A DNA stretch of 64,000 bases from Rubrobacter aplysinae (GTDB lineage: Bacteria > Actinomycetota > Rubrobacteria > Rubrobacterales > Rubrobacteraceae): NCBI RefSeq assembly GCF_001029505.1, contig NZ_LEKH01000001.1, positions 186,001 through 250,000 on the forward strand. Direction: 5' to 3'. The notes below the pieces were generated by a model, which worked only from the letters and a program-made list of their open reading frames with translations, made no database searches and was not told the DNA's origin. Numbering within the stretch: the stretch's first letter is position 1; every line of letters begins with the position of its first letter. The translations under genes and the position numbers were made by a program. This document shows, in pieces, positions 1 through 64,000 of this stretch.

Positions 1-2
1 GG

Positions 3-1262
3 GTGGAGGCCGCCAAGCGTCAGCTACTCTCCAACGCCTGTGCCGAGAGCTACGATGACTCTGTAGCAGGAACTTCTAACGAGGATAACGCATGCGCGGA
101 CGCTGCGGAGTCAGACTGGTCTTATGCGGCCATATCGGGCGAGAATGCCGATGCCGGCAAGACGCTCGACTTCGACGGTAAGAAGGTGGACGTAAGCATC
201 CGTTGGCTGGAGCCCGCCACCAACGAAAGTGATACGGAAACAGAAGGGTTTACGCCGGTGGAGCAAGGAAATTACCCCGATAGTCGTGAGTATTTCGAGA
301 TAGAGTCTACCGGCAACTCGGAGAATGGAGATGCGCGGCGGAAGGTGGAGGCAATCTACCATACGACCAACCTCAACGTTCCTAATGCCTACTACACTCC
401 CGAGAACATAGAGTTTAACGGCAACGTTCAAGTCAGCGGCGTAAGCTTCTTCGCCGGTGGAAACATAGAGGGCAGTCAGAGCGGTAACGTGAGCTTCGAC
501 CGCAACTCCTCCACTATCTACGGAGACTGGGATACCACCCAGTTCGAGCCGCCCTCCGACTACAACACCGAGCCGCGAGAGAACGCGGCAGGCAACGACA
601 TGGACGGGGCGGGGCTAGCCGCCGAGGGCGTGATCTGTGACGGTAAAAAGTGTGATCCCAGCGATAGCGTGGCCGGCGGCATCTACGACTACGATTCTAC
701 GACCGACAGTGTAGGATCGGGCAAGGAGTTTATCCGCAAGGACCCGCCCGACGCTCCACAGACGAACTCTGAGATTTCCTACCCGTTTATACCCAGCGAA
801 GACATCAATGAGACCTTCGACATCGAGTTTCTTAGGGAAGAGGCCGAGAGACAGGGTAACTACTACCGAAGCTCATCAGCAGACATAGACAACGGAAACT
901 ATCCGGGCGACTCAGACGACCAGACGGTCTTCTTCTTGGATGCTCAGGGAGATAAGGGAGACCGTGAGTACAAGGTAAATACCGGGGGTGACAAGGCCGA
1001 AGGTATAATAATCGTCAAGGACGGTAACTTCAAGATATCCAACAGCTCTAATGGCTTCAACGGAGTCGTGATAATTACCGGAAACGGTACGGACACCGGA
1101 TTCTATAAAAGTAGGGGTAACACTACCGTCGAGGGGTTCGTCGTCTCTGACGGAGATATGATACTCAGAGGCACCGTTGCTCCTCTGAAAGCGGGTGACT
1201 TTACCAATCGCCCTGGTTTCTACGGCGTCGAGCAGTGGAGCTGGCGCGAACTGTACGAGTAG
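3..1262 (+). CDS. Pilus-assembly (PilX-like) or surface protein, 5' partial
   Basis: The frame is open from the window edge, so the N-terminus, where a signal or prepilin segment would sit, is missing. The visible 419 residues are acidic and rich in Asn, Ser, Gly and Tyr, with no membrane segment. The C-terminal third has short repeating beta-strand patterns (GVVIITG, VEGFVVSDGDM) and ends with YGVEQWSWRELYE. I associate this tail with extracellular PilX-type proteins of actinobacteria; that is recall of the family style, not a search result. Likely secreted or exposed on the cell surface. Two cysteine pairs (residues near 13 and 31, and in ICDGKKC) could form disulfides. The next gene starts 43 bp downstream with its own -10 box, so this is probably the last gene of its operon. 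Confidence 0.6.
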   Translation: MEAAKRQLLSNACAESYDDSVAGTSNEDNACADAAESDWSYAAISGENADAGKTLDFDGKKVDVSIRWLEPATNESDTETEGFTPVEQGNYPDSREYFEIESTGNSENGDARRKVEAIYHTTNLNVPNAYYTPENIEFNGNVQVSGVSFFAGGNIEGSQSGNVSFDRNSSTIYGDWDTTQFEPPSDYNTEPRENAAGNDMDGAGLAAEGVICDGKKCDPSDSVAGGIYDYDSTTDSVGSGKEFIRKDPPDAPQTNSEISYPFIPSEDINETFDIEFLREEAERQGNYYRSSSADIDNGNYPGDSDDQTVFFLDAQGDKGDREYKVNTGGDKAEGIIIVKDGNFKISNSSNGFNGVVIITGNGTDTGFYKSRGNTTVEGFVVSDGDMILRGTVAPLKAGDFTNRPGFYGVEQWSWRELYE

Positions 1263-1293
1263 TTGGGCTCCGGGCATTATCTTGCCCGACCGT

Positions 1294-1299
1294 TAGAAT
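1294..1299 (+). promoter_or_regulatory. -10 box TAGAAT, 6 nt before ATG
   Basis: TAGAAT ends 6 nt before the ATG at 1306, so transcription would begin at or next to the start codon. An AGGAG also lies in the gap. No convincing -35 box is seen. Confidence 0.45.
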
Positions 1300-1305
1300 A
1301 GGAGC

Positions 1306-1767
1306 ATGGAAGAAGAGCAACAGGTTTCGGGGCCGCTGCGGGTAGGCATGAGGTGGGGCGGTATCGGAGGGCTGGCCGGCTTTCTGGCTTCTCTGGTGCT
1401 GGCCTCTTTGGGCGGGCTCGTGGCGTCAGTTTTCGTCGGGATCGCGTGTGGGAGACGGGCCGCTGCCGCTGGTGACGAGAAACAGCAGGGGGGCAAGGCC
1501 GGTCTCGTCGGTGGCCTGATGGCCGCGCCGGTGTTCGTGCTCGGCGCGGCGTCCGGGGCGCTCGTGAGCGTGCGGGAGGTTGGGCTCGAGGAGCTGTCGT
1601 CCACCCTGGGTGATTTCTCGGGTATGCAGGTCTCCAGCCAGGAGGCGTGGGTACTAATCCTCGCCGGTCTCGCCTTCGCGGCGGTCGTGCAGGCCGGAGC
1701 CCTGGTACTATCCTCCGTGCTGGCCGCGTCGCGGACGGCGAAGAAGGAGGAGGATAAGGGGGAATAG
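1306..1767 (+). CDS. Small integral membrane protein, function unknown
   Basis: 153 residues. Three hydrophobic Gly/Ala-rich segments are visible at about residues 14-47, 66-92 and 115-140, separated by short basic or polar loops. The first segment is long enough for two helices. The tail is Lys/Glu rich (TAKKEEDKGE) and probably cytoplasmic. The start is supported by AGGAGC directly before the ATG. I do not recognise a family. It stands alone between a surface-protein gene and the convergent sufU gene, which gives no functional clue. Composition matches the neighbours, so there is no sign of transfer. Confidence 0.65.
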   Translation: MEEEQQVSGPLRVGMRWGGIGGLAGFLASLVLASLGGLVASVFVGIACGRRAAAAGDEKQQGGKAGLVGGLMAAPVFVLGAASGALVSVREVGLEELSSTLGDFSGMQVSSQEAWVLILAGLAFAAVVQAGALVLSSVLAASRTAKKEEDKGE

Positions 1768-1913
1768 CGAGAGAAAGAGAGGGGTTTGAAGGGCGTGGAG
1801 AGGGAGGGCCGCGGGGTCTCCCCGGCTGGCGATCAGCGGTCGGCGACCGGCCTCTGCCGTCAACCTAGCGCCAGTCGCCGCGTACCGGGAGGCGGCTGCT
1901 CCGGGCGGTGTAT

Positions 1914-2438
1914 CTAGAACGCGTCGGGTGGACGTCCTTCCGAGCCTTCCTTCGCCTTCTCTCCCGCGCCTTCGCCGAAGATGAGGCCCTCGGTCTGCTC
2001 CTCCCGGGGCTCCTGTCCGGGCCGGGTGACGCCGGCTTCGGCTAGCTGGCGGTCCTTCTGGTAGCGGCGGACCGCGGCCTTGAGCGTGCCGAGGCCGAGC
2101 GTGGCGCACTTGGGGCGGGAGGCGACCACCTGACGGCCGAGCTTCTCGATCATCTCGTGGTAGTCGAGCTCCAAGATCTCGTCCATCGTGAGATCCTCCC
2201 CGTGTACCTGCTCCATGAGCATGCTGGCGGCGGCCATGCTGATGGTGCAGCCCTCGCCCTCGAAGGAGACGTCGTGCAGGTGCGCGTCGTCCTCGCCGCC
2301 CTTGACGTACATGGTCACCACGTCGCCGCAGCCGGGGTTACCGCCCGGCATCTGCACGTCGGGGGCGTCCATCACGGCCTTGTTCCGCGGCCGCTCGTAG
2401 TGGTCCAAGAGTATCTGAATCTGCATCTGCCGGTCCAC
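1914..2438 (-). CDS. sufU: SufU-type iron-sulfur cluster scaffold protein
   Basis: Zn-dependent sulfurtransferase/scaffold of the SUF iron-sulfur assembly pathway, which accepts sulfur from the cysteine desulfurase SufS. All three conserved cysteines are visible, in NPGCGD, GEGCTIS and RPKCATL. The N-terminus QILLDHYERPRNK is the family hallmark. The start is taken as GTG at 2438 because AGGAGG lies 6 nt upstream; an in-frame upstream ATG at 2495 would add 19 residues without a ribosome site. The protein (174 aa) carries a charged C-terminal tail of about 35 residues (EPREEQTEG onward) beyond the usual SufU length. No sufBCDS genes are in view; the neighbour ychF is divergent. Confidence 0.9.
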   Translation of the reverse strand: MDRQMQIQILLDHYERPRNKAVMDAPDVQMPGGNPGCGDVVTMYVKGGEDDAHLHDVSFEGEGCTISMAAASMLMEQVHGEDLTMDEILELDYHEMIEKLGRQVVASRPKCATLGLGTLKAAVRRYQKDRQLAEAGVTRPGQEPREEQTEGLIFGEGAGEKAKEGSEGRPPDAF

Positions 2439-2579
2439 GCCGTGCCTCCTGCTTTCTTCTTGCTCTCCCTGCCCTCGCCGAAGCTCTGATCCCACCGCTT
2501 TTTTGCAACTCCTGAGAGCTTCTATATTAACGCACGCCCGGCGAGCCGTAGCAGGACCTCACGTTGTGTTACGAGTTGA

Positions 2580-2585
2580 TACAAT
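2580..2585 (+). promoter_or_regulatory. -10 box TACAAT of ychF, leaderless arrangement
   Basis: TACAAT ends 7 nt before the ATG at 2593, and no Shine-Dalgarno lies between them. This is what a leaderless transcript would need. Confidence 0.5.
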
Positions 2586-2592
2586 AGCCCGC

Positions 2593-3675
2593 ATGAAGGT
2601 AGGAATAGTCGGGCTGCCGAACGTCGGCAAGTCCACTGTATTCAACAGCTTGACGAGCGCGGGCGCGGAAGCCCAGAACTACCCGTTCACCACCATAGAC
2701 CCCAACCTCGGGGTCGCGGAGGTGCCGGACGAGAGGCTGCGCGCGCTGGCGGATACGATGAGCAGCCGCAGCGTCGTACCGGCGACGGTGGACTTCGTGG
2801 ACATCGCCGGGCTCGTCGAGGGGGCGAGCGGCGGCGAGGGTCTGGGTAATCAGTTCCTCGGGCACATCCGGGAGTGCGAGGCTATCGCGCACGTCGTGCG
2901 CTGCTTCGAGGACGAGAACGTGGTCCACGTCGGCGGTCGGGTGGACCCGGAGGCGGACGCCGGGATCATTCAGACCGAGCTTCTGCTGGCCGACCTCGGC
3001 ACCGTCGAGCGGCGGCTGGAGCGCACCACGAAGGCCGCCAAGAGCGGCGACACCAAGATCAAACAGGAGGCCGCCGGGCTGGAGGCTTTGCGGGAGCACC
3101 TCTTTGCCGGGGAGCCCGCCCGCACCTTCGAGGCGACCGACGTCCTGTGGGAGGCGCTGGACTCTCTCATAACCACCAAGCCCGTTCTGTACGTGGCGAA
3201 CGTGGACGAGACCTCGGTGGCCGAGGGAAACACCCACAGCGCCACGGTCGAGAAGCTGGCCGCCCGCGAGGGGGCGGAGTCCGTGAGGCTGTCGGCGGGG
3301 CTGGAGGCCGAGGTGGCCGAGCTGCCTGAGGAGGAGGCGCGGGAGTATCTGGAGATGCTCGGCGTGGAGTCCACCGGGTTCGAGGGCTTCGTGCGGGCGG
3401 CGTACAGTTTGCTCGGGCTTATCACGTTCTTCACCACCGGCGAGAAGGAGAGCCGGGCGTGGACCCTGACCGAGGGCTCGACGGCGCGGCAGGCGGCGGG
3501 CCGGATCCACTCGGACATGGAGCGCGGCTTTATAGCGGCGGAGACCGGCAACTGGGAAGGCGTGGTCGAGGCCGGCTCGTGGTCCGGGGCGAAGGAGAAG
3601 GCCCGGATCCGGCTCGAAGGCCGCGACTATCTCGTAAAAGACGGGGACGCCATGATCTTCCGCTTCAACGTCTAG
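2593..3675 (+). CDS. ychF: Redox-regulated P-loop ATPase YchF (OLA1 family)
   Basis: Universally conserved ribosome-associated Obg-family NTPase that prefers ATP to GTP. The 360-aa length matches the family (about 363). The G1 loop GLPNVGKST is at residues 7-15 and [10 protein letters not shown] (G3) near 66. The N-x-x-E form of G4 is in ANVDE near 206, typical of the YchF subfamily. The C-terminal TGS domain ends with [12 protein letters not shown]. The start is placed at ATG 2593 because homology begins with MKVGIVG. A longer frame back to 2503 would add 30 unconserved residues and run through the -10 box. The selenoprotein-like gene follows 12 bp later and may be cotranscribed. Confidence 0.95.
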
Positions 3676-3687
3676 CGGGCGGGTAGG

Positions 3688-4359
3688 ATGACCGAGCCCG
3701 CCAGGCTGGACAAGCCGCTCTCCGAAGCCCGGATCGCGCTCGTCACCACCGGCGGCGTCCACCTCCCCGAGGATGACCGCTTCGACATAGACGACCCGGC
3801 CGGAGACTGCTCGTACCGCGAGATCCCGACAGACTCCCCCGGCCTCGACGGTCTGACCTGGACCCACGCCTACTTCGCCGACCGCCGCTCTGGGAGTAGT
3901 CACCGTGAGGACCTGGATTGCGTATTTCCGCTGTGGACGATGCTCGGGCTGGTCGAGGAGGGCGTGGTCGGGGGGCTCAACCGGCGGCACTTCAGCTTCA
4001 TGGGTGCGATCCACGACACCACCGGGCTCGAGGAGCGCACGGCCCCCGAGGTGTCCGGGCTGCTCGCGGAGGATGCGGCGGACGCCGTGCTGCTTACCCC
4101 CTCGTGACCGCTGTGCCACCGGTCCGTGGGGCTGGTCGCCAGCGAGATACAGCGGCGCGGCATACCGACCGTAACGCTCGCCGTGGAGCGCGGCGTGACG
4201 GCCCCGAGGGTCGCCTACGTGCCGTTTCCCTATAACTTCCCGATGGGCGGACCGGGGGACGGGGCCCGCCACCGGGAGGTCGCGCTATCCGCGCTGGAGC
4301 TCTTGAGCGGGGCTTCGAGCGAGACCGGGGAGCACGAGCTGCCGTTCGAGTGGCGGTGA
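3688..4359 (+). CDS. GrdB/PrdB-family reductase with in-frame TGA (probable selenocysteine 140)
   Basis: Member of the glycine/sarcosine/betaine/D-proline reductase selenoprotein B family in its short (about 220 aa) form. One frame runs from ATG 3688 to the stop at 4359 and is interrupted only by TGA at 4105-4107. The residues around it read TPS-U-PLCHRSVG, which places the TGA at the redox U/C-x-x-C position of the family (U140, C143). Homology continues without a break through GIPTVTLAVERG and YVPFPYNFPMG to the end. The pattern fits selenocysteine; Cys-containing relatives have CPxC here. After the TGA, CCAC(CGGTCC)GTGG can form a small stem with GGTC in the loop, a weak SECIS candidate only about 13 nt from the TGA. 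TGA is a normal stop elsewhere in the window. A fresh nonsense mutation is the alternative. No sel genes are in view. Confidence 0.75.
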
Positions 4360-4461
4360 GCAGGGATAATCGGGAGGGCCGCGGCGGGAGCCTTTTCGGG
4401 GCTATCGCGGAGAGTGTAAAAGAGCTATCATCCGGGCGGGTGAAGACCCGGGGTGAGGCGG

Positions 4462-4467
4462 TATAAT
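4462..4467 (+). promoter_or_regulatory. -10 box TATAAT upstream of DUF6391 gene
   Basis: A perfect TATAAT lies 35 nt before the GTG start at 4503, with a GAGGACGG ribosome site in between. No good -35 is visible. Confidence 0.45.
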
Positions 4468-4502
4468 CAGAGAAATAGATACCTTTCGCGAGGACGGTAG
4501 AA

Positions 4503-5204
4503 GTGGCTTTCGTATTTATAGCTTTCGCGGCGATGTTGTTTATCTTCTTTCTGCTGCTGGTGCCGGTGCTGTACTCGATACAGGCCGTCGGTAGCCTGTT
4601 CGTGTATCCGAAGCAGCTAAAGACGATGTTCGGGAACAAGATCCTGCGCCGCAACCACGCGCTGGAGCACGCCACCATAGCCGTGATGATGGAGCGTGAG
4701 CCGGGCCGCAAGCTAAACGGCTTCTCGAACGACGACGGTTTCTACGTGCAGGGCGTGCGCAACCTCGAAGAGGTGGACTCCGCGGCCCGCGAGGCCGCGG
4801 GCCGGCTCCAGAACGGCGAGAAGGGCCTCGCCATCCACCGCAACTGCGGCACCACCATCGTCGCCGCGAACCTGCTGGCGGCGGTCGCCTTTATCGGGGT
4901 TATAGCCACCGGGTTGCTCATGGGCATGAGCCTCGGGCTGAACTTCTACCTCCTGATAGTGGCCGGTATGCTGGCCTCGCTGCTTTTGCGGGTGCCGCTA
5001 AGTCTCTTCTTGCAGCGGTTCGTTACCACCCAGCACGACCTCTCAAACGCCGAGGTCGGCTGGGTGGAGCCCGCCAAGCCCAACGAGCTGCGGGCCGGGA
5101 TCGTGGGCATGCTGCTGGCCTCCTCCACCGCACAGGTCAGGGTGTTCCACACCGACCCGGACGCCGTCGAAATCATCCGCGACGACGGGGCCGCGGTCCG
5201 CTAA
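4503..5204 (+). CDS. DUF6391-type membrane protein with HxxEH motif
   Basis: 233 residues. A strong N-terminal membrane helix (about residues 2-33) is followed by a soluble stretch opening with RRNHALEHATIAVMME. I recall this HALEH signature from DUF6391 proteins of cyanobacteria and actinobacteria. Two or three more helices lie at about 120-170 (VAANLLAAVAFIGVIATGLL and following), and the C-terminal domain is soluble. H52-x-x-E55-H56 matches the HxxEH zinc pattern of inverzincin peptidases, but no function is established and this may be coincidence. The start is GTG, supported by GAGGACGG upstream. The next small membrane gene begins 16 bp downstream. Confidence 0.75.
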   Translation: MAFVFIAFAAMLFIFFLLLVPVLYSIQAVGSLFVYPKQLKTMFGNKILRRNHALEHATIAVMMEREPGRKLNGFSNDDGFYVQGVRNLEEVDSAAREAAGRLQNGEKGLAIHRNCGTTIVAANLLAAVAFIGVIATGLLMGMSLGLNFYLLIVAGMLASLLLRVPLSLFLQRFVTTQHDLSNAEVGWVEPAKPNELRAGIVGMLLASSTAQVRVFHTDPDAVEIIRDDGAAVR

Positions 5205-5220
5205 CGAGACCGGGACGGAC

Positions 5221-5589
5221 GTGGTGCCCCGGTTGCTAACGGCGCTCGGGGCCGCTCTGGCCCTGTGGTCCACGCTCCTCGTCTGCCTCCGTTTGATGCC
5301 ACTGGAGCAATTCCGCCGCATACGGTCCAGAGCTCGTGGGTGGTTTTGGGCGCTCGCCGGCATCGCTGGTTCCTACCTTGTCGGGTGGCTGACGGGGAGG
5401 TTGGAGTTAGTGACTATCCTCCTCCCGCTCGCCGCCGCGGTGTTCGTACTGCTATCCGGGCTGCTATCCGGGCTTCTGTCCGCGATCTTCGCCGGGCTCA
5501 TCTTGCCCGTTACCGGCGTCCGTGGCGGAGGCGGGCGCTGTGGCGGTACGCGGCGTCCATTTCAGGGTAGAGTATCTCCAGGAGTGTAG
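5221..5589 (+). CDS. Small hypothetical membrane protein
   Basis: 122 residues starting at GTG 5221. It has three likely helices at about residues 4-24, 43-60 and 64-95, then a basic Gly/Arg-rich tail. The leucine-rich stretch LSGLLSGLLSAIF comes from a short tandem DNA repeat (ctatccgggct twice, near 5452-5474). No family is recognised. Its position just after the DUF6391 gene suggests cotranscription. It may be over-called, since the final 25 residues look non-conserved. Confidence 0.4.
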   Translation: MVPRLLTALGAALALWSTLLVCLRLMPLEQFRRIRSRARGWFWALAGIAGSYLVGWLTGRLELVTILLPLAAAVFVLLSGLLSGLLSAIFAGLILPVTGVRGGGGRCGGTRRPFQGRVSPGV

Positions 5590-5622
5590 AGCTGGAGATA
5601 ATTCGTTAGAGAGGGGTTACAG

Positions 5623-6990
5623 GTGCAAGAGTCTCAGGCTTACGACGTGCTGATAATCGGGGCGGGGCAGGCGGGGATACCGCTGGCCTATTCTCTCGCC
5701 GGAGATGGTAAGAGCGTGGCGCTCGCCGAGCGCAAGCACCTCGGCGGCTCGTGCGTGAACTTCGGCTGCACGCCGACCAAGGCGGCGATAGCCTCGGGCG
5801 AGGTTGCGGCCCAGGCGCGGCGCGCGGCGGAGTTCGGCGTCACCGTCCCGGAGGTCGGGGTGGACTTTCCGAAGGTGCTCGGGCGGGCGCGCGGGATCGT
5901 CGAGAAGAAGACCGGCGGGATCGAGAAGGGCCTGAATAACACGGACAACCCGGAGCTCATCTGGGGCCAGGCCAGGATCGAGGGCCGCGAGAGTGGAGGT
6001 TTCCGGGTAAACGTCGGAGACCGTACGGTGCTGGCGCGGGAGGTGGTGCTGGATACGGGCACGCGCACCGCGGTGCCGCCGGTCGAGGGTCTCTCGGAGA
6101 TGGACTTCATCCACTCCGGCAACTGGCTGCAGCACGAGGAGGTTCCGGGTCACCTGGCCGTGATCGGGGGCGGTTACATAGGGCTGGAGATGGCCCAGCT
6201 CTACCGCAGGATGGGCAGCCGGGTGACCGTGATCGGGAGCGCCGAAAGGGTCGCCAAGAACGAGGACGAGGACGTGTCCGACGCCCTGCAGCGCCTGCTC
6301 GAGGAGGAGGGCGTGGAGTTCAGGCTCGGGGCCCGGGCCGAGAAGGTGGAGGGCGACGCGGACGGTGTAAGGCTCTCCCTGAATAATGGGGAGACGCTGC
6401 AGGCCACGGACGTGTTCGTGGCGACCGGACGCCGCCCGAACACGGACGACCTCGGACTTGAGAACGCCGGGCTGGATCTACCCGATAGCGGCGTCGTCGA
6501 GGTGGACGAGCGGCTGCGCACCGCCGTGGAGGGGCTCTGGGCCGCCGGAGACATCCGGGGCGGGCCGATGTTCACCCACACCGCGTACGACGACTTCCGG
6601 GTGATCCGCTCCCAGATGACCGGCGATGGATCTCACACCACCGAGCGGGTGGTGCCGTACGCGATCTTCACCGACCCCGAGCTCGGGCGCGTCGGGATGA
6701 CCGAGCGCGAGGCCCGCGACTCCGGCTACGACTACGAGGTAAAGAGCTTCGACATGGCGAACGACGGCAAGGCCCAGGAACTGGGCGAGACCGCCGGCTT
6801 CATAAAGGTGATCGTGAACCGCTCCGACGACACGATCCTCGGGGCGGCGGTGCTCGCCCACTCCGGCGGCGAGCTCGTCCACCTGTACGTGGACCTGATG
6901 AACGCGGGCGCGCCGTACACCGTCATGCGCGACGCCGTACACACCCACCCCACCCTGGCCGAGGCCGTGCAGAGCGCGGTCGCCTCGTAG
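5623..6990 (+). CDS. FAD-dependent pyridine nucleotide-disulfide oxidoreductase (MerA/Lpd-like)
   Basis: 455 aa. The FAD-binding GAGQAG lies at residues 13-18. The redox-active disulfide is C44-VNFG-C49, followed by TPTK, a signature shared by mercuric reductases and their relatives. The NAD-binding motif GGGYIGLEMA is mid-protein. The dimerisation domain ends with HTHPTLAEAV, which supplies the His-Glu pair. It lacks the N-terminal heavy-metal domain and the C-terminal vicinal cysteines of true MerA, so mercury reduction should not be assumed. A thiol or quinone reductase role is equally possible. Start GTG with GAGAGGGG upstream. Convergent with the next gene. Confidence 0.88.
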   Translation: MQESQAYDVLIIGAGQAGIPLAYSLAGDGKSVALAERKHLGGSCVNFGCTPTKAAIASGEVAAQARRAAEFGVTVPEVGVDFPKVLGRARGIVEKKTGGIEKGLNNTDNPELIWGQARIEGRESGGFRVNVGDRTVLAREVVLDTGTRTAVPPVEGLSEMDFIHSGNWLQHEEVPGHLAVIGGGYIGLEMAQLYRRMGSRVTVIGSAERVAKNEDEDVSDALQRLLEEEGVEFRLGARAEKVEGDADGVRLSLNNGETLQATDVFVATGRRPNTDDLGLENAGLDLPDSGVVEVDERLRTAVEGLWAAGDIRGGPMFTHTAYDDFRVIRSQMTGDGSHTTERVVPYAIFTDPELGRVGMTEREARDSGYDYEVKSFDMANDGKAQELGETAGFIKVIVNRSDDTILGAAVLAHSGGELVHLYVDLMNAGAPYTVMRDAVHTHPTLAEAVQSAVAS

Positions 6991-7029
6991 AAACGGCCGG
7001 TAGCGCCCCGGGTCCGGTAGGAACGGGCG

Positions 7030-8043
7030 CTATGTAGCGGGCTGTATCGGCTGCGGGGAGCCGCCGGAGCGGGCGGAGGCCAGGAGCTCGCCGAGGGCTC
7101 TGGCGTTGCCCAGGATCTCGCCGGGCCCGACGGCGGGGTCCCGGCCTTCTCGCACGGCGCCGGCGAAGTCCTCGAGCTCCAGCCGGTACGGATCGCCCGG
7201 CTCGAACGTCTCCGTGGTGGTCTCGTCCCCGCGGGTTAGCAGGATCTCACCCCCCGACTTGTCTGGCCGGAACGGGGCGCGCAGCGTCGCCCGGCCCTCG
7301 GTGCCGGTGACGGTCAGGCTCTCGCGCCGGGCGGAGTCGAGGCCGCAGGAGATGGTGCCGAACCCCGACTCGAACTCCAGGATGCCGGAGATCTCACGAT
7401 CCGCGGCGTCCGAGCCCTCCCCGTCGAAGCGGGCCCTGGCCGAGGCCCCGGAGGGCTCCGAGCCGAACAGGAGCCGCAGGCCGCTGACGCAGTAGCACCC
7501 CACGTCGCCGAGGGCTCCGCCTCCGAGCGAGCCCACGCCGCGCACGTCCGAGGGGTCGTCGAGCCGGTGCCCGAACTCGGCGACGGCCTGGCGGACGGTC
7601 CCGATCTCACCGCCCGAGGCAATCTCCGCGAGCCGCTCCGTCTGCGGGCTGAAGCGGTACATGAAGCCTTCCATCAGCGCGAGCCCGGAGCCCCGCGCCT
7701 TCTCGACCGCCTCTGCGGCCTCCTCCGGGTCCAGCGCGAAGGGCTTCTCGCACAGGACGTGCTTGCCGGCGGAGAGGGCCTTCATGGTCCACTCGGCGTG
7801 CAGGGAGTTGGGGAGCGGGATGTACACCGCCTCGACGTCCTCGCTCTGCAGCAGCGCCTCGTAGCCCTCCAGCACCCTTGCCCCGGGCGCGGCGTCGGCT
7901 ATCGTGTCCCTCTTGTCGCCGCCCCGGCTGGCGACCGCCGTCACCTCCACCGCCGGCGAGCGATCTGCCGCCGGGATAATGCCGCCCAGGGCTATTCTGG
8001 CCGCGCCCAGTATCCCCAGGCGCAGCGGGGACTCCTCCTGCAT
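7030..8043 (-). CDS. Gfo/Idh/MocA family NAD(P)-dependent oxidoreductase
   Basis: 337 aa. The N-terminal Rossmann fold has the nucleotide-binding sequence GILGAARIA near residues 9-17. The family motif EKPFALDPEEAAEAV is near 100; its Lys is the usual catalytic residue. The C-terminal alpha/beta domain contains GGGALGDVGCYCVSGLRLLFG. Such enzymes oxidise or reduce sugars, inositols or related polyols, often trans-1,2-dihydrobenzenediol-like substrates; specificity cannot be read here. The start ATG is supported by GGAGG 6 nt upstream. It is the downstream member of a leftward run with the DUF429 and methyltransferase genes, separated by 120 bp. Confidence 0.9.
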   Translation of the reverse strand: MQEESPLRLGILGAARIALGGIIPAADRSPAVEVTAVASRGGDKRDTIADAAPGARVLEGYEALLQSEDVEAVYIPLPNSLHAEWTMKALSAGKHVLCEKPFALDPEEAAEAVEKARGSGLALMEGFMYRFSPQTERLAEIASGGEIGTVRQAVAEFGHRLDDPSDVRGVGSLGGGALGDVGCYCVSGLRLLFGSEPSGASARARFDGEGSDAADREISGILEFESGFGTISCGLDSARRESLTVTGTEGRATLRAPFRPDKSGGEILLTRGDETTTETFEPGDPYRLELEDFAGAVREGRDPAVGPGEILGNARALGELLASARSGGSPQPIQPAT

Positions 8044-8163
8044 GCAAAACCTCCCGGTATCCGTCGTGTGGTCACAGGATACCCGGCGGGGTAAGGGCCC
8101 GCTTCCCAGACCGCGGGATTGTCTCTCCCCGTAAGACCCCGGTGCGTGGCGTCGCTTGCGAGG

Positions 8164-9027
8164 CTAGATCAGGGCCGGGTCCGGTATCCAGCCCTCGTCG
8201 GCGTCGCAGTCTTCCGGTACGCCGCGATCCGCCCTCCCGTAAGCCCAGGCGGCCTGGATGGCGCACAGCAGCGAGTCCAGCCCGTCCGCCGCGGACTCCC
8301 TGATAAACCTCTCCTCCAGCGTGGAGTCTAACCGGATACAGAAGCCGTAGGCGTCCGCTATCTTATCCGAGTCACCCGACTCATCAGATTTATCCGGGAG
8401 GAGGCCGGCTACCAGGTCGCGGCGGGCCTGCTCGCGTTCCGGGCTCTGGCGCGCGCGGTCGTCGCTCTTGTAGGGTCTGCGCCCGATCACGCGGCGCGCG
8501 ACGAGGGCCGGGTAGCTCTCGAACAGGAGGCGGCTCGAACCGTTATCCTGGCAGGGCACGACGCTGGCGCCGGAGCGCAGGAGAAGCGGGGCTCCCCGGT
8601 GGAACATCTTGCCCACGGGCACCCGGAATAGCATCATCGCGCTCGCAGAGCCGGAGAGCCGGTCCGTCCGCCGGTAACGGTGCTTGCTGCCGGCGGGCCG
8701 CGTCGCCATGTCCGCCCGCAGCTTCTCCTCGAACTCCCGGGCCTCCATCCGGGAGACCTCCGCCACGTAGCCTTCCCAGGCCTCCGGCCACCCCAGCGCC
8801 TCGACGAGCCCGCGGGGCTGGCCGAAAGGAAAGTCGAGGCCGCAGGCCCACGGCCCGGGCCGGCAAAGAAACTCCGCGAGCTCCTCAAGGCTGGTCATCT
8901 CCTCCGAGGACTCGGCCCGCAGCACGCCGTCCGCGAGAACACACCCCACGGCCACGAGCGGCTTGCGTCTGCCGGGCGCGCTGGTGAAGTCCACGCCGTA
9001 GACCTTCAATTCTTTCAATTCTTTCAA
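8164..9027 (-). CDS. DUF429 family protein (predicted RNase H-fold nuclease)
   Basis: 287 aa. It begins with the DUF429 pattern YGVDFTSAPG followed by a conserved GLDFPFG near residue 62, acidic residues that would sit in an RNase H-like active site. Biochemical function is unproven for the family. The start at 9027 is favoured because its ATG overlaps the TGA of the upstream methyltransferase (ATGA), implying translational coupling. The first codons come from a tandem attgaaag repeat, giving MKELKELK. Confidence 0.75.
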   Translation of the reverse strand: MKELKELKVYGVDFTSAPGRRKPLVAVGCVLADGVLRAESSEEMTSLEELAEFLCRPGPWACGLDFPFGQPRGLVEALGWPEAWEGYVAEVSRMEAREFEEKLRADMATRPAGSKHRYRRTDRLSGSASAMMLFRVPVGKMFHRGAPLLLRSGASVVPCQDNGSSRLLFESYPALVARRVIGRRPYKSDDRARQSPEREQARRDLVAGLLPDKSDESGDSDKIADAYGFCIRLDSTLEERFIRESAADGLDSLLCAIQAAWAYGRADRGVPEDCDADEGWIPDPALI

Positions 9028-9659
9028 TCGCCTGCCGGAGCGCCGCTCCGGGCGACGACGGCGTACAGCGGGTCGGAGAACGGAGGCCGGGGGCTACGGT
9101 CCAGGGGCCGCACCCCGGTCCAGCTACCCGCCTCTTCCAGATACTCCTCTACGAGCCGCATGCGGCCACTGTCGTCCCGGCGCAGCCACTCGGAGACGGC
9201 CTTTGTCGGGAAGCAGCGGTTGGAGAAGGTTATGACGAGCGGGCCGTCTGGCCTGACGACGCGGCCTAGGTCCCGCAGCGCCTCCACGGGCCGGGTCAGG
9301 TAGTCCACGGAGACGCAGATGGTTGCCGCGTCGAACTCGTTTTCGGCGTATGGAAGGGTGGGGTTCTCGTTCAGGTCGTGGATCACGTAGTCGTCGAGCC
9401 GGGGGTTCGCCTGCAGCTCCTCCTCGTTCATCCCGAGGCCGGAGACGCGGCGGTAGGTCACCTCCTCCGGCAGGTGGCTGATCCAGCTACTCATCAGGTC
9501 TAGCACGTCCCCCTCGGGCGGCAAGTACTCCCGGTACAGCCCCGTGACCTCGGCGATGGCGCGATCGTCTATGTGCTTCACCAGCCTCGGCACGCCGTAG
9601 AACTCGGCGTCCGGCCTCTCGTCTTGCCTCTCGTATATCCGCTCTGGCATATCGGACAA
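9024..9659 (-). CDS. SAM-dependent methyltransferase (class I)
   Basis: 211 aa. The core fold is recognisable from GDVLDLMSSWISHLP (motif I, near residue 50), FDAATICVSVDYLTRP (post-motif) and LGRVVRPDGPLVITFSNRC (motif III region). The substrate is unknown; the family includes small-molecule methyltransferases. Coupled by a 4-bp overlap to the downstream DUF429 gene. Confidence 0.8.
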   Translation of the reverse strand: MSDMPERIYERQDERPDAEFYGVPRLVKHIDDRAIAEVTGLYREYLPPEGDVLDLMSSWISHLPEEVTYRRVSGLGMNEEELQANPRLDDYVIHDLNENPTLPYAENEFDAATICVSVDYLTRPVEALRDLGRVVRPDGPLVITFSNRCFPTKAVSEWLRRDDSGRMRLVEEYLEEAGSWTGVRPLDRSPRPPFSDPLYAVVARSGAPAGD

Positions 9660-9815
9660 GGCTGTTGCTCCTACTCTATCGTTACCTATTGCTCCGGCGC
9701 TTTGGGCGTGGTCGAGCGCAGTCTGGTTGAGGGCGCAATGTTACCGTACCTCTCCCGCGGTTCCGTGTGGGCTGCCACCGTGGCGGCAGGGACGGCGGGT
9801 CGCGCGATGAGCCGC

Positions 9816-9821
9816 TAAAAT
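9816..9821 (+). promoter_or_regulatory. -10 box TAAAAT, 7 nt before the Nudix start
   Basis: TAAAAT ends 7 nt before ATG 9829, with no ribosome site between them. Leaderless arrangement. Confidence 0.45.
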
Positions 9822-9828
9822 CCGCCCG

Positions 9829-10293
9829 ATGGACTGGAGGGCGAGCGGCAGGCATTTCACGGTGGCGGTGTTCGTGGTCCGGGAGGGGAGGGTGTTGCTG
9901 CACCGGCACCCGAAGCTCGGGATGTGGCTGCCACCCGGAGGCCACGTAGAGCCCAGCGAGCTACCGGACGAGGCGGCCGTGCGCGAGGTCTCCGAGGAGA
10001 CCGGGGTGGACGTTACCCTGACGGGCGAGCGCCGGGATGACGTGGAAGAGCCGCTCCACCCCCGGCAGCTACACCGGCCCGCCGGGGTGCAACTGGAGCG
10101 TATCGGGCCCGATCACGAGCACATAGACCTCATCTACTTTGCCGTCCCGGCTGGCTCACACGCGATAAAGCCCGAGTCCGGGGCGGCCCTCACCGGCTGG
10201 TACGGACCCGCCGAGTGGGACGAGCTGCCGCTCAACGCCGAGGTGCGCGGCTGGTGCGAGAGGGCGGTGTCAGAGTCGCCGGGGGCCTGCTAG
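9829..10293 (+). CDS. Nudix hydrolase
   Basis: 154 aa. It carries a complete Nudix box, GGHVEPSELPD with REVSEETGV (residues about 42-66), the metal-binding helix that cleaves nucleoside diphosphates linked to another moiety. The later sequence HEHIDLIYFAVP is typical of Nudix proteins of actinobacteria. The substrate is not predictable. Its TAG shares the CTAG palindrome with the stop codon of the convergent permease, so the two genes overlap by 4 bp tail to tail. Confidence 0.88.
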   Translation: MDWRASGRHFTVAVFVVREGRVLLHRHPKLGMWLPPGGHVEPSELPDEAAVREVSEETGVDVTLTGERRDDVEEPLHPRQLHRPAGVQLERIGPDHEHIDLIYFAVPAGSHAIKPESGAALTGWYGPAEWDELPLNAEVRGWCERAVSESPGAC

Positions 10294-11327
10294 GCTCCGT
10301 CCTTCCCTTCGAGCGGCTCGAACCAGAGCCTCTGTATCAGCACCCCTGCAACCACGCAGGCCGGTACCGCGAGCAGGGCCCCGAGTACGCCGAAGGCCGC
10401 CCCGAACGCCGTCACCGACGCTATTACCACTACCGGATGCAGCGAGACCACCTCCCCCATCACCAGCGGCGTGAGCAGGTTGCTCTCGATTTGCTGGATC
10501 ACCACGTAGGCCAGGAGCACCCACACGAAGTCCAGAGGGTTACCGGCGAAGGCCAGGAGCAGGGGCGGCACCGCCCCTGCTATCGCCCCGAGTATGGGGA
10601 CGAACGAGACCAGCCCGGAGAAGACACCGAGAAAGAGCGCCCCCGGTATACCTATGAAGTAGAGGGCGAGGCCCGCCAGAACGCCGACCACGGCCATGGA
10701 GAACAGCCGGCCCTCGAGCCATCCCAGCAGGCTGCTCCGGGACTCGGAGAGCACCCGGCGGGTCTTGTCCCTGCGCCCCGGGGGGAACAGCCTTACGAAC
10801 CAGCCGACCGCCGACTCCGGGGCGGCGGCGAGGTAGATCGGGACGAATACGAGCACTATCAGGGCGGTCAGCAACGAGCTCAGGCCGCCGAACAGCCCGA
10901 GGAGCCCGCCGAGTACCCGGCGCGCAATGCTCGATACGGTGCCCGAGGAGATCGAGCCCAGCCCCCCGAGCTCGATACCGAGCCTCTGGGCGATCTCCCG
11001 CACCCGGTCCATCAGACGCGAGAAGGCCTCGGGCAGGTTCGAGACTAGCTGTGCTACCTGGTCTATGAGAGCCGGGAGCAGCAGGTAGCCACCGAGCCCG
11101 AGTGCGGCCAGCACGATACCCACCACGATCAGGACCGCGGCCGGCCTCGGAACCTTCCTGGCGTGCAGCGCCTCGACCGGGGCCGAGAGGACCACCGTAA
11201 ACAGGAGCCCGGTGGCGAGCAGGAGCACGATCAGGGTGACGGTCGCCAGAAAGTTGTACGCCAGCAACAACGCGGCCGCCAGGAGCACCGCCTTGAGCAG
11301 TCCCTTGTCGGTGAGTGCGGCCCTCAT
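10290..11327 (-). CDS. AI-2E family transporter (PerM/YdiK-like)
   Basis: 345-aa polytopic membrane protein. It has an N-terminal helix pair, a large amphipathic region with alternating charges near residues 70-150 (VAQLVSNLPEAFSRLMDRV) and five or more C-terminal helices. The family signature is in GLVSFVPILGAIAGAVPPLLLAF. Characterised members export autoinducer-2 or act as Na+/H+ antiporters, so the substrate is open. Starts with ATG. No promoter is obvious within 100 bp. Confidence 0.88.
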   Translation of the reverse strand: MRAALTDKGLLKAVLLAAALLLAYNFLATVTLIVLLLATGLLFTVVLSAPVEALHARKVPRPAAVLIVVGIVLAALGLGGYLLLPALIDQVAQLVSNLPEAFSRLMDRVREIAQRLGIELGGLGSISSGTVSSIARRVLGGLLGLFGGLSSLLTALIVLVFVPIYLAAAPESAVGWFVRLFPPGRRDKTRRVLSESRSSLLGWLEGRLFSMAVVGVLAGLALYFIGIPGALFLGVFSGLVSFVPILGAIAGAVPPLLLAFAGNPLDFVWVLLAYVVIQQIESNLLTPLVMGEVVSLHPVVVIASVTAFGAAFGVLGALLAVPACVVAGVLIQRLWFEPLEGKDGA

Positions 11328-11745
11328 CGCGCCGGGCTACCGGGGACGAGTCTCGCCACAGGCATCACCGGCGCGAAAGATGACAGCCTCACGCTGACCC
11401 GCTGGCTGCCGGCTCCCGGAATCCATGAACTCGACAGTAAGGGACCCCTCATAACCCTCATAATCGTCCATCCTGATAAACCCGGCTATACTCTCGACCC
11501 CGCATCTCCCTTGCACCCTCCGTAGAAACATCGAGTGTATCGGCGGATCTGGATGTACCCCCAAACGCAACCGGCCTAATCAGCCCGTCCCGTGATAGCC
11601 GGGATACCACGATGGAGCGCCAAACCTTGTTTAGGCTCGGATGAGGCAGGGTAATGCCCGGCTTCATTGTTAGAGACTACCGTGGGGTGGCTCTGGCCGC
11701 TGGTGGGGCGGCAGACCTTGTTAAGAGGAGTATGAGGAGGATGCG
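11328..11745. other. 418-bp intergenic region without a convincing gene
   Basis: Lies between the divergent AI-2E permease and ZIP permease genes. A leftward frame (11337-11570) encodes up to 77 residues but has no ribosome site and no recognised domain. The direct repeat ctcataa occurs at 11449 and 11458. I see no tRNA, riboswitch or terminator. Confidence 0.5.
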
Positions 11746-12441
11746 GTGATTCTGACCGCGCTCGTAGTCGGGGTGGTGGCCTCTAGTGCGCTCGTTATCG
11801 GGGGCACCATAGGGGCATTCATAAAACCCCTCGCAGAAGATCATAGCCGTGCTGCTGGGGTTTGCGGCGGGGGCCTTGATCACGGCGCTCGCCTTCGACC
11901 TCTTCGAGGAGGCGTCCCGTATCGGGGGCCGTGGCTCGCCGGGGGCGGCCTACTCGGTGGTGCGGTGCTCTTCGTTGGGGCTACCGCGCTCCTGGACCGC
12001 TACGCTAGCGGTACCTCGGGCTTCTATTTGCTCGCCAGCATAATCCTCGACGGCGTCCCGGAGAACCTCGCGCTCGGGGTCGCGCTCATAGGCAAGTCTT
12101 TCCTCGGGATTCTGTCTCTTATAGTGGCCATCTTCTTCTCCAACCTGCCCGAGGCGCTCGGCGGGGCCGTGGGCATGAGGAACTCCGGGCGTTCCCGGAA
12201 GTTCGCCATAGGAGCCTGGACGGCGACCGCGCTGCTACTCACCTTGATGGTGATCGTGGGCAACACGCTCTTCGCGGGCCTTGGCGAGACCTCCCTGGCC
12301 TTTGCCCGGGCGGTGGCCGCCGGGGCGGTCCTGGCCTCTCTGGTGGAGGCCGTGCTACCCCAGGCCTACAGCGAGGGCGGTAAGGTGGTCGCCCTGGCGA
12401 CGGCTGCCGGATTTCTGCTCACCTTCGTGATCACCCAGTAG
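11746..12441 (+). pseudogene. ZIP (ZupT-like) divalent metal permease with two compensating frameshifts
   Basis: The outer parts are clearly a ZIP transporter: GGTIGAFIKPLAE at the start, then WLAGGGLLGGAVLFVG, ILDGVPENLALGV with the metal-site H/N-type helix, and FFSNLPEALGGAVGM. The stretch between about 11837 and 11931 is in the wrong frame. In the next frame the same bases read IIAVLLGFAAGALITALAFDLF, the expected membrane helix with its metal-binding region. One extra base near 11833-11836 and one missing base near 11930 restore the family sequence. The single frame stays open by chance, so the gene looks intact by length (231 codons) while about 31 residues are scrambled. Start GTG with GAGGAGGATGCG upstream. 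It is either a decayed gene or an assembly error. Confidence 0.7.
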
Positions 12442-12559
12442 CCGCCCGGACCGTGACGGTCTAGTATCGTCCGGTGTCTCGTGGTAGGTAGGATGGAGAG
12501 GACGCCAGACGTGCCACGCGGCGCATCCCGGAGAACCCGACCGAGCGCAAGGAGCCTTA

Positions 12560-13504
12560 GTGGCGGGGAGCGGTAACGGAGAGCAGGGCACGAGGCGGGC
12601 CATCACCGCGGCCTTTATCGCCAACTTCTGTATAGCGGTCGCGAAGTTCGTCGCCGGGTTTATCTCTGGTAGCTCCGCCCTGCTCGCCGAAGGGGCGCAC
12701 TCGGTGGCCGACACGGTAAACCAGGTGTTCCTGTACGTCAGCCTGAGCCTGGGCCGCAAGCCTCCAGACGAGGAGCACCCCTACGGCCACGGCAAGGACC
12801 GCTTCTTCTGGTCGCTGCTGGTCTCGGTCGGCCTCTTTATCGCGGGGGCGGTCTTCTCCGTCTACGAAGGATTTACCGCTATAATCGGCGGAGAGGGCGG
12901 GGAGCACGGCTCGTTTCTGATCGGCTACATAGTCCTCGGCATAGCCTTCGTCTTCGAGCTGGGGGCTCTGGCGGTCGCCGTCCGGGAGTTCCGGCACGCA
13001 GCCGCTGGCGAGGGCCGCACATTCTGGCGCTACTTCAGGGTCACGCGCAACACGACGCTAAAGGTCCCGCTGTACGAGGACGCCGCCGCGCTAACGGGGC
13101 TCGTCATCGCGGCCGCCGGGCTCTTTCTGACCCAGACGACCGGGAACCAAATCTACGACGGGCTCGCCTCCATAGGGGTGGGGATTGTGCTCATCTTCGT
13201 CGCCTGGGAGCTCGGCACGGACTCGCGCGCGTTACTGCTCGGAGAGTCCATGCTCCCCGAGGACCGCGAGCGCCTGCACGAGATCGTGCGCTCCTTCCCC
13301 GAGGTCCGGGAGGTGCTCCGCCTGATAACGATGCACCTGGGCCCCAACTCCGTGCTCGTAAACGCCGAGGTCCACCTCGCCGACGAGCTAGAGACAGACC
13401 AGATCGAGGACCTGCTAGAGCGCATAACCCGCAAGATCCGCACCGAGATGCCCGAGGCGCAGCAGACGTTCATCGAGCTGCATTCCCCGGCCAGAAGAGT
13501 CTAA
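12560..13504 (+). CDS. Cation diffusion facilitator (CDF) family metal exporter
   Basis: 314 aa. Membrane domain of six helices, with LLAEGAHSVADTVNQ near residue 39 (the H-x-x-x-D zinc site of TM2) and a matching site in TM5. The soluble C-terminal domain (from about residue 225) has the ferredoxin-like CDF fold, with HLGPNSVLVNAEVHLAD and acidic residues. Exports Zn2+, Mn2+ or Fe2+ in exchange for protons. The start GTG is supported by AAGGAG upstream. It lies behind the ZIP importer gene, so the pair would handle opposite directions of metal flux. Confidence 0.9.
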   Translation: MAGSGNGEQGTRRAITAAFIANFCIAVAKFVAGFISGSSALLAEGAHSVADTVNQVFLYVSLSLGRKPPDEEHPYGHGKDRFFWSLLVSVGLFIAGAVFSVYEGFTAIIGGEGGEHGSFLIGYIVLGIAFVFELGALAVAVREFRHAAAGEGRTFWRYFRVTRNTTLKVPLYEDAAALTGLVIAAAGLFLTQTTGNQIYDGLASIGVGIVLIFVAWELGTDSRALLLGESMLPEDRERLHEIVRSFPEVREVLRLITMHLGPNSVLVNAEVHLADELETDQIEDLLERITRKIRTEMPEAQQTFIELHSPARRV

Positions 13505-13523
13505 CGAGGTTAGAGAAGCTGGA

Positions 13524-13679
13524 TCAGGGGTCCGAGCAGTCACGGCGGTAGCCGCAGTTGGGGCAGATGATCTTGCAGTGCAGCCCGTACATTCCGTGTC
13601 CGCACACCTCGCATTCGCCCTGGTAACCCTCCGGCTCCAGGGTCTCCCGCCCCGTGTCCGGGGTCTCCGGTCTATCCAT
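13524..13679 (-). CDS. 51-residue double-CxxC zinc-ribbon protein
   Basis: A short frame encodes a protein with two zinc knuckles: CEVCGHGMYGLHC and CPNCGYRRDC. The N-terminus is acidic and disordered (about 20 residues). Its ATG sits 1 bp after the stop of the upstream membrane coiled-coil gene, so the two are almost certainly cotranscribed. Small zinc ribbons of this kind are common but mostly uncharacterised; some bind nucleic acid or act as adaptors. Too short for most gene finders. Confidence 0.7.
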   Translation of the reverse strand: MDRPETPDTGRETLEPEGYQGECEVCGHGMYGLHCKIICPNCGYRRDCSDP

Positions 13680-13680
13680 G

Positions 13681-14064
13681 CTATCCACGCACAGACCTCG
13701 TATGGCGGCGCACCACCTTCGAGAGCCAGGAGGTGCCGGAGGTCTTGATCCCGGAGTAGCTGAGTATCCGCCGCATCTGCGTCAGCGTCACGTACAGGTT
13801 GCCGGACAGTATCCGCAGCTCCGCGAGGTTCTCCTGGGTCCGGCTCAACGTCACCGGTAGCTCCCGGGTGCTTTCCTCCAGTCGGGCGGTCCGGCTCGTT
13901 AGCTCTCCCGCGCGCCGGCCCAGACTATCCACCTCGGAGGCCAGATCCCGTCTAAGTCGCACCTGGGTGACGAATGCTCTGATCCCGGCCCGGAGCGCAA
14001 CAACGGCGGCCACCAGGGTAAGGACCGAACCAATGATCAAGATCGCTGCTAGTAAGGGGCTCAT
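13681..14064 (-). CDS. Membrane-anchored coiled-coil protein, unknown function
   Basis: 127 aa. It has one N-terminal membrane helix (residues about 3-25) followed by a helical region rich in Leu, Arg and Glu with heptad-like spacing (about 35-95), then a basic tail. The layout resembles DUF948-like or LapA-like cell-envelope proteins, but I do not assign a family. Followed after 1 bp by the zinc-ribbon gene. Confidence 0.65.
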   Translation of the reverse strand: MSPLLAAILIIGSVLTLVAAVVALRAGIRAFVTQVRLRRDLASEVDSLGRRAGELTSRTARLEESTRELPVTLSRTQENLAELRILSGNLYVTLTQMRRILSYSGIKTSGTSWLSKVVRRHTRSVRG

Positions 14065-14149
14065 ATAAAGTCAAATTAGCACGCCGGGAGGCCCCTACAC
14101 AATGTTCCCGCGGACCTCCGGTATTTCATTTCTTTCATCTCACACGCCC

Positions 14150-14177
14150 TTTACAAACCCTGCCAGGGTGCTAGAAT
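14150..14177 (+). promoter_or_regulatory. Promoter of the initiator tRNA: TTTACA-16-TAGAAT
   Basis: TTTACA at 14150-14155 and TAGAAT at 14172-14177 with a 16-bp spacer, ending 11 bp before the mature tRNA 5' end. Confidence 0.65.
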
Positions 14178-14188
14178 CGCTCTCGCGA

Positions 14189-14262
<74 letters not shown>

Positions 14263-14270
14263 CTACTTGG

Positions 14271-14295
14271 GCCCGGCCACAGCGCCGGGCTTTTT
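14271..14295 (+). terminator. Intrinsic terminator after tRNA-fMet
   Basis: GCCCGGC and GCCGGGC form a 7-bp stem with a 6-nt loop, followed by TTTTT. Confidence 0.85.
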
Positions 14296-14591
14296 CTTGC
14301 CTTTCTCGAAGAGAGCGCCCCGGTAGTCACGGTGTGGCGGAGGGGTCAGACCGGCACACGGGACCGAGTGAGCTATTCGGGCTCGAGGTGTAGATCGTCC
14401 TAGTAGGTGTGGAGGCTGTGGCGGACGCCTCGTGATGCCTTTGGGAGCCTCCGGATGTTAAAGCTCCCGACGCTCTTATATACCTGCCGAAGCACTGCAA
14501 CTCGACGGCTCGGGCTCCGGCCACAGCAGGCTCTAGTGCTTTTCGGTGCTTTTTGGTGCTTGCTGCGGGTCTGCTCGTATCGTCGTGGGAT
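14296..14591. other. Intergenic region upstream of tilS, no gene seen
   Basis: Contains short out-of-frame reading frames only, none with a ribosome site. The repeat ctttttcggtgcttttt-like stretch near 14538-14556 is the only notable composition. The -10 box of tilS closes the region. Confidence 0.5.
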
Positions 14592-14597
14592 TAGAAT
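14592..14597 (+). promoter_or_regulatory. -10 box TAGAAT, 6 nt before tilS
   Basis: TAGAAT ends 6 nt before GTG 14604; no ribosome site. Leaderless arrangement. Confidence 0.5.
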
Positions 14598-14603
14598 CCC
14601 TGT

Positions 14604-15944
14604 GTGGGTGCTGAAGATTCTCAGGCTTTTCAGACGGGAGTGGCTGGGACCGCGCGCCATTACGGGATGGATCTCTCGCGTCCACTGGCGTTGGTCTCGG
14701 GTGGCCCCGACTCCACGGCGCTGCTGCGGGCGCTACTCGGGGTTGGGGCACGGCCCGTGGTCCTGCACGTTGAGCATGGGCTGCGGGGCGGGGATTCTCG
14801 GGCGGATGCGGAGTTCGTGCGGGGCCTGTGCGAAAGCTTCGGGCTGGAGTTCGAGGTTCGAGAGCCCGCGCTGGGGGACGGGGCGGGGTTACAGGAGAGG
14901 GCCAGGGAGGCCAGATATCTCCTGGCCGGAGAGCTTGCCCGGGAAGCCGGGGCCTCTACCATCGCAACCGGCCACACCGCCGACGACGTGGCCGAGACTG
15001 TGTTGATGAACCTGGCCCGGGGTGCCGGCATCCGGGGCCTGTCGGGGATACCGCCGGTTCGAGCGGGGATCTCACGCCCGCTCATAGAGAGGAGCCGGGC
15101 CGAGGTCCTGGACTATCTCGAAGCCCTCGGACAGGATTACCGTACCGACCCCACGAACGCGCTCCCGAAGTACTCCCGCAATCGGCTGCGCCACGAGGTG
15201 TTGCCCGTGCTGGAAGAGCTGTACCCCGGCGCAGGAGCAAACGTGGCCCGCGCCGCGTGGCTCCTGCGGGAAGACGCGGAGACCTTGGAAGACCTCGCCG
15301 CCCGCGCGGTCCGGCACCGGGGAGACGAGCTGGTCATCCCCCCGGCCGGGGAGCTGCACGCCGCCCTGCGCCGTCACGCCGTCCGGTCCGCGTACTCCCG
15401 GCTGGCCCCCAGGGCGCACCCGCCGGACTCCGCCACCGTGGACTCCACGCTCGCCCTCGGAGATAGAGTCGGTGGGGCCCTGGATCTCCCTTCCGGCGTC
15501 GTCGCGGCCTCGCGGCCGGGAGGCGAGGTCGCGCTCTACGAGCGCCGCCCGGAGACAGAGCCGGAGGTCTTGTGCGTCGAGCCCGGCATCCTGCGGCTCG
15601 CCGGGTGGACCCTTGAGGTGAGTCGGGCCGCCACGTCCGCCGCACCGCCCGAGGACGCCGCCCGGCCGGAGGTCGCCTACCTGGACGCAGGGCTCGGTCC
15701 ATACCGGCTGCGGCTGGCACGCGAGGGGGACGTGGTGCGGCCCCTGGGCCTCGGAGGCGGCAAGAAGGTGTTACGGGCCATGATGGACCGCAAGGTGCCG
15801 AGGGATCTCAGGCGGCGCACCCCGGTGGTCGTGGACGCCCGGGACCGGGTAGCCTGGGTGGCCGGTGGAGAGCTTGGTGAGGAGTTCGCGCTGGGCGACG
15901 GCACCCGCCGGGCCGTCAGGCTGGAGGCCCACGGACCCCGGTAG
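14604..15944 (+). CDS. tilS: tRNA(Ile)-lysidine synthetase
   Basis: ATP-dependent enzyme that converts C34 of tRNA-Ile(CAT) to lysidine, switching it from Met to Ile identity and AUG to AUA reading. The PP-loop SGGPDSTALL lies near residue 33. HVEHGLRG, TGHTADDVAET and RSRAEVLDYLEALGQDYRTDPTN follow in the family order. The C-terminal tRNA-binding domain ends with FALGDGTRRAVRL. Length (446) is normal. AUA codons are frequent across this window, so the enzyme is needed. The GTG start lies immediately after a -10 box. First gene of the conserved tilS-hpt-ftsH string. Confidence 0.95.
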   Translation: MGAEDSQAFQTGVAGTARHYGMDLSRPLALVSGGPDSTALLRALLGVGARPVVLHVEHGLRGGDSRADAEFVRGLCESFGLEFEVREPALGDGAGLQERAREARYLLAGELAREAGASTIATGHTADDVAETVLMNLARGAGIRGLSGIPPVRAGISRPLIERSRAEVLDYLEALGQDYRTDPTNALPKYSRNRLRHEVLPVLEELYPGAGANVARAAWLLREDAETLEDLAARAVRHRGDELVIPPAGELHAALRRHAVRSAYSRLAPRAHPPDSATVDSTLALGDRVGGALDLPSGVVAASRPGGEVALYERRPETEPEVLCVEPGILRLAGWTLEVSRAATSAAPPEDAARPEVAYLDAGLGPYRLRLAREGDVVRPLGLGGGKKVLRAMMDRKVPRDLRRRTPVVVDARDRVAWVAGGELGEEFALGDGTRRAVRLEAHGPR

Positions 15945-15981
15945 GCTCTGGAAGCCCCGGAAAACCGGAGCGGGAATATAG

Positions 15982-15987
15982 TATAGT
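15982..15987 (+). promoter_or_regulatory. -10 box TATAGT before hpt
   Basis: TATAGT overlaps the first candidate GTG (15986) and ends 7 nt before the second GTG (15995). This spacing favours 15995 as a leaderless start. Confidence 0.45.
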
Positions 15988-15994
15988 GCGCCGC

Positions 15995-16543
15995 GTGAAA
16001 GACGTGCTTATCTCACAGGATCAGATCCGGGAGAAGGTCCAAGAGCTCGGCGAAAGCATCACCGCCGACTACCAGGGCAAGAGCCCTCTGCTCGTCGGTA
16101 TCCTGCGCGGCGCAGTGGTCGTCCTCAGCGACCTGATGCGCACGGTGGACCTGCCGTGTGACATAGACTTCATGGACATAAGCTCATACGGGACGGGGAC
16201 CACGAGCAGCGGCGTGGTGCGGATACTCAAGGACCTTGAAGAGGACATAACCGGACGTCACGTCCTCATAGTAGAGGACATCATAGACTCCGGGCTCACG
16301 CTCTCCTACCTAAGACGGGCGTTGCTCTCCCGTGACCCCGCGAGCCTCGAGATAGTCTCCATGCTCTCCAAGCCCTCCCGGCGCAAGGTCGAGCTACCCG
16401 TGAAGTATCTCGGTTTCGAGATCCCCGACGAGTTCGTGGTCGGCTACGGCCTGGACTACGCGGGAGCCTACAGGAACCTCCCCGATATCTGCATCGTGGA
16501 CCCGGACAACGACCCGGCCACCCCGGAGACCGCCCGGGGTTAA
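15995..16543 (+). CDS. hpt: Hypoxanthine-guanine phosphoribosyltransferase
   Basis: Purine salvage enzyme that makes IMP/GMP from hypoxanthine/guanine and PRPP. The PRPP-binding motif VLIVEDIIDSGLTL is at about residues 91-104, with GILRGAVV (loop I) before it and VGYGLDYAGAYRNLP at the C-terminus. 182 aa from GTG 15995. GTG 15986 would give 185 aa but overlaps the -10 box, so the later start is preferred (inference). Neighbour to tilS and ftsH as in many Gram-positive bacteria. Confidence 0.94.
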   Translation: MKDVLISQDQIREKVQELGESITADYQGKSPLLVGILRGAVVVLSDLMRTVDLPCDIDFMDISSYGTGTTSSGVVRILKDLEEDITGRHVLIVEDIIDSGLTLSYLRRALLSRDPASLEIVSMLSKPSRRKVELPVKYLGFEIPDEFVVGYGLDYAGAYRNLPDICIVDPDNDPATPETARG

Positions 16544-16644
16544 TACCGAGTAATACCGCCGGCACGGACGGCGGACAGGGCCATTCGCAGCGTCCCGGGC
16601 AGAGGAGGCGTGCCCTCTGACGGTTCCATCTAATCACCGGGGTG

Positions 16645-16650
16645 TATAAT
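16645..16650 (+). promoter_or_regulatory. -10 box TATAAT upstream of ftsH
   Basis: A perfect TATAAT 50 nt before the TTG start of ftsH, leaving a short leader with a GAGAGG ribosome site. Confidence 0.5.
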
Positions 16651-16700
16651 CGCGGTTGTTCCTAGTCGTATCTCACGAGACTCACGAGAGGTAAGAACAG

Positions 16701-18611
16701 TTGGGCAGATTTCTCAAGAGCGGCGGATTGCTGTACTTCATAGTCCTGATGGTCTTCGCGGTAATCCTGATCCAGCTACTAAGCTCGGGCAACTCGGAGG
16801 TCACCGAACTCGACTCCCAGGAGTTCCAGACCCAGATCGAGAACAACAACTTCGTCACCGACGCCAAGAACGAGGAGAACGCGCTAACCGTTCTGGACGA
16901 GGACCAGACGGTAGAGGGTAAGCTTCAAGAGCCCGTACGGGGTAGTACGGACTTTGAGTTCCCGTACCCGTCGGGCTACAACATAGCCTCGACCTTCAAT
17001 AGCGCCGAGATCCCGTTCGAGACCGACCCGCAGAACACCGGCTTCTGGGCAAACCTGCTGTTCACCCTCGGCCCGATCCTGCTCATAATCCTGCTGTTCT
17101 TGTTCATATTCAGCTCTATGCAGGGTGGCGGTAACAAGGTGATGAGCTTCGGCAAGAGCCGGGCAAAGAAGATGAACAAGGACGCCCCGAAGTTGACCTT
17201 CAACGACGTTGCCGGCGCGCAGGAGGCCGTCCAGGAGCTTACCGAGATCAAGGAGTTCTTAGAAGCCCCCCAGAAGTTCCAGAAGCTCGGCGCCAGGATA
17301 CCGAAGGGCGCGCTCCTCGTCGGACCGCCCGGAACCGGCAAGACCCTGCTCGCCAAGGCCGTCGCCGGCGAGGCCGGGGTGCCGTTCTTCTCCATCTCGG
17401 GCTCGGACTTCGTGGAGATGTTCGTCGGCGTCGGCGCTTCGCGGGTGCGAGACCTCTTCGAGCAGGCAAAGCAGAACGCGCCGTGCATCATCTTCATGGA
17501 CGAGATCGACGCGGTCGGTAGGCAGCGCGGGGCCGGTATGGGCGGCGGCCACGACGAGCGCGAGCAGACCCTGAACCAGCTCCTCGTGGAGATGGACGGC
17601 TTCGACGACAAGTCCGGCATCATCATGATCGCCGCCACCAACCGCGCCGACATCCTGGACCCGGCACTACTGAGGCCGGGCCGGTTCGACCGCCAGATCG
17701 TGGTGGACGCGCCGGACCTGGCCGGCCGGGAGAAGATCTTGGAGGTCCACACCCGGGGCAAGCCGCTCGCCGAGGGTGTGGAGGTCGAGACCATCGCCCG
17801 CTCTACGCCGGGCTTTACCGGCGCTGACCTCGCGAACCTCGTGAACGAGTCGGCGCTTTTGGCGGCCAGATACGACAAGGAAGAGATCACGATGGCCGAG
17901 ATGGAGGAGGCCGTGGACCGGGTCATAGCCGGACCGGAGCGCAAGACACGCCTCATCTCGGGCAAGGAGAAGGAGATCACGGCCTACCACGAGTCTGGCC
18001 ACGCCATCGTCGGCTCGCTGATGAGCGGCGCGGACCCGGTTCACAAGGTAACCATTATCCCCCGCGGTCAGGCTCTCGGCGTCACCATGAGCCTCCCCGA
18101 AGAGGACCGTTACATGATGAGCCGGGGCCAGTTAATGTCCCAGCTCTCCATGATGCTCGGCGGGAGGGCCGCCGAGAGGGTGACCTTCGAGGAGGTCACC
18201 ACCGGGGCCTCCAACGACCTCGAAAGGGTCACCCAGCTCTCGCGGCAGATGGTTACCAAGTACGGGATGAGCGAGAAGCTCGGGCCGATGAGCCTCGGCT
18301 CCTCCCAGGGTCAGGTCTTCATGGGCCGGGACTTCGGCCAGGGCCAGGAATACTCGGACGAGATCGCCTTCCAGATAGACAAGGAGATCCGGGCGATCGT
18401 GGACGAGACCTACGACGCCGCCGAGGACCTCCTGGTTCGCAACAAGGCCCTCCTGGAGAAGCTCGCCCAGGACCTCATAGAGTACGAGACCATAGACCGC
18501 GCCCACCTCAAGCGGCTCGTAGACGAGTACGCAGTGGATAGGATGCCTTTCTACGAGGGTCCGTCGGTGAACGGCCACGGCGAGAACGGCCACGGCGAAC
18601 CCGGAGAGTAG
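16701..18611 (+). CDS. ftsH: ATP-dependent zinc metalloprotease FtsH
   Basis: Membrane-anchored AAA+ protease that removes misassembled membrane proteins and short-lived regulators. Two helices near residues 8-28 and 113-135 flank an extracytoplasmic domain. Walker A GPPGTGKT starts at about residue 208. The second region of homology and arginine finger follow ([15 protein letters not shown]). The zinc site H430-ESGH434 is present with the distal Asp region. 636 aa. The start is TTG, supported by GAGAGG 7-12 nt upstream. The C-terminus is a short repeat (NGHGE twice, then PGE) of likely disordered sequence. folP begins with no gap after the stop. Confidence 0.96.
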
Positions 18612-19499
18612 TTGGCTCCGACCACGCCGCGCGGCGACGAGATACAGCTTGCGGGGGGCGGGGGACAAACTCCCGCCCCCGTGGTCATGGGCATCCTCAA
18701 CGTGACCCCGGACTCCTTCTCCGATGGCGGCGAGTTCTTCGATAAGGAGGCCGGCGCGGCCCGCGCCGCCGAGATGCTGGACGAGGGAGCCGGGATAGTA
18801 GACGTGGGCGGCGAGTCCACTAGGCCCGGCTCGGACCCCGTCCCCGCCGAGGAGGAGGCCCGGCGCGTCGTCCCGGTTATTCGGGAGATACTCGCGGCGA
18901 GGCCGGGGGCCGTGATCTCCATAGACACCTACCACGCGGCCACCGCGGAGGCGGCGCTGGAGGCCGGGGCGGGCCTCGTCAATGACGTGACCGCGCTAAA
19001 CGGTGACCCGCGAATGGCGGACGTGGTGGCCGGAGCCGGGTGCCCGGTCGTGCTGATGCACATGCTCGGAGAGCCCAAGACTATGCAGCAGAGCCCGCAC
19101 TACGACGACGTGGTCTCCGAGGTGCGGGAGTTTCTGGCGCGGCGGGCGGAGGCCGCTATATCCGCCGGCATAAGCCCGGAAGACGTGATCCTGGACCCCG
19201 GTATCGGGTTCGGCAAGAATCTGGAGCACAATCTCGCGCTCGTCGAGAACCTGGACGCCATCGCGGACCTCGGATACCCGGTGCTGTTCGGGGCCTCGCG
19301 CAAGAGCTTTATCGGCAGGCTATCCGACGGCGCGTCCAGCGAGGCCGGCGACAGGGTGTTCGGTACCGTGGCCGCCAGCGTCCTGGCCTACGAGCGCGGC
19401 GCAACCATCTTCCGGGTCCACGACGTGCGGGCGAACCGCGAGGCGCTGGAGGTCGCCGCCGCGATAAGCGGCTCCGGTAGCTCCGGGAGCGTCTCATAA
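18612..19499 (+). CDS. folP: Dihydropteroate synthase
   Basis: Condenses p-aminobenzoate with 6-hydroxymethyl-dihydropterin diphosphate in folate synthesis; the sulfonamide target. Shows MGILNVTPDSFSDGG (near residue 25), DVGGESTRPGS, and DPGIGFGKNLEHN. 295 aa. The TTG directly abuts the ftsH stop codon; a GTG at 18681 would remove the unconserved first 23 residues. folK follows after 19 bp. The dihydroneopterin aldolase gene folB, usually between them, is absent here. Confidence 0.95.
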   Translation: MAPTTPRGDEIQLAGGGGQTPAPVVMGILNVTPDSFSDGGEFFDKEAGAARAAEMLDEGAGIVDVGGESTRPGSDPVPAEEEARRVVPVIREILAARPGAVISIDTYHAATAEAALEAGAGLVNDVTALNGDPRMADVVAGAGCPVVLMHMLGEPKTMQQSPHYDDVVSEVREFLARRAEAAISAGISPEDVILDPGIGFGKNLEHNLALVENLDAIADLGYPVLFGASRKSFIGRLSDGASSEAGDRVFGTVAASVLAYERGATIFRVHDVRANREALEVAAAISGSGSSGSVS

Positions 19500-19518
19500 C
19501 GTACTTTCCCGACGCCGG

Positions 19519-20028
19519 TTGAGCGCGATCAGAGCCTTTCTGAGCCTGGGGAGCAACCTCGGCGACCGCGCCGGGTACCTCCGCGCCGCCGTCGCCGCGC
19601 TCGGCCGGAGTGATTTCTCTTGCGTAAGCCGCGTCTCGGCGGTGTACGAGACCGAGCCCGTGGAGGTGGAGGCGGGACATCCGGATTACCTCAACTGCGC
19701 CGTGGAGCTGTCCTGTGAGGCCGGGGCGGTGGAGCTGTTGCGCTACTGCCAGGGGGTGGAGGCGGCCCTCGGGCGCTCTGAGAAAGGGGAGAAGGCCCCG
19801 AGGACGGTGGACGTGGACGTGCTGCTCTACGGCAAGGAGCGGGCGGATATACCCGGCCTCGGGCTGCCGCACCGGGGCGTGACGCGGGCCTTCAACCTCG
19901 TTACGCTGGCGGATCTCGATCCCCGCCTCTATATTCCCGGTGTGGGAGTGGTGGGCGGGCTGCGCGACGGTCTGGACGAGAGGGAGCTCGCCGGCGTGCG
20001 TCGGCTGGGGCGTCTGGACGAGATCTAG
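19519..20028 (+). CDS. folK: 6-hydroxymethyl-7,8-dihydropterin pyrophosphokinase
   Basis: HPPK makes the diphosphate substrate of FolP. It shows FLSLGSNLGDR at the N-terminus, VSAVYETEPVEVE, then the catalytic Asp pair region RTVDVDVLLYG and LPHRGVTRAFNLVTLADLDP. 169 aa. Start TTG at 19519. Operon with folP upstream and coaX downstream. Confidence 0.93.
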   Translation: MSAIRAFLSLGSNLGDRAGYLRAAVAALGRSDFSCVSRVSAVYETEPVEVEAGHPDYLNCAVELSCEAGAVELLRYCQGVEAALGRSEKGEKAPRTVDVDVLLYGKERADIPGLGLPHRGVTRAFNLVTLADLDPRLYIPGVGVVGGLRDGLDERELAGVRRLGRLDEI

Positions 20029-20034
20029 AGATCT

Positions 20035-20052
20035 AAGGAGGTATAAGGAGGT
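20035..20052 (+). promoter_or_regulatory. Duplicated Shine-Dalgarno before coaX
   Basis: AAGGAGGT occurs twice, at 20035-20042 and 20045-20052. The second copy is 9 nt from GTG 20062 and decides that start. Confidence 0.7.
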
Positions 20053-20061
20053 GGTGCGAGG

Positions 20062-20835
20062 GTGCTGATGGCGGTGGATACCGGAAATACACAGACCGTA
20101 CTCGGGCTGTTCGAGGGCGAGGAGCTGAGCGGACACTGGCGTATGGCGACGGAGGCGTACCGCTCGCCGGAGGAGCTCGGGGCATCCGTCTCCGGTTTGA
20201 TGGGGCTCCACGGGATGAACCTCTCCGCGGTAAGCGCCATGATCGTCTCCAGCGTCGTGCCGGGGCTCACACGCTCGTACCGGAAGCTGGCCGAGGAGAT
20301 ACTGGGTATCCCGTTCTACGCGGCCGACGCCGGTATGTACACCGGGCTGGAGAACCTGTACGAGGACCCCGCACAGGTCGGGGCGGACAGGATCGTCAAC
20401 TCCGTCGCCGCTGGCCAATATTACGGGTTTCCCGCCATCATAGCCGACTCCGGTACCGCGACCACGGTCTGCGCGGTGGACTCCTCCGGCGCCTACCGGG
20501 GCGGTGCGATCCTGCCCGGACTCTACGTCGCGCTAGAGGCGCTCGTCTCTCGCACCGCCAAGCTGCCGAGCGTGGACATCGAGGACAGGCCCGCCAGCCC
20601 GATAGCCACGAACACCCCGGACTCCATAAAGAGCGGCTTCGTCTACGGGTACGCCGGAGCCATAGACGCCCTGGTGGACCGCTTCGTGGACGAGCTTGGG
20701 CCACCGCGCCCGAAGGTGATAGCCACCGGCGGGCTCGCGCCGGTGATCGTGGAGCACTGCCGCACCATAGACGAGCTCGACCCGGACCTCACCCTCCGCG
20801 GCCTGCGCATACTGCACGAGAAAAACGCCCGTTAA
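20062..20835 (+). CDS. coaX: Type III pantothenate kinase
   Basis: First step of coenzyme A synthesis, in the ASKHA-fold CoaX form that is insensitive to CoA feedback. The phosphate-1 motif AVDTGNTQTVLGLF opens the protein, GADRIVNSVAA lies mid-protein, and DSGTATTVCAVD is the second ASKHA motif. FVYGYAGAIDALVDRF and ATGGLAPVI follow. 257 aa. The GTG start is chosen by the strong ribosome site; an ATG two codons later is possible. Probably cotranscribed with folK. Confidence 0.95.
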   Translation: MLMAVDTGNTQTVLGLFEGEELSGHWRMATEAYRSPEELGASVSGLMGLHGMNLSAVSAMIVSSVVPGLTRSYRKLAEEILGIPFYAADAGMYTGLENLYEDPAQVGADRIVNSVAAGQYYGFPAIIADSGTATTVCAVDSSGAYRGGAILPGLYVALEALVSRTAKLPSVDIEDRPASPIATNTPDSIKSGFVYGYAGAIDALVDRFVDELGPPRPKVIATGGLAPVIVEHCRTIDELDPDLTLRGLRILHEKNAR

Positions 20836-20849
20836 GGCTTTTACGGGCG
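20826..20849 (+). terminator. Weak stem-loop at the coaX stop
   Basis: CGCCCGT and ACGGGCG form a 7-bp stem around a 10-nt loop containing TTTT. No T-tract follows the stem, so it may slow rather than stop polymerase. Confidence 0.35.
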
Positions 20850-20873
20850 ACCCTATGAGTGACCGAGAACGCA

Positions 20874-20902
20874 TTGACACTATAGATACCTGTACGTATA
20901 CT
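20874..20902 (+). promoter_or_regulatory. greA promoter TTGACA-17-TATACT
   Basis: A consensus -35 (20874-20879), a 17-bp spacer and TATACT (20897-20902). The predicted start of transcription is within a few nt of the ATG at 20913, so the mRNA is leaderless or nearly so. Confidence 0.85.
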
Positions 20903-20912
20903 CTGCCAGCTT

Positions 20913-21398
20913 ATGACCGACAGAAACGAGGAGCTAGTTACCCCAGAGGGTCTCGAGAAGCTCCAAGACGAACTTAAATACCTCACGGAGACCCGCCGCC
21001 GGGAGGTGGCGGATCGCATTCGCCAGGCCCGCGAGTTCGGCGACCTCTCGGAGAACTCCGAGTACGACGACGCCAAGAACGAGCAGGGTCTCCTCGAGCG
21101 CCGTATAAGCGAGCTCCAGCGCCGGGTGCGCAACGCAAAGGTGGTTGACCCCGCGGATACCGACGCAAACGCCGTGGACGTGGGCACGAAGGTTACCCTC
21201 AAGTCCACCGGCGACGACAAGGAGCGCACCTTCCAGATCGTGGGCGCCAACGAGTCCGACCCCTCGACCGGCAAGCTCTCGCACTCCTCACCGGTGGGTA
21301 AAGCCGTACTCAAGCGTCAGGTCGGGGAGAAGGTCACGGTCTCGACGCCCCGGGGCTCGACCGAGTACGAGATCATGAACGTGGAGATAGCGAGCTAG
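20913..21398 (+). CDS. greA: Transcription elongation factor GreA
   Basis: Rescues backtracked RNA polymerase by stimulating transcript cleavage. The N-terminal antiparallel coiled coil (about residues 8-75) has the acidic tip motif GDLSENSEYDDAK with the catalytic acidic pair. The C-terminal FKBP-like domain ends with PRGSTEYEIMNVEI. 161 aa, normal length. Driven by its own strong promoter with essentially no leader. Confidence 0.96.
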   Translation: MTDRNEELVTPEGLEKLQDELKYLTETRRREVADRIRQAREFGDLSENSEYDDAKNEQGLLERRISELQRRVRNAKVVDPADTDANAVDVGTKVTLKSTGDDKERTFQIVGANESDPSTGKLSHSSPVGKAVLKRQVGEKVTVSTPRGSTEYEIMNVEIAS

Positions 21399-21470
21399 CT
21401 ACCTCCAGCTTGGTCTGGCGCAAATAGATACAAGAGATACACAACCAGACGGAGGCGTGGCGCGTCTCCC

Positions 21471-23042
21471 GTGGAGCCTTGCATGAATAGCACGGAAACA
21501 CTCATACCGGGTTGGGCCGACCGGGTGGCGGAGACGCTGGTCGAGCGTTTTGGCGGAGAGCCTCAGGTCGTCGTTACCGGGATCAGCCCCTCCGGCAACA
21601 TCCACGTCGGCAACCTGCGTGAAGTACTGGTCGCCGAAGCCGTGGCTCGCGCTCTGCGTGCCCGCGACGTGGAGACCCGCTTCATCTTCCACGCGGATAC
21701 CATAGATCCGCTGCGCAAGATCGCGCCCGGCGTGCCGGAGAGCTTCGAGCGTTACATCGGCCAGAGCCTCTCGTACGTGCCCGACCCCGAAGGCTGTCAC
21801 GAGTCCTACGCCGAGCACTTCCTTGCCCCCTTCGAGCGTACCCTCTCGGAGGTGGGAATGGAGATAGAAGTACTCCGTTCGCACGAGCTGTACGAGCAGG
21901 GCGTCTACACGGAGGTTACCCGTGAAGCGTTGGACCATACGGACGACCTGCGCCACATTCTCCAGGACGTCACCGGGCGCATGATGCCCGAGGGCAACAA
22001 GTGGTCGCCGTACCAGCCACGGGACGCCTCGGGGAGCTTGATCGGCCACCGGACCATCGAGCACCGTTCCGAGGAGAACAAGGTCGTCTTTGATAATTAT
22101 GATGATAACGAGGAGGTGGCCGACTACTCGAAGGGTGAAGGCAAGCTCGGCTGGCGGGTGGAGCTCGCGGCGCGGTGGAAGGCGCTCGGGGTAACGTTCG
22201 AGCCGTTTGGTAAGGATCACACCAGCCGCGGCGGCTCTACGGACACGGCGGACCGCATGGCCGAGAAGGTGTTTGGCGTCGAGATACCGGGCCGGTACGA
22301 GTATGAGTGGATACAGCTAAAAGGCGTCGGCGCCATGAGCAGCTCGAAGGGCGTGGTACTGCTACCCGCAGACATGTTGCGGATAATGCCGTCAGAGGCG
22401 CTGCGGCGTATGGTTCTCGGCCGCGATCCGGCTCGCGGCCTGGACGTGGATCTGGCCTCGGGCTTTCCGCAGTTCATGGACGAGCAGCGCGCCGAGCTGG
22501 GCGGCACCGGGGTGCCGTTCACGCACCTCGTGACCGTCTCGCAGACCGTTGGAGAGGACCCCGAAGCCGCCGCCGAGATGCTGCGGCGCGGCGGCTACGA
22601 AGCAGCGGCCCGGGAGCCCGATGCACTCGCCGAGGAGCTGGCCTACGCCCGGGAGTGGGCCGAGGAGTGGGCACCGGAAGAGTACAGGTTCAAGGTCCTC
22701 GAATCCCTACCCGAAGAGGCCGAGAGCCTCGACGAGGACCAGCGACGCTATCTGGCCGAGGCCGCGGATCGTATCCCGGCCGGGATCACCGCCGGCGACG
22801 AGGTGCAGAATATCCTGTATGGCGCCGCCAAGGAGCTCGGTGTCAAGCCAAAGAACGCCTTCGCGGCCATCTATACCGTGCTGCTCGGTAAGAAGAGCGG
22901 GCCGAAAGCCGGGCCTTTCGTGGCCAGTCTGCCGCCGGAACTGGTACGCGAACGTTTCGCTTCCGCCGCTTCCGCTAGTTCTGCTGGTTATTCGGGCGGC
23001 ACTGTAAAGGGGGACACCGAAAGCCCCGGCGACACCGGGTAG
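21471..23042 (+). CDS. lysS: Lysyl-tRNA synthetase, class I
   Basis: Charges tRNA-Lys. This is the class I (Rossmann, archaeal-type) enzyme rather than the class II form of most bacteria. The HIGH-type motif is SGNIHVGN near residue 43, and the KMSKS-type loop is AMSSSKGV near 286. The C-terminal helical domain resembles that of GltX. 523 aa. GTG 21471 is given; an ATG at 21483 is the alternative, and the ribosome site does not decide. A stretch of low-complexity Ser/Ala (ASAASASSAG) ends the protein. Confidence 0.93.
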   Translation: MEPCMNSTETLIPGWADRVAETLVERFGGEPQVVVTGISPSGNIHVGNLREVLVAEAVARALRARDVETRFIFHADTIDPLRKIAPGVPESFERYIGQSLSYVPDPEGCHESYAEHFLAPFERTLSEVGMEIEVLRSHELYEQGVYTEVTREALDHTDDLRHILQDVTGRMMPEGNKWSPYQPRDASGSLIGHRTIEHRSEENKVVFDNYDDNEEVADYSKGEGKLGWRVELAARWKALGVTFEPFGKDHTSRGGSTDTADRMAEKVFGVEIPGRYEYEWIQLKGVGAMSSSKGVVLLPADMLRIMPSEALRRMVLGRDPARGLDVDLASGFPQFMDEQRAELGGTGVPFTHLVTVSQTVGEDPEAAAEMLRRGGYEAAAREPDALAEELAYAREWAEEWAPEEYRFKVLESLPEEAESLDEDQRRYLAEAADRIPAGITAGDEVQNILYGAAKELGVKPKNAFAAIYTVLLGKKSGPKAGPFVASLPPELVRERFASAASASSAGYSGGTVKGDTESPGDTG

Positions 23043-23356
23043 CCTACGCGCCAGGTATTACAAAGCTGGCGGCGGAGAGCCGGAGCCGGGGCTGAGCGCC
23101 CTTAGCGCACAGACCAGATTTCCCCCTCAATAGAGGCCGGGGCCTTTGTATACTCTAGAGGACGGCGCCGAGGAGGCAGTGCTTATGATTTCAGAAGACG
23201 TAGATCCAACGTTATATACTCTAGTCATCCACAAAAGCCAGACACTTGTAAACCAAATACAGGTCGGCAACGTAGAATACGGTAACGAGGGTAACATGAA
23301 GGTATCCACCCGCGATACAGCCAGGGAGCCTCATACCGGAGGAGGATCCATCCAGA
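23043..23356 (+). promoter_or_regulatory. clpC upstream region with repeated TATACTCTAG
   Basis: Noncoding 314 bp. TATACTCTAG occurs at 23149-23158 and 23215-23224, 66 bp apart, each looking like a -10 box plus start site. No CtsR or HspR (HAIR) operator is recognisable, and the ctsR-mcsA-mcsB genes usual before clpC in Firmicutes are absent. A 72-codon frame at 23146-23364 crosses the clpC start and looks fortuitous. The clpC ribosome site GGAGGA is at 23340-23345. Confidence 0.5.
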
Positions 23357-25906
23357 ATGTTTGAACGGTTTACCGAAAGAGCCCGCAAGGTCGTGGTGCT
23401 GGCCCAGGAAGAGGCCCGGCACTTCAACCACAACTACATCGGCACCGAGCACCTGCTGCTTGGCCTGTTGCGTGAGGACGAGGGCGTGGCGGCCCGCGCT
23501 TTGACCTCGCTAAACGTCACCCTGGACGAGGTGCGCGAGCAAGTCGAGTCCATCGTCGGTTATGGCGAGGAGGGTAGCGGCGGCCAGGCCCCGTTCACCC
23601 CGCGCTCCAAGAAGGTGCTGGAGCTCGCGCTGCGCGAGGCGCTGCAGCTCGGCCACAACTACATCGGCACCGAGCACATCCTGCTCGGGCTCGTGCGTGA
23701 GAGCGAGGGCGTGGCCGCCCGCGTGCTCTCGAACCTCGACATAGACCCGGACAAGGTCCGCCGCGAGGTCGTGCGGATGCTCGGCGGCGGCCGGGGCCAG
23801 CGCGGACGCGGCAGCGGCGCGAGCTCCCAGCAGGGCGGCGGCGAGCAGCGCGGCTCCCAGCAGGGCGGTGTAGAGGCCAAGCGGCCAAAGACCCGCCAGC
23901 TCGACCAGTACGGTCGTAACCTCACGGCAGCCGCCGAAGAGGGGCAGATAGACCCCGTCGTCGGCCGGGCGACGGAGATCGAGCGCATCATGCAGATCCT
24001 CGTGCGCCGGACCAAGAACAACCCGGTGATCATCGGGGAGCCCGGCGTCGGTAAGACGGCGATAGTCGAGGGCCTTGCGGACGAGATCGCCAACGACCGC
24101 GTGCCCGAGATCCTCAAGGGCAAGGAGGTCTACACGCTGGACCTCGGCTCACTCGTGGCGGGCTCCAAGTACCGCGGCGAGTTCGAGGAGCGCCTCAAGA
24201 AGATCATGAAGGAGATCACCGACCACGGCGACATCATCCTGTTCATAGACGAGATGCACAACCTCGTTGGAGCCGGAGCCGCCGAGGGCGCGATAGACGC
24301 GGCCTCGATCCTCAAGCCCGCACTGGCACGCGGCGAGCTGCAGGTTGTCGGCGCGACCACGCTGGACGAGTACCGCAAGCACGTCGAGAAGGACAAGGCT
24401 CTGGAGCGGAGGTTCCAAAAGATCCAGGTCGGCGAGCCCACGGTCGAGGAGACCGAGCAGATCCTGCGCGGCCTGCGCGAGAAGTACGAGTCGCACCACA
24501 AGATCAACATCACCGACGAGGCCCTGAAGAGCGCCGCCGAGCTCGGCGACCGCTACATCTCGGACCGCTTCCTGCCGGATAAGGCGATAGACCTGGTGGA
24601 CGAGGCCGCGTCCAAGATGAAGATCAAGACCATGTCCGAGCCTCCGTATTACAAGGAGGTGGACGACGAGCTCTCCGACATCCGCTCCCGTAAGGAGGCC
24701 GCGATAGACGGCCAGCAGTTCGAGGAGGCCGCGGGGCTCCGGGACGAGGAGAAGCGCCTCGCCGTACAGCGCCGGGAGCTAGAGGAGAACTGGCGCGAGC
24801 AGGAGGATGGCGGAAACGAGGACGACCGCGTCTCCATCGGGGAGACCGAGATCGCCGAGATCGTCAGCATGTGGACCGGCATCCCGGTCAAGAAGATGAC
24901 CGAGGAGGAGTCCGCCAAGCTCCTCAAGATGGAGGACGCGCTGCACGGCCGCGTCGTCGGGCAGAACGAGGCCATCAAGTCCGTCAGCCGGTCCATCCGG
25001 CGCACGATGGCCGGCCTCAAGGACCCGGACCGCCCGAGCGGCTCGTTCGTGTTCCTCGGCCCGACGGGCGTGGGGAAGACGGAGCTCGCCCGCACCTTGA
25101 GCGAGTACCTCTTCGGCGACCAGGACGCCATGATCCGGCTGGACATGTCGGAGTACATGGAGCGGCACACCACGAGCCGCCTGGTCGGCAGCCCGCCCGG
25201 ATACGTCGGCTACGACGAGGGTGGCCAGCTCACCGAGCAGGTCCGCCGCAAGCCGTACAGCGTGGTCTTGCTGGACGAGATTGAGAAGGCGCACCCCGAG
25301 GTCTTCAACATCCTGCTCCAGATCTTGGAGGACGGCCAGCTCACCGACGCGCAGGGCCGGGTCGTGGACTTCAAGAACGTGCTCCTCATAATGACCTCCA
25401 ACGTCGGCGCGCAGACGATCAACAAGACCAAGAGCCTCGGCTTCACCGACGAGGAGTCCGGCCCGTCGTACAAGGAGATGAAGAGCCGGGTCACCGGGGA
25501 GTTGAAGAAGATCTTCCGCCCCGAGCTCCTCAACCGTATAGACGAGACCATCGTGTTCCACAAGCTGGAGCGCGAGGACATGCGCCACATCATCGAGATC
25601 CAGGTCAAGCGTCTCAGGCAGCAGCTCGTGGAGCGTGAGATCTCGCTAGAGTTCACCCCCGAGGCCCTGGACAAGCTCTCGGACGCGGGCTACGACCCGG
25701 CGTACGGCGCGCGGCCACTCAAGCGCGTGATCCAGCGCCACGTCGAGGACCCGATGAGCGAGATGTTCCTCAAGGGCGAGGTCCCGGCCGGAGCTAAGGT
25801 CACCGTCGAGGCAAACGACATAAGCTCCGACGACGCCGAGGAGGAGGGCTCCTCCATAGTGGACATCAAGGTCACGCAGTCCAAGGAGGTCGTCCCCGCC
25901 GAGTAG
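23357..25906 (+). CDS. clpC: ClpC, AAA+ unfoldase of the Clp protease
   Basis: Hsp100 unfoldase that feeds substrates to ClpP. The N-domain consists of two Clp_N repeats, each with HNYIGTEH(L/I)LLGL (residues about 27 and 102). A Gly/Gln/Ser-rich linker lies at about 145-175. AAA domain 1 has Walker [10 protein letters not shown] near 227. A UVR-like mid-domain ([16 protein letters not shown]) is near 455, and AAA domain 2 has [10 protein letters not shown] near 568. 849 aa. The ATG has GGAGGATCC upstream. The last 41 bp recur at 35211-35251. Confidence 0.97.
25866..25906 (+). repeat. clpC 3'-terminal 41 bp, left copy of a direct repeat
   Basis: From tcaaggtcac to the TAG stop of clpC. It matches 35211-35251 at 39 of 41 positions in the same orientation. 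Beyond the stop, gagtaggggag also occurs near both copies (25911-25921 and 35246-35256). Acts as a candidate left junction of the accessory block. Confidence 0.85.
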
Positions 25907-25941
25907 ACCTGAGTAGGGGAGAGAAAATAGCAGCAATCCAG

Positions 25942-25973
25942 GAGGGCCGGAACGTTATAGTTCCGGCCCTCTT
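25942..25973. terminator. Bidirectional terminator after clpC
   Basis: A 12-bp perfect stem (GAGGGCCGGAAC with GTTCCGGCCCTC) around a 6-nt loop. It ends in CTT on the plus strand. It serves clpC and probably the convergent small gene as well. Confidence 0.85.
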
Positions 25974-25974
25974 A

Positions 25975-26232
25975 TCATGTGCGAGGCCTTGCCGCTCCGT
26001 CCGCGAGGTCGAACCTTTTAACGACGTGCGTTAATAGCTGCTCGCGGTATAGCAGCCTGTAGTTGAGGCGCCGGTATTCGGCAGCCACCATCCTCTCTTG
26101 CTCGTTGAAGGCCATCTCCATCTGCCGCAGTGCCCTGAGATAAAGGGTGTAACTCCCCGAGTCGTCGCCGCTGCTCTGCGGATTCGCCGGTGCGTGAGTT
26201 CGTGGGAGGGCGAATCTCTCCGTCGTATTCAT
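25975..26232 (-). CDS. Hypothetical 85-residue protein
   Basis: The start at 26232 is chosen because GGAGG lies 11 nt before that ATG; the frame extends further upstream without one. The N-terminal 25 residues are polar. The rest is a predicted helix rich in Arg, Leu, Tyr and Glu (LRALRQMEMAFNEQERM through RLLYREQLL), suggesting a small helical or coiled-coil protein. No family is recognised. It is convergent with clpC at the edge of the accessory block. Confidence 0.45.
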   Translation of the reverse strand: MNTTERFALPRTHAPANPQSSGDDSGSYTLYLRALRQMEMAFNEQERMVAAEYRRLNYRLLYREQLLTHVVKRFDLADGAARPRT

Positions 26233-26411
26233 TCTCAAATTTGCCTCCGGGCGAGTCTGCCGAACCACACTTGTAACGCTTGTAGAGAGGGCCTACGCCA
26301 TCCCGGGGCAAGCCCGGGTCTGTGCCCGGGCGAGGTGATGAGAACCAGTATCCTGAGCAGCATCGGCGGTGGTTACGAAGGTGGTTCTTCTATTGTGGCT
26401 GTTGCCACGAT

Positions 26412-26446
26412 CCCGGGGAGGCTGACGAAAAATTGCCTCCCCGGGG
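26412..26446 (-). terminator. Inverted repeat after the permease gene
   Basis: CCCGGGGAGGC and GCCTCCCCGGG form an 11-bp perfect stem with a 12-nt AT-rich loop, 23 bp past the permease stop. There is no clear T-tract in either direction. Confidence 0.5.
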
Positions 26447-26468
26447 CGCATCTGTTTATGGTCGGCTC

Positions 26469-27812
26469 TTAGCCTTCGTCTGGCCGGGAGAGATCGTCTT
26501 TTCTCTTGTCCACGGCCTTGTTGCGGAAGAGCACCTGCTCGAAGAAGATGACGAACAGTATTACCGAGACTATGGGGTTGCTGAAGATCGTGGACAGGAA
26601 CCTGGGGACCTGCTCCCACGTCTCCTGGGGCAGCATGAACAGGCCGACGCTGAGGAAGATGGCGAACCCGACCAGCGCCTGCTCCCGCTGCTCGAAGGCC
26701 GGGGCGGTGGACATGATGCTGATTCCGAGCCCTACGGCTGCGGAAGCGATGCCGAGCAGCACCGCGCCGGCCACAGGGTCGGGCATGGCCGCCATGAACG
26801 CAACCACCGGGCCAAAGAAAGATAGGATCACCAGCGCGAGAGCGGCGACCAGTATGAACACCCGGGCCGCGATGCGGGTGGTGACTACGATACCGAGGTT
26901 CTCGCCGTAAGGCACGGTGGCCGGAACTCCGAGGATACCGGGCAGCGTGTTCTCCACCAGCCCGAAGAGCGTGAGCGTCCGGCGGGTCTTGCCCTCGCCC
27001 ACTTCCTCCTCGACGAACTCGCCGTAGCCTGTGACTATCCCGTACACGCTGAGGGCCACTATCAGGTTCACCACCGTCATGATCACTATCAGGCCCAGCG
27101 GCGGCATGGACAGCCCGTAGGGGAAGAGAGAGGGGGCCACTACCGCCGGCGCCTGACCCACTAGCGACCACTCGAACTCCCCGGCCAGCATGAAGATCGG
27201 GTACCCCAGCCCGATGATAAACAGCGGCGAGAGCGTCGCCCACACGCCGGGGCCCCGGATAGCGAGCACTACGCCGCCCACCGCCAGGAGCACGCCGACC
27301 CAGAACGGCCAGCCGAAGCCGCTGGCCACCAGCAGTCCCAGGCTCTGCTGGGCTACGGCGATCCCGATCATGACGATCATGGCCCCGAGCACCAGCGGGC
27401 TCCAGACCTTGCGTATCAGGTTCAGCACCCCAGCAAGGGCCAGACCGGCGACGATCAAACCGCCTATGGCCTGGGCAGTGAAGGCCTGGAGCGCGTAGTC
27501 GGCGCCGCCGACGGAGACCGCGGCGAGTATCGCAATTGACGGGACAATGTTCGGCCCCGAGACCATGGCGAACCCGTGCCCCCGCCAGGACTGCAGCAGC
27601 GTGGCGACGCCCGTGGTCAGCACGACGGCCGCCATGTAGGTCGCAAGCCGCTCACCCTCGAAGCCGAGACCGACCCCGACTATGGCGTAGCCGAGCACCA
27701 CCGCGTAGAACATGGTCACGAACCACTGGAAGCTGTACAGAACCCAGTCCCGTGCGGACCTCGGCCTGTCGTGTACCCGGTATACGAGCTTCTGTTCTTT
27801 ACCCTCGTCCAT
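26469..27812 (-). CDS. NCS2 family uracil/xanthine permease
   Basis: Proton-coupled nucleobase transporter, 447 aa with about 12-14 helices. The family-typical segment GFAMVSGPNIVPSIAIL is near residue 80, and VALSVYGIVTGYGEF and PATVPYGENLGIVVTTRIAARV are in the substrate-site half. The start ATG at 27812 has AGGAGG 5 nt upstream; a longer frame to 27992 would cross the divergent promoter. It is transcribed away from a GntR regulator and the ureido-catabolism genes, so it probably imports their precursor. Uracil, xanthine or another ring compound cannot be told apart by sequence. Confidence 0.9.
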   Translation of the reverse strand: MDEGKEQKLVYRVHDRPRSARDWVLYSFQWFVTMFYAVVLGYAIVGVGLGFEGERLATYMAAVVLTTGVATLLQSWRGHGFAMVSGPNIVPSIAILAAVSVGGADYALQAFTAQAIGGLIVAGLALAGVLNLIRKVWSPLVLGAMIVMIGIAVAQQSLGLLVASGFGWPFWVGVLLAVGGVVLAIRGPGVWATLSPLFIIGLGYPIFMLAGEFEWSLVGQAPAVVAPSLFPYGLSMPPLGLIVIMTVVNLIVALSVYGIVTGYGEFVEEEVGEGKTRRTLTLFGLVENTLPGILGVPATVPYGENLGIVVTTRIAARVFILVAALALVILSFFGPVVAFMAAMPDPVAGAVLLGIASAAVGLGISIMSTAPAFEQREQALVGFAIFLSVGLFMLPQETWEQVPRFLSTIFSNPIVSVILFVIFFEQVLFRNKAVDKRKDDLSRPDEG

Positions 27813-27878
27813 CGAACCCTCCTCTGAACCGCTTGTTCTTGGATGCTCTGCGCTTACGGAAAAACCTTGAACAAAACG

Positions 27879-27907
27879 TTGACGCCGTGTATTTTTCAAT
27901 GTATACA
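27879..27907 (+). promoter_or_regulatory. GntR-gene promoter with palindromic operator TGTATACA
   Basis: TTGACG (27879-27884), 17-bp spacer, TATACA (27902-27907). The -10 box lies inside the perfect 8-bp palindrome TGTATACA (27900-27907), flanked by GTGTA and GTACAC. This is the kind of short palindrome FCD-type GntR repressors bind. Autoregulation and control of the divergent permease are inferred. Confidence 0.6.
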
Positions 27908-27966
27908 CAAGAGTACACCGAAATGCAAACGGTGCTGGCGAGAGGAAAACGAGGAGAAGTGAAAGA

Positions 27967-28674
27967 GTGAACGAAGGGAGTAGGGAGGGCACTTTAGGGG
28001 CTTATCTGCACGAGCAGCTCAAGTCCGACATCACGCGGTGGGTGTACCAGCCGGGTGAGCGGCTCAAGGAGAAGGAGATCGCGGAGCGGTTCGGCGTGAG
28101 TCGTACGCCCATCCGGGAGGCGCTCAGGAGGCTTGAGAACGACAAGCTGGTCGTCTACTCGCCGCAGTTTGGTTACTCGACGCGCACGATCAACCTCAAG
28201 GAGTTCAACGAGCTGTATCAGGTGAGGCTGGAGCTAGAGCAGCTAAGCGCGGCTTTGGCGGCCCGGACCAGGCTCGAAGGCGAGGCGGAAAGGGTGTTCG
28301 AGGAGCTGCGGGAGCTCTGGGGCTCCGGAGAGCCGGGCATCATGGGTGAGGGAGACTCGGACATGGTTCACCGGGACGAGTCGTTTCACGAAGGTCTGGC
28401 CCAGATAGGCGGGAACGGATACCTCTACGACTCGCTGCGGGCGATAAACGGCAGGATCCGGATCATCCGCATAACGGACTTCATCTCCCCGGAGCGTATC
28501 GAGGCGACATTCCGTCAGCACGCGGGCATCCTGGAGGCCGTACAGGACGGTCGAGAGGAGGAGGCGCGGGAGCGGATGCGGACACACGTGTTGGAGTCTC
28601 AGGAGCACGTGGCCAACAGCGCGCTCCGGGCCCTGGCCCGTTTACATCAGATAGACGTGGACTCGCTCGGCTAG
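27967..28674 (+). CDS. GntR family transcriptional regulator, FCD (FadR) subfamily
   Basis: 235 aa. The N-terminal winged helix has GERLKEKEIAERFGVSRTPIREALRRLE (in two parts, near residues 29-57), the classic GntR recognition helix. The all-helical FCD ligand domain follows (HRDESFHEGLAQIGGN and the metal-site residues, then FRQHAGILEAVQDGREEEARERMRTH). Likely senses a pathway metabolite and represses the cupin-arcC-carbamoyltransferase operon and the permease. Start GTG with GAGGAG 12 nt upstream. Confidence 0.9.
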   Translation: MNEGSREGTLGAYLHEQLKSDITRWVYQPGERLKEKEIAERFGVSRTPIREALRRLENDKLVVYSPQFGYSTRTINLKEFNELYQVRLELEQLSAALAARTRLEGEAERVFEELRELWGSGEPGIMGEGDSDMVHRDESFHEGLAQIGGNGYLYDSLRAINGRIRIIRITDFISPERIEATFRQHAGILEAVQDGREEEARERMRTHVLESQEHVANSALRALARLHQIDVDSLG

Positions 28675-28725
28675 AGGATGGCGGTAGAAACCGGCTGTAG
28701 AAATTCTAGATAGAGAGGTAGAGAA

Positions 28726-29166
28726 GTGAGTTTAGAGGGCCCGAAGAAGGACGGTTCGAGGCAGGATTCGAAGCAGGTCAAGAGGTTCGATAGCATCCCC
28801 TGGGGGACCATGCCGGAGCACAGAGAGCTCTACTACAGGGAGCTGCTGTCCTCGAAGGAGGCGGCGGAGATCGGGTTAATGGTGTCGAACGTGTGGCGCG
28901 AGCGGATCGAGCCGGGCGGCGCCGTGCTGCCGCACACCCACGACGTGGCGGAGATCATCCACTTTACCGAGGGCGAGGTGCGGGCGCTGCTCGGCGAAGA
29001 GTGGACGGAGTGCTCGCCGGGGGACACCCTGATAGTTCCCGATGGCGTCATCCACAGCGTGGAGAACCGGGGAGACACGCCTAGTCAGCAGGTCTCGATC
29101 TTCGTCCCGGTGCTTCCGGACAACGACGGCTTCGAGACTTACATGGCGAACGGAGGCGCAACGTGA
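28726..29166 (+). CDS. Single-domain cupin protein
   Basis: 146 aa. The cupin motif 1 HTHDVAEIIHFTEGE is near residue 64 and motif 2 PDGVIHSVEN near 105, with the metal-binding His, Glu and His. E. coli allantoin clusters carry a cupin (AllE, ureidoglycine aminohydrolase) next to the same carbamoyltransferase genes. AllE is a longer bicupin, so equivalence is only suggested by context. GTG start. Overlaps the carbamate kinase start by 4 bp (GTGA). Confidence 0.75.
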   Translation: MSLEGPKKDGSRQDSKQVKRFDSIPWGTMPEHRELYYRELLSSKEAAEIGLMVSNVWRERIEPGGAVLPHTHDVAEIIHFTEGEVRALLGEEWTECSPGDTLIVPDGVIHSVENRGDTPSQQVSIFVPVLPDNDGFETYMANGGAT

Positions 29167-30116
29167 AGCTGGCGGTCGTAGCCATAGGCGGGAACTCCCT
29201 GATCGGGGACGGCCAGCAGGGGACCATCCAGGAGCAGGAAGAGAACGCGTTCGAGACGGGACGTGCGATCTCGGGCATGGTCCAGCGGGGTTGGCGGGTC
29301 GTGGTCACCCACGGCAACGGGCCGCAGGTGGGGTTCATCCTGCGACGCTCGGACCTCGCTGCGGACACCCTGCCGCGGCTGCCGCTGGACCTGTGCGGCG
29401 CGGACAGCCAGGGCGGCCTCGGCTACATAATCGGGAACGCGCTGCAGCGGGCGCTCTCTGCGGAGGGTCTCGATTCCTCCGTGGTGAGCATGCTTACCCG
29501 GGTCGTCGTGGACGGGGACGATCCCGCTTTCGAGGCCCCGAGCAAACCGATAGGCCCGTTCTACTCCAAAGAAGAGGCCGAGAGGCATCGCGCTGAAGAG
29601 GGCTGGACGGTGGTCGAGGACTCCAACCGTGGCTACCGGCGCACGGTCCCGTCCCCCCGGCCGCGGAAGATAGTGGAGCTGGGGGCGATGCGGGAGCTCG
29701 TGAAGGCCGGCTACGTGCTGGTCGCCCTGGGCGGCGGCGGCATACCGGTCACGGAGGAGAGCCCTGGGGATTACTCCGGGGTGGAGGCGGTCATAGACAA
29801 GGACTACGCCTCCAGTCTGCTCGCGGCGGAGATCGGGGCGGATCTCCTCTTGGTATCGACCGGGGTGCCGCGCGTGAGCATCAACTACAACCGCCCGGAC
29901 CAGCGCGAGATAGAGCTTATGAGCGCCGAAGAGGCCCGCGCGTATCTTGAGGAGGGGCAGTTCCCTCCGGGCAGCATGGGGCCGAAGATCGAGGCCGCCC
30001 TGAGCTTCCTCGAAGCCGGCGGCCCGGAGGTGATCGTCACCTCCCCGGATAGCATCCCCGAGGCGATGGACGGCGAGGCCGGCACGCGCATCACCGCCGA
30101 GCCCGTGCGACTGTAG
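29163..30116 (+). CDS. arcC: Carbamate kinase
   Basis: Converts carbamoyl phosphate and ADP to ATP and carbamate (then NH3 and CO2). 317 aa, usual length. It shows AIGGNSLIGDG at the N-terminus, THGNGPQVGF near residue 44, GGGGIPV and AVIDKDYASSLLA in the acceptor region, and GSMGPKIEAALSFLE near the C-terminus. No arginine deiminase genes are nearby. In this operon the carbamoyl phosphate would come from the FdrA/DUF1116/DUF2877 transferase, the role of YbcF (AllK) in E. coli. Confidence 0.95.
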   Translation: MKLAVVAIGGNSLIGDGQQGTIQEQEENAFETGRAISGMVQRGWRVVVTHGNGPQVGFILRRSDLAADTLPRLPLDLCGADSQGGLGYIIGNALQRALSAEGLDSSVVSMLTRVVVDGDDPAFEAPSKPIGPFYSKEEAERHRAEEGWTVVEDSNRGYRRTVPSPRPRKIVELGAMRELVKAGYVLVALGGGGIPVTEESPGDYSGVEAVIDKDYASSLLAAEIGADLLLVSTGVPRVSINYNRPDQREIELMSAEEARAYLEEGQFPPGSMGPKIEAALSFLEAGGPEVIVTSPDSIPEAMDGEAGTRITAEPVRL

Positions 30117-30127
30117 GAGAGCTCCTG

Positions 30128-31126
30128 ATGAGCGCCCTGAACACCACGAGGAGCGTCGAGGAGATCCCCCCGCCGAGGAGCATCTCCTGGTCGGCCCGGG
30201 CCCTGTCTTACGGCCCGGAGGTTGAGCTTGCCGCGGACGTCGGGCGTGGAGCGGTGCTCTCGGTCACCAGCGGCTGCGTGTACCTCCTCGGCGAGGCCGG
30301 ACACGTATTCGGCGTAGTAGGACCCGGGGCGGAAGACAGCCCGCTCGGGCTCCGGGTCGAGAATGTCGCGCCGGTTCTGGAGGTCGCCCCCGGCTCGCGG
30401 TTCGAGCTCTCTGGCGGCGGGTTGCTCCTCGGAGGCCGGACGTTCGTCGACCTCGGCGAGGCCACGGCCTGGAAACCGCGGATACCCCGGTTGCGTGGAG
30501 ACAGTGTCTCCCGGCGAGTGGCTGCGCGGGAGCTGCTCGGCTCCCTCGTGGAAGATGGACGCGGGCCTACCTGCCGCTGGCTGGCGGGGTTGCCGGATTC
30601 CGGCTCCCTGGACGGTCGGATCGGACGCGCGATTCGCCGTCGGGTCGAGGGGCTCGCGGAGGCGCTGGAGGGTCGGAAGGTCGAGCCTGCTTACGAGGCG
30701 CTCGTCGGCCTCCTCGGACTCGGGCCGGGCCTGACCCCCGCCGGGGACGATCTCGCCGCCGGTGTGCTCGCCACAGCCGCCTGGATGACGCCTTATAGCT
30801 CTCTAGCCACCGCGCTCGAAGAGGTGGCCCGCCAGAGACTGGAGGCTTCGGTCGCGGGGAGGACGGGTGCGATCAGCGCGCGGCTCTTGCACCACGCTGC
30901 GGCCGGGTCTCTATACGAGCCGGCCATGCGCCTCGGGGAGGGGGTTATGTCCGGAGATCCATCGGGGGTTAGAGCGTCGTCGGGGGCGCTGCTGGAGATC
31001 GGCGGCACCTCTGGAGCGGAGACCGCCGCCGGGATACTGCTGGGGCTCCTGGCTTTCGATGATGGTAGACGAAAGGAGTCGTCGTGGGACCTACGTGAGC
31101 TTTTCGACGGTAGAGGCGAAAGGTAG
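30128..31126 (+). CDS. allH: DUF2877 protein, AllH/YlbF-type subunit of carbamoyltransferase
   Basis: 332 aa. The DUF2877 signature LLGLGPGLTPAGDDLAAGVL is near residue 196. In E. coli the DUF2877 protein YlbF, with YlbE and FdrA, has been reported as oxamate carbamoyltransferase (AllH, AllG, AllF); all three partners are in this operon. The symbol rests on that homology and context; the actual substrate here is not shown. The N-terminal 120 residues are a beta-rich domain. Start ATG with GGAGAGCTC upstream. Follows arcC by 11 bp. Confidence 0.8.
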   Translation: MSALNTTRSVEEIPPPRSISWSARALSYGPEVELAADVGRGAVLSVTSGCVYLLGEAGHVFGVVGPGAEDSPLGLRVENVAPVLEVAPGSRFELSGGGLLLGGRTFVDLGEATAWKPRIPRLRGDSVSRRVAARELLGSLVEDGRGPTCRWLAGLPDSGSLDGRIGRAIRRRVEGLAEALEGRKVEPAYEALVGLLGLGPGLTPAGDDLAAGVLATAAWMTPYSSLATALEEVARQRLEASVAGRTGAISARLLHHAAAGSLYEPAMRLGEGVMSGDPSGVRASSGALLEIGGTSGAETAAGILLGLLAFDDGRRKESSWDLRELFDGRGER

Positions 31127-31150
31127 ATCTAGAAATACAGGAGGTCGAGG

Positions 31151-31828
31151 ATGAACATAACGGCAGAGCCGTACGAGTTCGAGTTCGAGCCACAGTCCAC
31201 CGCGCTGCTACTGGTGGACTTCCAGCGGGACTTCGTCGAGCCGGGAGGCTTCGGCGAGTCGCTGGGCAACGACGTATCCATGCTGCGTAAGGCCATACCG
31301 GCGGCCGAGAAGCTGCTGGAGGCCGCCCGGGAGTCGGGTATCCACGTCATCCACACCCGCGAGGGGCACAGGACCGACCTGCGCGACGCCCCGCCCACCA
31401 AGCTGGCCCGCGGCAAGCTGGAGACCGGCATAGGCTCCGAAGGCCCGATGGGCCGTATCCTGGTTCGCGGGGAAGGCGGGCACGACATCATCCCGGAGCT
31501 CACCCCGAGAGAGGGCGAGCCCGTGATCGACAAGCCCGGCAAGAACTCCTTCTACGCCACGGACCTGGACCTCGTCCTGCGTAACCGGGGCGTGGAGAGC
31601 CTCATCGTGTGCGGCGTGACCACCGAGGTCTGCGTGCAGTCTACCGTGCGGGAGGCAAACGACCGGGGCTACGAGTGCCTGGTCGTCGAGGACGCCGTCG
31701 CCTCGTACTTCGAGGAGTTCCAGCGGGTTGCCCTGGACATGATCAAGGCGCAGGGCGCGATCTTCGGCTGGGTGACGAAGTCCGACTCCGTGCTCTCCGC
31801 CTTCGAGTCCGTAGGGGCCGTGAGGTAG
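31151..31828 (+). CDS. Isochorismatase-family amidohydrolase, biuret-hydrolase-like
   Basis: 225-aa cysteine hydrolase. The catalytic triad is visible: Asp in LLLVDFQRDF, Lys in IDKPGKNSF, and Cys in GVTTEVCVQST. The stretches HTREGHRTDL, GRILVRGEGGHDIIPEL and ANDRGYECLVVEDA closely resemble what I recall of bacterial biuret amidohydrolases (biuret to allophanate). Ureidoacrylate or another ureido-amide remains possible. The ATG has AGGAGG 7 nt upstream. Placed between allH and fdrA, so it probably prepares or consumes the carbamoyl donor of the transferase. Confidence 0.85.
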   Translation: MNITAEPYEFEFEPQSTALLLVDFQRDFVEPGGFGESLGNDVSMLRKAIPAAEKLLEAARESGIHVIHTREGHRTDLRDAPPTKLARGKLETGIGSEGPMGRILVRGEGGHDIIPELTPREGEPVIDKPGKNSFYATDLDLVLRNRGVESLIVCGVTTEVCVQSTVREANDRGYECLVVEDAVASYFEEFQRVALDMIKAQGAIFGWVTKSDSVLSAFESVGAVR

Positions 31829-31937
31829 CAGAGCGTCCGTTTAGTCGGGGGTGGCCGTTCCGGGCCGCCCCCATTTTCGACCATCAGACCGGAGAGTTGG
31901 ATATTCACATTATGAGAAACGCGAAAAGAGGCGCGAT

Positions 31938-33500
31938 TTGAAGACGATGGTAGAGACGCGGCGGGACTCGTACCACGATTCGGTCTCGTTGATGAACATC
32001 TCCAGCCGCCTGTCGGGCCGGGAGGGGATCGGGGAGGCCGCCGCGGTTATGGGCACTCCCCAAAATATACAAATCCTGCGCGATAGCGGGCTCGACACGC
32101 CGGAGCTCGAGGAGGTCGGCCCGAACGACCTGGTGATCGCCGTCGCCGCCGAGTCCGACGAGGCCGGGGCTGAGGCGTTCGAGCTGGCCGGCGAGCTACT
32201 GGCCTCCGGCGGGGGAGGTGGCGAAGGAGATGAGGAGCCTCGGCGTCAGCTAAACACCACCCACCAAGCCGCCGCCGAGGGGGCGAACCTGGCCCTGATC
32301 TCCACCCCCGGAAAGTTCGCCGCCGCGGAGGCCCTGAAGGCACTGGGCTCCGGGATGCACGTCCACATGTTCAGCGACAACGTCCCCCTGGAGCGCGAGG
32401 TCGAGCTAAAGGAGCTTGCCGAGGAGCGGGGACTCCTGATGATGGGCCCGGACTGCGGCACCGCGATCATAAACGGAGTCCCGCTGGCTTTCGCAAACAG
32501 TGTGCGGCGCGGAAACGTGGGCGTCATAGCCGCCTCCGGCACCGGATGCCAGGAGGTTACCTCGCTCCTGCACCGGCTGGGCTCCGGTGTCTCCCAGGCC
32601 ATCGGCACCGGCGGCAGGGACCTCTCCTCCGCCGTCGGAGGCCGCACCACGAAGGCGGCCCTGCGGGCCCTGATCGGCGACGAGGAAACCGGGATCATAG
32701 TGCTCGTCTCAAAGCCGCCGGCCCGCGAGGTTGCAGCCGAGATCTTCGAGCTCGCCGGCCGGACGGACAAGCCGGTGGTGTGCTGCTTCCTCGGAGCGGA
32801 TCCAGAGGAGATCCGGCGCAGCGGCCTCCGCGCCGCGCCGACCCTCGAAGACGCGGCCCGGCAGGCCGCCGAGCTGGATCTGGGCGAGGCGCCAAGCCTC
32901 GCCGGCGGCGAAGGTGGTGAAAAGGAGAGCGTACCGGCACCGGAGCTCGGCGACGGGCAGCGGTACCTGCGGGGCCTCTACTCGGGCGGCACCTTCTGCC
33001 ACGAGGCGCTGTTGCTCCTGCACGATAGCCTCGGCGGCGTCTACTCGAACACGCCGCTGGACGAGGAGCACCGGCTGCCGGACGCGGGCGAGAGCCTGGA
33101 GCATAGCTGTATAGACCTCGGCGAGGACGAGTTTACCCGGGACCGCCCGCACCCCATGATCGACTTCCGGCTGCGCAACGAGCGCATAGTCCGGGAGGCC
33201 GAGGACCCCGAAACCGCCGTGATCCTGTTGGACCTCGTGCTGGGCTACGGGGCGAACGAAGACCCGGCGGGGGCCATCCTGCCCGCGATCACGCGGGCGC
33301 GGGAGATCGCCGAAGAGGCCGGGCGCAGCCTGCCCGTGGTGGTCTCTGTATGCGGCACGGATCAGGACCCGCAACACATCGAGAGCCAGGAGCGCCGACT
33401 GAGGCAGGCCGGAGCCTTCGTGACTTCGAGCAACGCGCGGGCCGTGCGGCTGGCCTCCGCGCTGGTACCGGCCCGTCAGAAAGTGGAGGAGAGCAGATGA
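31938..33500 (+). CDS. fdrA: FdrA/AllF-type acyl-CoA-synthetase-like subunit of carbamoyltransferase
   Basis: 520 aa, related to the succinyl-CoA synthetase alpha subunit. The N-terminal DSVSLMNISS and AAAVMGTPQN are the FdrA signature. The CoA/nucleotide-binding-like fold follows with GPDCGTAIINGVPLAFAN, GVIAASGTGCQEV and IGTGGRDLSSAVGG. The C-terminal domain has HPMIDFRLRNERI and LDLVLGYGANEDPAG. The start is taken as TTG 31938, which is 6 nt from AAAAGAGG; ATG 31947 is the alternative. A Gly-rich insert (SGGGGGEGD) lies near residue 91. Overlaps the next gene by 4 bp (ATGA). Confidence 0.88.
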   Translation: MKTMVETRRDSYHDSVSLMNISSRLSGREGIGEAAAVMGTPQNIQILRDSGLDTPELEEVGPNDLVIAVAAESDEAGAEAFELAGELLASGGGGGEGDEEPRRQLNTTHQAAAEGANLALISTPGKFAAAEALKALGSGMHVHMFSDNVPLEREVELKELAEERGLLMMGPDCGTAIINGVPLAFANSVRRGNVGVIAASGTGCQEVTSLLHRLGSGVSQAIGTGGRDLSSAVGGRTTKAALRALIGDEETGIIVLVSKPPAREVAAEIFELAGRTDKPVVCCFLGADPEEIRRSGLRAAPTLEDAARQAAELDLGEAPSLAGGEGGEKESVPAPELGDGQRYLRGLYSGGTFCHEALLLLHDSLGGVYSNTPLDEEHRLPDAGESLEHSCIDLGEDEFTRDRPHPMIDFRLRNERIVREAEDPETAVILLDLVLGYGANEDPAGAILPAITRAREIAEEAGRSLPVVVSVCGTDQDPQHIESQERRLRQAGAFVTSSNARAVRLASALVPARQKVEESR

Positions 33501-34939
33501 CGGAGATCTCTGAGCTAAATGGACTGCTGGGCTCCCGGCTCAGCGTCGCAAACGTTGGCGTGCCGTTCTTCGCCGAAGAGCTCGCCACGCAGGGGGTGGA
33601 GGTAAGCCCCGTGGACTGGGCGCCGCCGCTCGGCGGCGATGCCGGGCTCGGCTGGGCGCTGGCCCGGATGCTGGACGGTGGGAGCGAGCTCGGGAGGCGC
33701 GTAGAGGAGGCCAACGAGCAGGCGCTACAGAGGCTGCTGGCCGCCGACCCGGTGTGGGTGGACGTCCGGCCCGCCGGGGAGGTGGTGCCCGGCGTAACGC
33801 AGCGGACGCTGCTGCACGCGGGCCCGCCGGTCGCTTGGTCGGAGATGGCCGGTCCGATGCGGGGAGCGGTAATCGGGGCGCTGATATACGAGGGACTGGC
33901 GCAGGACCCCGAGCAGGCCGTGGACCTCTGCGAACGGGACGAGGTCGAGCTCGTCTCCGGCCACAGCGTCGGGGCCATCGGGCCGATGGCGGGCGTGATC
34001 TCGGCCTCGATGCCGGTTATCGTGGTCGAGGACAGGGCTTCCGGAGGGCGTGCGTTCAGCAACCTGAACGAGGGCCTGGGCAGCGTCCTCAGGTTCGGCT
34101 CGTACTCCGAGGAGGTGCTGAACCGGCTGGAGTGGATGCGCGGCGTGCTCGGGCCCGCGCTCTCTGAGGCGGTGCGCTCGCTCGACGGAATAGGGCTCAA
34201 GAACGTCACCGCCCAGGCGCTCCAGATGGGGGACGAGTGCCACAATCGCAACACCGCGGCAACCTCGCTGCTTTTCCGCCGGCTGGCGCCACAGCTGTCG
34301 GCCTCAAGTATGGAAGGCGCGAGGATAAGCGAGGTGTTCGACTTTCTGGCCGGAAACGATCACTTCTACCTCAACTTCTCCATGGCCGCCGCGAAGGTGG
34401 GCCTCGACGCGGCCTCGGGCGTGCCCGGCAGCACGATGGTCACCGCCATGTCCCGCAACGGCGTGGAGTTCGGCCTCAAGGTGAGCGGTACGGGAGACCG
34501 GTGGTACACGGCGCCCGCCGAGCGCATAGACGGGCTCTTCTTCCCGGGCTACAGCGCGGACGACGCGGCTTTGGACATCGGGGACAGCTCCATAACCGAG
34601 ACCTCCGGCATCGGCGGCTTCGCGATGGCAGCAGCCCCCGCCATAGTGCAGTTCGTCGGCGGCACCGCCGAGACGGCGCTGGCCTACACGCGCCGGATGT
34701 ACGAGGTCACCCTCGCAAAGAACCCGTCGTTCGCCATACCCTCGCTCTTCTTCGCCGGGGCACCGACCGGGATCGACGTCCGTCTGGTCGCCGATAGCGG
34801 CACGCTGCCGATTATCAACACCGGCATCGCCCACAGAGAGCCGGGGATAGGCCAGATCGGGGCCGGAGTTGTCAGCCCGCCCGCCGAGTGTTTCGAGAAG
34901 GCTATCGCGGCGCTGGCCCGGGAGCTGGAGCTGGTGTAG
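33497..34939 (+). CDS. allG: DUF1116 protein, AllG/YlbE-type subunit of carbamoyltransferase
   Basis: 480 aa. The DUF1116 landmarks are visible: PVDWAPPLGGD near residue 38, RPAGEVVPG near 93, SGHSVGAIGPMAGVI, MGDECHNRN near 243, and GVPGSTMVTAMSRNGVEFG. The start is ATG 33497, overlapping the fdrA stop. With FdrA and DUF2877 it would form the three-part carbamoyltransferase. Stop at 34939 is followed after 46 bp by a broken deaminase gene. Confidence 0.88.
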   Translation: MTEISELNGLLGSRLSVANVGVPFFAEELATQGVEVSPVDWAPPLGGDAGLGWALARMLDGGSELGRRVEEANEQALQRLLAADPVWVDVRPAGEVVPGVTQRTLLHAGPPVAWSEMAGPMRGAVIGALIYEGLAQDPEQAVDLCERDEVELVSGHSVGAIGPMAGVISASMPVIVVEDRASGGRAFSNLNEGLGSVLRFGSYSEEVLNRLEWMRGVLGPALSEAVRSLDGIGLKNVTAQALQMGDECHNRNTAATSLLFRRLAPQLSASSMEGARISEVFDFLAGNDHFYLNFSMAAAKVGLDAASGVPGSTMVTAMSRNGVEFGLKVSGTGDRWYTAPAERIDGLFFPGYSADDAALDIGDSSITETSGIGGFAMAAAPAIVQFVGGTAETALAYTRRMYEVTLAKNPSFAIPSLFFAGAPTGIDVRLVADSGTLPIINTGIAHREPGIGQIGAGVVSPPAECFEKAIAALARELELV

Positions 34940-34985
34940 CGGGGCTCACGGCCCGTCTTGATGCGGGAGTCAGGAGTACCGGCAC

Positions 34986-35210
34986 ATGACCGATCCCACC
35001 GGACGTGCGACAGAGCTCGAGCAGCGCAACGTCGAGCGCGGTGGCAGGCCGTTCTCCTGCGTCGTGGCTTCCTCTTCGGACGGGGCCGTGCTTGCCGAGA
35101 GCCCGAGCCTCTTGGCGCAGACCAATGACCCCACCGTACATGCCGAGGTGGTCGCCATAAGGGAGGCCTGCCAAAGGCTCGGCTCGCCGCGCCTCGAAGG
35201 GTACGAGATC
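34986..35210 (+). pseudogene. Truncated cytidine/guanine-type deaminase
   Basis: It begins as a normal CMP/dCMP-type deaminase: GGRPFSCVVASSSDG, then the first zinc motif HAEVVAIREACQRLG. The protein is cut after LEGYE. The second zinc motif (P-C-x-x-C), present in every active member, is absent. The frame runs into the duplicated clpC 3' end and reads it out of frame to a stop at 35259-35261. The encoded 91 residues cannot fold a complete active site. The intact ancestor may have deaminated a base feeding the neighbouring pathway. Confidence 0.8.
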
Positions 35211-35251
35211 TCAAGGTCACGCAGTCCAGGGAGGTCGTCTCCGCCGAGTAG
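35211..35251 (+). repeat. Copy of the clpC 3'-terminal 41 bp
   Basis: Same orientation as 25866-25906. It has two substitutions (at 35229 and 35240), and both keep the clpC TAG. Marks the right boundary of the accessory block and the break in the deaminase gene. Confidence 0.85.
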
Positions 35252-35309
35252 GGGAGGGTAGTGGGCTCCTGCTTGCGCGGGAGGCTCCGCAGTGTAGAGT
35301 TAAGTAACC

Positions 35310-35549
35310 ATGAGACCAGGGCTATTTTCGAGGCGGCGGAGACCGAGTTTCCCGCAAAATTACAGGCAGGCCGCGGTTTTTGCTCTGCTGATACCCGGTG
35401 CCCCGATACTGGTGGCCATCGTAGGGGCTCTGATCTCGGGTGGCCTGGAATGGCGCATGGTCGGCATTCAGATTCTGATCTGGGCGTTCGTATTCGCGTT
35501 GCTCTTCATAGCCGCCGTGGGCGGAATTGACCCGGACAGGCGCCGGTAG
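35310..35549 (+). CDS. Small two-helix membrane protein
   Basis: 79 aa. It has a basic N-terminus (SRRRRPSFPQNYRQ), two hydrophobic helices at about residues 22-42 and 50-70, and the charged end DPDRRR. TAGAGT lies 9 nt before the ATG as a possible -10. No family recognised. It sits between the duplicated clpC tail and radA, so it may belong to the original clpC-radA backbone. Confidence 0.55.
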   Translation: MRPGLFSRRRRPSFPQNYRQAAVFALLIPGAPILVAIVGALISGGLEWRMVGIQILIWAFVFALLFIAAVGGIDPDRRR

Positions 35550-35593
35550 AACATCCGGGGAGAGTCGCCGGCTGTCAATCGGCGCTTATCCCT

Positions 35594-35599
35594 TACAAT
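35594..35599 (+). promoter_or_regulatory. -10 box TACAAT, 6 nt before radA
   Basis: TACAAT ends 6 nt before ATG 35606; no ribosome site between. Leaderless arrangement. Confidence 0.5.
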
Positions 35600-35605
35600 C
35601 TCCCT

Positions 35606-37060
35606 ATGGCTGCGAAGACTGTATACGTATGCTCGAACTGCGGGCACTCCGAGCCGAAGTGGCACGGGCGTTGCCCGGAGTGCGGCGAATGGAGCACCCT
35701 GGTCGAGGAGGCGAAGGCCGAGCGCAAGGTGTCGGGCTTCGCCTCCCGGGTCGCCGGTGCGGAGGGTAACGGCGCGCCGAAGCGCGCCCCGGCTCAGACA
35801 AAGACGCTAGACGAGGTCGGGGCCGAAGACGAGAAGAGGGTCGGGACCGGCGTCGGCGAGCTCGACCGGGTTTTGGGCGGCGGCGTGGTGCCGGGCTCTC
35901 TGCTACTCGTCGGCGGGGAGCCCGGCGTGGGCAAGAGCACGCTGCTGCTGCAGATGATGGGCGAGCTCGGTGGGCGTTGCCTGATGGTCTCCGGCGAGGA
36001 GTCGCCCCGGCAGGTCTCCCTCTCGGCCCGCAGGCTCGGGGTCGAGAAGAGCGGGTTCCGGGTGCTTGCCGAGACCGACGTGGACGTTATAGAGGCGACC
36101 ATCGCCGAGGAGCAGCCCGAGGTCGTGGTGGTGGACTCTGTGCAGACGCTCTACTCGCCGGAGCTCGCGGGAGCGCCGGGCAGCGTCGGGCAGGTGCGGG
36201 AGTCGGCGGCGCGCCTGATGCGGCTCGGCAAGTCTCAGGGTACGGCGGTCGTACTCGTTGGGCACGTTACGAAAGAGGGCTCCATCGCCGGGCCGCGGGT
36301 GCTGGAGCACATGGTGGATACGGTGCTGCAGTTCGAGGGCGACCGTTTCCAGAGCTTCCGGGTGCTGCGAGCGCTGAAGAACCGCTTCGGCTCCACGAAC
36401 GAGGTCGGGGTCTTCGAGATGAGCGACCGGGGGATGGTCGAGGTCGAGGACCCGTCGGCGTTCTTCCTCTCAAACCGCGAGGGCGGGGTGCCGCCGGGTG
36501 TGGTTACCGTGTGCGTGCTGGAGGGTACGCGGCCGATGCTGGTGGAGATAGAGAGTCTCGTCGCCCCGAGCCCGCTCGCCGTGCCGCGCCGGGTGGCGAA
36601 CGGGCTGGATACCGGGCGGGTGAACATGCTGTGCGCCGTGCTCGCCCGCCGCGCCGGGCTTAGGCTCTCGGACCACGACGTGTACGCGAACGTTACCGGC
36701 GGGGTCCGGGTGGAGGAGCCGGCGGTGGATCTCGGGGTTGCCCTGGCCGTCGCCTCGGCTTTCCGGGACAAGCCCGTGCAGGGCGGGACGGCGTGCTTCG
36801 GGGAGGTCGGGCTGACCGGGGACGTGAGGTTCGTGTCCGGTGGCAGCCGCCGGGTCGGCGAGCTAATAAAGATGGGCTTCACGCGTATAATAGGGCCGCG
36901 CGGGGCAGGCTCGGAGAAGTCCGGGGGGTCTAACGGGAGCACCGGAGGGCCCAGAGGTAAGAGCGGTAAGAGCGGCGGGAGTGGAGAAAGCGGACGGAGG
37001 GGGATCGAGGTGGTCGAGACGGGGACGCTCGGCGAGGCCGTTGAGGCGGCGCTGGCATGA
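35606..37060 (+). CDS. radA: DNA repair protein RadA (Sms)
   Basis: RecA-like ATPase/helicase that drives branch migration in recombination. The N-terminal C4 zinc finger is CSNCG...CPECG (residues 9-27). Walker A GGEPGVGKSTLLLQ is near residue 106, the RadA motif KNRFGSTNEVG near 261, and a C-terminal Lon-type domain follows. 484 aa, longer than usual because of a Gly/Ser/Lys-rich insert at about residues 433-463, just before the final helix. Its TGA overlaps the disA ATG. Confidence 0.95.
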   Translation: MAAKTVYVCSNCGHSEPKWHGRCPECGEWSTLVEEAKAERKVSGFASRVAGAEGNGAPKRAPAQTKTLDEVGAEDEKRVGTGVGELDRVLGGGVVPGSLLLVGGEPGVGKSTLLLQMMGELGGRCLMVSGEESPRQVSLSARRLGVEKSGFRVLAETDVDVIEATIAEEQPEVVVVDSVQTLYSPELAGAPGSVGQVRESAARLMRLGKSQGTAVVLVGHVTKEGSIAGPRVLEHMVDTVLQFEGDRFQSFRVLRALKNRFGSTNEVGVFEMSDRGMVEVEDPSAFFLSNREGGVPPGVVTVCVLEGTRPMLVEIESLVAPSPLAVPRRVANGLDTGRVNMLCAVLARRAGLRLSDHDVYANVTGGVRVEEPAVDLGVALAVASAFRDKPVQGGTACFGEVGLTGDVRFVSGGSRRVGELIKMGFTRIIGPRGAGSEKSGGSNGSTGGPRGKSGKSGGSGESGRRGIEVVETGTLGEAVEAALA

Positions 37061-38139
37061 CCTCGCGCAGGAAGCTGACACCCGAGATCTCCGACGCGCT
37101 CGCGATAGTCTCGCCGGGTACGGGGCTCAGGGACGGCATAGACAACATTATCCGGGCCTCGAACGGGGCGCTTATCGTGATCTCCAACCCGAATAAGCTG
37201 GAGCGGTTGGGCGTGATCTCCAGCGGTATAAAGGTCGACTGCGACTTCGCCCCGATGCGGCTGTACGAAATGGCGAAGATGGACGGCGCGCTTGTGGTGT
37301 CGCCGGATCTCTCGACCATCCACTACGCCAACGCCCAGCTCGCCCCGGACCCGTCCCTGGAGTCCTCGGAGACCGGGATGCGCCACCTGGCCGCCCATCG
37401 CGCCGCGCAGCAGACCGGGGATCTCGTAGTCGCCGTCTCCGAGCGCCGGCGGGTGGTCAGCCTGTACCGGGGCCGTCAGGGGCCGCACGTCCTCGAAGAC
37501 ATCGGCGTGGTGCTCTCCAAGGCGAACTCCGCGCTCGCCACGCTGGAGAAGTTCACCCACCGCCTGAACGAGGAGGCCCGGACGCTGACCCTGCACGAGT
37601 ACGATGGGGCCGTGGCCCTGCGCGAGGTCGTCGCGGCCATCGGCACCTTCGAGTACTCCATCCGCATCGCCGAGGAGATCGAGGCCTACGTCCGCGAGCT
37701 CGGGCGTGAGGGGCGTCTGATCGAGATGCAGCTCGGCCAGGCTTTCCACAACGTGCCCGAGCAGTACGACGCCCTTCTGCGCGACTACGTGGCCGAGGGG
37801 GTGGACGCCGGGGAGGTAGGCGAGCGGCTGAGGAGGTTCACCGCCGAGGAACTCTCGGACGCGATGCAGATCACGCAGCTACTCGGCCACGGCTCCGTGG
37901 GTCAGTCAGAGGAGATTTTCGTTAAGCCCCGGGGCTTCCGGCAGCTCGTGCGGGTGCCGCGCCTGCCGCGCCGGGTATCGGAGCGTCTTATAGAGGAGTT
38001 CGGCTCTCTGGAGGGTCTGCTCGACGCCAGCGAACAGGAGCTTGACGATGTGGAAGGCGTCGGACAGGCGCGGGCGAAGGCGATCCGGCGCGGCCTGAAG
38101 CGCGAGCGCAGCCTGCAGACCTCCGGGGAACCCTTCTAG
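37057..38139 (+). CDS. disA: DNA integrity scanning protein DisA (diadenylate cyclase)
   Basis: Octameric enzyme that makes c-di-AMP from two ATP and scans DNA for branched structures. The DAC domain has D76-G-A78 as expected. The second active-site motif, normally RHR, reads R109-H-L111 here, within GMRHLAAHRAA. A helical spine follows, and C-terminal helix-hairpin-helix motifs (LIEEFGSLEGLLDASEQELDD and VEGVGQARAKAIRRGL, near 310-350) bind DNA. 360 aa. Overlaps radA by 4 bp, as expected from their functional link. Confidence 0.93.
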   Translation: MTSRRKLTPEISDALAIVSPGTGLRDGIDNIIRASNGALIVISNPNKLERLGVISSGIKVDCDFAPMRLYEMAKMDGALVVSPDLSTIHYANAQLAPDPSLESSETGMRHLAAHRAAQQTGDLVVAVSERRRVVSLYRGRQGPHVLEDIGVVLSKANSALATLEKFTHRLNEEARTLTLHEYDGAVALREVVAAIGTFEYSIRIAEEIEAYVRELGREGRLIEMQLGQAFHNVPEQYDALLRDYVAEGVDAGEVGERLRRFTAEELSDAMQITQLLGHGSVGQSEEIFVKPRGFRQLVRVPRLPRRVSERLIEEFGSLEGLLDASEQELDDVEGVGQARAKAIRRGLKRERSLQTSGEPF

Positions 38140-38144
38140 CCGCC

Positions 38145-38876
38145 TTGCGGGAGACGTCGGGGACAGAGACAGTAAAGGTGGTCGCCCTCGTGCTGGCCGG
38201 GGGCACCGGGAGCAGGATGGGCCGTCCCAAGCAGTTTATCGACCTGCTCGGCGAGCCCGCGCTTTCCTACACCCTGCGCGCCTTCGAGGAGGCCGCGGGT
38301 GTGGACGGGATCTACGTCGTCGGGGACGCCGCCCGGGTAGGGCCGCTGGCCGAAGAGGCCGGTATCTCGCGCTACGCTGGGTGCGCCGCACCGGGTGAGA
38401 ACCGTCCGGGGTCGGCGATCGAGGGCCTCGGAATGGTGGACGAGCCCGAGGATACGCTGGTGCTCGTCCACGACGGCTCCCGGTGCCTGGTTACGCGGGA
38501 TCTCATCGAGCGCGTCGTGGCTGCCGCCTCGGACCCTATTCCCGACGGCGTGATACCGGCCCTGCCCGTCCCGGACACGGTAAAGGAGGTTAGAGAGGGC
38601 GTGGTGCGCGAGACGCTGGATCGCTCCCGCCTGCAGGCCGTACAGACCCCGCAGTCGTTCCGGCTCGGGCCGCTGCGTGAGGCGTACCGGGAGTCCGGCG
38701 AGGCCCTGGAGCGGGTCACCGACGACGCCTCGCTGATCGAGATGCGGGGCGGCGTGGTCCGCGTGGTCGAGGGTGAGCGGACCAACATAAAGCTCACCTC
38801 GCCGGAGGATCTCATCTTCGCCCGCGCAATCCTGCAGGCCCGGCTCGCGGAGGCGGGGCGGGGGGTCGCCGGGTGA
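38145..38876 (+). CDS. ispD: 2-C-methyl-D-erythritol 4-phosphate cytidylyltransferase
   Basis: Third step of the MEP isoprenoid pathway; transfers CMP from CTP to MEP. It shows LAGGTGSRMGRPKQF near residue 16 (CTP-binding Gly loop with Arg and Lys), VHDGSRCLVT mid-protein, and QTPQSFRLGPLREAY with TDDASLIE near the end. About 243 aa from TTG 38145. GTG 38178 would start at the first beta strand and is equally possible. Overlaps ispF by 4 bp. Confidence 0.93.
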   Translation: MRETSGTETVKVVALVLAGGTGSRMGRPKQFIDLLGEPALSYTLRAFEEAAGVDGIYVVGDAARVGPLAEEAGISRYAGCAAPGENRPGSAIEGLGMVDEPEDTLVLVHDGSRCLVTRDLIERVVAAASDPIPDGVIPALPVPDTVKEVREGVVRETLDRSRLQAVQTPQSFRLGPLREAYRESGEALERVTDDASLIEMRGGVVRVVEGERTNIKLTSPEDLIFARAILQARLAEAGRGVAG

Positions 38877-39358
38877 ACCGGGTCGGAACCGGCTACGACG
38901 TGCACGCCTTCGCCGAGCCCGGAGCGGGTCGGGCCCTCGTGCTCGGCGGTGTCGAGATACCGCACGACCGCGGCCTCGCGGGCCACTCCGACGCCGACGT
39001 GCTCGCCCACGCCATCACGGACGCCCTGCTGGGCGCGGCTGGCCTGGAGGACATCGGCCACTACTTCCCCGACACCGACGAGCGTTACCGCGACGCGGAC
39101 TCCATCGAGCTGCTGCGAGAGGTTGGGAAGATGGTCGGAGACGGCTGGCGGTTGGCGAACGTGGACGCGGTCGTCGTCTGCGAGCGGCCAAAGATCCGGG
39201 ACCACCGCACCCGGATGCGGGAGCGGCTCGCGGGCGCTTTGGGCGTCGAGCCGAGCCAGGTCGGAGTGCGCGGCACGACCACCGAGCGGCTCGGGTTCAC
39301 GGGCCGGGGAGAGGGTATAGCCGCCCAGGCCGTGTGCCTTCTGGAGGGCGCCGGATGA
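38873..39358 (+). CDS. ispF: 2-C-methyl-D-erythritol 2,4-cyclodiphosphate synthase
   Basis: Cyclises CDP-ME-2-phosphate to MEcPP. It shows GTGYDVHAF with the metal Asp/His at residues 8-10, LGGVEIPHDRGLAGHSDADVLAHAI with the third ligand, DIGHYFPDTD, and the C-terminal TTERLGFTGRGEGIAAQA. 161 aa, standard. GTG start coupled to ispD, and its TGA coupled to the cupin ATG. Confidence 0.96.
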   Translation: MNRVGTGYDVHAFAEPGAGRALVLGGVEIPHDRGLAGHSDADVLAHAITDALLGAAGLEDIGHYFPDTDERYRDADSIELLREVGKMVGDGWRLANVDAVVVCERPKIRDHRTRMRERLAGALGVEPSQVGVRGTTTERLGFTGRGEGIAAQAVCLLEGAG

Positions 39359-39717
39359 TCCCGGATAAGGTAAATCTCTCGGATAAGCTCTCCCTGTTCG
39401 AAGAACTCTGGAGCCCGAAGATCGTGGGCGAGCTAAACGGCCAGCACGTCAAGCTCGCGAAGCTCGGAGGCGAGTTCGTCTGGCATCACCACGACGAGGA
39501 GGACGAGCTGTTCCTGGTGGTCGGGGGAGAGCTAGTCATCGAGTTCCGCGACGGCCGGGTGACACTGGAAGAAGGTGAGATGCTGGTGGTGCCGCGTAGG
39601 GTGGAGCACCGTCCGGTCGCTGAGGAGGAGGTTCACGTGCTCCTCTTCGAGCCCGCCTCGGCTGTAAATACCGGCGAGTCCGGCGGGGAGCTCACGGCGG
39701 AGACCGAGTGGATCTAG
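39355..39717 (+). CDS. Small cupin-fold protein
   Basis: 120 aa from ATG 39355, overlapping the ispF stop (ATGA). Cupin motif 1 HHHDEEDELFLVVGGELVIE has the His and Glu metal ligands near residue 44, and motif 2 VPRRVEHRPVA is near 82. Resembles mannose-6-phosphate-isomerase-type cupins; the reaction is unknown. It is inserted between ispF and gltX, which are adjacent in Bacillus. Confidence 0.82.
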   Translation: MIPDKVNLSDKLSLFEELWSPKIVGELNGQHVKLAKLGGEFVWHHHDEEDELFLVVGGELVIEFRDGRVTLEEGEMLVVPRRVEHRPVAEEEVHVLLFEPASAVNTGESGGELTAETEWI

Positions 39718-39726
39718 GCTACACCG

Positions 39727-41031
39727 ATGCCCGCTAGCGAGCCGGGTGTCAGGCTCCGCTTCGCCCCGAGCCCGACGGGGGAGCTTCACGTCGGCGGTGC
39801 GCGTACCGCGCTCTTTAACTACCTGTTCGCCCGCTATCATGGCGGCTCGCTCATCCTGCGCGTCGAGGACACGGACCGGGAGCGCAGCGACCCGCGTTTC
39901 GAGGAGTCCCAGCGCCGCGACCTGAAGTGGATCGGCCTGGAGTTCGACGAGGGGCCGTACCGCCAGAGCGGGCGCGGGGCGGTATATGACCGTTACCTGG
40001 GGCGGCTGCGCGATCTTGGCCTGACCTACGAGGCCGCAGACGAGGCGGGACGCACGGCGACCTATCTGCGTCCGCCCGAGCGCCGCGGGAGCTTTCTGGA
40101 CGTCTTGCACGGCGAGGTAACCTTCGCGGCGGTCGAGGACTTCGTGCTCGTGAAATCTGACGGTAGCCCGGCCTACAACTTCGCCGCCGCCGCGGACGAC
40201 TCCGAGATGAGGATTACGCACGTGATCCGGGGCGAAGAGCACCTCTCGAACACGGCGCGTCAGGTGCAGATTTACCGGGCGCTCGGACTGCCGGGGCCGG
40301 AGTTTTTGCATCTGGGTCTGATCCTCGGTCCCGACGGCAAGAAGCTCTCAAAGCGCGAGGGCGGGGCGTCCGTGGCGGAGTACCGGGCGGCGGGCTATCT
40401 TCCCGAGGCGCTCGTCTCCCACCTGGCCCTGCTCGGCTGGAGCCATCCCGAGGGTCGGGAGGAGTTCGAGAGCCTCGAAGAGCTTGCGCGGGAGTGGGAC
40501 CCGTCGCGGCTCGGAGCCAGCCCGGCCACCTTCGATCCGGAGCGTCTACTCTCGCTGAACGCCGCCCTGATCCGGTCCCTCCCCGTGGCCGAGCTCGCCC
40601 GGCGTGTACAGCCGTTTCTCGAATGGCCGCTGCCCGCGGGCCGCGAGGCCGTGGCCGTCGAAGCCCTGCAGCAGGAGATGCGTACACTGGCCGACGCGCC
40701 GCGCCTGCTGGAAGAGCTTATAGGGGAGGTGGAGCCCGCTTCCTTCGCGTACGATCTGCCGTCGGCGAGCGGGGAGGTCTTCGAGCGCGCCGGGGAAGAG
40801 TTGGCGGTGCGGCATCCCGAGACGCTCGGAGACGGCCGGGAGTTCGTGGCGGCGATGAGGGGCTGGGCGAAAGAGCGCGGCCTCAAGACCCGGGAGGTGC
40901 TGCACCCGCTGCGGCTCGCGCTGACCGGTCGGGACCGGGGGCCGGAGCTGGCGTATCCGGTGGCGGCGCTCGGGACGGAGGAGTCGCGGCGGAGGATAGA
41001 GTCGGCGAGACAGGCTAGACTGCGGGCATGA
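39727..41031 (+). CDS. gltX: Glutamyl-tRNA synthetase
   Basis: Class I synthetase charging tRNA-Glu and, in bacteria lacking GlnRS, tRNA-Gln. RFAPSPTGELHVGGARTAL contains the HIGH-type motif (HVGG) near residue 21, and KKLSKREGG is the KMSKS loop near 206. 434 aa, somewhat shorter than the usual 470-490 because of compact C-terminal helical domains. Residues around LRVEDTDRER match the discriminating family. Ends in a 4-bp overlap with cysS. Confidence 0.95.
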   Translation: MPASEPGVRLRFAPSPTGELHVGGARTALFNYLFARYHGGSLILRVEDTDRERSDPRFEESQRRDLKWIGLEFDEGPYRQSGRGAVYDRYLGRLRDLGLTYEAADEAGRTATYLRPPERRGSFLDVLHGEVTFAAVEDFVLVKSDGSPAYNFAAAADDSEMRITHVIRGEEHLSNTARQVQIYRALGLPGPEFLHLGLILGPDGKKLSKREGGASVAEYRAAGYLPEALVSHLALLGWSHPEGREEFESLEELAREWDPSRLGASPATFDPERLLSLNAALIRSLPVAELARRVQPFLEWPLPAGREAVAVEALQQEMRTLADAPRLLEELIGEVEPASFAYDLPSASGEVFERAGEELAVRHPETLGDGREFVAAMRGWAKERGLKTREVLHPLRLALTGRDRGPELAYPVAALGTEESRRRIESARQARLRA

Positions 41032-42500
41032 GCACAGACGCGAGCATCTTTGTACGTGACACGCTAAGTGGCGAGCCGGTCGAGGTCGGACGGGACGGGA
41101 GCATCGGGCTCTACGTCTGCGGCCCGACGGTCTACGATCACATCCACGTCGGAAACGCCCGGGCGCCCGTATTCTGGGACTCGGTGGTGCGCTATCTGCG
41201 CGGACGTGGCTACGAGGTGCGCCACGTCCAGAACATCACGGACATAGAGGACAAGATCCTGGCCCGCGCCGCCGAAGAGGGTGTCTCCTGGGAGGAGATC
41301 GTCGCCCGCTACACGGAGTCCTTCCACGAGACCCTGGACCTCCTCGGCGTCGCCCGGCCCGACGTCGAGCCCCGCGCCACGGAGTACGTGCCCGAGATGA
41401 TCGCGCTGATCGAGGAGCTTATACAGGGCGGCCACGCCTACGCGCCCGGAAACGGCGACGTGTACTTCGCCGTCGAGAGCTACCCCGAGTACGGGGCCCT
41501 CAGCAAACAACGCCCCGACGAGATGCGCGGCCCGGAAGAGGGAGCCGACTCCGGCGCAGCGGAGCACAAGCGCAGCCCGCTGGACTTTACGCTGTGGAAA
41601 GGCTCCAAGCCTGGGGAGCCTTCGTGGGAGAGCCCGTGGGGCACGGGACGGCCCGGCTGGCATCTGGAGTGCTCGGCGATGGTCGAGAAGCACCTGCCCG
41701 GCGGCGCCGATATCCACGGCGGCGGCTCGGACCTGCGCTTCCCCCACCACGAGAACGAGCGGGCCCAGAGCCGCTGCGCCCACCCGGAACGGGAGTTCGT
41801 CCGCGCCTGGGCCCACCACGGAATGGTCGGCTTCTCCGAAGGCAAGATGGCGAAGTCCACCGGCAACATACTCGGGGTAGACGAGGTGGTGGAACGTCAC
41901 GGCCGCAACGCCGTGAGGATGTGGGTTCTGCAGAGCCACTACTCCCAGCCAATCGAGTACTCCGAGGACATCCTGGCCGAGAAACGCCGCTCCTACGTGC
42001 GGCTCGTGCGGCTGTACCGCTCGCTCTCGGGGTCCAGGGGCGACTCGGATCTATCCGCGAAGCTCGCCGCGGACATGCGGCGGAAGTTCGACTCGGCGAT
42101 GCAGGACGACCTGAACACGCCGGAGGCCCTCGCCGCAGTCTTCGAGGCGGCCCGGCAGGCGGGGCAGGAGATCTCCACACGGCCCGGAGCTGCTGAAGAG
42201 TTCGCCTCTCTAAAAGAGGCTCTTGAGGACATATTCGGCGTTCTCGGGCTGGACCTCGGCGAAGAGTTTAGGAGCGACGTGCTCTTGAACGGCGATGACG
42301 ACACCGGTCAGCATCACGTGATGGTTCGCTATGAAGAAGAGCCCCGGCAGGACGTTCTGGAGAGGGTCGCCCGCCGGGAGCACTCCCGCAGGCGCAAGGA
42401 CTTCGGGACCGCGGATCGTCTGCGCGACGAGCTGGCTGCTGAGGGTTGGATCGTTGAGGATTCACCCGAGGGGCCGTTCGTCGGGCGCGGCGGGGTCTGA
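41028..42500 (+). CDS. cysS: Cysteinyl-tRNA synthetase
   Basis: 490 aa class I synthetase. YVCGPTVYDHIHVGNAR carries the zinc-site Cys and HIGH motif (HVGN) near residues 27-40. Further zinc ligands are in HLECSAM and HHENERAQ, with KMAKSTGN as the KMSKS loop near 277. The C-terminal DALR-like helical domain ends with RRKDFGTADRLRDEL. TAGACT lies 6 nt before the ATG inside gltX, so an internal leaderless promoter is possible. It is also coupled to gltX by overlap. Confidence 0.95.
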   Translation: MSTDASIFVRDTLSGEPVEVGRDGSIGLYVCGPTVYDHIHVGNARAPVFWDSVVRYLRGRGYEVRHVQNITDIEDKILARAAEEGVSWEEIVARYTESFHETLDLLGVARPDVEPRATEYVPEMIALIEELIQGGHAYAPGNGDVYFAVESYPEYGALSKQRPDEMRGPEEGADSGAAEHKRSPLDFTLWKGSKPGEPSWESPWGTGRPGWHLECSAMVEKHLPGGADIHGGGSDLRFPHHENERAQSRCAHPEREFVRAWAHHGMVGFSEGKMAKSTGNILGVDEVVERHGRNAVRMWVLQSHYSQPIEYSEDILAEKRRSYVRLVRLYRSLSGSRGDSDLSAKLAADMRRKFDSAMQDDLNTPEALAAVFEAARQAGQEISTRPGAAEEFASLKEALEDIFGVLGLDLGEEFRSDVLLNGDDDTGQHHVMVRYEEEPRQDVLERVARREHSRRRKDFGTADRLRDELAAEGWIVEDSPEGPFVGRGGV

Positions 42501-42580
42501 TCATCTCTAAGTCTCCCAAACCGAAGCCCGCTAAAGAGCGTAAGGAGCCCAAAGAGGAGTTTATCCACGGTATCCGGCCC

Positions 42581-43261
42581 GTGATCGAGGCGTTGCGTAG
42601 CGGTCGGCGCCGCGTCCGCGAGGTGCTCGTCTCGGTCGAGAGCCGGGAGGTCGAGGCCGCCGCCGAGACCGCCGGGGTGAAGCTCGTTAGCGTGTCGAAG
42701 GGTCGTATCGAGGAGGCCGCGGGTGAGGCCGCGCATCAGGGCGTCGCCGCCCGCGTGGAGCCGTACCCGTACTCCGGGCTGGACGAGCTGTTGGCCGTGC
42801 CGGAGCCGCTGCTCCTGGTGCTGGACGGGGTGGAGGACCCGCGTAATCTGGGCGCCATCCTGCGCGCCGCCGACGGAGCCGGGGCGACCGGGGTGGTGAT
42901 CCCGAAGGACCGGGCCGCCGGGGTCACGCCCGTGGCGGTAAAGGCCAGCGCGGGGGCGAGCGAGCACGTGCGGGTGGCGCGCGAGACCAACCTGCGCCGC
43001 GCCCTGGACCGGATGAAGAAGGCCGGAGTCTGGGTCTACGCGAGCGAGCCCGGTGGTAGCCAGCCGGCGGATGTCGACCTCGCAGGTCCCGCCGCGCTCG
43101 TGCTGGGTAGTGAGGGCTCGGGCATCCGGCGTCTGGTCCGCGAGGGCTGTGACGGGGCTATCGCCATCCCGATGCTCGGCTCCGTCTCCTCGCTAAACGT
43201 CTCCGTGGCGGCCGCCGTTCTGCTGTACGAGGCGCGGCGGCAAAGAGACCAGCGGGGTTGA
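42581..43261 (+). CDS. rlmB: TrmH/RlmB family 23S rRNA 2'-O-methyltransferase
   Basis: SpoU-type (trefoil-knot) enzyme. Motif 1 LDGVEDPRNLGAILRAADGAG is near residue 86 (split across the substrate domain), motif 2 LVLGSEGSGIRRLVREGCD near 170, and motif 3 IPMLGSVSSLNVSVAAAVLLYE near the end. GTG 42581 is the first standard start. However, family homology begins upstream in the same frame at 42560 (FIHGIRPV), and no ATG, GTG or TTG exists between the upstream stop (42455) and 42581. The true start is probably non-canonical, for example CTG 42497 overlapping the cysS stop. Confidence 0.88.
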   Translation: MIEALRSGRRRVREVLVSVESREVEAAAETAGVKLVSVSKGRIEEAAGEAAHQGVAARVEPYPYSGLDELLAVPEPLLLVLDGVEDPRNLGAILRAADGAGATGVVIPKDRAAGVTPVAVKASAGASEHVRVARETNLRRALDRMKKAGVWVYASEPGGSQPADVDLAGPAALVLGSEGSGIRRLVREGCDGAIAIPMLGSVSSLNVSVAAAVLLYEARRQRDQRG

Positions 43262-43270
43262 GAGGCTAGC

Positions 43271-43804
43271 GTGCCCTCCTACCTCATCCTCGATGGTTAC
43301 AACCTGATCGGGGCTCTGGACCGCTACCGCGAGCCGGCGGAGTCCGGCTTCGACAGCGCCCGCGAGCAGCTCGTGAACGACGCCCTCAAGGCCTCCGGCT
43401 GGACCGGACGTGAGATATTCCTCGTCTTCGACGCCCACGGCAGCCCGGAGCCGGAGAAAAGCCAGTCGTTGGCCGGGGGAGCGGTGCGCGTGGTGTACAG
43501 CGCGGCCCGGGACTCCGCTGACGACGTGATAGAGCGTCTCGCGGGCCGGCTCGAAGGGGATCTCACCGTGTACACCGCCGACTTCGCACTGCAGAGGACG
43601 GCGCTTGCCCGGGGGGCCCGCCGCGCCACCCCGGCGGAGTTCGCCGCGCTGCTCGACGAGCTGCCCGCGCTTACCAGCAGGCCATCCGCCTCGTACCGCA
43701 GCAGGATCTCGGACCACCTCTCGCCCGACGCCCGGATGTCGCTGGAGCGCATCCGGAGAAAGACGGAAGAGGAAGATGAGGGACGGGGAGATCCTGAGCT
43801 ATAA
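43271..43804 (+). CDS. NYN-domain ribonuclease, YacP (Rae1) family
   Basis: 177 aa. It has the PIN-like core LILDGYNLIGAL with the first catalytic Asp, FLVFDAHGSPEPE, RDSADDVIERL, and VYTADFALQRTA with the later Asp. In Bacillus the homologue (Rae1/YacP) is a ribosome-associated endonuclease at the same chromosomal position after rlmB. Start GTG. Its stop codon overlaps the TATAAT of the following tRNA promoter. Confidence 0.9.
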   Translation: MPSYLILDGYNLIGALDRYREPAESGFDSAREQLVNDALKASGWTGREIFLVFDAHGSPEPEKSQSLAGGAVRVVYSAARDSADDVIERLAGRLEGDLTVYTADFALQRTALARGARRATPAEFAALLDELPALTSRPSASYRSRISDHLSPDARMSLERIRRKTEEEDEGRGDPEL

Positions 43805-43805
43805 T
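43800..43805 (+). promoter_or_regulatory. -10 box TATAAT of tRNA-Thr(TGT)
   Basis: A perfect TATAAT, 20 bp before the tRNA and overlapping the yacP stop. No clear -35. Confidence 0.5.
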
Positions 43806-43825
43806 CCGGGGTTCAGGCTCCCCAA

Positions 43826-43897
43826 GCCCGGGTAGCTCAGTGGTAGAGCAGCCGCCTTGTAAGCGGCAGGCCGGGGGTTCGAATCCCTTCCCGGGCT
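43826..43897 (+). tRNA. tRNA-Thr (TGT)
   Basis: 72-nt cloverleaf with acceptor GCCCGGG/CCCGGGC, anticodon loop CTTGTAA (anticodon TGT) and T-loop TTCGAAT. CCA not encoded. First tRNA of the tuf cluster. Confidence 0.95.
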
Positions 43898-43932
43898 CTC
43901 CGCAACCGTTATTTATAGCGTGAGGTCTGCTT

Positions 43933-44256
43933 ATGGACGAGAAGACCGAAGCTCGGGTATGGGCGTTGGCAACTCTATTTCTGCTACTGCCGGTACTCGC
44001 CATAAGCTCTAAGCTGATCTTATTACACCTCTTAGATATAACGTGGTCCTGGACTGAGGTAGTAGCTAGCTCTCTAGGGACGGCTGGGTTTCTTATAGTG
44101 ATCATATCGAGACCTACTCCCTTTACCCGGAGCGCCGCCAGAGAGCGCAGAGCCGAGCTGAAGAGAAACCGGTTCGCTTTGCTAGTGGTCGGGACCATTA
44201 TTTGCGCCATCTTGATGTTATGGGCTACTGGTGTACTGATCTCACCCTATCTTTAA
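43933..44256 (+). CDS. Small membrane protein, paralogue of the next gene
   Basis: 107 aa with three predicted helices (about residues 10-30, 42-60 and 82-104) and a basic loop. Its last third (KRNRFALLVVG with a following helix) parallels the end of the neighbouring 99-aa protein (RRNRVALLVVG), so the two are a tandem duplicated pair. Base composition is lower in GC than the surrounding genes. Unknown function. It lies inside the conserved tRNA-tuf cluster. Confidence 0.6.
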   Translation: MDEKTEARVWALATLFLLLPVLAISSKLILLHLLDITWSWTEVVASSLGTAGFLIVIISRPTPFTRSAARERRAELKRNRFALLVVGTIICAILMLWATGVLISPYL

Positions 44257-44269
44257 GAGGGGAGTAGGA

Positions 44270-44569
44270 ATGCAGAGGTTGAAGATCGTGTTGTCGGCGC
44301 TCTTTTTCGCTCTGCTCGGGATCGTCGTAGCTTTTCTCTATCCATCTGGCGGTGAGTCGTTCTGGATCTATGAGCTACTAGGGGCTGTAGGTGTCGTTAG
44401 CGCCTCTTTAACGCTAGCGTTCAACGAGGAGCTTAGGGACTCTCTCAGAGAACATTTGAGGGAATGGTCCGGAGAGTGGCGTAGAAATCGGGTCGCGTTG
44501 CTCGTAGTAGGGGTCATGGTCGGCGCGGTCTTGGCGAGCTGGGTTGTCGGGGTACTGGCGGCTGGCTAG
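44270..44569 (+). CDS. Small membrane protein, paralogue of the previous gene
   Basis: 99 aa with helices at about residues 5-25, 33-50 and 76-97. An amphipathic charged stretch (NEELRDSLREHLREWSGEWRR) joins the second and third. AGGGGAG lies 8 nt before the ATG. It begins 13 bp after the first paralogue and is probably cotranscribed with it. Confidence 0.6.
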   Translation: MQRLKIVLSALFFALLGIVVAFLYPSGGESFWIYELLGAVGVVSASLTLAFNEELRDSLREHLREWSGEWRRNRVALLVVGVMVGAVLASWVVGVLAAG

Positions 44570-44614
44570 TATTGAAAGTTGGATAGCTCCGGGTCATCAC
44601 GCTTTTTAACCCTG

Positions 44615-44642
44615 TTGAAAACTCGGCGGCGTTTGCTAACAT
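44615..44642 (+). promoter_or_regulatory. Promoter TTGAAA-16-TAACAT of tRNA-Tyr cluster
   Basis: TTGAAA at 44615-44620 and TAACAT at 44637-44642, ending 39 bp before tRNA-Tyr. Would drive the Tyr-Thr-Met tRNAs and tuf. Confidence 0.55.
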
Positions 44643-44681
44643 ATCCGGGCGCTCGAAAGTGCGCTTAAATAGGCGTGCCCT

Positions 44682-44763
44682 GGGGGTGTGCCCGAGTGGC
44701 CAAAGGGAACAGGCTGTAAACCTGTCGGCTCAGCCTTCGAAGGTTCGAATCCTTCCGCCCCCA
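44682..44763 (+). tRNA. tRNA-Tyr (GTA)
   Basis: 82 nt with the long variable arm expected of Tyr. Acceptor GGGGGTG/CGCCCCC, anticodon GTA, discriminator A. CCA not encoded. Confidence 0.95.
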
Positions 44764-44781
44764 CAGCATCGCGCAGCATAC

Positions 44782-44853
<72 letters not shown>

Positions 44854-44920
44854 CTGGATCTCGCCGCGACGCATTGCGTCGGCGGCTTAGATCTCGTAAC
44901 AAGCTGCGGCACGGAGGCGC

Positions 44921-44994
44921 GGCGGTGTAGCTCAGCTGGTTAGAGCAGCGGAATCATAATCCGCGTGTCACAGGTTCGAGTCCTGTCACCGCTA
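44921..44994 (+). tRNA. tRNA-Met (CAT), elongator
   Basis: 74 nt with anticodon loop ATCATAA (CAT). The anticodon stem GCGGA/TCCGC lacks the GGG/CCC run, and position 1 pairs with 72 (G:T), so it is not an initiator. The body GGCGGTGTAGCTCAGCTGG matches Gram-positive elongator Met. A CAT-reading Ile tRNA is less likely. Confidence 0.88.
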
Positions 44995-45047
44995 CTCCGG
45001 GCAGCAGGTTCGTAGGTTCGCTAAAAAAGCAAGAAAGGGCTACCGGG

Positions 45048-46250
<1,203 letters not shown>

Positions 46251-46289
46251 GCCACCCGAAGTAAGTTACCCAAAAGAGCGGTGTTGCGG

Positions 46290-46316
46290 GGGCGGGGCTT
46301 CTACGCCCCGCCCTTT
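46290..46316 (+). terminator. Terminator after tuf copy 1
   Basis: GGGCGGGGC/GCCCCGCCC 9-bp stem, 6-nt loop, TTT. Confidence 0.75.
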
Positions 46317-46332
46317 AAGCGAGAGGAGAGTT

Positions 46333-46482
46333 GTGCGACAATTGGTAACGCTGGCTTGTGACGAGTGTAAGCGCCGGAACTACAGTAGCCGTAAGAACCG
46401 GCGTAATAACCCGGATCGCATCCAGCTACAAAAGTTTTGCCCGTGGTGCCGGCATCATACGGCCCACAGGGAGACCAGATAG
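46333..46482 (+). CDS. rpmG: Ribosomal protein bL33
   Basis: 49 aa from GTG 46333 with AGGAG just upstream. A zinc-binding form with both Cys pairs (CDEC and CPWC), and the typical core [13 protein letters not shown] and [10 protein letters not shown]. Short genes like this are easily missed. Conserved position before trnW-secE. Confidence 0.93.
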
Positions 46483-46508
46483 CGGAGCCCTGTACTTCAG
46501 GGCTGTAT

Positions 46509-46581
46509 AGGGCAGTAGCTCAGTTGGAAGAGCAGCGGTCTCCAAAACCGCAGGCCGGGGGTTCGAGTCCCTCCTGCCCTG
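46509..46581 (+). tRNA. tRNA-Trp (CCA)
   Basis: 73 nt. Acceptor AGGGCAG/CTGCCCT, anticodon loop CTCCAAA (anticodon CCA), discriminator G as needed for Trp. Confidence 0.95.
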
Positions 46582-46629
46582 CTACGCTGGATATGTATAC
46601 CCCCGAAAAGCGCACCAGGCGAGGGAACG

Positions 46630-46902
46630 ATGGGTAGAGGTCGCGGCTCGAACGCCGCCAATGCAAAAGGCGGAAAGAAGGCGCAGCAGCAGAAAGGGCG
46701 CGGGCAGCAAGGACGGGGTCAGCGCGGCCCCATCCAGTTCGCCAAGGCCGTTCGCACCGAGCTGAAGAAGGTCAACTGGCCGGATCGAGAGCAGCTCCGG
46801 CAGAGCACGGCGGTGGTACTGATAATCGTGACCACTCTTGGCCTCTACGTGGCCGCCTGGGATCTCGTGTTCCAGAATCTTGCTCGATTGATCTTCGCGT
46901 AG
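46630..46902 (+). CDS. secE: Preprotein translocase subunit SecE
   Basis: 90 aa. The conserved C-terminal half has FAKAVRTELKKVNWPDREQL (amphipathic helix) and one membrane helix (VVLIIVTTLGLYVAAW). The first 33 residues are an added Gly/Gln/Lys/Arg-rich disordered extension (GRGQQGRGQRG), not needed for the core function. Start ATG with GAGGGA upstream. Followed by nusG as nearly everywhere in bacteria. Confidence 0.93.
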   Translation: MGRGRGSNAANAKGGKKAQQQKGRGQQGRGQRGPIQFAKAVRTELKKVNWPDREQLRQSTAVVLIIVTTLGLYVAAWDLVFQNLARLIFA

Positions 46903-46982
46903 GTCTCGGGTAGTGCGCGGGTTTGTGGACTACCGGAGCCCGGGTGACGGGGTTGGCCGAGGTTGACTAGGAGTAGCTCGTT

Positions 46983-47519
46983 TTGAAGAAGTGGTACGTC
47001 GTAAATACATACTCGGGGCACGAGAACAAGGTGCGCACGACGATGGAGCGCCGGGTCGAGTCCTTCGGCATAGGCCGCTACTTCGGGGAGATCCAGATCC
47101 CGACCGAACGGGTGATGGAGATGAACAAGGACGGTAAGAAGGAGGAGAAGGTTCATCGCCAGTTCCCGGGCTACATCCTGGTGAACATGGACATGAACGA
47201 CGACACCTGGAGGCTCGTGCGCCAGACGCCGGGCGTTACCCAGATCGTGGGCGCGGGCGACAAGCCGATGCCGCTGTCTCGTGGCGAGGTGGAGCGTCTG
47301 CTGCACCCGGAAGAGGCCGCCGAGAGCCGGGAGAAGGTCAGGACCACGGTAGACTATGAGGTGGGAGAGACCGTGAAGGTCGTCTCCGGGCCGCTCGCGG
47401 ACTTCGAGGGCGCCATCTCGGACATCAACGTGGACCAGTCACGGCTTAAGGTCATGGTTTCCATCTTCGGACGGGAGACGCCGGTGGAGCTGTCGTTCAA
47501 TCAGGTCTCGAAGCTCTAG
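46983..47519 (+). CDS. nusG: Transcription termination/antitermination factor NusG
   Basis: 178 aa. The NGN domain starts with [16 protein letters not shown] and has FPGYILVNM. The C-terminal KOW domain ([18 protein letters not shown]) links to Rho or S10. The start is TTG, with AGGAG 10-14 nt upstream. Lead gene for rplK-rplA. Confidence 0.95.
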
Positions 47520-47576
47520 CGAGCCGGGCCGTTCGGAGTAGAGAATAGAGGATGAACAGAGGAATGAGGTTCTAGT

Positions 47577-48014
47577 ATGGGTAGAGGGCGCGGCAGGCAA
47601 GTAGTAAGAAAACTCAAGCTCCAGGTACGGGGCGGGCAGGCGAACCCGGCCCCGCCGGTCGGCCCGGCTCTGGGTCAGGCCCAGGTGAACATCGGGGAGT
47701 TCGTCAAGCAGTTCAACGACGCCACCCGGGACCAGATGGGCCAGGTCATACCGGTCGAGATCACGGTCTACGGCGACCGCTCGTTCACCTTTATCACCAA
47801 GACCCCGCCGGCGACGTACCTCCTGAAGCAGGCTGCCGGGATAGATCGGGGCAGTGGCGAGGCTCACCGCGACAAGGTCGGGAGCGTCTCGCGGGAGCAG
47901 ATCGAGGAGATAGCACGGACCAAGATGCCCGACCTCAACGCCGCCGACCTCGACGGGGCGGCCAGGATCGTCGAAGGGTCGGCCAAGAGCATGGGGATAA
48001 CGGTAAATGGGTAA
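47577..48014 (+). CDS. rplK: Ribosomal protein uL11
   Basis: 145 aa. Shows [20 protein letters not shown] near the N-terminus and the C-terminal rRNA-binding domain (GTPase-associated centre). The extra N-terminal GRGRGRQVV is basic. Its end overlaps rplA by 8 bp. Confidence 0.97.
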
Positions 48015-48696
48015 GAAGCTGCTGGAGCAGAAGTCGCAGATAGACGCCGAGAGGCTGTACCCACCCCGGGAGGCGCTGGAGCTTCTAAAGGGCCTGGACG
48101 GCGCGAAGTTCGACGAGAGCTTCGAGGCCCACATGAACCTGAACCTCGATCCGCGCCGGGCCGAGCAGATGGTGCGCGGCACCATAATGCTGCCCAACGG
48201 GACCGGAAAGAGCCGCCGGGTCGCGGTGTTCGCCGCCGGCGAGCAGGCCCGCGAGGCCGAGGAGGCCGGAGCGGTGGTCGTTGGCACGGACGATCTGGCC
48301 GCCCGAATCCGGGACGAGGGCTATATGGACTTCGACGTGGCTGTGGCCTCGCCGGATCAGATGTCGGTCGTGGGCAAGCTGGGTCAGGTACTCGGGCCGC
48401 GCGGCCTGATGCCGAACCCAAAGAGCGGTACGGTGACGCAGGAGATCGGGCGCACCGTGGAGGAGTTCAGCCGCGGCAAGGTCGAGTACCGTGTTGATCG
48501 CTACGGCATCATCCACAGCCTGCTGGGCAAGAAGTCGTTCGAGCTCGATGACCTGGTTGAGAACTACTTTGCCCTGCGCGACGAGCTGCAGCGGGCGCGG
48601 CCCTCGGCGGTCAAGGGCCGGTACTTCAAGGCGGTAAACCTGAGCACCACGATGGGCCCGTCCGTGAAGGTTGACCCGAACGTCGAGAAGGAGTAA
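48007..48696 (+). CDS. rplA: Ribosomal protein uL1
   Basis: 229 aa. Shows [20 protein letters not shown] near the N-terminus, [14 protein letters not shown] in the middle, and [21 protein letters not shown] at the end. Translationally coupled to rplK by an 8-bp overlap. Homologues repress their own mRNA. Confidence 0.97.
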
Positions 48697-48734
48697 TATC
48701 CCGGGGTTCGTCCTAGCGGGCGGCTAGCGGTTAA

Positions 48735-48911
48735 AAAGACTAATAGAGGCCAAAGACAGCCGGGGCCCCGAGTGCGGGGCTTAAAGCCGAAAGTGGTACG
48801 GGCGCCCGGTCGAGGTCGCAGAGCGGTCCCGCCAAGGCCGGGTTAGACCCGGCGAGGCGGACCAACGGGAATCTCTAGAGACCCCGGGAGCCTGCGGCCC
48901 CGGGGTCTCTT
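48735..48911 (+). ncRNA. Ribosomal L10 leader with attenuator hairpin
   Basis: The rplA-rplJ gap holds the landmarks of the L10(L12)4-binding leader: ccaaagacagc near 48750, cttaaagcc, gtcgcagagc, and the kink-turn-like ggcgaggcgg near 48851. It ends with an 11-bp stem (48878-48888 with 48899-48909) followed by TTGT, probably the attenuator. Excess L10 complex would reduce rplJL expression. Confidence 0.75.
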
Positions 48912-48949
48912 GTGCGTCACTTCGTAGAGAGCGGGCTGAGGAGCAGAGA

Positions 48950-49486
48950 TTGGGTAGCCAGAGCCGGGAAGAGAAGGCCAGGGTAATAGAGGATCTCACA
49001 GAGAAAATGAGATCCAACGCAGCGGTGCTCGTGGACTACAAGGGCATCAACGTCGCCCAGAGCGATGAGCTGCGCAAGCGGAGCCGCGAGGCCGGTATAG
49101 ACTTCGTCGTCGCCAAGAACACCCTGGCGCTGCGGGCGGCGGACGCCGCCGGGGTGGAGCAGATCTCCGAGCACCTCTCGGGGCCGACCGCGATAGCATT
49201 TTCGCAGGACCCAGTGGTGAGCGCGAAGCTCATGGCCGAGTTCGCGGGCCGGGTGGAGACCTTCGATCTGAAGGGCGGCCTGCTGGACGATGGCAAGCTG
49301 CTGGACAGCCAGCAGGTCGTGGCGCTCTCGCGCCTGCCGGGCCGGGATCAGCTCATCGCCCAGGTGGTGGGCGGCGTCGCCTCGCCGCTTACGGGCCTCG
49401 TTACGGCGTTGAACAACACCGTGCAGGGGTTCGTGATCGCGCTCGGCCAGGTCGCAGAGCAGAAGCGGGAATCGGGGGAGTCCTAG
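48950..49486 (+). CDS. rplJ: Ribosomal protein uL10
   Basis: 178 aa. The N-terminus EKARVIEDLTEKMRSNAAVLVDYKG is typical; LSGPTAIAFSQDPVV and the C-terminal helix that recruits L12 dimers follow. The start is TTG with GAGGAG upstream. Controlled by the leader in front of it. Confidence 0.96.
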   Translation: MGSQSREEKARVIEDLTEKMRSNAAVLVDYKGINVAQSDELRKRSREAGIDFVVAKNTLALRAADAAGVEQISEHLSGPTAIAFSQDPVVSAKLMAEFAGRVETFDLKGGLLDDGKLLDSQQVVALSRLPGRDQLIAQVVGGVASPLTGLVTALNNTVQGFVIALGQVAEQKRESGES

Positions 49487-49560
49487 TCTCCCGCTTGCGG
49501 TCTGTAGTAAGTAGTAGTCAAGAGAAGTCGGATAAACAGGAATAACCAGGAGGTTAGAGA

Positions 49561-49947
49561 ATGGCTGTAAACCAGGAAGAGTTGATGGAGACCATCGAGA
49601 ACATGAGCGTCCTCGAGCTTTCGGAGCTCGTGTCCAAGCTGGAGGAGCGCTTCGGCGTATCGGCCACCGCCGTGGCCCCCGCCGTCGGCGCCGCCGGTGG
49701 TGACGGTGGCGGCTCTGCGGCCGCCGAGGAGGAGCAGACCGAGTTCGACGTCGTCATCAACGACGGCGGGGCGAAGAAGATCCAGGTCATCAAGGAGGTC
49801 CGGGGCGCGACCGGGCTCGGCCTCAAGGAGGCCAAGGCCCTGGTGGACGAGGCCCCGAACACCGTCAAGGAGGCGCTCTCCAAGGAGGACGCCGACGAGC
49901 TCAAGGGCAAGCTAGAGGAGGCCGGCGCGACGGTAGAGCTCAAGTAG
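49561..49947 (+). CDS. rplL: Ribosomal protein bL12
   Basis: 128 aa. It has an N-terminal dimerisation helix pair, an Ala/Gly-rich hinge ([18 protein letters not shown]) and a C-terminal factor-binding domain [10 protein letters not shown]...[27 protein letters not shown] lies 7 nt before the ATG. Confidence 0.97.
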
Positions 49948-49992
49948 CCACCGGCCCAAAGCTCCCGGCGGTCGATAAAACCGCCACGCTTC

Positions 49993-50027
49993 GAGCGGCA
50001 CTCCTCGATGAGGAGCGCCGCTCTTTT
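49993..50027 (+). terminator. Terminator after rplL
   Basis: A long stem GAGCGGC-A-CTCCTC with GAGGAG-C-GCCGCTC (one mismatch), a 3-nt loop, then TTTT. Confidence 0.88.
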
Positions 50028-50265
50028 AGTGCCTGCCGCCTGCCCCGCCCCGTCGCAGCCTGCGTTGTTCGGGATGGCTCGCCGGATAATCCCGCGTAGA
50101 GAGGCGGCAGCCGGGCCCGACATCCGGACGCTCCGGGTGCTATGAAAATTGGGGGCCTGCCGCCACTGGCGCCCGCGTAACAGCTATGCTATATTCCGCC
50201 CCGTTGGTGGAAACCGGAAGGTGGAGCCGACGCAAAATTATTCTGTCCCACATGTGGTTCTCGTC

Positions 50266-50294
50266 TTGACTTACTCCTCCACCAGGGGTAAGAT
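50266..50294 (+). promoter_or_regulatory. rpoBC promoter TTGACT-17-TAAGAT
   Basis: TTGACT at 50266-50271, 17-bp spacer, TAAGAT at 50289-50294. The leader of about 45 nt carries GGAGGAG at 50334-50340. Confidence 0.8.
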
Positions 50295-50347
50295 ATTAGA
50301 TTGCGTGTCAGGCCGTTCTTCAACAATCATCCCGGAGGAGCGCTAAT

Positions 50348-53300
50348 TTGGTGACCCCTATCATGCGCCGCAACCGGCATCCTTATGCCCGGATGCAGGC
50401 GGAGTTTCAACTGCCCGCTCTCATAGATATACAGATAGAGTCTTTTAAGAAGTTCACGGATCACGGTATCGCCCAGACGCTGGCCGATATCTCTCCCATA
50501 GAGGACTACACGGGCTCGTATGCGGTGGAGTTCGGAGAGTCGTACTTCGAGCCGCCGGAGAACACCGTAGAGGAGTGCGTCACCAAGGACAAGACCTACG
50601 CGGCCGCGCTCTTCGTGAAGGTTCGTTTCATAGTCAAGGAGACGGGTGAGCTCAGGGAGCAGGACGTGTTCATGGGCGAGTTCCCGCTCATGACGGAGTC
50701 CGGCACGTTTATCATCAACGGCACCGAGCGGGTCGTGGTGACCCAGCTCGTGCGTTCGCCGGGCGCCTATATCATGGAGCCGAAGGATGTCACCAAGCAG
50801 GTCCTGACCGCGAGCCTGATGCCGTCACGTGGCTCGTGGCTGGAGTTCGAGGTGGAGGCCAAGGGCTTTATCTCGGTCCGCATCGACCGCAAGCGCAAGC
50901 TGCCCGTGAGCGTCTTGCTCAAGGCGCTCGACATGGGCGGCCCTGAGGAGCTACTCAGCAGGTTCGACGACTCGTGGCTCATCCGCAACACGCTGGAGCG
51001 CGACGACACCCCGTCTCGGGAAGAGGCGCTGCTGGAGGTATTCCGCAGGCAGCGTCCCGGCGAGCCGGTGAACCTGGAGAACGCGCAGAACCTCGTGGAC
51101 GGGCTCTTTTTCGACCCCAAGCGCTACGATCTCTCGGAGGTCGGCCGCTACAAGGTCAACAAGAAGCTCGGCTTGGATATAGACGAAGAGACCCACACCC
51201 TGACGATAGAGGACGTCGAGGGGCTGCTGAAGCGTCTCATAGAGACGGCGGGCGAGTTCGCCGAGGACGAGGAGTTCGGCCGGGTCAACTACGACCGCAA
51301 CCGGCACCTGCTCGACGAGTACGAGCACTTCGGCAACCGGCGTCTGAGGACGGTGGGTGAGCTGGTGCAGGAGGCTTTCCGCATCGGCATGTACCGCATG
51401 GAGCGGGTCGTGCGCGAGCGGATGACCACCCAGGATACGGACTCCATCACGCCGCAGAGCGTGGTGAACACCAAGCCGGTCTCCAGCGCGATCAAGGAGT
51501 TCTTCGGCTCCTCCCAGCTCTCGCAGTTCATGGACCAGACCAACACCCTGGCCGGCCTGTCTCACAGGAGGCGGCTGTCGGCGATGGGCGCGGGAGGTCT
51601 GTCGCGGGAGCGGGCCCCGATCGAGGTGCGCGACGTGCATCCGACTCACTACGGCCGGATGTGCCCCATCGAGACTCCGGAGGGCCCGAACATCGGGCTC
51701 ATAGGCCAGCTCTCGACCTTCGCCGCCGTGGATCGGTATGGCTTCCTCCAGACCCCGTACCGCAAGGTCGAGGACGGCGTGGTCACCGACGAGGTGTTGT
51801 TCCTCTCCGCGGACGAGGAGGAGGAGTACACCGTCGCCCAGGCCAACACGAAGATAGACGACGAGACCGGACGGATACTCGAGGAGCAGGTCCTGGCCCG
51901 TACCCGGGGCGGAGACGTCTCGACCGTGCCGCCGGACGCCGTGGATTATATGGACGTGGCCTCCTTGCAGACGGTGTCGGTTGGTACGGCGCTGATCCCG
52001 TTCCTGGAGCACGACGACGCTAGCCGGGCGTTAATGGGCGCGAACATGCAGCGTCAGGCCGTGCCGCTACTCAGGAGCGAGGCCCCGTACGTCGGGACCG
52101 GCATGGAGTTCCGGGCCGCCGCGGATACCGGCGACGTCACGCTGTCCCGGAGCGCCGGTACGGTGGAGCGCGTGATCGCGGACAAGGTCGAGGTACGCCG
52201 CGAGGATGGCGGTCTGGATCAGCACATCATGCGCAAGTTCCGCCGCTCCAACCAGGGCACCTGCGTCAACCAGCGCCCGCTCGTGAGCGAGGGTGAGACC
52301 GTGGAGCCCGGAACCATCCTGGCCGACGGTTCCTCGACCGACCAGGGCGAGCTCGCGCTGGGCAAGAACCTCCGTGTCGCGTTCATGCCGTGGGAGGGCT
52401 ACAACTTCGAGGACGCGATCGTCATCAGCGAAAGGATCGTCAAGGATGACGTGCTGACCTCCATACATATCGAGGAGTACGAGCTCCAGGCCCGGGACAC
52501 CAAGCTCGGCCCCGAGGAGGTCACCCGTGACATCCCCAATGCGAGCGACGACGTGCTGATGAACCTCGACTCCGAGGGCATCATCCGCATCGGGGCCGAG
52601 GTCAACTCCGGCGACGTGCTCGTCGGCAAGGTTACGCCCAAGGGCGAGTCCGAGCCCACCCCGGAGGAGAAGCTGCTGCGCGCAATCTTCGGCGAGAAGG
52701 CTCGCGAGGTGAAGGACTCTTCCCTCAAGGTGCCTCACGGCGAGGGCGGCGTCGTAATCGACGTGAAGCGCTTCGGCCGCGAGGAGGGCGACGAGCTACA
52801 GCCCGGCGTGAACGAGCAGGTCCGGGTCTTCGTCGCCAAGAAGCGCAAGATCGCGGAGGGCGACAAGCTCGCCGGCCGTCACGGCAACAAGGGCGTCATC
52901 TCAAAGATCGTGCCCGAGGAAGACATGCCGTACATGGAGAACGGTGAGCCGGTTGACGTGCTCCTGTCGCCCTTGGGCGTGCCGAGCCGCATGAACATCG
53001 GCCAGATCCTGGAGACCCACCTCGGGTGGGCCGCGAGCCGGGGTCTGGGCGAGAACGGGGGAGAGCCCGAGTTCGTCTCCACACCCGTGTTCAGCGGTGC
53101 GAGCGTTACGGATATAGACGAGGCGCTGGAGAAGGTCAACGCAAACGAGAACGGCCACGGCGTCGGCATGGGCCGCGGCGGCAAGGTGACGCTTTACGAC
53201 GGGCGCACCGGCGAGCCATTCGACGGGCGGATCTCGGTCGGCTACATGTACATACTGAAGCTGTCTCACCTCGTGGACGACAAGATCCACGCCCGCTCCA

Positions 53301-53731
53301 CCGGTCCGTACTCGCTCGTGACCCAGCAGCCGCTGGGCGGTAAGGCGCAGTTCGGTGGGCAGCGGTTCGGCGAGATGGAGGTGTGGGCGCTCGAAGCCTA
53401 CGGCGCGGCGCACACCCTGCAGGAGCTACTGACCATCAAGAGCGATGACCGCGTGGGCCGTGTGAAGAGCTACGAGTCCATCGTAAAGGGCGAGAACATC
53501 CCGGAACCGGGAGTGCCAGCGAGCTTCAAGGTCTTGCTGAAGGAGATGCAGTCGCTCGGGCTGTCGGTAAAGCCGGTGTACAACACCGAGGCCGCGGCCA
53601 CGGATCACGACCAGACCGACTGGGACGAGGCCGCCAAGGCTCTCGGCATAAACCTCAGCCGCGAGGAGCCCACGGGCGACATAGACGATACGCCGGATAC
53701 TTTCGTGCAGGGCGCACAGGGAGGTATGTAA
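50348..53731 (+). CDS. rpoB: RNA polymerase beta subunit
   Basis: 1127 aa. The rifampicin-cluster region is intact ([24 protein letters not shown]). The catalytic and clamp motifs [35 protein letters not shown] and [24 protein letters not shown] follow. TTG 50348 is 7 nt from GGAGGAG; GTG 50351 is the alternative one codon later. Cotranscribed with rpoC after 4 bp. Confidence 0.98.
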
Positions 53732-53735
53732 AGAG

Positions 53736-57620
<3,885 letters not shown>

Positions 57621-57796
57621 GCCTAGAATAACGCGTCGCGGTTACGAGTAGTTACTTTTCGAGTAGGCTGCTCCCCGGAAGGTCCTCGATAGAGGGTCTC
57701 CGGGCTGCGGCGCGTAATTCTGCGTAGATAAATCTTTTAATTTTACCGACGGTTTTTAGAAGACTGCCGGCGGGAGACGGAAAGGAAGGTGCGGCC

Positions 57797-58171
57797 ATGC
57801 CGACGACCCATCAGCTCGTACGCAACGAGCGGGAGAGCCAGACGAAAAAGACGGCGACGCCGGCTCTCAACGGCTCGCCCCAGAAGCGCGGGGTTTGCAC
57901 CCGCGTGTCTACCACCACGCCGAAGAAGCCGAACTCCGCGTTGCGGAAGATCGCCCGCGTGAGGCTGGTAAACGGCACCGAGGTCACGGCTTACGTGCCG
58001 GGCGAGGGCCACAACCTCCAGGAGCATTCGGTGGTGCTGGTGCGTGGCGGCCGGGTGAAGGACCTGCCGGGTGTGCGCTACAAGGTGGTGCGCGGCGCGC
58101 TGGATACCCTCGGGGTGAACAACCGCCGTAGCAGCCGTTCGAAGTATGGGACCAAGAGGCCGAGGAGCTAG
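57797..58171 (+). CDS. rpsL: Ribosomal protein uS12
   Basis: 124 aa. Shows [12 protein letters not shown] at the N-terminus and [18 protein letters not shown] with the Lys linked to streptomycin sensitivity intact. [27 protein letters not shown] follows. Start ATG with AAGGAAGG upstream. First gene of the str operon; the L7Ae-like gene often found between rpoC and rpsL in Bacillus is absent. Confidence 0.97.
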
Positions 58172-58173
58172 AG

Positions 58174-58644
58174 ATGCCGCGCAGAGCAGCACCCCCGAAG
58201 AAGAAGATCGAGCCGGATCCCGTCTACGGCAGCGTTACCGTTACGCAGATGGTCAACAAGATCATGGTCGACGGCAAGAAGAGCGTCGCCGAGCGCATAG
58301 TCTACGACGCGCTCGCGCTGGTCGAGGAGCGTAGCGGTTCGGAGCCGGTCGAGGTACTCAACAGCGCGCTGGAGAACTCCAAGCCGCGCCTTGAGGTCCG
58401 CAGTCGCCGCGTTGGCGGCGCGACCTATCAGGTGCCGGTAGAGGTCAACCCGCGCCGGGCGAACACGCTCGCGCTGCGCTGGCTGGTCAGCTACGCCCGC
58501 AACCGCCGGGAGAAGACGATGGGCCGCCGGCTCGCCGGGGAGCTCCTCGACGCCAAGGACAACACCGGCACGACGGTCAAGCGCAAGGACGACACGCACA
58601 GGATGGCGGAGGCAAACCGCGCCTTCGCTCATTACAGGTGGTGA
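58174..58644 (+). CDS. rpsG: Ribosomal protein uS7
   Basis: 156 aa, the standard length. [19 protein letters not shown] opens; [21 protein letters not shown] and [13 protein letters not shown] close. Two bp after rpsL. Confidence 0.97.
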
Positions 58645-58652
58645 TTTAAAAC

Positions 58653-60803
58653 ATGGCAGTATCTACTACGAAGAAGACCCCGCTACGCCGGGTCCGGAAT
58701 ATCGGGATCATGGCCCACATCGACGCGGGCAAGACCACGACGACCGAGCGCATCTTGCTCTACTCCGGTCTCACCCACAAGCTGGGCGAGGTCCATGACG
58801 GCAACGCCATCATGGACTGGATGTCCCAGGAGCGTGAGCGCGGCATCACCATTACGAGTGCCGCGACCACCGTGTTCTGGGGCGGCATCGAGGGCTCCGG
58901 CAAGGGCGGTAAGGCCGGCGCCGGCGACGTGCTCGCCAGCCGCATCCCCGAAGAGCACCGCATAAACATCATAGACACGCCCGGGCACGTGGACTTCACC
59001 GTCGAGGTAGAGCGTTCCTTGCGGGTGCTGGACGGGGCGATCGCGCTGTTCGACTCGGTTGCGGGCGTGGAGCCCCAGTCGGAGAACGTGTGGCGGCAGG
59101 CCGACAAGTACGGCGTGCCGCGGCTCGCGTTCGTGAACAAGATGGACCGTATCGGGGCGGACTTCTACAAGGCCGTGGATACGATGGTGGATAGGCTCGG
59201 GGCAAACGCGGTGCCGGTTCAGCTTCCCATTGGTGCCGAGTCCGATCTCCAGGGTCTTATAGACCTCGTGAGCATGAGCGCCATCATGTACAAGGACGAC
59301 ATGGGCACCGAGTGGGAGTACGCCGAGATCCCCGAAGATATGCGCACCCTCGCCGAGGAGTACCGGGAGCGGCTGCTCGAAGCCGTCTCCGACCAGGACG
59401 AAGAGGTTATGAACCTCTACCTCGAAGGTGAGGAGATAGAGACCGAGGCGCTGCGGCGGGCGATCCGCAAGGCGACTCTGGAGCTCACGATGGTTCCCGT
59501 GTTCTGCGGCTCCGCCTTCAAGAACAAGGGTGTGCAGCCCCTGATGGACGGCGTCATCGACTACATGCCGAGCCCGCTGGACGTTCCCCCCGTCTCCGGC
59601 TTCAACCAGGATGGCGAGGAGGTCGAGCGCGAGGCCGACGAGAACGCCTCCGTCTCCGCGCTCGCGTTCAAGGTGCAATCCGACCCCCACGTAGGCAAGC
59701 TGACCTACATGCGGGTGTACTCCGGTACACTCAAGGCCGGCTCGTACGTGATGAACACGACCAAGGGTAAGCGCGAGCGCATCGGGCGTCTCTTGCAGAT
59801 GCACTCCAACTCGCGCGAGCAGCGCGACGAGGTGTATGCCGGTGAGCTGGTAGGCGCGATCGGCCTGTCGGATACCGGAACCGGCGACACGCTGGTTAGC
59901 GTGGACGACCCGGATCAGCCGGTGCTGGAGCAGATGGTCTTCCCGGAGCCGGTCATCTCGCAGGCCATCGAGCCCAAGACCAAGGCCGAGCAGGAGAAGC
60001 TGACCGTCGCGCTTTCGCGGCTGGCCGAGGAGGACCCGACCTTTACCGTGCAGACGGATGAAGAGACGGGCCAGACCATCATCAGCGGCATGGGCGAGCT
60101 CCACCTGGAGATCATCCTCGACCGGCTCCTGAGGGAGTTCAAGGTTGACGCAAACATCGGCCGCCCGCAGGTCGCGTACCGGGAGACCGTGCGCAAGCGC
60201 ACCGAGGGCGTCGAGGGCCGCTTCGTGCGGCAGACCGGTGGCCGCGGCCAGTACGGCCACGCCGTCATCAACCTCGAGTTCAACGAGGAGGGCGGCTTCG
60301 CCTTCGTGGACAAGATCGTGGGCGGCGTCATCCCGCGCGAGTACATCGGCAGCGTCGGCAAAGGCATCGAGGAGGCTATGGGCAGCGGCCCCGTTGCCGG
60401 TTATCCGGTGGTGGACGCCAAGGTGGAGCTGGTAGACGGCTCCTTCCATGAGGTGGACTCCAACGAGCAGGCCTTCCACATCGCTGGCTCGATGGCTACC
60501 CGGGAGGCTCTCAAGCGAGCCAACCCGGTGCTGCTGGAGCCGGTGATGGACGTGGAGGTCGTCGCGCCCGAGGACTTCATGGGCGACGTGATGGGCGACC
60601 TGTCGGGTCGTCGCGGCCAGATCCAGGGCACCGACACCCGGGGCAACAGCCAGGTCATCAACGCCAAGGTGCCGCTGTCCGAGATGTTCGGCTACGCGAC
60701 CACCGTGCGCTCCAAGACCCAGGGTAGGGCCACGTTCAGCATGCAGTTCGCGAGCTACGAGGAGGTGCCCAAGAGCATCGCCGCGGAGATCGCCAAGGAG
60801 TAG
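58653..60803 (+). CDS. fusA: Elongation factor G with an extra loop in the G domain
   Basis: Translocase GTPase, 716 aa. AHIDAGKTT is at residues 21-29, switch [15 protein letters not shown] near 60-73, [16 protein letters not shown] near 108, and NKMD near 160. Domains II-V follow in order. Between switch I and DTPGH, about 20 residues rich in Gly, Lys and Ala ([17 protein letters not shown] and following, residues 77-100) replace the short turn of typical EF-G. All catalytic residues are kept, so activity is expected. Confidence 0.96.
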
Positions 60804-60816
60804 CAGGCGGGTATTT

Positions 60817-60848
60817 CGGCGGCGTGGGGCGGAAGCTCCGCGCCGCCG
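60817..60848 (+). other. Stem-loop between fusA and tuf copy 2
   Basis: CGGCGGCG and CGCCGCCG pair over 8 bp, with an inner GCGGA/TCCGC helix. No T-tract follows, so it is more likely a processing or attenuation hairpin than a full terminator. Confidence 0.45.
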
Positions 60849-60890
60849 CTAAAGAGTCTTAGAAGTTAGAGAGTGAGATAGGAGAGCGAG

Positions 60891-62092
<1,202 letters not shown>

Positions 62093-62093
<1 letters not shown>

Positions 62094-62404
62094 TGGCCGT
62101 ATCCAAGATCAGGATCAGGCTAAAGGCCTATGACCACGAGGTCATAGACACCACGGCCAAGTCCATAGTGGAGACGGCGGAGCGGACCGGGGCCTTCGTG
62201 TTCGGCCCCGTGCCGCTGCCGACCAAGCGCAGCGTGTACACGGTTATCCGGGGTCCGTTCAAGGACAAGGACTCGCGCGAGGCCTTCAAGCTGCACACGC
62301 ACAAGCGCCTGATAGACATCCAGCAGCCCACGCCGCGCACGGTCGATTCCCTGCAGAGGCTCGACCTGCCGTCCGGCGTGAGCATCGAGATAAGGGCAAC
62401 CTAG
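62093..62404 (+). CDS. rpsJ: Ribosomal protein uS10
   Basis: 103 aa. [15 protein letters not shown] at the start, then [28 protein letters not shown] and HKRLIDI. Overlaps the tuf stop by one base. Also the NusE partner of NusG. Confidence 0.97.
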
Positions 62405-62408
62405 AGTC

Positions 62409-63026
62409 ATGGCTACGACGATATTCGGAAAAAAGAAGCACATGACCCAGGCCTTCCGCGACGACGGCCGCTTCGTGAGCGTAACGGTCATCGAGGCCGA
62501 GCCGAACGTCATCACCGCGGTCAAGACCGAGCAGACCGACGGCTACGAGGCCGTGCAGGTCGGCTTCGGGCAGCACAGGACCGACAAGGTGAACAAGCCC
62601 CACGCCGGGACCTTCGCGAAGGTGGGCGTCCCGCCGAGGCGGAACCTGCGGGAGATCCGGGGCGGCACCGGCGAGGCCGGGGAGAGCATCAGCGTGGGCG
62701 TCTTTGAGGAGGGCGACAAGGTACACGTTACCTCCACCTCTAAGGGCAAGGGCTTCCAGGGCACCATCAAGCGCCACAACTTCTCCCGGGGCCCGATGAC
62801 CCACGGCTCGCACAACATCCGCGAGACCGGCTCGGTCGGCGCTTCGGCGGACCCGGCCAGGATCTTCAAGGGCAAGAAGATGCCCGGCCAGATGGGCAAC
62901 AACGACATGACCGTGCGGAACTTGGAGGTCGTGGCCGTTGACCCAGAGAAGAACGAGATCTGGGTCAAGGGCGGCGTGCCCGGCGGCAAGAACACCATCG
63001 TAGAGCTGAGAAAGGCGGGTGAGTAG
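62409..63026 (+). CDS. rplC: Ribosomal protein uL3
   Basis: 205 aa. [11 protein letters not shown] at the start and [22 protein letters not shown] in the extended loop that reaches the peptidyl-transferase centre. [18 protein letters not shown] follows. Confidence 0.97.
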
Positions 63027-63027
63027 A

Positions 63028-63669
63028 GTGGCCGAAGCTAAAGTTTATGACGCCCAGAGCGGCGAGAGCTCGACGCTCTCGCTCTCCGGGCCGCAGTTCG
63101 AGTCCGAGCCCCGGAATCACGTAATACACCGCGCCGTGGTAACGGAGCTCGACGCCCGCAGGCGCTACACCGCCTCGACCAAGGGCCGGGTGGACGTGAC
63201 GGGCTCCGGCGCGAAGCTGTACCGGCAGAAGGGTACGGGCCGCGCCCGCGCCGGGGACATCAAGCCCCCGAACCGCGTCGGCGGCGGCACCTGGGGCGGA
63301 CCGAGCCCCAAGCCCGACCGCTACGGAAAGCGGATCAACCGCAAGGAGGCCCGCGCGGCCTTCTTCGAGGCGCTTTCGGACAAGGCGGGTAACGGGAACA
63401 TCCACCTCGTGGATTCCCTGTCTTTCGACGCGCCCTCCACCAAGCGGGCGAAGGAGATCCTCTCCGGCATGGGCGTCGAGGGTCGGACGCTCCTGGTCGT
63501 TACCGACTCGGACCAGAATGCCGAGCTGTCGTTCAGGAACCTGCCTGAGGTAGAGCTGGTCTACAGCGGCGACTATGGAGTGTACGAGGTCATGCGCGCC
63601 ACCAACGTCGTGTTCTCGCGAGAGGCTTACGACCGGGTGGCCGCGATAGGCCAGAGGAGGGCTGAGTAA
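63028..63669 (+). CDS. rplD: Ribosomal protein uL4
   Basis: 213 aa from GTG 63028. An in-frame GTG at 63019 overlaps the rplC end but lies too close to the AAAGG ribosome site. It has the long loop with [19 protein letters not shown] and [15 protein letters not shown], then a C-terminal domain of Rossmann-like type. Confidence 0.95.
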
Positions 63670-63956
63670 TGGACTCTCATCAGGTCATCATGGAGCCGGT
63701 CATCTCGGAGAAGAGCTACAACCTCGTCGAGATGGAGGGGCAGTACACCTTCCGCGTGGATCGGCGGGCGAACAAGTTCCAGATCAAGCAGGCCATAGAG
63801 GACGCGTTCGACGTGGACGTGGTGCGGGTCAACACGATGAACATCAAGCGCAAGCCGAAGCGTCAGGGGCTTACCGTCGGCGCTACGGCGCAGTGGAAAA
63901 AGGCCGTCGTAACCCTCGCGGAGGGCGACAGCATAGAGCTTTTCGAGGGGGTGTAG
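63669..63956 (+). CDS. rplW: Ribosomal protein uL23
   Basis: 95 aa. PVISEKSYNLVEMEGQYTFRVD at the start, KRKPKRQGLTVGATAQWKKA in the loop. The ATG overlaps the rplD stop (TAATG). Forms the exit-tunnel docking site for trigger factor and SRP. Confidence 0.96.
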   Translation: MDSHQVIMEPVISEKSYNLVEMEGQYTFRVDRRANKFQIKQAIEDAFDVDVVRVNTMNIKRKPKRQGLTVGATAQWKKAVVTLAEGDSIELFEGV

Positions 63957-63959
63957 TAG

Positions 63960-64000
63960 ATGCCGGCGAGACCATATAACCCGGTAACGGCGGGCCGCAG
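63960..64000 (+). CDS. rplB: Ribosomal protein uL2, 3' partial
   Basis: Only the first 13 codons are in the window (MPARPYNPVTAGR). Position after rplW and the N-terminus identify it. Confidence 0.85.
   Translation, partial: MPARPYNPVTAGR

Follow-up and report, generated by a model that had tools for sequence, protein, structure and literature searches.

The locus and its reading frame

The window, a stretch of 64,000 nucleotides from Rubrobacter aplysinae, carries a predicted PrdB-like selenoprotein gene on its forward strand at 3688-4359, made up of 223 codons and a TGA stop and apparently read through an in-frame TGA. The gene lies 12 nt downstream of ychF, which encodes an OLA1-type GTPase (2593-3675, forward strand), and is followed by a gene for a DUF6391 protein (4503-5204, forward strand); both are conserved neighbours in the Rubrobacteraceae. 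Under the standard code (table 11) the ORF ends at 4107 after 139 residues. With the TGA at 4105-4107 taken as selenocysteine (Sec), the frame continues from U140 through residues 141-223 to a TGA at 4357-4359. The motif around U140 reads PS-U-P-L-C, and its second (resolving) cysteine, C143, is encoded by TGC at 4114-4116 in a column that is invariant.

The first-pass annotation had described a single frame broken only by this TGA, with family similarity on both sides, and the profile matches bear this out: TIGR04483 (PrdB) aligns with residues 6-223 of the product, spanning the TGA (E=5.8e-32). PF07355 (GRDB) matches residues 3-137 only, at 25.1 bits, above its gathering cut-off of 22. The portion 3' of the TGA is conserved along with the rest of the protein, with 57-74% identity among orthologues, and shows third-position bias. 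Because the Cys orthologues L047, L048, L053, and L054 are full length and free of stops, we concluded that 3688-4359 encodes one protein.

The selenocysteine column and the SECIS hairpin

Among the Rubrobacteraceae orthologues, with the window copy counted in, the codon corresponding to 4105-4107 was TGA in 28 of 32 and TGC (Cys) in the remaining four. The R. taiwanensis gene likewise carries TGA. A search of 101 genomes yielded 43 homologous genes, 38 with TGA and five with TGC at this column, and a scan of named genomes gave TGA at 80/80 loci from Rubrobacteraceae, Acidobacteriota, Poribacteria, Latescibacterota, and others, several of these loci sharing a genome. Two peptide patterns were used for the scan, and since one of them ends in Cys and, when back-translated, should favour Cys codons, the 80-locus result is not biased towards TGA. 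No residue other than Sec or Cys was seen at the column among the 43 homologous genes and the 80 scanned loci. The first-pass annotation had placed the TGA at the redox position of a family with both Sec and Cys members and had proposed an alignment of homologues as a check; that alignment agrees on both points, with TGA or TGC at an invariant Sec/Cys column and no other sense codon. The clade of orthologues to which the window gene belongs was found only in Rubrobacteraceae. In some Rubrobacteraceae there is a further PrdB-like gene, also with TGA (L055, L056, and L057), which clusters with sequences from Acidobacteriota; this suggests that a selenoprotein gene was transferred horizontally together with its SECIS.

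Downstream of the TGA, on the same strand, lies a predicted SECIS hairpin (4118-4136) with the conserved sequence ACCGGUCC-GUG-GGGCUGGU, in which an 8-bp stem pairs 4118-4125 with 4129-4136 around the 3-nt loop GTG (4126-4128). The spacing from UGA to loop is 18 nt, the loop opens with G and then U, and the 41-nt fold has an energy of -24.1 kcal/mol. A published model of the bacterial SECIS (PMC13188914) specifies a loop of 3-9 nt, a stem of 4-16 bp, a G in loop positions 1-2, a spacing of 16-37 nt, and an energy of -7.5 kcal/mol or lower, and the window hairpin lies within every one of these constraints. It had earlier been remarked that the hairpin sat closer to the TGA than the usual SECIS spacing; this objection falls away, the relevant stem being longer than the one first seen and its spacing falling inside the published range. 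We discarded the shorter stem (CCAC...GTGG, its loop containing GGTC), as it is broken by GTC for GTG in many orthologues while the longer stem survives.

Conservation of the hairpin was assessed in two sets of sequences. The first comprised 33 sequences (28 Rubrobacteraceae orthologues and five paralogues or relatives, giving 27 distinct rows) and omitted five distant TGA rows, L058, L060, L063, L064, and L065, for register misfit or poor fit. Standard pairs filled 98.6% of its pair cells, double changes were present in 4/8 pairs, and 0/500 shuffles, which leave relatedness unremoved, were as good in percent paired and covariation. The second set, 51 distinct rows of Acidobacteriota, Poribacteria, and other phyla plus the window row, was 92.6% paired with a covariation of 0.329 versus 0.166, both greater than in all 500 shuffles of the same kind. 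In slid registers, a control that retains relatedness, the paired fraction dropped to 14-57%. When 27 Rubrobacteraceae Sec orthologues were compared with the window, third codon positions just outside the stem differed in 12, 15, and 19 of the 27 and the one in the loop in 12, as against 0-1 for those in the stem, with an exception (9/27) at which pairing was preserved. Under a synonymous-codon null for a single Rubrobacteraceae sequence, the 8-bp stem arose in about 3-8% of draws, a modest effect, much of the stem being dictated by the encoded protein; the case for this predicted hairpin is carried by its conservation and covariation across the alignments and not by one sequence. A DNA search with the hairpin gave no match on plasmids. 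The distant homologues L060, L063, and L064, with the motif U-P-D-C, have the TGA and lack the hairpin in the register of the window; their SECIS may be placed differently.

The Cys orthologues offer a separate view of the hairpin, which is damaged in 4/4 of them, with 5/8 pairs left in L047, L053, and L054 and 7/8 in L048. On the tree, the five Cys rows require three changes, two of them within the Rubrobacteraceae clade, and a change from Sec to Cys would be the simpler direction, the neighbouring rows being Sec. All four Cys-bearing Rubrobacteraceae genomes keep selA, and one of them (G004) has a Sec paralogue as well; the switch to Cys is therefore a change in a single gene rather than a loss of Sec decoding.

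The genome itself (3.19 Mb searched, 98.9% complete) has the machinery that Sec insertion calls for. On contig C5, selA (488.5 bits), selB (316 bits, over cut-off), and selC, a tRNA-Sec gene with anticodon TCA, are clustered within about 3.5 kb, and selD (353 bits) is on contig C22. The genome search recommended at first pass thus found all four genes. This selD (L049:1501-2460; G000:C22:28730-29647) has an in-frame TGA of its own, in the motif KAGUASK, and is probably a selenoprotein itself.

Alternative readings and the relation to PrdB and GrdB

The complete sel machinery, the Sec/Cys-only column, and the covarying hairpin all support the earlier proposal that the TGA is read as Sec. From these sequence comparisons we hold it nearly certain that this is the gene of a stand-alone PrdB-like selenoprotein, in which the UGA at 4105-4107 would be decoded as Sec by way of the hairpin at 4118-4136 and Sec140 and Cys143 would form a redox pair. 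The ORF end at 4107 under table 11 is what would be expected if the TGA were instead a true stop, with the gene split, decaying or encoding two proteins, the second from the GTG at 4126. We consider this extremely improbable, given that in the 28 of 32 orthologues and in 80/80 relatives every stop at this codon is TGA, with no TAA or TAG, that the downstream part retains its conservation and third-position bias, and that the Cys orthologues run on without a break. Moreover, the GTG at 4126 is the loop of the SECIS. Accordingly, of the split gene model foreseen by the first-pass annotation, the ORF end at 4107 stood and the restart at 4126 did not. That the UGA might specify some other amino acid, either Trp or, through near-cognate decoding, Cys, is a reading to which the presence of Cys as the alternative residue in four orthologues lends something, but we give it a very slight chance. 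TGA is also the normal stop of this same gene, which excludes a code in which TGA is simply sense; in addition, the genome has a complete Sec system and the gene has a SECIS.

A different question, compatible with a selenoprotein, is whether the product is truly the PrdB of a D-proline reductase or the B subunit of a glycine or betaine reductase. In D-proline reductase, PrdB has been described as the subunit that carries Sec (Kabisch et al. 1999, cited in PMC13188914), and TIGR04483 is the best family match of the window protein, which is of the same length class and shares 33% identity over 222 residues with the annotated Terrisporobacter PrdB, with the UxxC in register. However, it scored only 111 bits on this equivalog profile against a cut-off of 300, compared with 423.7 bits for the Terrisporobacter control. 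PrdA was not found in the 98.9% complete genome, in contrast to the Terrisporobacter control record (976.8 bits), and the adjoining genes are ychF and the DUF6391 gene rather than prdA or prdC. The resemblance to GrdB (PF07355, TIGR01918) extends to the UxxC and to homology with the C-terminal half of GrdB (profile positions 214-383), but the window protein is half the length and, at 47.6 bits, under the cut-off of 65.45 for TIGR01918, the glycine/betaine/sarcosine/D-proline reductase selenoprotein B family. GrdA was likewise not found in the genome, whereas the Peptoclostridium control record was positive (262.8 bits). We therefore regard a genuine PrdB or reductase B subunit as unlikely and, with neither PrdA nor GrdA found, the protein probably has no role in D-proline or glycine reduction. 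The family resemblance in the earlier label of a GrdB/PrdB-family reductase was upheld, and the word reductase was not, with the curated cut-offs missed and the partner subunits not found. The description that suits the product best is that of a stand-alone PrdB-like selenoprotein encoded next to ychF.

Predicted chemistry, gene neighbourhood and family

For this stand-alone PrdB-like selenoprotein we propose that SelB and tRNA-Sec, guided by the hairpin at 4118-4136, decode the UGA at 4105-4107 as Sec. This decoding step is strongly supported by the sequence comparisons, and from it we infer the insertion of Sec at U140. Sec140 and Cys143 would then cycle as a selenenylsulfide/dithiol redox pair in a thiol-type reduction, a role suggested by the motif and the family. 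An AlphaFold model (pLDDT 92.2, pTM 0.91) predicted a mixed alpha/beta fold in which U140 adjoins a helix (residues 141-156) that itself follows a beta strand, so that in the model U140 and C143 lie where the strand passes into the helix. A Foldseek comparison of the model with the PDB gave no match with E<0.001 (best E 0.027), and solved structures searched by sequence yielded no meaningful match; with no matching solved structure, the enzymology therefore rests on family resemblance.

In most of 24 Rubrobacteraceae loci (2593-4359 in the window, and L073-L095), ychF and the selenoprotein gene lie next to each other or overlap, in the same direction, which suggests at most that they are co-transcribed. 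Neighbour clustering did not show adjacency to ychF in other phyla, nor any functional partner common to the phyla; ychF and the DUF6391 gene were neighbours in Rubrobacteraceae only, and the genes next to the Acidobacteriota members were varied. In Poribacteria, the PrdB-like gene commonly lies between two genes of Gfo/Idh/MocA-family oxidoreductases, one on each side and in the same direction (L116, L120, L121, L123, L127, L129, L134, L135, L139-L142, L144, L146, L148, and L152), these genes being named by their clustering with the Gfo/Idh/MocA gene of the window. The latter is found about 3 kb downstream, at 7030-8043 on the opposite strand, and its presence near the PrdB-like gene may be due to chance.

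PrdB-type UxxC selenoproteins have been in the literature since 2005 or earlier, and the window protein thus belongs to a known selenium-using family. The Sargasso Sea data contained 42 'PrdB' UxxC selenoprotein genes (PMC1088965) and the Global Ocean Sampling data 235 such selenoproteins (PMC2398784), recent reviews list the group (PMC9312934; PMC13188914), and a listing in PMC1794560 already credits Rubrobacter xylanophilus with five selenoproteins. The ocean 'PrdB' proteins, likened here by description, share with the window protein the family label, the UxxC, and Sec with Cys homologues, and differ in that the window's orthologue clade was found only in Rubrobacteraceae and adjoins ychF; by this analogy, the two probably form one broad group. 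Among open-licence papers, nothing relevant was found on the window gene or on a link between YchF and a selenoprotein. It is possible, and we put this forward tentatively as somewhat less than an even chance, that the PrdB-like proteins that stand alone in Rubrobacteraceae, Acidobacteriota, and Poribacteria are a selenoenzyme subfamily apart from the Stickland reductases that acts alone on another substrate, and that the Rubrobacteraceae clade has a functional link with the GTPase YchF.

Reading 3688-4359 as one gene corrects an annotation that would split a PrdB-like selenoprotein gene in two. The Rubrobacteraceae also provide what appears to be a clean natural experiment, with two separate Sec/Cys changes in which selA was retained and the SECIS hairpin was damaged each time. 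The locus also shows that a PrdB-like selenoprotein, its family being generally named for amino-acid fermentation, occurs in Rubrobacteraceae without the fermentation partners.
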